From positions 1-38,281 of IMG/VR virus record IMGVR_UViG_3300034101_000828: DNA of 38,281 nucleotides; one strand, given 5' to 3'. The position numbers were made by a program, and so were the translations under genes. Of this stretch, positions 1 through 38,281 are shown one piece after another (the first letter of the stretch is position 1; every line of letters begins with the position of its first letter). Source of the DNA: a virus. The notes under the pieces were generated by a model, which made no database searches, was not told the origin of the DNA, and saw nothing but the letters and a program-made list of their open reading frames with translations.

Positions 1-182
1 GTACCTGTTGGTGTACTGGCTGGTGTACCTGTTGGTGTACTGGCTGGTGTACCTGTTGGTGTACTGGCTGGTGTACCTGTTGGTGTACTGGCTGGTGTAC
101 CTGTTGGTGTACTGGCTGGTGTACCTGCCGGTGTATTGGGTGGTGTACCTGTTGGTGTACTGGCTGGTGTACCTGCCGGTGT
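1..182 (-). repeat. Coding minisatellite, 24-nt unit encoding TPASTPTG
   Basis: Two alternating 12-mers (plus strand ggtgtactggct and ggtgtacctgtt) form a 24-base unit, repeated with near identity over the first ~120 bases and then with variants up to the SSTPAG junction. The array continues beyond the left edge. On the minus strand it encodes a Thr-Pro octapeptide inside fibre A. All unit lengths are multiples of three, so gain or loss of units keeps the frame. Confidence 0.95.
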
Positions 183-1970
183 CGAGGAAGCAAGCGGCGA
201 AGGTTCCGGTGGGGCCTCGCAAGATCCAGTCCCAAGATCACATCCTCCCTGGCCTTCTCGTGCTACCATACTGGAAACTATGTCCTCTACTGGTGTAAAT
301 ACATCTGCACATTGGGCGCAGACACAGCACGATGCCGGGGATGTTGCTACACCTCCAACCGAACACGGTGCGCCACTAGCGCAGAACAATTCAGTACCAC
401 AATTTTTTTGTTGAACATCAGCATACGATAGCGTTATACTTCCAGTACCACATGCGCTGGGATCTGCTGCAGAATTAGCATCACCAATAACATAAACATC
501 TGCATAATCACCAGCCCCAAAGCAATCGTAGCATCCTTTCCAAACTGCTTTAACAGTTGCAGGATTGGTGCATTCTTCGTCTGCACAAGCACATTGGTAA
601 TCGATCTCTAATCTGCAGCCTGAACCACCCGCACCCAACATGGCCGGTGGATTAGAAGCAGTATCTGCGCTGAGTATGGTTTCATCTATTGGGTTTTTAA
701 GGGAACGATTTGTTCCAAAGTCTTGTTTCAACCCAATATAGATGGTATCGTCTTCACCTAAAGCGTGAGAGCCTTTTGCCCAAAATGATAAGGTTGCAGT
801 TTTACCGGAAAGTGTATTAACTCCCGGTATTTTTTGGTGAACATTGAAATATGTGGATGTATCGGGGTCAATACTTGCATGGCCTTGCATTTCCATGTAA
901 TACTTGCTACCGCTGTTCCCAATCACAGAAGAACTTATTGGGTTCATTTCAACCTGGCGAACACCGGAAATTACATCAGATGCGTTTCCAAATGCCGCTT
1001 CTTTAACCCATCTATCAGCAGTATAGCGAGTGCAGCAGGACAAAAACTCTTTACCTCGCTGCCAAACAGAGAAATTGCCGTTAACGATATGATTCTTAAT
1101 CTTTCTATCAAAAACTGCATCGCAGCAAGAACCTTCTATATCCGCTGAAGTAAATGAAACTGATCTGATTAAGAATCTAACTGCGGTATATTTCTGATTG
1201 TGATCAAAGTCATCAGAAAAAGATGAACCCAAAGCAATATCTTCTCCGGGTTGCTGTAGTGCTAGACTTTCGTGTATTCCGATACTGTCGTTCAGTATAT
1301 CAATACCAAATACGGTTTTGTTTTCCATATTCGGTACTCTAAACCTACCGTTATCGTTTCCGAATGTGTATCCAATTACATCGAATAGTTCAGGAAACTC
1401 TCCGGTAACATACGAATTGCCATTACACAGTAGCCAGCCAGCAATTTCATCAGCAGGCACTACTCCTTGTCTTCTAGCATACGGTTTAATAGTTCCTACC
1501 GGGACTATACTAGAAGTGTTCACTACACAATCTGCATCGTATGTGTATCCGATGTAATTGGTTACTACGCCTATGTTTTGGGTTTTAGCAATCAGAACTG
1601 TCTTGATTACAGAAGAAATCCCACCGGGGGGTACTAGTGTAATTCCGCCAGAAACAGAAGCAGACAGAAAGTAAACTTCACCAGGCACTAAATTCTGTGT
1701 ATTGATTGCAACTTCACCGCCAAGCACAACATCGTAGTAAAAGATGTCTTCGTTGCCTTCGCACTCCGTGGGGTACTGTCTTTCTACAACCCCTAGTGCT
1801 TCTGCTTGACTTATTTGTGTTGCGTTTGCCGGAACCCATCGTTCAATGGTATTGTCCCACTTAACTACATCGCCATCAGATACAATGTAATCATTACACG
1901 ACAGTCCGCGAATACGGATACTTTTTCCGTCCGCGTTGTTGTAAAAATTTGCAATTGCGCTTTTACTCAT
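1..1970 (-). CDS. Tail fibre / receptor-binding protein with collar domain (fibre A), partial at 3' end
   Basis: Translated by hand from the ATG at 1970; 656 codons are visible and the frame stays open to base 1, so the C-terminus lies outside the window. Residues about 25-145 form a GDVV...VYFLS...VVTNYIG module shared with the neighbouring fibres. Residues about 156-222 match the phage tail collar domain (VPVGTI, GWLLCNG, PELFDVIG, RFRVPN). At about 295 the VWQRG/YTADRW start of a beta-sandwich typical of phage fibres appears, followed by TLSFWAKG. A Cys-rich cassette (CACADEEC, GCYDC, CCVCAQC) comes next, then the [10 protein letters not shown] linker and a Pro-Thr repeat. It lies 13 bases after the preceding fibre gene, with only a weak ribosome site. 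It probably binds a host surface ligand at the tail tip; the ligand is unknown. It is a close paralogue of the gene at 6321-9986. Confidence 0.85.
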   Translation of the reverse strand, partial: MSKSAIANFYNNADGKSIRIRGLSCNDYIVSDGDVVKWDNTIERWVPANATQISQAEALGVVERQYPTECEGNEDIFYYDVVLGGEVAINTQNLVPGEVYFLSASVSGGITLVPPGGISSVIKTVLIAKTQNIGVVTNYIGYTYDADCVVNTSSIVPVGTIKPYARRQGVVPADEIAGWLLCNGNSYVTGEFPELFDVIGYTFGNDNGRFRVPNMENKTVFGIDILNDSIGIHESLALQQPGEDIALGSSFSDDFDHNQKYTAVRFLIRSVSFTSADIEGSCCDAVFDRKIKNHIVNGNFSVWQRGKEFLSCCTRYTADRWVKEAAFGNASDVISGVRQVEMNPISSSVIGNSGSKYYMEMQGHASIDPDTSTYFNVHQKIPGVNTLSGKTATLSFWAKGSHALGEDDTIYIGLKQDFGTNRSLKNPIDETILSADTASNPPAMLGAGGSGCRLEIDYQCACADEECTNPATVKAVWKGCYDCFGAGDYADVYVIGDANSAADPSACGTGSITLSYADVQQKNCGTELFCASGAPCSVGGVATSPASCCVCAQCADVFTPVEDIVSSMVAREGQGGCDLGTGSCEAPPEPSPLASSTPAGTPASTPTGTPPNTPAGTPASTPTGTPASTPTGTPASTPTGTPASTPTGTPASTPTG

Positions 1971-1983
1971 GTCGTGACTCGTA

Positions 1984-4900
1984 TCATTGCTCTAAACTGG
2001 CAGTTTTCCATTCTAGTTGTTTGTCTAAGTACTGCAATTCTTCAGGTCGATAGATATCACAGTCGCACTCGTATCCAAACGATAACAATGTATTACTGTT
2101 GTCTGCTTGCACATCTGCTTCAACAGTAAATCCTCTTTGAGTTACTGTTGAATCGATGATATCTATGTTAGCCAAACCTGAAGTGCTTGGATTCAATGCG
2201 GATATAATGGTTCGTGGAGCATCACATATCTTTTGTTTCTTGAGTTCAACCTGATACTCAAGGAAAGACTCTCCACCCACTACGAAATAGTCTCCCGTGC
2301 CAGCGCAAGAATTAGTTTCAAAGAATGCTTGGCAGGATTCTACTTCTTCTATTCTATCAGGAGGCACAAATGCCGTAAAGGTGCTTCCAGTTTCTAACTG
2401 AAACTGTGCCAAATTTAGTGTTCCTTTATGCGAGAATGAGATGGGAAAGTTAGATACGCACGGTTCACAAACGGCATTTTCTGAGCAAGGAATTGTTCCA
2501 AAAGATTCGCCTAGTCTATTTCTAGGAGGAACTTCTACTTCACTAAGAGTTTGGCAATAACCGTTACTCAAATGTGTCCACAACTGTAGTGCCATATAAT
2601 CGGTTCCACTATTTCCAATGTATCTGTCACTTACATCAGGTACATTGAATACCACTTGGTATTGTTGCCACGAAGTTGTTACTTCAATGGCAGCAAATGC
2701 AGAGCATCTGTCTTCGCTTATTCCACATTGAGTGTCTTCAAACTGACTAAAGTAATCAACCGCATCGTATGATATGAACTGACCGCCTAATTCTGTACAC
2801 TCGTGTACTGTTTGATTTTCTGCTCGTGCATGGGTTACAAAGAAACTACTAGTACCTCCAATTAGTTGTGAACCTATTTCAACCGAACAACAAATTCCAA
2901 GCACTCCAGTTGGATCATAGTTTTTAGGAACAGACATGTCCGTATAGCATGAACCACCCCCGCGTCTTCCTCTGAAAGAAATTGGGTAGTCGGTCAGAAC
3001 AGTACTACATCTACATGCAAGAGGATTTGTTTGAGCAATATTGGTTGCATGATTTACTGCTATGGTTGTAACCGATGAAGGAAATTGTGATAGAGTTCCA
3101 GCCTCAAACTGTTTAACTTGTTCGTATAGAGCCTTAGATATTGAAATCGTATCAGTTGTAAACGAGAAGGATGCTCCTGCTTGTACTGCAAAGTCTCCTA
3201 CCCCTTCCATTGTCGGTGTGCAGGTATTAACTTGTTGCGAAGCATAGATTGAGACACCTGAGTATGTAATGGTATGTACATGCGGTACACATGTTTCGCA
3301 TGTTGGATTTTCTTTACAAACCATAGTGATGGTTATGGGCAAAGACACAGCACTTTCAGTAGTTTCAACTACTGGAGTGTCATTTAGCGTAATAGATTTT
3401 GCCTTTGCAGATTTGCCTTCTATTTTTGAAGTGTCTACTGTATTGTTGAAAACGAATACATTTTGTCCTAGAGTTTGATCGTAAATGTCAGTACGCCGAG
3501 ACACCGGAATCTCATACTTGTCGGGTGATGGAAACGCTGAAATTGTAGAAATGAACTTTAAGGATTCTATTTGTTGTGATGTGGGAACTGCTAAAAACTT
3601 GTCTGAAATAGAATTTGTTCCGCCTTTAGAAGAGGCATCTGCTATAAAGTACTTTGTATACGGCTCAGATGGAGTAAAACTTTCTCCTTGATAGAACAAC
3701 GGATTGAATACCAATTGCTTTTGAATGTCTCCTGCAGGCCATCGATGCCCGATAATTCTTTCGTAATCACCAAACTGCGAGTTATCAAGGAATCCTGAAA
3801 ATGCAAGGGTTTCGTCCCTGCTATCTCCTGATGCGGATACAAGTGAAGTAGTCTGAACCAACGAAGAATACTGGCTATCTCTGTAAGAAATTGCTGAAAC
3901 TGGATAGGGAGTATCGTATCCAAAATGCTGTTTAAGGTTTACATAAACTGTTCCGGGAGTGTTTGATCTGGCCCAAAACGATAAGCAAACTATTTTATCT
4001 GATAAGGTACGCACATCAGAAATACGATTTTCCAAAACACAGTATTCCAAAGAAGTATCTTCTCCGGGTCCGCTAATAAACGACTGGTATTCCATGTAGT
4101 GAGTCGGATACTGGTTTTGTAAAGACTCAGGAATTGATGTGTCTATTGTTGCAAATGATTTGCGATTGCATTTGCCAATGTATTTGGAAGGCGATTCTTC
4201 TGATCCGTAACCTTCTGGGCAAAAACCAACCTTTCTGAACCATCTGTCTGCGGTATACCGATTAAGATCAGCGATGTGATCAAACTCTACTTTACTTGGG
4301 TCTGTATCAAACTGTACTCCTCTTTGCCAAACATTAAACGATCCATTTGGAATCCAGTTGCGTATAGCACCACCAGCACCACGACACGATTCGATATTGA
4401 CATACTTTGCTATAGCCTTTGCACGGATATAGAAATTACAATGGTACGATGCTTGTCTATTTTTGTTTACGCTAGTTTCTGCGTATCCGTTTCCTTCGTC
4501 AATTACTCCTTCTTCGCTAGGATCTATTACAATATCGTCGTTTCCACCGTATGCAGTTTGCTGTTCCGCGCCAACATTTCTTCCAATTAGTATTCTACCC
4601 TCTAATTCAGGAGGAATAGGTGGAGTTGGAGTTGGAGTTGGGGTTGGACTGTTTGATACCGCCGGTCGGGTGGGTGTCGGTGTCTGTGTAGGTGTCTTTG
4701 TAGGTGTCTGTGTAGGAGTTTCCGCCGGAGTACCACCTGGCGTCTGCGAAGGCGTCTGCGTGGGTGTGTTTGTAGGCGTCTGTGTAGGCGTCTGCGTAGG
4801 TGTCTTTGTAGGCGTCTGTGTAGGCGTCTGTGTGGGAGTATCACTCGGAGTTGGAGTATCCGGTGGAGTATCAGTTGGTGGTGGAGTATCAGTTGGCGGT

Positions 4901-6321
4901 GGAGTTTCTGTTGGCGGTGGAGTATCAGTTGGCGGTGGCGGTGGAGTTGGAGTACCTGTTGGCGGTGGAGTTGGAGTCGTAGTTGGTTGAACTCCCTGTT
5001 GGCATCCCCATCGGGTATCATCTCCGGGTGCCGGGCACATACAGCACGCGCAGAGATCGTCTGCAACATCTGCTGCATCGGTAATGGGGCCGCAGGTTCC
5101 CTGACACCCGCACGCGCCGCATTGAGTCGCTGTTTGTTCGTGTATTCCGGCTGCAAAGGCTCCCATGCAAAATGCGTTTGGACGGGAACTAACCTCGCCT
5201 TCGGGGACACATCCCTGTATACTGGTAACGGCACATAATCCCGAAAGTCCGCCTGGCGGACTGCTTTCGCTAATGTCTTCACAAGGATATGTACCTTCCT
5301 CCGGTATACAGTTTGCAGTTACCCAACCGTATCGAACTCCACCACATCGTTCAGGAGGAAGTTGGGTTTGAAACGCTGGGCATCCCAGCGCGGCCGTCGG
5401 ACAGGGGGGTACAGAACCAACGCAAACTGTAACTCCTAATTCTACTTTAACTGCATTACAGCAACTTATGCTACTCGCGCTTACACCGCACAAATCAGCA
5501 CCACCCGCTTGTGGTGGACAAGTTCCGCATTGGCCTGGCTGGCATACCTTATACCATCTAATAGCAGTATATTCCACGCAGTCGGAGTCACACCCTGCCA
5601 GTAAACTTGAAGAGGCTGGCTTAGTACTTGGCTGAGTATTCCACATATCAGGAACTCTAAATCTACCAGCCGTAGATGGAGTTCCGTATGCGTTACCGAT
5701 TACGCTGTACAGTTCAGGATAGGTGTCTATCAAATACTCAGAACCATCACACAGCAGCCATCCTTCTAGATCTTGTGGAGTTTTTTCACCACCACACACA
5801 TAATCTATAGTTCCAACTGGAATAAGGTTCTGAATAAAAGCAACACATCCGTTTGTGTCTTCCACATAACCTCTGTAATTAACAACCAACGAATTTACGA
5901 ATCCGTCACCAGTTGAATTCAAGGTAACTATCAATGGCTTTCTAACCATTGGATCACTTACATTAATTACAGGAGGTGTTGCAGAAAGCACTCCCGGAGT
6001 ATCACTCAGGAAGTACACAGTATTTTCTTGAACTGTTCCTGCAGGATCTGTAACAACCAACGAATCTGGCAGCAAAAGGCTGCCACGATAAACCACATCA
6101 AACTTGTAATTGTCGATTACTTCAACTACACCCAAAGCATCTGATGAGCCTGTCAGATTAAAGTAATACCAGTCAGATTTGCGCCAATCTGAAACAGTAC
6201 CGTCAAAGTACACCACATCCCCGGTAGAGAATCCGTGTCCTGCGCGCCTATAATTTCCCCGCGACCGAAGAGAGTCGGGAGCAAACCCCTTTGAAATTTC
6301 AAATGCGCTTTTATCCGCCAT
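1984..6321 (-). CDS. Giant tail fibre with collar domain, Cys-rich region, Pro-Thr linker and split beta-sandwich (fibre B)
   Basis: The start is placed at ATG 6321 ([11 protein letters not shown]), which overlaps the upstream TAA as TAATG and follows GGAAGAGG; an upstream in-frame ATG at 6360 lies inside the previous gene. Product about 1445 aa. Order: GDVV...VVNYRG module (about 35-165); collar domain (about 170-230, [17 protein letters not shown]); Cys-rich region (about 256-444, many CxC/CCxC motifs); Pro-Thr linker (about 444-570); [17 protein letters not shown] beta-sandwich from about 664 with LSFWARS. After RDETLAF about 380 extra residues with more Cys intervene before the domain resumes at [12 protein letters not shown] (about 1215). 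It ends with the fibre signature FQLETGS...SCQAFFE (about 1305-1330). Likely an adhesin at the baseplate; the receptor is unknown. Confidence 0.85.
4610..4990 (-). repeat. Coding Pro-Thr repeat tract in fibre B
   Basis: Tandem 6-, 12- and 18-base units on the minus strand encode [12 protein letters not shown] and [15 protein letters not shown] motifs over about 125 residues, linking the Cys-rich region to the VWQRG domain. The unit length is a multiple of three throughout. Long antisense open frames over this tract arise from the repeat and are not genes. Confidence 0.93.
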
Positions 6322-9300
6322 TAGGATACCTCTTCCCATCTGCACGCGGGAGACTGACAATACGGATCATTTGGACACGGACTTTCATATAGATCTACAT
6401 CAATTTCGTACTCTAAATATGCAGCACACATTCCAAGAGTAGTGCCTGGATTTGGTGATGTACTTAGTGTTGTGCTTAAGTACAGCAAAGCACTTTCTGT
6501 GCTGTAGCAATCAACTCCGGCACTATTTAGGGTGCAATTACCGATTCCAAATTGTTTATAGTGACCTTGTATATTCACACAAGGCGCCTTTAACTTTCGT
6601 TTGGGAACCATGAAGTTTATGGAATCGTAGAAGTTTCTTGTAGTATTTTGTTTTGTTAAGCCACCTATTGATAGGTTTTTATCGCGTTCATAGTATCTTT
6701 GACACTTTTTAAGTTCATCTAAGTAATCCGTTTCTTCAAACGGAGCAGCGTTCTGCCCACGAATAAGTTGAACACCGGTTATATGAAGAACTCCTTCGTA
6801 GTTAAAATTGTTAGCAAAAATAAGTGGCAAACAACAATACTGCACACACTCATAATCCTTAAATTCTGATGGTGATGGAGTTGGGGTTGCCGTGTTACTT
6901 GGTGTCTGTGCCGGTGTCCCTGTTGGTGTTGGGGTTGGTGTCTTTGTTGGTGTCTGTGTAGGCGTCTGTGTAGGTGTACTAGCCGGTGTACCATCTGGCG
7001 TCTGTGTAGGCGTCTGTGTAGGCGTCTGTGTAGGCGTCTGTGTAGGCGTCTGTGTGGGTGTTTGTGTGGGTGTTTGTGTGGGTGTTTGTGTCTGTGTTGG
7101 CGTCTGTGTTGGCGTCTGTGTGGGTGTTTCCGCCGGTGTACCACCCGGTGTGCTGGTTGGTGTACTGGCTGGTGTACTGGCTGGTGTACCTGTTGGTGTG
7201 CTGGCTGGTGTGCCGGCTGGTGTGCCTGCCGGTGTGCCGGCGGGTGTGCTGGCTGGTGTGCCGGCGGGTGTGCCGGCGGGTGTGCTGGCTGGTGTGCCGG
7301 CGGGTGTGCCGGCGGGTGTGCTGGCTGGTGTGCCGGCGGGTGTGCTGGCTGGTGTGCTGGCTGGTGTACCTGCCGGTGTCGAGGAAGCAAGCGGCGATGG
7401 CTCCGGTGGAGTCGAGCAAACTCCACTCCCGCAGTAATCGCCTCTTTCTAGTATATCACCCACGACTTCCTGTGCGCGCGCGTCTGTAAATACATCTGCA
7501 CATGCGACGCAAACGCAGCACCCCTCCTCACTAACTGCTATGCCGTCCATTGAACACGGTGTGACACCATCGGGGCAAATCTTCGCCGAACCGCAATTTT
7601 CTAATTGAATTGTCTCAAACGAGAAACTTGCACTCCCACTAGTACACGCACCTTCAGGATCTACACTAGGTCCAGGCTCACCAATGATGTAGCGGTCGCC
7701 TGCAGCCTGACCGAGGAGACAGTCCCAACATCCTGTCCAGTACGCCTTGGTGATTACGGGAATAGCACACACCGCATCGCTACAGAAGCATGAATATTCA
7801 ACTTCCAACTGACAGTTTCCAACCAACAGGGCAGGAGGAAACAGAGTTTCAGTTTCTGTTCCTGTAACTGGTTGTTCTGTTTGGTATACATTTGGATTGG
7901 GTGTTCCTGTGCAGTTTCCTGCAAAATACATGGTCCAGAATTGTACACCAATAAAACTATTGGATCCAATGTATCCGTCTGCAGGTTTGGTTTCCTGTAC
8001 ATCAGGAATATCAAATACCACTTCATACCTGGTCCAGTTTGCACTTTGTCCGTATAGATTAATTTCTACTGGAGTAGAATACGCATCGTCTAAAATGCCT
8101 CGTGTGCCGGCAAAATGTTGACGCATAGTAACGTATACTGATCCGGGTTGTGTTCCACGAGCCCAAAAACTTAAAGTAGCACGGGTATCACTCAGAGTTC
8201 TTGCGTCTTCTATACGATTTTCTAGGTAATGGTAAGATTGATTTGATCCTGTGATAAGTGTAGACGATACTTGATACGAAGTTTCTTCTGCAGAGGAACG
8301 AGTCGCAGTCAGTAAAGTTCCTTGAACCTGAGCGTATGATGTGATGTTATCCGGTAGTTCTATACTCCGAGCATCTTCTGTTATTTGTTCTCCGTCTTCA
8401 AGAGGAACGATCATTGCTCCGGGATTATAACTTGTATGTTTTACCCCTCGTTTTAGAGCATGGTATGTTCCTGTTAGAGCAGAGGAATCCAATGGAGGAG
8501 ATATACTGTAGTCTTCAAACCAACGATCTGCAGTATACTGTGGCTGAGCATCAAACGTTTGCTGTGTAAATTCCTCACCTCTTTGCCAAACTAAGAATGC
8601 CCCGTTTGTTATTACATTTTCATTGCTTCCAACCGGAGATAAATCTGTGCAACAATCGTTGATAAACGATCCGCAATCTACTGTGTTTGTCTTGATTGCA
8701 AACACTAAGTTTACAGAACTTGCACGAGTATCTACAGTTGCTGAATATCCAGTTCCGCTCTGTATATCACTTCCCGGTTCTAGTTCAACCTCGTTTGATC
8801 CTGAGTAATCTCCCAAATCAGACTGGATGGTTCCTCCTCGACCGCTCATAACTGCAATGGGATCTGCTCCTCTGACTGTTCTGTTTCTGAGGTTGGGAAT
8901 AAAAAATTGAGTGTCTATTCCTGAGGCGTAAGGCGCTCTAACTTTTACAACCAAAGGAACCCCGACTTGATACGGAGAACTCATTCCAGACATTAGTACA
9001 TCACGGTCAATTACTACTCTTAGTCTATTTCTATCAACTATTCCGTCAATAATTGCAGATACTTCTGCGATAGATCCAACTGTTTCTTCTAATCTTAGAT
9101 TCAACGGTTGCTGTACAACTGCTGCACTAACATCAATGTCTTCATCAGAAAAATCAAGAATACAATACCCGTCTACTGCAGTAAATTGATCTGCTTGTGG
9201 TGGATTGACTTCTAAGGTTAATGTGGCATGAACACGAACATTTCCTCCAATTGCATCTGCCAACTGAGGATATTGAGCGGTTGTACACAGTCTTCCATCG

Positions 9301-9986
9301 GCGGGAATCCAAGAGTCTGGTAGGTTGGTTTTTAAGAATGCGCCGATTGCTCCAACCTTTTGAATGTCGTGTATATCAACCCATTCGTCCGGAAAACTCT
9401 CAAGTTTTGAACCAATATAGTTTACAACAACGGCTCGTTTGTGATCCAATGCTATAAGCATTGGTTTCACAACCGCAGATACCATTTTTCCACCGTATTC
9501 GAGTGGACTTTTGCAAACAAGTTTTCCTTCTTCGCCAGCAAATGGACTTAGATAGTAAACTCCACCGGGCGTATACTGAACAGGTGCTGATTCTGTTCCT
9601 GTAAGTAAAGCGTGTTGAGAATAGTTAATGTCTTCTTCATCAGGAATGGTTATCTCACCGCGATACACAACACTAAAGTAGTGTCGAGGATTGTTGCATT
9701 GCTGCGAAGTTTTAGTATTTGGGTCAAATGCAGACGATGGTAGTGCGCGTCTGGCATATTCTACGCTAGATGCATTGTTATTTACTCCCCGGTATCCACT
9801 ATGACTAACAATGCCAAGTCCTTCTGCAGTTTCCGCTAGATTTGCAGATGCCAAAACCCACATGGAACTAGCGCCATCCCAACGTACAACATCACCAAAC
9901 TGAAAGGTATGGTTTTCTTGATAAATCTTGGTGCTTCGGTATGCTCTACCGTCCCAATATGATCTGTGAAAAGCACTTAATCCCAT
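6321..9986 (-). CDS. Tail fibre / receptor-binding protein with collar-like domain, Cys-rich cassette and Pro-Thr linker (fibre C)
   Basis: 1221 aa; the ATG at 9986 is preceded by GGTGAGG. The N-terminal module ([24 protein letters not shown]) is followed by a diverged collar domain ([28 protein letters not shown]). The [17 protein letters not shown] beta-sandwich starts near residue 465, with [19 protein letters not shown] and [12 protein letters not shown] Cys-rich cassette (about 725-860) homologous to that of fibre A follows, then about 180 residues of TPAS/TPAG and TPTQ repeats. The domain then ends with the common fibre C-terminal signature GVQLIRGQ...[20 protein letters not shown] and about 110 further residues. 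The cassette therefore appears inserted between the body of the sandwich and its last strands. TAATG coupling leads to fibre B. Probably a host-recognition fibre; the ligand is unknown. Confidence 0.87.
6868..7382 (-). repeat. Two-block coding minisatellite in fibre C (TPAS/TPAG and TPTQ units)
   Basis: From about 7138 to 7382, 12-base units such as ggtgtgctggct and ggtgtgccggcg encode TPAS/TPAG. From about 6900 to 7135, units such as ggcgtctgtgta and ggtgtttgtgtg encode TPTQ. Several adjacent units are identical, which suggests recent expansion. The array starts at the same SSTPAG junction as the fibre A array. All six frames stay open because of the periodicity, so antisense open frames here are artefacts. 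Confidence 0.95.
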
Positions 9987-10010
9987 TGTAGAAACCTCAC
10001 CCTATCTATC

Positions 10011-13000
10011 TTACCAAGTAGATAGTGCTACTCGTTTCCAACTGTTTGTTCCAATACAGATGTAAATGTAGTTACTGTCTGCTCTGATTTGTCCTGCAAC
10101 TCCAGCACTTGTGGTGTTGGGGGGAACTGCAGTAGCAGGCAATCTCAACGCAGAGTTTTCCCACATGCTTGTTGTGGCATTCCAATGCAGCACTTGTCTG
10201 TCTGTGACTTGATCTGCCCCTGTAACGGGAGCATCAACATCGCGGAGATCGTCAATGCGAAGTACTGGATTCTCTTGGAAGTAGTCTCCGTTTACCACAC
10301 CTTCGTAGTTGGTGACAAGCAACTGAGAAGAGTTGACGGCGAGAGCAACTGGTTTGCGAATGTATCCCACATCAAGCGGTTCGCAGTCTACTAGAGTTCC
10401 ACCTGTGATTGGATTCAAGAAATACACCGATCCTGGCGTGATTGACGCAAGACCGCACATACCCGATTCCCAATCAATCAGATTTCCAACAGCAACTAGC
10501 CAACCTTCAGATGCAGCGTCACCACCACCAATATCGCAGTCGTTTCCGCCGCCTGTGACTTGCTGCACTACTATTCCTAGTACTTCTGCGTTGTCGCGGT
10601 TGTCTGCTCGTGCCAGGAACAATGCTCCTGTAGAATTTAGACCAACCACATCACCCACTTCAAAATCTGTGTACACAGCAGCGCCTGTAACAGGAACAAA
10701 GATCCTGTCTTGTTGGGTATGGTCGATGACACCAAACTCAGTAGTAACCACTACGCTATTTGGTTTGCTTCCTCCTTCAGAACTAAACTGTGGAGAGCAT
10801 TCGATGTTGTGGATGTAGATACCACCACACGGCAACAAACTCAGCGTTGGAACGTGCCCATTGGTTCCTGTTACTCCGCTTGGAACAAATGCAAAGTGCA
10901 ACAATCCGTTGTCCGATGCAGTTAGGCAATTGTTTCCAGTAATCAGCGTGTAATCAAGATACTGGTGTACATTCCAATAGTTGTGAGAACCTGTTGAGTT
11001 GTCTGCGTAGTTTGTTGTTCCGTTTGCTATGTTGAACGGACTCAACACATGATATCGAGTATCAATGGCAAGATTCTGATTCAAAGTCCAGGCGTCATTA
11101 CTGTTTGCCCAGAGTATAGACTTGTTTCCTTGAGTGGAGTTTAGGATGATACCCCCACCGTTTACATCAGCATCTGTGCCTGCTTGACCTGCGATGGCAC
11201 TAATAGTAAACCGCACTCCGCTTCTACTTGTGTACGCAACTTGTCCAACTTCAAACGGCACATCGTTGTATACACGAACCTTTATGGTAGCAGTACCACC
11301 CGTGATGTTGCTAATCGACAAAATTGTGGCGCGAGAGAATTCTGTTCCTGTTAGTTCAGGAACCTGTTCCGTGCCTAGGTTGTCGTTGTGTATTAGATTT
11401 CCACCACCGTCTACATCGGTAGGATTGTATCCTGGACCTCTGTTAAGATAGTCTCCAGTTACTAGCGAATACGGATCGTCTGTATACGAGTCAACTGGAT
11501 CGGGTAGAGGTTCTGTTCTTGCATATGTGTTGTACACCGTATGCTCTTGGATAACCAATTCCCCGGTTAGTCCAGTATATGTGTTGCCTGGATCGGTTGC
11601 ATCTGTTTCAGAACCGCTTTCGTAGTAGTATGAGTCTCCGTCAGGATCGTGACTCATTCCTGTTATCAGTTGTGCTGCTGTGCCGCTGACAAGTACAACC
11701 GTAAACTCAAGGAAAGGATTTGCACCCAACTCAATTGCCTTATCGTCAATTGTAAGTTTGGTTGCATTGATCTCCATTGCAGGAGAATCGAATGCTATTT
11801 TTCCAGTAAATCGGTGATCACCTGCAACAATAAACGGTAGAAGATTCTCTGCCTTTACCTTGAAGATATTTGCAGGAGTGTTGTTGGGATCGATGCCTCT
11901 GCGAGATCCAATTCCACCATCGTCTACAAATCTTTCAAACACAAACAAGTCATTTTCTTTGACTTGGTTTCTAGATTTTCTATCTTCAAATGGATTGAAT
12001 TCTCCTGTAACTTCTACTTCAGGCAGACCAAAGATGTCTAGCACAATCTTACCGGAGGCACACTCTTGTGGTAGTCCGTTCAGCGGAGATGTTGGTGGGA
12101 AAACACGAAGACCAGGACCTACATCTGCTTCTAGATACAGAACTCCGTTACTTACAGGTACAACTTCTTTGAGGCCACCTAACGCCTTAACATCGTAGAT
12201 GCGAAGCGGATCGAGTGCTGAAATAATGTTGTTCGTGGTGGTATACCACTCGTAGAAAGTATCACCCAAAGACAGAGGAGCCAGTGGAGTTTCCCACGGT
12301 CTTTCGTGAGGAACACATTCTTCATCGGTGGTGCATTCAAACCCAGGCAATGCGCCAAGAATAACGATCTTACCACCACGAATTTCGTTGTCACCTTGTG
12401 TGTATTGGCGATAGTACAGAACATCTGGCGCACAAGCGGGAATTCTGAAAGCAAGATTGGGACATGGCCTGGGTTCACCATCACAAGTTCCATCTCCGTC
12501 ACATGGGTTACTCAGACATGTTCCAACAAGATCCAAGTAGTCATTGTATGAACCGCTCTCTGCAGGAGAGCCTAGTTCTACTGAACCATTTCTATAGATG
12601 ATGTTTCCGTTAGTTTCTGCTGTGCCTGTAACCGTGTACAAAACAGAATCTATGTCACCTGTGGCACTTGTTGTTATACAAATTGGATGATCTGTATTAG
12701 AAGAGTCTTGCTGTCTGAAAACAATCCATTGCCCTCGGAAAGCGTATAATGTCGGAGCAAATCCACAGTTATTGTTGGAATAGTTTGCAGGATCGTAAAA
12801 GTTTGATCCTGTTAGTGATGCTGGCCAGCGCAGATAGAAAGAGTCTTCCAGTTGGGTGCCAGAAGATGCAACATCTTTACGAACAAATACATCTACCACA
12901 TACCCTTCACTAGATGTTCCAGTAGTCTGCGAATCCGGGGCAATGTTATCTAGAGTTCCTGCTACTCCTGTTAGTCCCGATCCAACATCACAAATGCATA

Positions 13001-13094
13001 GAGACAACTCTACCGGAGTTGGACTTGGTGTGGGTTGGGGTGGAAATGGAGGATCGCATCCCGTTAGACTTGTATTTGGTTCGCAAGTAGACAT
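10011..13094 (-). CDS. Fibre-like virion structural protein
   Basis: 1027 aa. A short N-terminal proline-rich stretch ([15 protein letters not shown]) is followed by a long region without a recognised domain. [14 protein letters not shown] (middle) resembles a motif in cyanophage long structural proteins. Near the C-terminus (about 830-960) lies the same GDVVGL...GSVYFLNP...RKPVALA...VTNYEG module that begins the three collar fibres, here at the opposite end. The final segment ([19 protein letters not shown], then [10 protein letters not shown]) is a common terminal motif of T4-like marine phage structural proteins. It lies between the Pro-Thr coiled-coil gene and fibre C, upstream in transcription of the three fibres. 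A role as a fibre or fibre-attachment protein is inferred; an adaptor role is also possible. Confidence 0.72.
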
Positions 13095-13118
13095 TGATTA
13101 CTCTATTCCTATCGTTGG

Positions 13119-14087
13119 TTACGGTGTAGGTGTTGGCGTAGGTGTTGGCGTTGGTGTTACTGTTTGTGTTGGTGTATATGTAGGCGTCTGTGTGGGTGTT
13201 TCCGCCGGTGTACCATCTGGCGTCTGTGTGGGTGTTTGTGTTACTGTTTGTGTTGGTGTATATGTTGGCGTTGGTGTCTGTGTTGTGGGTGTATCTGTTG
13301 GCGTTGGTGTTACTGTTTGTGTTGGTGTTACTGTTTGTGTTGGTGTATATGTTGGCGTTGGTGTCTGTGTTGTGGGTGTATCTGTTGGCGTTGGTGTTAC
13401 TGTTTGTGTTGGTGTATATGTGGGTGTATATGTTGGCGTTGGTGTATATGTTGGCGTTGGTGTTACTGTTCGTGTTGGTGTTGGTGTTGGTGTATATGTT
13501 GGCGTTGGTGTCTGTGTTGTGGGTGTATCTGTTGGTGTTGGTGTTACTGTTCGTGTTGGTGTATATGTGGGTGTATATGTGGGTGTATATGTTGGTGTTG
13601 GTGTTACTGTTCGTGTTGGTGTTGGTTGGAACTCTGGGAATCTTGATGGTGTTGGTGTTGGTGTTACTGTTTTTGTTGGTGTTACTGTTGGTGTTGGTGT
13701 TCTAGTTGCAGTTGGTGTTGGTGTTGGTGTCGCCGAGCATATCGGATAGCAATTTATCAAGTTTGCAACTTTTGCTTCCAATGCTGCAATTTTTCCCGAC
13801 AGTATACCGATAGTATCGGATGCTAATCTAGCAGCGGCCTTTGCGCTTCTCTTATCATTTGCTGCCTGAACCTTTGCAACATCTGCTGAAAACTGAACAC
13901 CTGGCATACCTTCTACTCGTTGAACTTCTGAAGCAAGAACCGTTTCCCTTGCTTGAAAAGTTGTAACCAAATCATTCAATAGAACAACGGTTTCTACCTG
14001 TCCGCTAGTCTTAACAGCACTAATTGAAGCGGTGGTAGGTGAGAGTTTTGAAGATTCTGTTGGTCTATTTTTAGGTGTGTTTGCCAT
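13119..14087 (-). CDS. Coiled-coil protein with 200-residue Pro-Thr tail
   Basis: 322 aa. Residues about 25-113 are rich in Ala, Val, Glu and Lys with heptad-like spacing ([22 protein letters not shown]-like segments, [16 protein letters not shown]), suggesting a short coiled coil. After CYPIC at about 115, the remaining 200 residues are Thr-Pro repeats ([20 protein letters not shown]). I recognise no enzymatic motif. It starts 4 bases after the giant DUF4815-type gene and ends 24 bases before the fibre-like 1027-aa gene, so a virion role (stalk, whisker or connector that oligomerises through the coiled coil) is plausible but inferred. The Pro-Thr portion makes up nearly two thirds of the protein. 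Confidence 0.7.
13122..13734 (-). repeat. Coding Pro-Thr minisatellite with a higher-order repeat
   Basis: Six-base Thr-Pro units are organised into a longer block of about 69-72 bases. Its copies begin near 13258, 13344 and 13492 on the plus strand, each running from gtatatgttgg through a ggtgtctgtgttgtggg core to a tgtttgtgttggt or tgttcgtgttggt end. The plus strand is strongly G/T-rich and the mRNA C/A-rich. Period multiples of three preserve the reading frame of the coiled-coil protein. Confidence 0.92.
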
Positions 14088-14090
14088 TTG

Positions 14091-17000
14091 TTATACCACC
14101 GCGATTACTCTGAGATCTTTAACTTTGGGTACAATAGTTCCATTGTTACTATACAAAACAATCTTGATGGCGTATCTAGTAAATGGAATTGCAAATTGCT
14201 GTTCTGCTTTACTGTATGCCGTTTTTGGTGCTGATGAACCCGGATAGAAGAACTCAGGAATCGTGAACGAATACTCCGTGAATGTAACTTCATCTGTTGC
14301 AATCTGTGTTGCTTGTAGAGGGTTTACATCCATTCTCATCCAGTTCAAATCATCAAATGGAACATCTGAGTCTCCGGTTTGAACTTTTGCCCAAACCTCG
14401 ATAGCAGTCTTGATCTCGGTGTTCTGTCCACTAGATCCATTTACATATGTGAAGTTTGGAAGGTTTGCGCTCAAGTACACCTTCAAATCGTCACATTCTA
14501 AACCTGATAGCAAATCAACTCTGCGAGAAATGTATCTGCTCACGGGATACACTAGATTTCCATTGGAATCCACTTCATCCACATCATATGGAGGCCTGGC
14601 TTTATATTCAACTTCCCAATTGTTACTTTCGGGTGTTGGTGATCCAATGATGTTGTCAATGAGAATGGCGCTGAGTCTTTCTGAATCAATGCACGGAGAA
14701 AGGTTGGTATCGCTATTGGTGAATTGCAGTTTTAGTCTGCTGTTTTCGTCCAACTGGAATGCAACTGGTCTTGGTGCAAAGTTTTCATTCAGAGGAATAT
14801 CAAACTCTTGCACAACCCCGTTGCTATCAGTTAGTGCAAGTTTAGCGTTTACTGTGCTGTCGTCAAACTTCAGAAGTTGAGCCACTACTTTCATGGCGTC
14901 TACTTCAACTGTATCTTCTCCACTCTCAAATCCATATTGACCTTCTATAGGAGCAAACGAAACTTCAAGAGGATTATCCGAAGTGACAAACTTGCAAGTA
15001 TTGATAGCAAACATCAAGTCGGTGTTTTGATCTGCAGACCAAGTGCTTGCATTCTGTGACTTGAAGAATACACCGGCGTAAGGTTGTTCGGTAATTCTTG
15101 TTCCTTCTGTACCGATTGCAACCTCTCCCATCTCTGCGATATAGCATTCATACTCTGCGCTATTACTCATAACCACAATGGCATATTCGCCAGGAATCAA
15201 ATACACAGGGGTAGAGAACTTGAATCGTGTGTAGGTTCGATCATCGTCTATTGAAGGAATCTCACCATCTCCCAATCCACTTGCAACATTAACTTGATTG
15301 GCGTTTAGAGATACTTCCGCAAAAGGTAGAACCATCGATGAGTGTGGATATCCGTTTACGGTTGGTCTAATCTGTACTCTAATAGGGGGTGCAGACTCTC
15401 CACTAGGAGCGTTCTTGATGAACAGATCAACGCTGTGTACCCACACTCCCTTTGGATTTTTTGCCACATCAATCAAGAAAGTCTGAGCAAGCGGATCTCT
15501 CCATGTAATACTTGAGGTGGAATCGGTTTGCACTCTAGTAACTACATCACGCACAACACGATCTTCTGTAACTGTCTGGCGAGTAATCACAGGAACGCGA
15601 GTAGACACTATGGTGTTTTCTTTAGTCTGCAACATTCCTTGTGCAAAGTAACTTGCATCTGCAGATGTTTTACTTACTGGTAGATCATTTGTTGCACTAT
15701 CGGTTAGCCTAAACTGACGCTCGCCAGTCTTGAATATACCACCTGGCAAATTGAATATAACCTCTACTTCTCCTGCATTATTGGTCTTGATTGGATTTGA
15801 TGGAGTTACTGTTTGTCCACCAAACAAGCAATACTGATCTACCGAAGTGTTGTCAAAGAACGCATGAAGAATCGTGTTTGGTTTAAGAGACTTGCCAGTG
15901 ATGGTGATTTGCTTGGATCGAATGTACGGAACCACACTCACATCCACAATTTTATCCTTAAGTTCTTTAGTGATGCGCTGTGGAGTGATTGCTGTTTTGA
16001 TGCCTTCGCGGGTTTGTCTACGATCAACCGTTTCGGTTATAAGATTTGTGCGAGTAGTGGTTGTTTGTTGACGGTTACGCATAACGCCAGCCTGCGCTCT
16101 GCGTGTATGAGGAGCATCCAAGAACTGATTAGAAGATTTCTCCCCAAGAGACTCGGTAGTACTAGCACGAACACCAGTCCATGCGGTTTCCCAATCGTTC
16201 CATTGAGTTCCAAAGGCATTCTTCATACCTTGCCATGCGTCATTTTCGCCTTCCAAATTAATAGTAACTGCAGGCTTTGTATTCGTGTCTATCCATGTGT
16301 CACTACTTGGTGTAATGGAAACACTACCCAACCAACTAACAATATCAAATGGGTTGACACTAATTGCTCTGCTTGCTACGGGTTGAAGGATATAGCGATT
16401 TGGTTGTACATCATCGTAGTATAGAGTAACAACTCCATCTGGCGAAATCTTGAAATCCGTGTTTGTTGCAGATAGTGGTACTGGTGCAAATTCAATATGA
16501 CGAGTATTGAATCTTGGGCGCAAGTGTCCTTTATCAAAATCCATGGCGCACGAATAGTATGGACTAAACACATCTCCTACACCGTGTCCTTTGAAGTTGT
16601 CAACAAATATCCCGTTCTTGATACGCTCTGCTCCACCCAATGCAGGATCAGGAATAGAAAGTTCTGCTGCTTCTTTTTCTAGTAAAGTAAGGGTAGTGTA
16701 GTACTCTACCCGCTCGATGCGCTTTTCTAGTTTCGCAATATCGCTCATGGTAAAGCGTCTATTGTCAATGTAATCTACTAGAACATCTTCAGGACCAAAT
16801 GTGTACTGAGGAAGAGAAAGCGTATACAGAGACATAGATTCTGGCACATCTTTGGGAGACTCTGGGCGAATCGCAGATTTGCCTGCAATGACCTTGAATT
16901 CACGATCCTTCAGCAGAACCAGTTTATCTCTACGAGAAGTGAAGTAATCGTATGTTACTGCAGGTCTAGAACCAGTTGATCCTAATGCGGGAAGAACAGT

Positions 17001-20000
17001 TTCCGAATCTCCCCTGGCACCGCGAGGAATAAATGCTCCTGTGCTTTCTTGTACCAATGAGTTGTCGCGTAATGGGCAATCTTCATCCAATGCATTTGGA
17101 CGGTTCGATTCCGTATCTGTAAAAGTAACAGAATCAGATAAAGCGAAAGCAACTCTAGCAGGTGTGGAATTTTCTCTAGATGGTCTATAATCTAAGCAGT
17201 TGCGAAGTTCAAAGGTGTATCCGTACACAGGACTTGTGTAAAGCGGAATATCCTCATATCGATTAAAGAACGGATGATGGTCGTTGTGTTCGTATGAGTT
17301 AATTGTAAAGGGGCCCGATCCGCTATGCTTCAAGAACTTGAAACGAACAAACAGAGTATAGTCAAGTTCTCCACCTTTATTCTTGAAGATATCAGGATAC
17401 TGTGTCTTGAGTTTTTGCAAATTGCTCTTGGTGATTATAATCTTGGCATGATCGTAGAAATTATCATTTGTTCCATTCACCAACTCAAAGTATTTGGTAA
17501 TGTCTCGTTTACCTTCAGGATTTTCTTCTGAGTTTGTTGCATCCCATACAAGAACTTCTTCAACAGATAGCACATCTGAGAATCCAAGACTAGTCACGAA
17601 TTCATTTGGCAATTCTGAACTCAAGAATGAGTTTGTGTTATTTGCCACACCGTCATCGTCACCGTCCCACGAATTCCAACCATTTTGTCCTTCAGGATTA
17701 AAGTTTACTGTCCAAGGATCGTCTGAGTCCGTCCCGTTGAACTGGAATATACCTTCCCAATTTTGAAGAGGAACCATGAAGTATCCGTCTTCATTAAAGT
17801 ACTTGTTCCATACTTCACCTGTGTACTCTGAAATAACCGTAGCGGTCTTCTTTCTAAAGTTTGTAGTGTTTGCACTACCTGCTGTTTGAGCAGAAACTAC
17901 AGTTTCCATTTGGAAAGGTTTATTTGTAATACCAAGAGTATCGCCACCTGTAGGCGCGTACACAACATACATCACCGTTTTATCTGTATTTACTATCGCT
18001 TTAATCGGAGAGGTTGCATCAGAGATTGCACCAACCGATAGCAGTTGATTGGTGTTTGCATTGAACACCATGATCTTATCTAGATTGTCTGCTTCAAAGT
18101 AAGTAGAACTAGTTCCTAACGCCGCATTTACTTTTGCTTGAAAAGCAGAGGTTGCAGCACTACTTGCTTTAAATGTGTACAGCGTATCGCTAGAAGTATT
18201 AGCAGTATTTGCAACAATACCAACGCCTGAAGTTTGATTGCTGAGAATCCATATCAAGTTACTTCCGCTTCCGTACTGTCTCCAAACCAAACTGCTATCT
18301 GCTTGGAATGTTGGTCCTGCTCCTGTTCCACTAGAGATCAGTTGCTTGCTAAAGGTTTTCTTGCAATCGTACTTGGTCTTAGCAAACTCGGTGATCTGTT
18401 TCAGAGAACACAAAGAAGGAAGATCAAAGATAGCAAGATTAGCCTTTGGAGAAAACAGAATAGTGTCATAGTATTGAATTAGAACTGGTTGTCCTGTAGT
18501 GGGATCAAGTTGCTCTATTTCGGTAAATGTTGTTCCGCCGAATCCAGACGGACCACCTGTGATCGAAATGTTAAACAACTCCACAGTTCCTGACATTTGA
18601 TCGCCAGTAACTACAGTATCTTCTACATTTTGGTAGCGGAATCTGATGTGATCAACGTCTGCAAAGTAGTGTCCATCGTTGATTTGAATATCACATAGAT
18701 GTACATTTACTTTACCTTCATTTGGACTTACTCCACGAATACGAGCAGTACCGACTAGAGTGTTTCCGTTCTCATTGCCAGTAAGAGCATCGGGTGATAG
18801 TTGATTCCACAGTTCAACTTTTGGATGTGAACTCCACGCAGGAAGTCTCAAACCTGCAGGAGCAGAAAGACCACCAGTTACAGGTGGTTCACAAATCACA
18901 TAGTTTCCAAGAAGCAGATTGACTTCTTCTCCAACAACCGCTTCAGACTCTCTTGCTTTTTGGATTGGAATGAACTTGGTATTTTGATTCTCAAATTCAT
19001 ATCCGTAGATGTACGCTTTTCCTGTACCAACACCAACTACTAGTTTGCTCTTTGCATCTTCTATGGCAGATATAACTTCAGAAGATTCGGGATCTTCTGC
19101 GGTTGATGCCCATTCAGGATGCAATCTTCCTAGAGTGTATTTTCCGTTGAATCGATCATCAGAATAGGTGCTGACATGGGGGAATGCTGCCAGGTAATCT
19201 TGTGGGTCTTCTCCCTGCTGCGATAGAACCTTTCTTGGAACTGCATCGCCCTTTGTATACAGAAGATCAAACACATCTCCTGTTACTGGAATTTCAGACT
19301 TCAAGAAAAACTTGCTGTTGGTATTTGGTTTGGTAAAGGACTCAGAAACCATGATATCGCCCTCTAACGGGGTGCCAAATATCATGTATAGTAGAGTTGT
19401 GCCGTATCCCTCTGATCTAAAATCTACTTCACCTTGACGAGAAAGGAATGTATCGGCATTTGATATAAGACCTTTCCAGGCCAAGGCATTGTTTCTATAT
19501 CCGTAGATGCTTATGTTTTCGGGGAATCCGTCTGAAATTTCTGTCGTACCAGTTTCGTTTCTTACTGAAAACGGTGTTGAGTTTGGAGATGCTTCGATTT
19601 CTCTAACTGTTTTTCTCAGCACGCACACTTTTTTGTCATTGAAGTATTCTTCGATATCAATTTCAAATGGCTTAACCGTGTACGATCCTGACTCATCGTA
19701 AGTTCTACGAGCAAGAGTCTCTTCCAGTTCACTATAGATGGGATACTTTACTGAATAGCGAATGGTTCCGTCTATAACGCGAGTCAACTCAACAAAGTTG
19801 CTTGTTTTATACTGATCCGCATCGGCAAGAGTATCTTGATTGGTGAATGCCAACTGATCTAGTATCAAATCAACTTTGTAGCGATCTGCACCGGGTGCTG
19901 CATAGTTGTAAGAACCGTATGCAGGATCTAGAAGAGTTCTATCAGTATCTGCATCAATTACTTCTCGCTTAATGGCAAATCCAACTCGGCAGGACGGGAA

Positions 20001-20912
20001 CTGAAACAGTCGGACTCCAACCAAACTACTTTCCATACCTGTAACAAATGTCCAGCCTTCTCCTATACCACCAATCTCAGGAGCATCACCGGGAGCAGTT
20101 GTCCATTCGGTTTCTACAGCATCGCTTTCGGTTGGAACCCCAAGTACTGTACTTTGCAGTCTGGCCTTTCGCTTCAGCGCAATAGTCTGAGTAGATGCCA
20201 TGATGAAAGCGCCGTCGATGTAGTAGATGCCATCTTGATTTGATATTAGGGTTGCTTTCCCGAATGTAGCAATCTTGTCTACGCTTTCATCCGAGTACTT
20301 GATCTGGCATCTAATATCTGTTGCAATCTCTTGATTGGTGTCATCCACTACGGTAACTACTGACAATTGTGTGGGCGCGCCGGTTATCTGATCGTATAGG
20401 TCTTGTAGAGTTGTGATGTTTTTATTTTCACCAGTAGTTGAATCTACTACCGTTACAGAGTTCTGATACTCCACAAATAAAACATGGTATGGGTCTGGGT
20501 CTGTGGGGGCTACTGCTTCGGATACTTCTGCGTGAAGAACCTTCATACGAAGTTGTGGAATGGTAGATCCCACCGGAACAGTATTAACTATAATCTTTCC
20601 AACAAACTGAGAAGGAACAACCACCACCTGACCTTGAGTTCCGTCTGATGTGGTTCCTGTGACTGCAGTTTCAATACGGATAAAATTGCAATCAACTGCA
20701 CCCAATTGACCATCGACAACTGGACTTCCATCCTTAAAGATGTGATTGGCAAATCTGCTGATTTGCTTTTGCAATACCGTTTGCAGTTGAGTTAGTTCGC
20801 GGGCCTGAACTGCGTATCCAGGCTTAAAAAGCATCCTGATAAACTTCTTGCTATCCTGATAGTCATCGTAGTAAGGAAAGCCTGCAAATTGTGTTGGTTC
20901 AATCTCTGCCAT
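14091..20912 (-). CDS. Giant DUF4815-type virion structural protein
   Basis: 2273 aa, among the longest genes in such genomes. The N-terminus (YYDDYQDSKKFIRMLFKPGY, AVQARELTQLQTVLQ, HIFKDGSPV) matches the DUF4815 domain of phage tail or baseplate structural proteins. Around residues 1560-1700 a second familiar block appears (VVPYIRSKQITITGKSLKPN, then HAFFDN), common in the same family in T4-like marine phages. The segment between is largely beta-rich with no catalytic motif I recognise. It directly follows the gp8-like gene, the position of gp9-gp10 in T4, so it probably forms the outer baseplate or fibre attachment. AAAGGA precedes the start at 20912. The family assignment rests on motif recall, not a search. 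Confidence 0.82.
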   Translation of the reverse strand: MAEIEPTQFAGFPYYDDYQDSKKFIRMLFKPGYAVQARELTQLQTVLQKQISRFANHIFKDGSPVVDGQLGAVDCNFIRIETAVTGTTSDGTQGQVVVVPSQFVGKIIVNTVPVGSTIPQLRMKVLHAEVSEAVAPTDPDPYHVLFVEYQNSVTVVDSTTGENKNITTLQDLYDQITGAPTQLSVVTVVDDTNQEIATDIRCQIKYSDESVDKIATFGKATLISNQDGIYYIDGAFIMASTQTIALKRKARLQSTVLGVPTESDAVETEWTTAPGDAPEIGGIGEGWTFVTGMESSLVGVRLFQFPSCRVGFAIKREVIDADTDRTLLDPAYGSYNYAAPGADRYKVDLILDQLAFTNQDTLADADQYKTSNFVELTRVIDGTIRYSVKYPIYSELEETLARRTYDESGSYTVKPFEIDIEEYFNDKKVCVLRKTVREIEASPNSTPFSVRNETGTTEISDGFPENISIYGYRNNALAWKGLISNADTFLSRQGEVDFRSEGYGTTLLYMIFGTPLEGDIMVSESFTKPNTNSKFFLKSEIPVTGDVFDLLYTKGDAVPRKVLSQQGEDPQDYLAAFPHVSTYSDDRFNGKYTLGRLHPEWASTAEDPESSEVISAIEDAKSKLVVGVGTGKAYIYGYEFENQNTKFIPIQKARESEAVVGEEVNLLLGNYVICEPPVTGGLSAPAGLRLPAWSSHPKVELWNQLSPDALTGNENGNTLVGTARIRGVSPNEGKVNVHLCDIQINDGHYFADVDHIRFRYQNVEDTVVTGDQMSGTVELFNISITGGPSGFGGTTFTEIEQLDPTTGQPVLIQYYDTILFSPKANLAIFDLPSLCSLKQITEFAKTKYDCKKTFSKQLISSGTGAGPTFQADSSLVWRQYGSGSNLIWILSNQTSGVGIVANTANTSSDTLYTFKASSAATSAFQAKVNAALGTSSTYFEADNLDKIMVFNANTNQLLSVGAISDATSPIKAIVNTDKTVMYVVYAPTGGDTLGITNKPFQMETVVSAQTAGSANTTNFRKKTATVISEYTGEVWNKYFNEDGYFMVPLQNWEGIFQFNGTDSDDPWTVNFNPEGQNGWNSWDGDDDGVANNTNSFLSSELPNEFVTSLGFSDVLSVEEVLVWDATNSEENPEGKRDITKYFELVNGTNDNFYDHAKIIITKSNLQKLKTQYPDIFKNKGGELDYTLFVRFKFLKHSGSGPFTINSYEHNDHHPFFNRYEDIPLYTSPVYGYTFELRNCLDYRPSRENSTPARVAFALSDSVTFTDTESNRPNALDEDCPLRDNSLVQESTGAFIPRGARGDSETVLPALGSTGSRPAVTYDYFTSRRDKLVLLKDREFKVIAGKSAIRPESPKDVPESMSLYTLSLPQYTFGPEDVLVDYIDNRRFTMSDIAKLEKRIERVEYYTTLTLLEKEAAELSIPDPALGGAERIKNGIFVDNFKGHGVGDVFSPYYSCAMDFDKGHLRPRFNTRHIEFAPVPLSATNTDFKISPDGVVTLYYDDVQPNRYILQPVASRAISVNPFDIVSWLGSVSITPSSDTWIDTNTKPAVTINLEGENDAWQGMKNAFGTQWNDWETAWTGVRASTTESLGEKSSNQFLDAPHTRRAQAGVMRNRQQTTTTRTNLITETVDRRQTREGIKTAITPQRITKELKDKIVDVSVVPYIRSKQITITGKSLKPNTILHAFFDNTSVDQYCLFGGQTVTPSNPIKTNNAGEVEVIFNLPGGIFKTGERQFRLTDSATNDLPVSKTSADASYFAQGMLQTKENTIVSTRVPVITRQTVTEDRVVRDVVTRVQTDSTSSITWRDPLAQTFLIDVAKNPKGVWVHSVDLFIKNAPSGESAPPIRVQIRPTVNGYPHSSMVLPFAEVSLNANQVNVASGLGDGEIPSIDDDRTYTRFKFSTPVYLIPGEYAIVVMSNSAEYECYIAEMGEVAIGTEGTRITEQPYAGVFFKSQNASTWSADQNTDLMFAINTCKFVTSDNPLEVSFAPIEGQYGFESGEDTVEVDAMKVVAQLLKFDDSTVNAKLALTDSNGVVQEFDIPLNENFAPRPVAFQLDENSRLKLQFTNSDTNLSPCIDSERLSAILIDNIIGSPTPESNNWEVEYKARPPYDVDEVDSNGNLVYPVSRYISRRVDLLSGLECDDLKVYLSANLPNFTYVNGSSGQNTEIKTAIEVWAKVQTGDSDVPFDDLNWMRMDVNPLQATQIATDEVTFTEYSFTIPEFFYPGSSAPKTAYSKAEQQFAIPFTRYAIKIVLYSNNGTIVPKVKDLRVIAVV

Positions 20913-20923
20913 TCTTAGTCCTT

Positions 20924-23476
20924 TTAGAACCGTAGAATCAACTTGAACTCTTCAAGCCGTTCGGGGTTGCGTGTAATTGCCCTGATATTGTCTATGTATA
21001 CAATTTCGCCACTATTAATCTGAAGGTCTGGTTCGGTTACATCTGCCCGAGTTATAGAAGGAATGTTGTTTGAAATGGGAATCTCGTCCACGGTCAGTAT
21101 GAAAACTGGCTGGCCGCTTTCACTTGTTCCAAATCCAAGTAGAATGCCTTCTTTTGTGGTGCTATCAAACAGATCAAATGATCTGTCCCACCCTCTAAGA
21201 GAAGTGAGTTCTAAACTAACTGCTTGCTCGGAAACAGATTGGGTAATCGTATAGTCCACCACAGACGCTGAACCTATCTTTCGGTACTCAGCGTTGGTTG
21301 TTCCTTCAGTACCTGTGATGAGTTCCAGTATATCAATAGTGCTGTCCAATGAAAGATAAGATACACCGCTGAGATCTGTTATACTTGGATTGTTGTTTAG
21401 GACTTTGGCATTTACCTTGTAGGTTTGAGTGTATGATGACCGGGTTATTGTCTCTCGTTGGGGATCCCCGCTAACAATACCGATGTTTGTTTCTCTAACT
21501 CCTGTACTACTGATGTTTGTGCCACTCCACACGCCAGAAAACTCATCCACTCCAGACACCTGTACGATTCTTTCGCCTTCCACAAACTCTCCGAGCGCGT
21601 TTACAGTTGCTCCGCGAAATCTTCCATTGACATTACTCAATATGAGATATCCGTCTGTTCCATCGGTTCCAACTTCCCAACTGGCAATTTTGCCAGTAGT
21701 CAATGAATTTACTCCGATCACAAACTTGCCAACATCGAAAGATTCAGAAGTGTATCCTAGCGTAGTAATGAAGTTGTCTTCTTCTTGAAAATGTGTGTAA
21801 GTCGGGCCTACCTCTTCCCCTTGATTATTCAATCCAACGATGGATAGGGTGGAATCGTTCTGAAAAACACTATCTCCTAGTGGTTCGATATACAGGTATC
21901 CTGTAGGATTTGGTCCTGTAATTGCTATGCAGCAATTCTCAGAAGACACCGCAACAGGGGGTATCCATCTAACCACTCTACCAGTTGCACCACTAATTGC
22001 TTGCTTTACCAGTTGTCCGTGAACATAATTTCCCGTATATGGATCGTATGTGTGTCTTCCTGCAATCCCATCGGTTGCCCAAAACTTGATTTTCACTACG
22101 ATTGTTCTTGGTTTAGTTATTCTGAGTTTGAATCCTTCTAAGTCTTCGGAGCCTGCATACTGGCCTGCATATGCCCCTCTTCCCAATTTTGGATTTCTGA
22201 TGATTCCGAACTGTCGGAAATTGTTCATTGCTGGCAAATTACCTGCTATACCTGCTCTGCTAGAAGAAGAAATCATAATCTCAGAAGCACCAAGTTCTGT
22301 GATTGCATCGGAACCGTGCCCGCCGCGCGGAGAAATGATTACCCTTGCAGCAGGCGCTCTTACAGAAACTGGTCCTATAACGACAGTTGCATTTGTATAG
22401 TTTTTACCTTCTCTTAGAATTTCTATTTGATCTATCTGATAAGTGTTGTTGCAGTCTGTTCCAGTAATTGCTTCCATCTTACAAAGTAATTCACAACCAA
22501 ATCCATCACCAAATACCTTTGCTGTTGGAACAATATCAAACCCTGTTCTATTTTCTCCTGAAGCAGATACTGGGCGGATAAGCGGTTCTCTGATGGTTAG
22601 TCCAAGTAGTCCTGCATATGGGGTGGCGGGTTGTCCCCATTCAGCAAATTGAATTTCGTAAATTTGTCCTGATCCCAAACCACTCTTAAAGTAGATACTG
22701 TATCCAACTAATCCACCCTCAGAGTTCAGATTTCCTCCAACCGGAAGTCCTGCAGGAGTAACCCAAACTTTTGTGTCACCTACTCTGGCAGGAATAGCAA
22801 CCAACTGATTCATGCCAATACTTGTGAGAGGAAATGAATCTCCTAGTGACGTAAGAATCACATGGTTAATTCCTCCATCTATTGCAGTTTTTTGAACAGC
22901 AAGTTGAAGTGATCTGACATTGCTAAGACCTCCTGCAAAGTTAAATCCATCTTCGATAAACTCTACTGGAATTCGTGTATCAGTCGCAAACTTGTAGTAC
23001 ATATCGTCAGGAATCTGATACATGAACTTCCATCGGTATCCATCGCTCGTGCAGAAGATACTTGTGCTTGTTGATGTTGGTTGCTCTAATGAAGGGTTTC
23101 CTCCTTCGTTAGAGATGCATTTGTACACTTTGTTTTCAGATGTGGTTACATAGAACTGTTTCGGACTATAAGGATTTGCCAAGTCAACTACATCATCGTA
23201 TTCTGTATAAACCGTTCCGCTTTGCCAAGGATTTCGAGGAATTACTAGACATACATCACTTCTACCAATACGAATGGCTCCAATCATATCAGTCCATATG
23301 TCTAGATCACTACGAACACAATCTATGACCAAATCTGGGCGATTTTCGTTACTCCATTGCGAGTTTTTGCCAAAGAACAGGAAGAATCTAGAATTAGAAA
23401 AAGAATCAAACTCATCTAGTACAGATTCTGCTAGGCTTGCACGAAACTTGTTGCGTATACGAGTATCAAATGCCAT
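20924..23476 (-). CDS. 8: Baseplate wedge protein, gp8-like, enlarged
   Basis: 850 aa against about 334 for T4 gp8. The first ~190 residues carry the gp8 pattern: RNKFRASLAESVLDEFDSF, FFLFFGKNSQWSNEN, LDIWTDMIGAIRIGRSDV, VIPRNPW, YKCISNEGG, GYRWKFMYQIPDD. Another structural region follows, rich in Gly and Tyr (ILREGKNYTNATVVIGP, ISPRGGHGSDA), of the kind seen in long phage wedge proteins. Position directly after gp6 and the gp7-position gene supports the call, because T4 has the order 6-7-8. AGAGGTAAT precedes the ATG at 23476. In T4, gp8 links gp7 and gp10 in the wedge; here the extra 500 residues may take over contacts of missing neighbours (inference). Confidence 0.82.
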   Translation of the reverse strand: MAFDTRIRNKFRASLAESVLDEFDSFSNSRFFLFFGKNSQWSNENRPDLVIDCVRSDLDIWTDMIGAIRIGRSDVCLVIPRNPWQSGTVYTEYDDVVDLANPYSPKQFYVTTSENKVYKCISNEGGNPSLEQPTSTSTSIFCTSDGYRWKFMYQIPDDMYYKFATDTRIPVEFIEDGFNFAGGLSNVRSLQLAVQKTAIDGGINHVILTSLGDSFPLTSIGMNQLVAIPARVGDTKVWVTPAGLPVGGNLNSEGGLVGYSIYFKSGLGSGQIYEIQFAEWGQPATPYAGLLGLTIREPLIRPVSASGENRTGFDIVPTAKVFGDGFGCELLCKMEAITGTDCNNTYQIDQIEILREGKNYTNATVVIGPVSVRAPAARVIISPRGGHGSDAITELGASEIMISSSSRAGIAGNLPAMNNFRQFGIIRNPKLGRGAYAGQYAGSEDLEGFKLRITKPRTIVVKIKFWATDGIAGRHTYDPYTGNYVHGQLVKQAISGATGRVVRWIPPVAVSSENCCIAITGPNPTGYLYIEPLGDSVFQNDSTLSIVGLNNQGEEVGPTYTHFQEEDNFITTLGYTSESFDVGKFVIGVNSLTTGKIASWEVGTDGTDGYLILSNVNGRFRGATVNALGEFVEGERIVQVSGVDEFSGVWSGTNISSTGVRETNIGIVSGDPQRETITRSSYTQTYKVNAKVLNNNPSITDLSGVSYLSLDSTIDILELITGTEGTTNAEYRKIGSASVVDYTITQSVSEQAVSLELTSLRGWDRSFDLFDSTTKEGILLGFGTSESGQPVFILTVDEIPISNNIPSITRADVTEPDLQINSGEIVYIDNIRAITRNPERLEEFKLILRF

Positions 23477-23493
23477 TGGTGTATTACCTCTGC

Positions 23494-25473
23494 TTATCTA
23501 GGTCTAAATCTAGAAACTGAATCGGTGTTATCGTTCTGTCCTTGGTCGGATATCTTGAAATTGGCAGAGTCTTCGAGGCCACCAATTTCCAAAGTTTCAT
23601 CAATTCTAACACCAAGGCCGGACACTTTTCCTGCAGCATACGATGCTTCTTCAGGAACAAAATCATCGGTTTCAAATCCATCAAACTTAGTAGATCCAGG
23701 CACAAACGAGTGGTAGTATCTTCCGTCAATCATGTGGAAAAAGTCGTTCAGTTTGATGTAAGAGAATCTAGTAAAGTCTGTGTTTCCGTCGATACAGATG
23801 CACGGAGATATGTTTGTGTATCCTCTACTGTTTGGATGACTGTACACGATCCAGTAATTCTGAGATAGACAGCACCCAGGACCAGTTCCCGTACAAAGTT
23901 CCCACGTTTCGTGTTTTGCTTGCAACTCTTCTGTACCTGTACACCCACCTGTTATGTTATTGCTTGTAACTTGATCGTAGTCTTGTGAATTGTGATCAGA
24001 GTCTAAGCACCAAATGTTATGTGTGCCTTGTATGAGTCCTTCTGATAAAGGATTTTGACCTGAATCGTGAGGATCAATTCCGTTTTCAACAGCAGTACCT
24101 AGTAATGGATTATATCCATACGGATACAAATCAACACCCTGACTGTTGTTTCTAAGATTTTCGTAGGTCTTGAATCGGTATGGTGTGTAGTGCCCGATGA
24201 TTGGATCTTCAAATGTGAGTACAAAGTTTTTGTCATCAATACGATATCCTGTAGTTCTATACAGATATTGTTGTGCAAAAACAGCCATTCCCGATGGGTG
24301 AATCAATTTTCGTATAGTGTTAATCCATCTATCTAATGATTCGTCTGTCTTTACCACATACGAGAAATCCTGATAGAACCTGTTATCTTGTAGTTTCTTT
24401 TTAGAAGATAGATGACCATCATCGTTACTATAGAATCCATAGTCTTCTACGACTGCACCAAATACTGGTGTTACCTCAGTACCTCTTCCACCCAGAGAAA
24501 TGATCTTTGCTTTCCATTCTTCAGGATTGTAATTTACTCCACCGTTTACGACTTTTATTCTCTTAACAGGACCTCTAGTGTCAATCTCTCCAGTTTTGGC
24601 AAAATATGGACTTTGAAGATAGTTAATTTCGCTCACAAGCCCAGATCCGCCGCTGCCTTCAGGAAATCCATAGTTGTTCTTTGGGTACAGCACAACTTCA
24701 TCGCCAATCCTATAAAGTCTCCACGATTGACCAATTTGTACATTTTCTTCTCCTGTATCACAGATATCAAATCCAGTAAGAACAGTATACGCAATTTCAG
24801 TTAGACTGGACGCATCCAACGAAGAATTAGTAATCTGTACTGGAGCATTTGGTGTAAACTTTCCAAATGGAGGCGATATGGTATATTCGGTTACTTCGTA
24901 ACCACCCTGTGCGTACTGGATGATATTCTTTATGTTTGCGTATGCCTTTAATACACCGTAACTATCTCTTTGCGAAATTGTTCCTCCGTTATACTGGAAC
25001 AATTTTCTACCATTTGTTGATGTGGTTTTGATTGTATAAAGAGTATTCCATTTGCCGTCTGAAAGCCTAAGAATATCAACCTTCGGTGAATACACCTCAG
25101 CATATGTGTTGAATAGAATCAAGAAAAGAAATCGATATGCCTTCTCGGTTCCTTTTGCCTTGTAAAACGCTCTGATATGTTTCATCAGTTTACGCTCATC
25201 CAAGACTGCACCTGTGGTTTGATCAAATGCCAACTGCTGTGGAAAGTGCTTCAGATACTCTTCTCTAAACAGACTGACAAACGAATCCAAACTGTTGTCG
25301 ATGTCTCTCTGATCTAGCAATGTCAGCGGAGAAAGTCTTCTTCCTTCTTCGTTGGTTTGCAACCACTCGAAATATGCTTCCATGAATGCAACAAACATTG
25401 GGTGATCTGCAGAGACAAACTCTGGAACTTGCCCAGCAACAAAGTGTTGTAGTTTGTTGTCGTATCCTTGCAT
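23494..25473 (-). CDS. Baseplate wedge / structural protein in the gp7 position
   Basis: 659 aa from the ATG at 25473, which lies six bases after GAGG; a TTG one codon upstream is less likely. The N-terminus (ADHPMFVAFMEAYFEWLQTN, FVSLFREEYLKHFP, LMKHIRAFYKAKGTEKAYRF, YSPKVDILRLSDGKW) is a conserved block of structural proteins in T4-like marine phages. IHPSGMAVFAQQY is another familiar segment. The C-terminal ~180 residues are rich in Cys (CLDSD, GPGCC, CICIDG). It sits exactly between gp6 and the gp8-like gene, where T4 has gene 7, which in T4 encodes the wedge centre. The gp7 equivalence is by synteny and is uncertain; the virion role is more secure. Confidence 0.68.
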   Translation of the reverse strand: MQGYDNKLQHFVAGQVPEFVSADHPMFVAFMEAYFEWLQTNEEGRRLSPLTLLDQRDIDNSLDSFVSLFREEYLKHFPQQLAFDQTTGAVLDERKLMKHIRAFYKAKGTEKAYRFLFLILFNTYAEVYSPKVDILRLSDGKWNTLYTIKTTSTNGRKLFQYNGGTISQRDSYGVLKAYANIKNIIQYAQGGYEVTEYTISPPFGKFTPNAPVQITNSSLDASSLTEIAYTVLTGFDICDTGEENVQIGQSWRLYRIGDEVVLYPKNNYGFPEGSGGSGLVSEINYLQSPYFAKTGEIDTRGPVKRIKVVNGGVNYNPEEWKAKIISLGGRGTEVTPVFGAVVEDYGFYSNDDGHLSSKKKLQDNRFYQDFSYVVKTDESLDRWINTIRKLIHPSGMAVFAQQYLYRTTGYRIDDKNFVLTFEDPIIGHYTPYRFKTYENLRNNSQGVDLYPYGYNPLLGTAVENGIDPHDSGQNPLSEGLIQGTHNIWCLDSDHNSQDYDQVTSNNITGGCTGTEELQAKHETWELCTGTGPGCCLSQNYWIVYSHPNSRGYTNISPCICIDGNTDFTRFSYIKLNDFFHMIDGRYYHSFVPGSTKFDGFETDDFVPEEASYAAGKVSGLGVRIDETLEIGGLEDSANFKISDQGQNDNTDSVSRFRPR

Positions 25474-25481
25474 CAATTACC

Positions 25482-27629
25482 TCAACACTTGGGATAACCT
25501 TTTGGAGTCGGAGAAGACTCTTTTGGTTTTGCGGCATTATTGGCATTACTTGTTTGTGTGTTTGTTGGTGTGGTAGTTGTAGATTGTTGTGTGGTCGGTG
25601 ATTGAAACTTTGGTTGATTTCTTGCTGAACTTGGTGAGTTCAGTCTACCCTCTGTGGAAAGTCTCACATCGATAAAGTTTGATGTTGGATCTGTATTGTC
25701 CATCACCAACAACTGATTTTTGTCTGCAACAATTTCCGCAAAGTTGCTTGGTTGCGCGCCAATTTTTAGAAAAGGATTGATGCCCGAAAGTCCTGCAACA
25801 TTTAGCGCAGGAAGATCGACTTGTCCTGATTCGTAGTTTATGGTGCCTGCTTTAGATTTCAGTACTCGGAAAGATTTCTCAGGCAATGATGTTGGGTTGG
25901 TAGAAATCGTAGAAGTTGGTGACGCAAGAGTTATTGGTGTAGTAATTCCTGATGCAGAACCTCCTGCCCCTGATGCAGATGCGCCCGGTACAGGCTCGTA
26001 AGTCACCACATTGATCTGTCCGTTTCCATCATCTCGCAGATACGCAACAGAGTACGGAGATGAGAAAGATGCCTTTGTGGCATCAAAATGCAAGAATCCG
26101 TTTGAAATTATGGTTTCGGGTTCTATAGGATTTGAGAAGTCTGTGGTATAGTTTGCGGCAACACCGTAGTTTGGAGAGATGCGCTTCTCTAGAGAGATTA
26201 CAGTTCCGCTTGCTTCTATACTAGTATCCGATGAGTCAATATTAGAAGAAAGTCTAGATGCTAGTAGGTTTCCACCAAATTTGCCAAGATTGCCGTTCAC
26301 ATACGAGTTCAGAGCATTCTTTACCACTTGCTTCACTTCGTTTGGAGTCTTGGTGGTTTTTGATGGATTCATCTTGATGGTGGTTTCAAATTTCAGATAG
26401 GTGTAATCAGGATCTACAATTTCGGGTGTTACTCCAACGATATTGAACTTCTTTAAGATACCTGTCTTGATTGCTTCTTTTTCTTGATTGGTGAGACTTA
26501 TTCCCCGTGATGGTTTGATAGACACAAATACTTTTCCATACACAGGTGGAGTATTGTCTTCTCCACCCCACACATAGATGCTATCCGCAAATGGATAATC
26601 TCTAGCAAGCATGAAACTGTAGTCTTCCACAGTAACTGCGCGATCTTGTGCCTGGAATCCTCTAGGAGCATAGTACTTGATGGAATCGATTCCTTCGCGC
26701 TCAGATCCTCCCAACGCCGGATCAATAGTGACTACATCGGGATCAGCAAAATCGCTAGCCTCTAAACTAAAGGATTGCACCGATTCGGTATCAGTCGCGC
26801 CTATGCCATTTGCCTCTGTTGGATCAGCAGAAGTAATCAAGTATTCCAGTACAACAATGTTTCCATTCTGCAATCCCTTGCCTGCAATATCGTCCCCAAA
26901 GTATACTTCGTACTTGGTGTTTTCTGTTTCTTGTACAAAGTAAACCTTGCTAGTAGGACTCAGTTGTAAGGGATCAGAAACAAGAGTCCAGTACTCATCG
27001 TATCCCGATATGTTCGTTACCGAAGCCTGTACTCTTACTTTGAGTGTGCTTAGGTCAATGTTTGATTCGGGAATGACAAATCGTTGGGATGGAGAATTTG
27101 TTCTGTCTACCACAAAGGTAGATACTGCCGGTCTACCTTCCACTATAGTTACTTCGGGTATCCAGTACTCCTGAACAATTCCATTCTCGTCATATGACTT
27201 GGGTTCAAACTTGTAAGTGTCGGTAGTTCTGAAAGAGAAACTAACTCCACCTCCAGTTGCCAAGAATGTACTGTATCTTGGTAAAAACTCACTAGCAATT
27301 CCACCATCACCGTCCGCGGCCACGGTTACAGAAACTTGCGCTCTAGCGCCTTTGTTTGATGTGGGTGTGTATCCTAATAGTTTTGAATGCGAAACTACAG
27401 AGTCGCGCACGGTTGCAGTATCCAAGAACATTTCATTGGCAACCATGTTGCTGTAGTAGTTGATGTAGTGAGTATTATACGCAAGCAAATCCAACAAGAT
27501 ACTCAACCCCGATCCGTCAAAGTTATAGTCTTTGAACTTGTCCTGAGAACTCAGGAATCGCTTCAGATTGTTTTTGATCTCGTAGAACTCTAGTCCGTCT
27601 ACTGCGATCTTGTTGTTTGCATCTGCCAT
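25482..27629 (-). CDS. 6: Baseplate wedge protein gp6
   Basis: 715 aa, near T4 gp6 (660). The diagnostic N-terminus is clear: NNLKRFLSSQDKFKDYNFDG, SGLSILLDLLAYNTHYINYY, NEMFLDTATVRDSVVSHSK, LLGYTPTS. The middle contains ALGGSEREGIDSIKYYAPRG and RAVTVEDYSFMLARDYPFAD, typical of the baseplate J / gp6 family. In T4, gp6 dimers form the inner baseplate ring and trigger sheath contraction. Coupled to gene 25 by a TAATG overlap. Odd feature: the last ~45 residues are a low-complexity Thr/Gln/Ser/Asn tail with TPTNTQT and ending SPTPKGYPKC, which I do not know from T4 gp6 and which echoes the Pro-Thr tracts of the fibre genes. Confidence 0.93.
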   Translation of the reverse strand: MADANNKIAVDGLEFYEIKNNLKRFLSSQDKFKDYNFDGSGLSILLDLLAYNTHYINYYSNMVANEMFLDTATVRDSVVSHSKLLGYTPTSNKGARAQVSVTVAADGDGGIASEFLPRYSTFLATGGGVSFSFRTTDTYKFEPKSYDENGIVQEYWIPEVTIVEGRPAVSTFVVDRTNSPSQRFVIPESNIDLSTLKVRVQASVTNISGYDEYWTLVSDPLQLSPTSKVYFVQETENTKYEVYFGDDIAGKGLQNGNIVVLEYLITSADPTEANGIGATDTESVQSFSLEASDFADPDVVTIDPALGGSEREGIDSIKYYAPRGFQAQDRAVTVEDYSFMLARDYPFADSIYVWGGEDNTPPVYGKVFVSIKPSRGISLTNQEKEAIKTGILKKFNIVGVTPEIVDPDYTYLKFETTIKMNPSKTTKTPNEVKQVVKNALNSYVNGNLGKFGGNLLASRLSSNIDSSDTSIEASGTVISLEKRISPNYGVAANYTTDFSNPIEPETIISNGFLHFDATKASFSSPYSVAYLRDDGNGQINVVTYEPVPGASASGAGGSASGITTPITLASPTSTISTNPTSLPEKSFRVLKSKAGTINYESGQVDLPALNVAGLSGINPFLKIGAQPSNFAEIVADKNQLLVMDNTDPTSNFIDVRLSTEGRLNSPSSARNQPKFQSPTTQQSTTTTPTNTQTSNANNAAKPKESSPTPKGYPKC

Positions 27630-28024
27630 TAGCGAAGCCTCTCTAGGTAAAACTGCGTTTCAGATACCTTTGATGTGTTTCTGATCTGAAATCGAATGGT
27701 TACTGTAAACCTGTTACGGTCGGGATCACCTTCAACAATCACATCTTGAAGCACTACACGAGGTTCGTATGACAATATGGCATCACGAATACCCTTTTCC
27801 AACCGAATCACCGTTAGATCTGTGAACGGTTCAAACAACATAGCAGTAACATTACCTTTTAGTTCAGGCAAAAAGGGTCGTTCATATGTATTCGTCAGGA
27901 TGATATTCTTAAGAGATCGCTTGATTGCACTTTCATCCTGTAGAACATTTATATCCCGTGTCACGGGATTTTTGACAAAGTTCAAATCAATATCTGTGAA
28001 CTTGTTTTGCGGGATGCTTGCCAT
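27629..28024 (-). CDS. 25: Baseplate wedge protein gp25
   Basis: 131 aa, the same size as T4 gp25 (132). The pattern DLNFVKNPVTRDINVLQDE, AIKRSLKNIILTNTYERPF, LPELKGNVTAMLFEPFTDL, then a beta-rich end (VTIRFQIRNT), is that of the gp25/GPW family conserved from phages to type VI secretion. In contractile systems this protein ties the wedge to the first sheath ring. AGGAG lies 7 bases upstream of the ATG. Its stop overlaps the start of gene 6 by one base. Confidence 0.95.
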   Translation of the reverse strand: MASIPQNKFTDIDLNFVKNPVTRDINVLQDESAIKRSLKNIILTNTYERPFLPELKGNVTAMLFEPFTDLTVIRLEKGIRDAILSYEPRVVLQDVIVEGDPDRNRFTVTIRFQIRNTSKVSETQFYLERLR

Positions 28025-28088
28025 GTATTCTCCTATTCATGTATGTATTAGCCAGAACACATATCACCCAAACCAAGGTTTCGCATTA

Positions 28089-29525
28089 TTACGGCGACGG
28101 TAGAGGTTCCAGGCCTCCTCCATCTTGAATTCCACCATCGCCCAATGGAAAAGAACTCGGAGTTGGAGTTGGGGTTGGTGGAGAGTACCATTCTGAATCG
28201 GAAGGTACTATTCCATCCTCTCCACCTTCTTCGTCTTCGTTAAAGTATCCACCGTCTAGGAACTCAGGAGTGGGGGTGGGGGCAACTAGCGTTAAGTTTC
28301 TTAGTCTTTCTTGTTCGTATCCAAGAGACATAGTTCTTGCATCAAGTTGCGATAATTTGGCCTGAATCATAGCAGCAGTAGCAGCGTCTATGGGCGGAGG
28401 AGTTGGAGTTGGAGTTCCTGTTACTATTCCTTGCAGAACCAATTCGTCGGGAACTGGTTCAAAGAACACTTCTTTTTCTTTGGTTTGGGAGTCATATGCC
28501 CTTTGTTTGCCAGATTCTGTCTGTGCAGCAGACGCTACTTCTGCTGCTCTCTGTTCTTTGTCTCGCTCAACATCAATTGCAGTAATTGCATCTCGTAAGT
28601 TATCACTACCTGTAAACTCTTCAAGCATTGCTCGCATAATACAATTTCCTCTACCATCACCGTTTACCATTGCTGCTAATGCCTGCCCGAGAGTGAACTT
28701 CTGAATATACGCTTCAGCCAAAGAAAACTGAGACAAATCAAGAGATACGATGTAGTTTAAATACTCAAAGAAACCAGCCAGTTCAGACAGCATCTGATCT
28801 AAATTGTCAAAAAACTCATCTATACTTAATCCACCTAGTAGAGCAGCAATATCATCGAGTGTAAACGGAAGAGATCCCGCAATTAGATCTAAAATGCTAC
28901 GCAAAATCTGTCCAACAGAGTCTCGGTTGCACAGCAGATTTTTCATCTGATCAACGATAATAGGTCCTTGAATGCTAGAGTTGAAGAATCCTGTAAAGTT
29001 GTCTTGGTCTGTGCCTTCCATTTGTTGTTTGGAAGAATCGTATGCACTTGCTATGCCCATCGTTCTTTGAAATGTTACAGGATCTCCTACACCACTTTGA
29101 TCATCTGTGTGTGATTTGAAAGCACTCATTTGAATTTGTTGGTTTGTAAGATTATCTGTGAAGGTTGGCTGAGAACCAAAAGAACTTTCTGCTCCGTACT
29201 GTAGAGTTCTTAGTTTACTGAGAAGATCGCCACCACCTACACCTGTTATTCTGTTATAGAAATTCTGTTGATCCGGGGTAACATCTGCAGATCCCGAAGT
29301 ACCATCGTATGCCCACGGTGGTATAGCACTCACTAAAGTCTTTAAGTCTTCAGAGCAAAGCAACCATTGTAAAACTCCTAATGCAGAAGCATTTTGAAAT
29401 ATCTGTCCCTTCATTATCTTGTCGATTAGGGACTTAACTGAATTAGAAAGCCTATCGGCATTGGGTAGGCATTTACCTACTGCTCGTTTGGTTATTTCTT
29501 TGGTTCTTTCAATTCCCTCTGCCAT
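28089..29525 (-). CDS. Unrecognised structural protein between the PAAR and gp25 genes
   Basis: 478 aa; I do not recognise a family. The first ~320 residues look alpha-helical (TKEITKRAVGKCLPNADRLS, LDDIAALLGGLSIDEFFDN, LDQMLSELAGFF). A charged helical stretch (VERDKEQRAAEVASAAQ) follows. The C-terminal ~100 residues contain three short Thr-Pro islands (TPTPTPPP, APTPTPEF, TPTPTPSS) separated by acidic or glycine-rich segments (NEDEEGGEDG). It starts 3 bases after the PAAR gene and is followed 65 bases later by gene 25, so it is probably part of the hub or wedge. No signal peptide or membrane helix is apparent. Confidence 0.75.
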   Translation of the reverse strand: MAEGIERTKEITKRAVGKCLPNADRLSNSVKSLIDKIMKGQIFQNASALGVLQWLLCSEDLKTLVSAIPPWAYDGTSGSADVTPDQQNFYNRITGVGGGDLLSKLRTLQYGAESSFGSQPTFTDNLTNQQIQMSAFKSHTDDQSGVGDPVTFQRTMGIASAYDSSKQQMEGTDQDNFTGFFNSSIQGPIIVDQMKNLLCNRDSVGQILRSILDLIAGSLPFTLDDIAALLGGLSIDEFFDNLDQMLSELAGFFEYLNYIVSLDLSQFSLAEAYIQKFTLGQALAAMVNGDGRGNCIMRAMLEEFTGSDNLRDAITAIDVERDKEQRAAEVASAAQTESGKQRAYDSQTKEKEVFFEPVPDELVLQGIVTGTPTPTPPPIDAATAAMIQAKLSQLDARTMSLGYEQERLRNLTLVAPTPTPEFLDGGYFNEDEEGGEDGIVPSDSEWYSPPTPTPTPSSFPLGDGGIQDGGGLEPLPSP

Positions 29526-29528
29526 GTA

Positions 29529-29813
29529 TTATCCTGCAAATACATTTCCACTACCTGTTTTGTTGCTAGACCCACACGATACTGAGTCTCCAACGCGAGC
29601 CATAGGTAATTTGTTTACGAACACAGTAGGAGAACCAGTTGCCTGAACTCCACCGTGGCATCCACCACAGCAATGTTTTTTCCACGGATCACCTACCCGA
29701 TGCACTCCTAGACTGTTAACAAAGACATTACTTGAAGCACCTGCATTTGGTCTAGAACCATAGCATCCGTGTCCTGTGCATAAATCCCCGAGTCTGTGTA
29801 CTGGCATTCCCAT
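29529..29813 (-). CDS. PAAR-domain spike tip protein
   Basis: 94 aa, almost entirely one PAAR domain. Repeated short segments (PVHRLGDLCTGHGCYGSRP, NVFVNSLGVHRVGDPWKKHC, CGGCHGGVQATGSPTVFVNK, MARVGDSVSCGSSNKTGSGN) end in VFAG. His and Cys residues (CTGHGC, HCCGGCH, SVSCG) are consistent with the metal site at the spike apex. PAAR proteins cap the trimeric gp5-type beta-helix and sharpen it for membrane piercing; the gene follows the gp5-like gene by one base, as expected for a partner. No effector extension is fused. The ATG at 29813 has no strong ribosome site, suggesting translational coupling to the preceding gene. Confidence 0.95.
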   Translation of the reverse strand: MGMPVHRLGDLCTGHGCYGSRPNAGASSNVFVNSLGVHRVGDPWKKHCCGGCHGGVQATGSPTVFVNKLPMARVGDSVSCGSSNKTGSGNVFAG

Positions 29814-29814
29814 G

Positions 29815-31164
29815 TTAGTTTAGTTGGATGGTTGCACCGCGAATGATAGTGTCGGCTTTGCTTACGAAACGATGATACTGACCAGACTTTAACGCGGTGT
29901 AAAGTCCGGTTGTCATGTCTCTGAATCCCCCGCAGGACTCTAGAATGTTTTTGGTCGCTTCCAATATGTAAGTCTTGTTGGTCTTGATGTGGGTGTCTCC
30001 GCCAGAATGCGAGAATCGTTTCTTACCGATTCGCTCAGTCATGTTTCCCGTGACATCTAGCGTATAGTTTCCGTTCACATATGCGTTGTAGTCTCCATCG
30101 TGCAAGGTCAGGTTCACGCTACCTTGCATAACTTCCACATTTACATTTGCTCCCTGACCAACCTGCACATCGAAGTTTCTGCCAGATTCTTGATCTGTGT
30201 TTTGTAGAATGCGAAGTGCCTTGTCAATGGTGACATATGTGTTGCCATCAATCTGTACATGATTGTCTTTCAGAATCACCGTGTAGTTGTCGCGGACAAT
30301 GCGTTCAACTTTGCTTCCATCAGGAAACACCTCGTAGTGAGTTCCACTTCTGTGATACTCTGAAATTCTCTCTGCCCCCGGTGTATCATCGCATTCCCAT
30401 GTATGCCCTGACTCTGACTCGCGTACATGGTTGTACGGATACTGTGCAGCGTAATCACTCTTGCGTTCGTCCCAAGCAGGACCGTCAGGACTTTTGGTTC
30501 TTACTGATCCACCTACAGCAGGATCAGCCGCTGTAACACTCTTTCTGCGAGTTGGCTGTAATGCAGTAGGAATCTTTTCTTTGGCAGTTCTTCGCTTTAG
30601 ACCGATGATGGTTTCGTCTGTTTTGCATCCTCTCGCCAGTCTGTTGGTGTCTTGCTCGTTTAACCGTGATTGGTGAGGCCCGCTTCCAATGTGTTTTGGA
30701 TAGGTTTTCCCCTCAGTCATGTTTTCTAGAATTGCACCACTACCGTTCACCGGATACTGTTGAATTCTGAACTCGTCTTTAGGAATGAACTGTAACTCTT
30801 TGCTTGTACGCGGATCGTTAAATCCCTTTTGCTTGTTCGCTTTCTCTTCGGGAATACCACCTATACTTCCGAAGATCACGGGTTCCTGAGCATTTGCTCC
30901 ATCTCGAAAGAATCCAACTACCCATGATCCTGGCACCAATCCAGTTGGAGACTGTCCTATACCGCTGATTGCTGCACTAGTAATTGGTTGAATCGGATAG
31001 GCCCATGGCAGTTTATCGGTGGGAATGTCTTTCTTGTCGCTTGTGTGAAACCCTAGAATACGGACTCTGCACCGACCAAGTTGTAGTGGATCGAGGTTGT
31101 CTTCAACAACCCCCTGCCACCAAATGAAAGAGTGTCCAACAAAGTCGCGGTGCAGAATATCCAT
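29815..31164 (-). CDS. 5: Baseplate hub/spike protein, gp5-like without lysozyme domain
   Basis: 449 aa. Residues 1-105 are the gp5 OB-fold (WWQGVVEDNLDPLQLGRCRV, WAYPIQPITSAAISGIGQSP, VPGSWVVGFFRDG, EPVIFGSIGG). Residues about 242-449 match the gp5 C-terminal region that leads into the triple beta-helix (YPYNHVRESESGHTWECDD, TPGAERISEYHRSGTHYEVF, DGSKVERIVRDNYTVI, then short NVNVEV/NLTLHDG/NYTLDVTGN repeats). In T4 a lysozyme domain of about 170 residues lies between; here the 130-residue connector has no lysozyme motif. Coupled to the upstream small gene by TAATG and followed at once by its PAAR tip. It should form the cell-puncturing spike, but without the T4 muramidase. Confidence 0.92.
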   Translation of the reverse strand: MDILHRDFVGHSFIWWQGVVEDNLDPLQLGRCRVRILGFHTSDKKDIPTDKLPWAYPIQPITSAAISGIGQSPTGLVPGSWVVGFFRDGANAQEPVIFGSIGGIPEEKANKQKGFNDPRTSKELQFIPKDEFRIQQYPVNGSGAILENMTEGKTYPKHIGSGPHQSRLNEQDTNRLARGCKTDETIIGLKRRTAKEKIPTALQPTRRKSVTAADPAVGGSVRTKSPDGPAWDERKSDYAAQYPYNHVRESESGHTWECDDTPGAERISEYHRSGTHYEVFPDGSKVERIVRDNYTVILKDNHVQIDGNTYVTIDKALRILQNTDQESGRNFDVQVGQGANVNVEVMQGSVNLTLHDGDYNAYVNGNYTLDVTGNMTERIGKKRFSHSGGDTHIKTNKTYILEATKNILESCGGFRDMTTGLYTALKSGQYHRFVSKADTIIRGATIQLN

Positions 31165-31481
31165 TACGGTTTACTCCTAGACTGTCCGCGCTTGATGTAA
31201 CTCATCTCCCCCGTTTGTGGATTGTGTACAATGATATGCCTACCTGGCGTCTTGTATGAGTAATCTCTGATGGCGTTTCCGGTGGGGGTTTCCAAGTCCA
31301 CAAATCGTTTCCATCTTGCTTGCGGGGTCTTTGCTCCGCGAATGCATTTGTGGAAAGTGTCTGTGTCTACATCAAACACTTTGCACCCTGCAAAGGTTCC
31401 TTGAACTACAGGGGGGCCTTCTGGCTGCACACCTTGTATATTGCCTGCACCGAGACTGTTGATTGGGGTTTCTTCGCTCAT
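31164..31481 (-). CDS. Small conserved protein upstream of gp5-like gene
   Basis: 105 aa. The N-terminal ~35 residues look disordered (Gly/Pro/Gln-rich). The rest is compact: GCKVFDVDTDTFHKCIRGAK, RWKRFVDLETPTGNAIRDYS, then TPGRHIIVHNPQTGEMSYIK and a basic end. I recognise the pattern as occurring beside hub genes of T4-like marine phages but know no function. ATG at 31481 follows CAGGAGAAACC. It overlaps the gp5-like gene as TAATG. In T4 gene 53 occupies this place, but I see no gp53 similarity. Confidence 0.75.
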   Translation of the reverse strand: MSEETPINSLGAGNIQGVQPEGPPVVQGTFAGCKVFDVDTDTFHKCIRGAKTPQARWKRFVDLETPTGNAIRDYSYKTPGRHIIVHNPQTGEMSYIKRGQSRSKP

Positions 31482-31497
31482 GGTTTCTCCTGCCTGA

Positions 31498-31902
31498 TTA
31501 TGTAGATCGTGATGATCTAAGAATATCCACTATTTCCCTATTGAGCGGTATTTGTATCAAGTCCGCTTCCGGTATTTGCCTCGGAAGTGTACCAATATGT
31601 ACCATGAATGTTTTGATCTCAGGGTGTAACTCGGGTTCCACTTTGAAAAACAGGAGCCGTGCGGCTCCCGTTATACCAAAAACATTGCTTAGTACAATGA
31701 AATGATTCGTTAGTAGTTGATCTCGAATCTCTCCAGTTTTCTTGTAGCGTCTAAGTAGTCGCTTGATGTATTTGATTCGGCTCAGGTCTTCTACAAACTC
31801 ACGCATACCAATACACGATGGGTTCGTATAGGTGCCCATCGCGTACTGCATGAAATTTGAATCCGTTAGTATAGCAACTTCCATATCGAAAACGCATGGC
31901 AT
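31498..31902 (-). CDS. Conserved phage protein of unknown function (possibly DUF7207 family)
   Basis: 134 aa. FVEDLSRIKYIKRLLRRYKK, GEIRDQLLTNHFIVLSNVFG, AARLLFFKVEPELHPEIKTF and IPLNREIVDILR form a helical pattern found in many T4-like phages near structural genes. I associate it from memory with DUF7207, unchecked. No catalytic motif is visible. The start overlaps the stop of the 90-aa gene (TAATG). The coding sequence contains a strong GC hairpin followed by four U residues at 31645-31671, inside the codons for TGAARLLFF. Confidence 0.78.
   Translation of the reverse strand: MPCVFDMEVAILTDSNFMQYAMGTYTNPSCIGMREFVEDLSRIKYIKRLLRRYKKTGEIRDQLLTNHFIVLSNVFGITGAARLLFFKVEPELHPEIKTFMVHIGTLPRQIPEADLIQIPLNREIVDILRSSRST
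31645..31671 (-). terminator. Terminator-like hairpin inside a coding sequence
   Basis: On the minus strand a 9-bp stem (ACGGGAGCC with GGCTCCTGT, one G-U pair) closes a GCAC loop and is followed by TTTTC, the form of an intrinsic terminator. The G-U pair would be an A-C mismatch on the plus strand, so the fold favours minus-strand RNA. It lies in the middle of the 134-aa gene, upstream of the hub genes. Whether it terminates or is read through is not visible. Confidence 0.5.
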
Positions 31903-32174
31903 TATACACCCTTGCGTACTTGTCTTTCAAAGTTCAGCAAGTCTTGGTTACTATACACCGTTCCTGCTTTTTGACCAACAGCAAACGCTGTAGACTTCAG
32001 AATAGAAATTGCTTCATCTGAAGTTTTAGCAGAAGCGATCTGAGTTCTCGCGGGTTCTATTGCTGCTTGTAATTCCACAGGAAGTGGATTTGGTTCATTG
32101 GCGTGCATCTGTTTCAAGATGCCTGCAATGTCCTTTGTAAAGTCGTCTTGGTTTGAAAATGGTGTAGGGTTCAT
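31902..32174 (-). CDS. Small protein of unknown function
   Basis: 90 aa. The ATG at 32174 follows AAGGACAGC; a longer frame to 32288 would run back into the preceding gene and lacks a ribosome site. The product is Ala/Gln-rich and probably helical (DDFTKDIAGILKQMHANEP, DEAISILKSTAFAVGQKAG, YSNQDLLNFERQVRKGV). I do not recognise it. It starts 11 bases after the nucleotidyltransferase gene and is coupled to the 134-aa gene. Confidence 0.72.
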   Translation of the reverse strand: MNPTPFSNQDDFTKDIAGILKQMHANEPNPLPVELQAAIEPARTQIASAKTSDEAISILKSTAFAVGQKAGTVYSNQDLLNFERQVRKGV

Positions 32175-32185
32175 GCTGTCCTTTC

Positions 32186-33529
32186 TTACGGTGCAGGTCC
32201 ACTCAGTAACAATGCTGAAATTTCTGTTGGTAATCCACTCTGTATGATCGAATAGTTCTTGCACAGATTTTGCTGTGCTTCTTTCCAATCTGATTCTTTG
32301 CCTGTGTTTGCCGCAGTAATGAATAGGTTTGCAAACTCAAGATATGCCGTATTGAACTTAAGCATATGACTGTCTGCAATTGCTTCTTCTGCTTCGCTCT
32401 TCCCAAATGTCAGATTTTTTACCATAGGATCCACATACTTCTTGGATCGTAAAAGCCTCATGGGAAGTTCACGCTTGCTGCACGGTATGGATGCAATGTA
32501 CTTCATGCTTGGAACCACACCAGTAGCAACGATTTCTTTTAGAGATTGTAGTTGCAGCATCCATGGCTTTAGTAGAGAAGATTCTTCTAGACCGGTTTCT
32601 GTGTCATCGGTGGCGCGAATTCTTCTACGGGAATTTGTCGAGATGTATTGCTTGGTTGCAAAATCTCTGAGATACGGTTTTAGTGTAGACCATGCCATCG
32701 GATACATCCTCAGCATGGTTTCTATGGTTCCGTATCCACCTTCTGTACTGTTGCCTTGACTATCAGTTTCCACCGCAAAGAAGATACCGTCTTGCTCATC
32801 TAGCCAGAACTTTATATTTGCTCCGCTTGCATACGCTACTTCCCCCACTTCAATGAGATTATCGGGAGACAAATCTGCAATCTCTTCTAGAGACTCTTTC
32901 ATGTTCGCGCCCATAGCGCGACGAAGTTGTTTGAATAGAGATTCTGCATCTGACTTGGAGACTCCACTAGGAATGCCTCCCATGAATGCTTTCAGATTAT
33001 CTTCAGCGGCGGCCGCGCGCATCTTGCTTGCAGACATTCCAACTACTCCTTCTGCGTCGGGGTCGCGCTCGCCTGCGCTAACCACTTCAAACTTAAACTT
33101 ATATCGCTTGTTAGGATCTTTGTGAGTCAGATACGGCTTGATTGCGTTTTTCATTTCTTCTACACGATCACCACCAACAACCATGATTACTTTCTTGACT
33201 CCAGCCGAATCAAACTTCGTCAACACATCAAACATTGTCTTTGCAGACGAGTCGTCCACAATCTTTACAGAGTCACCAAAGAACTTGCGTAACCACTTAA
33301 TCTTAGCACTAGGTGGTAGTGGATTTTTCTTTGGATCGTTGGTTCGTGACGGATACAAAAACGCTTGCGCTCCTGCTTCACTTGCAGCATCTGCTAAAGC
33401 GTCTACTAGTTTCTGATGCCCAGAGGTAGGGGGTTGAAAACGACCGAAAGTGAATGCTACAGTCTTACCGCTCAAGTCTTCCTTGAGTGCATCCTGATCG
33501 CTCTTTGCCTTCCAATCGCTGTACTTCAT
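32186..33529 (-). CDS. NadM/NMNAT-type nucleotidyltransferase fused to an unknown C-terminal domain
   Basis: 447 aa. Residues about 22-172 form a nucleotidyltransferase of the HxGH superfamily: FGRFQPPTSGH (TSGH in place of HxGH), VVGGDRVEEM (about 117-126), and GMSASKMR (164-171), equivalent to the ISSTxxR motif. Such enzymes transfer AMP or CMP to NMN, phosphopantetheine, FMN or a sugar phosphate; the close form in T4-like marine phages is usually annotated only as nucleotidyltransferase. The remaining ~240 residues (EEIADLSPDNLIEVGEVAYA, MLRMYPMAWSTLKPYLRDF) are unrecognised. The ribosome site AGGAGGTGATCC is unusually long. Lies between the 40-aa membrane peptide and the 90-aa gene. The substrate is not determined; an NMN adenylyltransferase role is the leading guess. 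Confidence 0.8.
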   Translation of the reverse strand: MKYSDWKAKSDQDALKEDLSGKTVAFTFGRFQPPTSGHQKLVDALADAASEAGAQAFLYPSRTNDPKKNPLPPSAKIKWLRKFFGDSVKIVDDSSAKTMFDVLTKFDSAGVKKVIMVVGGDRVEEMKNAIKPYLTHKDPNKRYKFKFEVVSAGERDPDAEGVVGMSASKMRAAAAEDNLKAFMGGIPSGVSKSDAESLFKQLRRAMGANMKESLEEIADLSPDNLIEVGEVAYASGANIKFWLDEQDGIFFAVETDSQGNSTEGGYGTIETMLRMYPMAWSTLKPYLRDFATKQYISTNSRRRIRATDDTETGLEESSLLKPWMLQLQSLKEIVATGVVPSMKYIASIPCSKRELPMRLLRSKKYVDPMVKNLTFGKSEAEEAIADSHMLKFNTAYLEFANLFITAANTGKESDWKEAQQNLCKNYSIIQSGLPTEISALLLSGPAP

Positions 33530-33533
33530 GGCT

Positions 33534-33545
33534 GGATCACCTCCT
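33534..33545 (-). promoter_or_regulatory. Exceptionally long Shine-Dalgarno
   Basis: The minus-strand sequence AGGAGGTGATCC is complementary over all 12 bases to the canonical 3' end of bacterial 16S rRNA. The AGGAGG core is 10 bases from the ATG at 33529. Other genes in the window have 4-7 base sites, so this implies unusually strong or specially timed initiation of the nucleotidyltransferase. Confidence 0.8.
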
Positions 33546-33575
33546 ACCCCCTTACCTCATAGGGCAGATATCAGA

Positions 33576-33698
33576 TCACTTGTTCCACGGCAACTTCTTC
33601 GATACCCAGTCCCAAAGTGGCTTACCGATGAATGCTCCGGCGACAAATACCACTACGGTGTAAAAGAATGTACCCAATGCGTTGTGAATAACTTCCAT
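33576..33698 (-). CDS. 40-aa single-pass membrane peptide
   Basis: ATG at 33698, stop TGA at 33576. The peptide begins MEVIHNALGTFFYTVVVFVA, continues GAFIGKPLWDW and ends with a basic KKLPWNK tail. A hydrophobic segment of about 18 residues (LGTFFYTVVVFVAGAFIG) suits one membrane helix with a cytoplasmic basic end. A strong AAAGGAG site lies 10 bases upstream. It fills the gap between the ligase-like and nucleotidyltransferase genes. Function unknown; it could be a small membrane-active or lysis-related peptide, but nothing in it proves that. Confidence 0.72.
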   Translation of the reverse strand: MEVIHNALGTFFYTVVVFVAGAFIGKPLWDWVSKKLPWNK

Positions 33699-33729
33699 GT
33701 GCTAATTCTCCTTTCTAAGAGTATACTAT

Positions 33730-34881
33730 CTATGCCCAATTCTTTATCGCTGTGAAGTTCTGACGAGAGAACTCCAAGCGGTCTACCAGTTTGTAGACTC
33801 CCTTTGCAGCAACCGCTACAAATCCTTCAGGATTGGCAACCTTGAATCCGCTATCTGTGGGATAGAACGCACCAATTGTTTTGACTTGGTTCATCTTTCC
33901 CACAATGATGTTCTTGGCAGATGCGATCCGTTTGTGTAGATCAAATGCCTTTTTCAATCCACTTGAGTAGTCTCTCATGCGCTGTATAAGTGCTTGATCT
34001 GGCTTTGGTTGTGCCGCAGCGAACTGAATCAAACCAGGCACAGATCCTTTGTCCACACCTGTACGGATGCTGCTGTTGAAGTATCTCGTAAGTGTTTCTT
34101 TCATGGAGGCGTCGGTTTGTAAGTGTTTTAGAGCATCCGTAACTGTTTTATCGGCCTTGAATGCCTGTATATCTGCCAGTAGTTTTTCCAGTTGCTTGGA
34201 CTCTGCTGCAGTAAGTGTGGCTACACCTGTGGCATCCGAGAAAGATGCGTCTTCTATCCAGGCCTTTGTGTTGTTCTTGAGCGCAGACACATTAGGATTG
34301 AAAGACGCAGAAAGAGACTTTAGATCAGGGCCCTTGTACTGTGTGTGAAACACTATACCGATCTGAGACTTAGCGATCCGTTTACCAAGATCACTCTTGG
34401 TTGGAACTGCATACATGATGGTATTTGGCTGAAAGGTATAGAGGGTTTCGCCGTCTATGGTTTGCGTTTTGATATCGCCAGGAGTGAACATCAAATCGCC
34501 CTGCAATATACCGCTAATTCCTGCATCTTTTAGAGCATCAAATGCGGCGTGCAGTTTCGCTGCAACGCCAGATCCTCCGTGATTGGCGTCGATATCGCTA
34601 TGAGAGTAGTTCACCTTTGGTGTTTTGTTGAACAAACTCTTGGTAGCAACAAAGAACTGCTTGGTTTGTGGATCTTGTCCACAGATCACAGCAGGGGCAC
34701 CATCCCACTTAACAGAAACAAATGCTGCACCTTTTCCACCACCTGCTAGTGTTTTGGTGACATCTTTAATCACCGATACTGCCATATCAATACCCTTGAC
34801 TCCACTCAGAAAGATAGCGTCTTCCAAGTGTTCCAAGTGTGTATTTTTGCTTTCAGAGATGAACGATAAGAATGACTTCAT
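33730..34881 (-). CDS. Ligase-fold nucleotidyltransferase-like protein (DUF6267 type) with capsid-targeting-like N-terminus
   Basis: 383 aa. VKWDGAPAV (57-65) matches nucleotidyl-transfer motif I (KxDG) of DNA/RNA ligases. LQGDL (about 126-130), PEGFVAV (351-357) and KGVYKLVDR (360-368) sit where motifs III, IV and V would fall. I recall the family in T4-like marine phages as DUF6267; the enzymatic reading is inference from motifs. If active, Lys58 would take AMP. The N-terminus MKSFLSFISES resembles the T4 capsid-targeting sequence (MKTYQEFIAE), and ISE fits the [LI]xE cleavage rule of the T4 prohead protease, so the protein may be packaged in the head. Followed by the 40-aa membrane peptide; it overlaps the preceding coiled-coil gene as ATGA. 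Confidence 0.78.
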   Translation of the reverse strand: MKSFLSFISESKNTHLEHLEDAIFLSGVKGIDMAVSVIKDVTKTLAGGGKGAAFVSVKWDGAPAVICGQDPQTKQFFVATKSLFNKTPKVNYSHSDIDANHGGSGVAAKLHAAFDALKDAGISGILQGDLMFTPGDIKTQTIDGETLYTFQPNTIMYAVPTKSDLGKRIAKSQIGIVFHTQYKGPDLKSLSASFNPNVSALKNNTKAWIEDASFSDATGVATLTAAESKQLEKLLADIQAFKADKTVTDALKHLQTDASMKETLTRYFNSSIRTGVDKGSVPGLIQFAAAQPKPDQALIQRMRDYSSGLKKAFDLHKRIASAKNIIVGKMNQVKTIGAFYPTDSGFKVANPEGFVAVAAKGVYKLVDRLEFSRQNFTAIKNWA

Positions 34882-35435
34882 AGTGGAACTTCTGCACGGG
34901 TCATTGCAAGAATTTTGGTGATCTGCTCTTGAATCTTACTGTCTCTGTTTGGCCAGTAGATATACTCTTTCTCTGGATTTTTCTTGAGATTATACAGCAA
35001 AGGCATCACCAGTTGCTCTATAGAGTTCATCTTGGTTTTGTAACTCGCTGTCAACTGGGTCTTGCGTTCCTCCACCTCATCAATTACTGCGCGAATATCA
35101 GCAGACTGGCCACTCAAAGCGACGTACAGTTCTTCTGTTTGCAACTGAAGCATTTCGTCCAGTTTACGTTCTAGCCTTTCGATATCGGTTACCGCTGCGG
35201 GAAATCCGTCGCCTTCTTCTCCGCTCAGTCTGTCGATAATAACACGAAGATTTGCTTCAATACCGTCTAATCTGTCTAGGGTATCGTTAGTTGCAGGCGT
35301 TTGATCTACAACCGGCTGGGTGGTGGTTTGCTGAGTTGCTGCTTGAGATGCATTATAGGTTTCTGCATCAACTGCTGTAAATCCAAAATCGTTTAGTGCT
35401 GCGTAATCTTCAGGATTGCTAGGTGATGTGGGCAT
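34878..35435 (-). CDS. Coiled-coil structural-type protein
   Basis: 185 aa. A disordered N-terminus rich in Thr/Gln/Ala (AATQQTTTQPVVDQTPATND) is followed by coiled-coil helices (DRLDGIEANLRVIIDRLS, DIERLERKLDEMLQLQ, DEVEERKTQLTASYKTKMN). The end, IEQLVMPLLYNLKKNPEKEY then YWPNRDSKIQEQITKILAMT, is a conserved C-terminal block in T4-like marine phages. Function unknown. AAGGAAAC precedes the ATG, and the start overlaps the stop of the PAP2-like gene (TAATG); the end overlaps the ligase-like gene by 4 bases. Confidence 0.78.
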   Translation of the reverse strand: MPTSPSNPEDYAALNDFGFTAVDAETYNASQAATQQTTTQPVVDQTPATNDTLDRLDGIEANLRVIIDRLSGEEGDGFPAAVTDIERLERKLDEMLQLQTEELYVALSGQSADIRAVIDEVEERKTQLTASYKTKMNSIEQLVMPLLYNLKKNPEKEYIYWPNRDSKIQEQITKILAMTRAEVPL

Positions 35436-36088
35436 TATAGTTTCCTTTTTAGCGTAGTAAACAGGTATCTAGCAAGTTCGTGTGACGCTTCAATATCACT
35501 ACGATAATTCAGCGCAGATGCCATGAGAGCAGCGTCAGTTTCCTCCGATAACCGATACAGCGCATTCTCAAGTTTGATAAATCGTTCTCCCAAATACAAT
35601 GCCAGAAATGCAACCTGTGTACTGCGAGTGCTTGGATACGATGGAGTTACATCCTGATCCTTGTATGTATCTGGCAGAGATATACCGTAGTGGTCTGCCA
35701 GAACTCGTGGACGAACTCTACCGTATTGATACTGTAGTGCGAGACACGCGGTACGAACATCGTGAAGCATCGTGCCTATGCGCTTCCTAGACGGGTCAGG
35801 GAGGTGCGTATCATGCTCTTCCAATACAGATCGAACAAGACCAATAATGGGAACCTCTATTAGCCCAGAGTTGATTCTAGACTTTGAGAGTTTAGCCAGT
35901 TCTTCTAGTTCGTATTTGGTACGCTTGCTGCTGTTGCTTGGTGGGGTATCCACAAACAGATCAGTTACATCAATATCAAACTTCGAGATACCTTCCTGCA
36001 AACGCCTAACTACTGGCTTTGGAGTAGAACCAAAGCGCAGGGAATCCAAGTCTTGCGAGACTGTAAAATGGTGTTTGAATGATCGCAT
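35435..36088 (-). CDS. PAP2-superfamily-like protein with altered catalytic residues
   Basis: 217 aa. The C-terminal 110 residues follow the PAP2/haloperoxidase layout: RVRPRVLADHYG (124-135) for motif C1, SYPSTRSTQVAFLALYLGE (150-168) for C2 (normally PSGH), and NYRSDIEASHELARYL (194-209) for C3 (normally SRxxxxxHxxSD). The C2 His is Arg, the C3 His aligns with Asn194, the C3 Arg is absent, and the C1 Lys aligns with Gln. This predicts a non-catalytic member. Such proteins are widespread in T4-like marine phages, often annotated as phosphatase or structural. The N-terminus MRSFKHHFTVSQ weakly resembles a capsid-targeting start. No ribosome site is seen; a hairpin abuts the start codon. Confidence 0.72.
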   Translation of the reverse strand: MRSFKHHFTVSQDLDSLRFGSTPKPVVRRLQEGISKFDIDVTDLFVDTPPSNSSKRTKYELEELAKLSKSRINSGLIEVPIIGLVRSVLEEHDTHLPDPSRKRIGTMLHDVRTACLALQYQYGRVRPRVLADHYGISLPDTYKDQDVTPSYPSTRSTQVAFLALYLGERFIKLENALYRLSEETDAALMASALNYRSDIEASHELARYLFTTLKRKL

Positions 36089-36111
36089 AGTTCGCTATTA
36101 TGTAGCGAACT
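36089..36111 (-). promoter_or_regulatory. Perfect hairpin abutting the PAP2-like start codon
   Basis: AGTTCGCTA and TAGCGAACT pair over 9 bp around a 5-base loop, ending at the base before the ATG at 36088. There is no U-tract, so it is not a plain terminator. It separates the tRNA cluster from the protein genes and could serve as a processing or translation-control element. Confidence 0.5.
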
Positions 36112-36125
36112 GCGTACTGCTAAAA

Positions 36126-36198
36126 TGCAGGCCAGGGGAATCGAACCCCTACTTGACAGATTTTAAGTCTGCTGCCTCTGCCGTTGGGCTACGCCTGC
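36126..36198 (-). tRNA. tRNA-Leu(UAA), class I fold
   Basis: A 73-nt cloverleaf with acceptor GCAGGCG/GGCCTGC (last pair G-G mismatched), D arm GCCC...GGC, anticodon stem GCAGA/TCTGT with loop CTTAAAA, variable loop of only 5 bases, T arm AGGGG/CCCCT with loop TTCGATT, discriminator A. The anticodon UAA reads the Leu codon UUA, but normal tRNA-Leu has a long variable arm, missing here. CCA is not encoded. Confidence 0.8.
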
Positions 36199-36200
36199 GA

Positions 36201-36273
36201 AGATCGCGGTGGGAGTCGAACCCACGAATCACGGATTTGCAATCCGTTCTCTTAGCCACTTGAGTACACGACC
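36201..36273 (-). tRNA. tRNA-Cys(GCA)
   Basis: 73 nt. Acceptor GGTCGTG/CGCGATC with two wobble pairs, anticodon stem ACGGA/TCCGT with loop TTGCAAA, variable loop GATTC, T arm GTGGG/CCCAC with loop TTCGACT. Discriminator U73, the usual Cys identity base. CCA not encoded. The fibre genes downstream are unusually rich in Cys, so this tRNA may help their translation (inference). Confidence 0.92.
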
Positions 36274-36277
36274 GTAA

Positions 36278-36350
36278 TAGCGAAGGTGGGACTTGAACCC
36301 ACACTAAGCGGATTTTGAATCCGCCGCCTCTGCCATTGGGCTACTTCGCC
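36278..36350 (-). tRNA. tRNA-Leu(CAA), class I fold
   Basis: 73 nt. Acceptor GGCGAAG/CTTCGCT with a G-U first pair, D arm GCCC...GGC almost the same as in the UAA tRNA, anticodon stem GCGGA/TCCGC with loop TTCAAAA, variable loop of 5 bases, T arm GTGGG/CCCAC with loop TTCAAGT, discriminator A. The anticodon CAA reads the Leu codon UUG. Like its neighbour it lacks the long arm of ordinary tRNA-Leu. Confidence 0.8.
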
Positions 36351-36356
36351 GTGAAG

Positions 36357-36444
36357 CGGATGGTGAGGGATTTGAACCCCCGTTGGAGTTTAACTCCAAA
36401 GTAGTTTTCAAGACTACCGCATTCAGCCGCTCTGCCAACCATCC
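36357..36444 (-). tRNA. tRNA-Ser(UGA)
   Basis: 88 nt class II tRNA. Acceptor GGATGGT/ACCATCC, anticodon stem GTAGT/ACTAC with loop CTTGAAA, long variable arm with the pairing TTGGAGT/ACTCCAA, T arm GGGGG/CCCTC with loop TTCAAAT, discriminator G as usual for Ser. Its first 22 bases overlap the end of the 100-aa reading frame upstream. CCA not encoded. Confidence 0.93.
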
Positions 36445-36725
36445 GAATCTGATTCACCGTAACCAGTTTTGTACGGTACTAGTCCGTATTTGTTTTCTAT
36501 CTGGGCAATCAACATTTCAAACGATTCTATCGTTTCACATACCAACTCTACTTCACAGAATACAATCATGTAATCTTCTTCGTTGAGATGTTTTATGTCT
36601 ACTTTTACATCGCTTTCTAATCGCTTAATCTTACAGTCATCGTAAGATAGAGCAATATCTTCTATCAAGAAACCATCTACCCTATCAGCGTCTTCTTCAA
36701 AGAAGTATTTGATACTGTAAGCCAT
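36423..36725 (-). CDS. Small acidic protein within the tRNA cluster
   Basis: 100 aa from ATG 36725, preceded by TTGGAGAGC; an upstream in-frame ATG at 36737 abuts tRNA-Glu and is less likely. The sequence is acidic (FEEDADRVDGFLIEDIALSY, KVDIKHLNEEDYMIVFCEVE) with no known motif; an alternating pattern suggests a small alpha/beta protein. The last codons, including GWQSG and the TGA stop, lie in the 5' part of tRNA-Ser. The good ribosome site supports a real gene. Function unknown. Confidence 0.65.
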   Translation of the reverse strand: MAYSIKYFFEEDADRVDGFLIEDIALSYDDCKIKRLESDVKVDIKHLNEEDYMIVFCEVELVCETIESFEMLIAQIENKYGLVPYKTGYGESDSDGWQSG

Positions 36726-36737
36726 GATGCTCTCCAA

Positions 36738-36809
36738 TGAGCCTGAGGGGAATCGAACCCCTGTTCAGAGATTGAAAGTCTCTTGTCCTAGCCGCTAGAC
36801 GACAGGCCC
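36738..36809 (-). tRNA. tRNA-Glu(UUC)
   Basis: 72 nt. Acceptor GGGCCTG/CAGGCTC, anticodon stem AGAGA/TCTCT with loop CTTTCAA, T arm AGGGG/CCCCT with loop TTCGATT, discriminator A. Lies 5 bases after the UvsE gene and just ahead of the 100-aa gene. CCA not encoded. Confidence 0.93.
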
Positions 36810-36814
36810 GTATT

Positions 36815-37720
36815 TCACGAATGCAGTAACTGGTACTTATCTAGATAGGTTTGCAGAGCGAGTTCTTTTGCTTTCGCTTCAATCATAACATCGTAATCGC
36901 GCGAATGCAAATCGTTTGGGATCGGATTGTAAATAAAGTCTGAGTGTGCTTGTGGCTTTTTACCTTGCGCTGATTCTGAGTAGTGAATCTTTGGCACTTG
37001 ATTACTAGGCCATGTTTCAAACGCCATGTCTGCTGCGTCGTGCAGAGACTCGCGGTTGCAGAACTTGTGGTGGTGAACATCCAACACTAAGCGCACACGC
37101 TCTCCGATACCGTACTCTACAAGATCGCTGATGCTCCACATGGAGGCCTTGTCATCATTTTCGATGGTGATATGAGCGCGTTCCCACTCCGTGAGTAGTG
37201 CTAGATTGTCGAGAAAACGCTTTGCAGTATCGCGCTTGTTTCCTCCGTATGTACCACCCATATGGAAATTGATTACAAAGTCATCATTGGGGCAGCACAG
37301 CATCTTACCAAGCATGGCGTGCATTCGCAGACACATCACAGATTTTGTAACAATGGTTTGGTTTGGACTAGCAAGACAGGTGTACGGACCTGGATGACAA
37401 GAAAGACGAATTCCATTTTCTGCTGCACATCGACCCGCTTCAAGAATGTTGGAAGAAATCTGCGGCCAGTCTTTCAGGTCTTCCAGTTTGTACTGGTACT
37501 TGGGATGATCCATGAACGGAAACAAACCACTACCGACACGGAACATTCTGATATTCCGATTTGCATTCCATTCCATGATGGTGATGAGGTCTGCGGAGTT
37601 CTTTAGTGCAAGATCGTTTACACGCTCAAGCGTGAACCGCGCCTCCCGCAAGGTGCGGTCGGTCAAAATCTTGGCACCGAGAGTCATGTTTTTACAAGCG
37701 TAACCGAGGTGTCGGATCAT
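36815..37720 (-). CDS. uvsE: UV-damage endonuclease UvsE/UVDE
   Basis: 301 aa, the usual full length. LGYACKNMTL opens the fold and IMEWNANRNIRMFRVGSGLF continues it. Metal ligands of the TIM-barrel enzyme are present in order: His109 (SCHPGPYTCL), His153 (NFHMGG), Glu187 (ENDD), Asp214 and His217 (LDVHHHKF), His246 (KIHYSES, with Lys244 at the carboxylated-lysine position), His259 (AHSDF) and Glu281 (MIEAKAKELAL). UvsE nicks DNA 5' of pyrimidine dimers and other lesions, beginning repair without a glycosylase; T4 itself uses the unrelated DenV. GGTGG lies upstream of the ATG. Likely protects phage DNA in sunlit water (inference). Confidence 0.95.
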   Translation of the reverse strand: MIRHLGYACKNMTLGAKILTDRTLREARFTLERVNDLALKNSADLITIMEWNANRNIRMFRVGSGLFPFMDHPKYQYKLEDLKDWPQISSNILEAGRCAAENGIRLSCHPGPYTCLASPNQTIVTKSVMCLRMHAMLGKMLCCPNDDFVINFHMGGTYGGNKRDTAKRFLDNLALLTEWERAHITIENDDKASMWSISDLVEYGIGERVRLVLDVHHHKFCNRESLHDAADMAFETWPSNQVPKIHYSESAQGKKPQAHSDFIYNPIPNDLHSRDYDVMIEAKAKELALQTYLDKYQLLHS

Positions 37721-37761
37721 GTGATAAGTTTACCACCGATCCTTATAGATGCAAGCCAGTT

Positions 37762-38262
37762 TCAGTATTTGCAGTCAGGATCGTCTTTGCCGCCTGGACA
37801 ACCCTTTGTACTGCCACCTTTACCCGCCCACAAGTCTTTGCACGCCCAGTACTGGGCGCTCAGTTTATCCTTAGCCTGATCGCAGTTGTGTCGCGCACGG
37901 AACGAGGATCTAGCCTTTGCGCTGTAGTTGTGACCGTATCCATCTGCCCCGTAATGCACGATCTTCTCTTGTCCATCTTGGCAGGCCTTGACCATGCGCT
38001 TCTTGCCTGGACGGGTGCTTGGGCGTGGTTTATTGCAAGGCATACTTTCCTTGTCTGCAACTTCCGCAACAAACCCGGAGAATCGCTTGCCTTGGAAAGC
38101 ATCGGTAGATTCGTTCCATTTATCTCCAACCTTTTGACTTGGAGAGTTACCAACAAATACCCCATTCTCCCGACTAAGACCACCGTATTCTTTGGCAGCC
38201 TTTACCATTCCCTTCTTAGAGCCTTTAGCAATAATCTTTCCTTTCACAACCAATGCGTACAT
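37762..38262 (-). CDS. Small conserved phage protein with Cys/basic domain
   Basis: 166 aa. Residues 1-30 (MYALVVKGKIIAKGSKKGMV) form a short basic start. Residues about 75-155 carry a pattern I know from phages and large DNA viruses without a known role: CNKPRPSTRPGKKRMVKACQ, KIVHYGADGYGHNYSAKARS, SFRARHNCDQAKDKLSAQYW, then AC. The paired Cys and His residues could bind a metal. The Gly/Lys-rich end (GSTKGCPGGKDDPDCKY) adds two Cys. The start at 38262 has only a weak ribosome site. It precedes UvsE by 41 bases and is probably co-transcribed. Function unknown. Confidence 0.75.
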   Translation of the reverse strand: MYALVVKGKIIAKGSKKGMVKAAKEYGGLSRENGVFVGNSPSQKVGDKWNESTDAFQGKRFSGFVAEVADKESMPCNKPRPSTRPGKKRMVKACQDGQEKIVHYGADGYGHNYSAKARSSFRARHNCDQAKDKLSAQYWACKDLWAGKGGSTKGCPGGKDDPDCKY

Positions 38263-38281
38263 TTGTGTTCCAGTTGCTTCT

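Follow-up and report, generated by a model that had tools for sequence, protein, structure and literature searches.

Does the gene at 33730-34881 of this 38-kb record of a marine T4-like phage (38,281 nucleotides, hereafter the window) encode an enzyme that is carried in the phage head and injected into the host together with the DNA? The earlier note on this stretch raised that prospect from two features of the deduced protein: an N-terminus, MKSFLSFISES, resembling the T4 capsid-targeting sequence with its [LI]xE cleavage site, and a body with KWDG and other nucleotidyl-transfer motifs. Our analysis leads to the answer that the protein is probably head cargo, loaded by means of its N-terminal tag, trimmed between E10 and S11, injected, and active in adenylyl transfer through K58. 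The features on which this reading is based are collected in Table 1.

Table 1. Features of the DUF6267 gene and of the neighbouring cytidylyltransferase/NMNAT-like gene in the window (a slash marks a candidate or known point of cleavage here and in the text)
Feature	Position	Strand	Basis
DUF6267 (PF19782) ORF, 383 aa; predicted covalent nucleotidyltransferase (RNA-ligase-like) fold	33730..34881	-	Pfam match, AF2 model, VIA-align
Capsid-targeting-type N-terminal tag MKSFLSFISE; F4 and F7 as targeting positions, I8 and E10 as processing positions	34852..34881	-	Match to T4 IPIII and tag statistics
Predicted processing site E10/S11, [LI]xE rule	34849..34854	-	Inference from T4 comparison and MCP junction motif
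Motif I KWDG, residues 58-61, candidate nucleotidylated lysine K58	34699..34710	-	K58, D60, G61 invariant in 78 sequences
Motif III-like QGD, residues 127-129	34495..34503	-	Q127-G128-D129 invariant in 78 sequences
Motif IIIa-like GIVFHTQY, residues 175-182, aromatic strand	34336..34359	-	G175, H179, T180, Y182 invariant in 78 sequences
Helical insertion, about residues 220-330 (~110 residues), between motifs IIIa and IV	33892..34224	-	AF2 secondary structure
Motif IV-like EGFVA, residues 352-356	33814..33828	-	E352, G353, V355, A356 invariant in 78 sequences
Motif V-like KLVDR, residues 364-368	33778..33792	-	K364, R368 invariant in 78 sequences
Partner, cytidylyltransferase/NMNAT-like, 447 aa; N-terminus MKYSDWKAKSDQDALKED with candidate [LI]xE site	32186..33529	-	Profile matches; S-PM2 fusion
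Partner candidate processing site LKE/D (LNE/A in most close relatives, LNE/S in L009)	33479..33487	-	Sequence

The DUF6267 family and its genomic surroundings

The Pfam search of the window protein returned DUF6267 as its sole match, essentially full-length (residues 13-379, E-value 1.1e-99, 334.8 bits against a gathering cut-off of 27), with no ADP-ribosyltransferase domain; NCBIfam has no model for this protein, and our literature search found no paper that names DUF6267. Tblastn searches revealed the protein in 468 phage records, nearly all of them T4-like cyanophages; the other carriers include Pelagibacter phage HTVC008M, Methylophilales phages, Stenotrophomonas phage DLP_6 and a Pseudoalteromonas phage. 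Two cultured phages, HTVC008M and Methylophilales phage Melnitz, encode a DUF6267 protein that bears the N-terminal tag described below. Two scans of viral contigs provided 159 DUF6267 loci; in the GTDB, DUF6267 was detected on 37 contigs, most of them binned into MAGs, and we took these to be of phage origin.

The ATG start of the window gene overlaps the stop codon of its upstream neighbour as ATGA, and on its low-coordinate side the window contains genes for the baseplate, hub and tail fibres. The phage must encode its prohead protease and capsid proteins outside the window. Close to the tail region, at 36815-37720 (minus strand), we also observed a gene for the UV-damage endonuclease UvdE (PF03851, E-value 1e-51). 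The location beside the baseplate and tail-fibre cluster would suit an assembly factor rather than an injected enzyme, in the manner of T4 gp63 (RNA ligase 1), which also aids tail-fibre attachment. We regard this as very improbable, as the DUF6267 gene in other phages adjoins replication-type genes, with uvsX, gp41 and nrd nearby, and the tag discussed below points to the head core.

A ligase-like fold is predicted for DUF6267

The AF2 model built from 78 sequences (mean pLDDT 86.9, pTM 0.82) was analyzed with VIA-align, in which RNA or DNA ligases fill all of the top 21 rows. The best match is the Naegleria RNA ligase (180 residues, 3.9 A) with a Z-score of 8.4, a modest value; VIA-align itself cautions that a Z near 8 may come from common arrangements. 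It is followed by TbREL1 (7.7), T4 Rnl2 (7.4) and T4 Rnl1 (7.3). Foldseek found no match at E <= 0.001 with the same model, and the fold assignment is therefore based on the VIA-align ranking and on the motifs. A profile search of PDB sequences with a 27-sequence alignment recovered no ligase (best E-value 0.79, to an unrelated protein). A first AF2 model, made from 27 sequences, was discarded: it was poor at residues 334-383, a region mended in the 78-sequence model, and its Foldseek list was noise.

The KWDG on which the earlier note had relied occupies residues 58-61 and is accompanied by further nucleotidyl-transfer motifs with residues invariant in the 78 sequences (Table 1). Motifs III, IIIa and IV follow in the expected order, their assignment being made by order and conservation and not by superposition. 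The core of motif IIIa (residues 177-180) reads VFHT or VWHT across the family. Motif V retains one lysine of the canonical KxK only (K364), the position of the second being occupied by V366. The occurrence of a single superfamily throughout the match list, together with motif residues that are invariant and in order, raises our trust in the assignment, and we consider it very likely, as judged from the model, that the window protein has a ligase fold. The structure prediction that had been proposed as a check thus returned a ligase-like fold and not an unrelated one. The protein is probably an active enzyme, most likely an adenylyltransferase or ligase of the Rnl2 type.

DUF6267 resembles the four RNA ligases named above in its nucleotidyltransferase fold, as predicted, and in having motifs I, III, IIIa and IV together with part of motif V. 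It differs from them in the helical insertion that precedes motif IV, in ending at motif V with neither an OB nor any other domain beyond it, and in showing no sequence-level match to solved ligases.

The N-terminus matches a capsid-targeting sequence

The N-terminus of T4 IPIII is MKTYQEFIAE/A (aromatic residues Y4 and F7), and the junction processed in T4 gp23 is FGSFLTE/A. Studies of IPIII mutants identified residues 4 and 7 as the main determinants of targeting, and residues 8 and 10 as those of processing (PMC9026906). MKSFLSFISE agrees with the IPIII tag at all four of these positions (F4, F7, I8 and E10), which bears out the resemblance pointed out in the earlier note. Seven close relatives (80-91% protein identity) have all 11 tag residues identical despite four to six synonymously changed codons, which indicates purifying selection on the peptide itself. 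In the AF2 model residues 1-14 of the window protein, comprising the tag region, are disordered.

Among 82 DUF6267 representatives (a set dereplicated at 80% identity), 66 have [LI]xE within an N-terminal extension; in another 11 the extension lacks this motif, and five have no extension. The start codon of untagged members lies immediately ahead of the conserved domain (MGAKNLHLEH, MPSPNVHLEH, MATQNKHLEH), from which we conclude that the tag is a detachable module. The DUF6267 proteins of cyanophages, such as T4-GC71 of S-SM1, are without the tag, and hence packaging by the tag route is not universal in the family. One locus (L028) contains two DUF6267 paralogues (L028:548-1753 and L028:4330 onward), both of them tagged. 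A separate clade (L122, L125, L126, L135, L136, L161 and similar sequences) begins with MFSFKGF(I/F/Q/T)T and has no [LI]xE; judging from its sequences, it appears to have retained the targeting residues and to have lost or moved the processing residue.

The comparison with T4 Alt, an injected ADP-ribosyltransferase, that was offered in the earlier note is apt with regard to the idea of an enzyme carried in the head, and Alt also has a short N-terminal propeptide. It does not extend to the tag, which in Alt is MELITE and for which IPIII (and IPII) is the better analogue, nor to the chemistry, as DUF6267 has no Pfam match to ADP-ribosyltransferases.

The same tag occurs on many unrelated genes

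We searched the ORF starts of the DUF6267 loci with the consensus M-x(1-4)-F-x-x-[FYHL]-[LIVMF]-x-E. It matched 149 of 3,030 non-redundant starts, against 2.7 expected (maximum 6) with shuffled N-termini; this count covers loci selected for DUF6267, phages without it being outside its reach. Among internal methionines, 7 of 8,207 matched a slightly looser form. The two controls imply that a given start matches by chance about once per thousand and, together with the synonymous-only codon changes, they led us to reject the idea that the tag is an artefact of chance or of start choice. Clustering by sequence placed the tagged ORFs in 34 groups, a few of which are chance matches or alternative starts of one gene.

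Bodies behind the tag include cytidylyltransferases, zeta-toxin-like P-loop kinases, adenylate kinase, HAD-like proteins and an NT5C-like nucleotidase (the latter below the Pfam cut-off). An adenylate kinase (ADK, E-value 7e-34) with the tag MQSFKQYITE, for instance, is encoded next to DUF6267 at L158:6651-7253. Two short records carry several tagged starts on one strand, five in G005 (the contig of L104) and four in G006 (the contig of L101), whereas the reversed pattern, used as a control, matched nowhere in them; on sequence grounds these starts appear to form a cargo-gene cluster. The DUF6267 gene is thus not alone, and in relatives it is part of a cassette of tagged cargo genes. Within the window the strict tag is found on the DUF6267 gene only.

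Two further proteins may be mentioned. A 217-aa window protein of a family without assignment (35435-36088, minus strand) starts with MRSFKHHFTV, which is tag-like and lacks the glutamate. A tagged 143-aa protein (MISFKQHITE; L038:5237-5665) resembles an ADP-ribosyltransferase by eye (FYRGIGKGG...GLYLT) and has no Pfam match.

Tagged proteins are found in virions of related phages

The link between the tag and packaging comes from tagged proteins in the published virion proteomes of relatives. For cyanophage S-CREM2 (OR473000.1; loci L215 and L226) the published virion proteome comprises 52 proteins and includes four of the five products with tag-like annotated starts, GTG starts and the loose consensus being counted: ORF6 (SAM hydrolase), ORF14 (APH-like kinase), ORF136 and ORF154 (cytidylyltransferase) (PMC10665884). 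The fifth, gp199, has a loose tag match and is absent from that list. The overlap has a hypergeometric P-value of 0.012, or 0.0015 among non-structural genes, in a small sample of five genes. Published reports describe kinases, NMNAT-like enzymes and a SAM hydrolase in cyanophage virions. The authors of the S-CREM2 study point out that the non-structural proteins in their virions might represent carry-over, and leave the choice between this and cargo undecided (PMC10665884). S-CREM2 ORF12, annotated as Cas9, has a tag-like RFASFMAEA within its first 30 residues.

Two further tagged enzymes were detected in virions, the cytidylyltransferase T4-GC190 of S-SM1 (MKKFSAFLNEA; PMC3037559) and the NMNAT of S-SCSM1 (MKSFLQFLKEA; PMC9602691). 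These proteins and the S-CREM2 cytidylyltransferase are tagged homologs of the window partner enzyme and not of DUF6267, and the tag is not mentioned in the passages of the source papers that we consulted. S-SCSM1 also provides a counter-example, ORF30, which is tagged and yet has no virion-protein flag in that study (PMC9602691). S-SCSM1 ORF90, a virion protein encoded beside the NMNAT, was tested as a DUF6267 candidate and is not a member of the family. A protein kinase has reportedly been found in S-CRM01 virions; a kinase gene of this phage begins with MISFDQFLSE and may encode the virion kinase. Our literature search found no paper joining a cytidylyltransferase with virions and mass spectrometry, and a single review in which capsid targeting sequences and cyanophages both appear.

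Six phages of the group have MCP junction candidates, FLSE/A, FLTE/T, FLGE/I, LLTE/A, LLGE/A and ILTE/T, close to where T4 gp23 has its junction. From these sequences, the end of the tag and the MCP junctions of marine T4-like phages appear to share a common F[LI]xE-type motif.

The main alternative to packaging is that DUF6267 is an ordinary intracellular enzyme whose N-terminal peptide has another role, for instance in binding a replication or late-gene complex. The uvsX, gp41 and nrd genes near DUF6267 in other phages and the untagged DUF6267 of cyanophages are consistent with this, as is our finding no DUF6267 protein named in the published virion proteomes of relatives and no mass-spectrometry match to one. 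However, the same peptide is present on proteins detected in virions and ends in a capsid-protein processing motif, which makes an unpackaged enzyme unlikely in our judgement. Packaging of the window protein in the head is very probable.

A cytidylyltransferase-like partner and the possible role of DUF6267

The next sizeable gene downstream of DUF6267 in the window encodes a protein that matches NMNAT models weakly. In the window and in close relatives its N-terminus differs from the tag (MKYSDWKAKS...LNE/A or LKE/D), with an [LI]xE site still present. S-PM2 (NC_006820.1, locus L086) has DUF6267 split over p141 and p142, and p142, annotated as cytidyltransferase only, joins the C-terminal half of DUF6267 to the cytidylyltransferase in one ORF. 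A fusion of the two is also suggested by phrog_455, which matches the window DUF6267 protein and whose 764-position profile spans the cytidylyltransferase region too. In many cyanophage-type loci DUF6267 is untagged and the cytidylyltransferase directly after it is tagged. A possible small gene with a good ribosome-binding site lies between the two window genes (33576-33698, minus strand); its 40-aa product would have one hydrophobic segment.

We propose that MKSFLSFISE would bind the scaffolding core of the prohead during head assembly, as the IPIII tag does, and that a prohead protease of the gp21 type would then cut after E10. The mature protein, from S11 onward, would be left loose among the packaged DNA and enter the host together with the genome. 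As a covalent nucleotidyltransferase of the RNA-ligase (Rnl2) type, it would consist of one domain, which contains a helical insertion and is not joined to an OB domain. Its K58 could take AMP from ATP and, within minutes of the start of infection, transfer it to the end of a nucleic acid or to some other acceptor, perhaps in concert with the NMNAT/cytidylyltransferase-like protein encoded next to it.

As to the substrate, RNA end repair is our leading guess. In this more specific form of the packaged-enzyme reading, which we put forward tentatively, the ligase would seal RNA, such as tRNA, that defence nucleases of the host had cut, after the ends had been healed by kinases and phosphatases of the same tagged cassettes. 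T4 seals cleaved tRNA by means of Pnkp and Rnl1, the nearest structural matches of DUF6267 are RNA ligases, and DUF6267 loci hold tagged P-loop kinases, HAD-like proteins and an NT5C-like protein. On the other hand, DUF6267 lacks an OB or C-terminal RNA-binding domain, the tagged kinases match zeta toxin or adenylate kinase and not polynucleotide kinase specifically, and the constant NMNAT/cytidylyltransferase partner has no place in known RNA repair pathways.

That partner, adjoining DUF6267 and fused to it in S-PM2, suggests a different and somewhat less likely role: an injected adenylyltransferase that acts on a host protein or small molecule and is tied to the NAD or nucleotide metabolism of the partner, for example in rebuilding NAD+ against NAD-depleting defences. 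The tagged adenylate kinase, NT5C-like nucleotidase and SAM hydrolase of related phages would fit such a role, but the match of the partner to NMNAT models is weak, and we know of no NAD pathway with an adenylyltransferase of the ligase fold.

Implications for T4-like phages

The principle of capsid targeting is known from T4, where the IPIII tag carries foreign proteins into heads and cells, and a review has already suggested that T4-like phages package various proteins in this way (PMC9026906). The marine T4-like phages resemble T4 in that unrelated bodies bear an N-terminal tag of about ten residues, aromatic at positions 4 and 7 and containing [LI]xE. They differ in that the bodies are enzymes of many families, including one with a predicted ligase fold; the cleavage and delivery of these enzymes are predictions. 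As far as our literature search shows, the ligase fold of DUF6267, the presence of the tag on this family and the wide cargo cassette are new.

The chances seem to us evenly balanced that marine T4-like phages possess a general protein-delivery route, in which a single short, cleavable tag that has spread to dozens of gene families would load an enzyme kit (ligase-fold DUF6267, NMNAT-like protein, adenylate kinase, nucleotidase, SAM hydrolase and protein kinase) into the head, so that host nucleic acids and nucleotide pools would be hit before phage gene expression. A common cleavable tag would serve as a sequence rule that predicts cargo from the genome alone, and its predictions can be checked in existing mass-spectrometry data. 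DUF6267, which has no function in Pfam, would gain a fold, together with a probable chemistry and site of action, and the idea of internal proteins developed for T4 would extend to abundant phages of the ocean.
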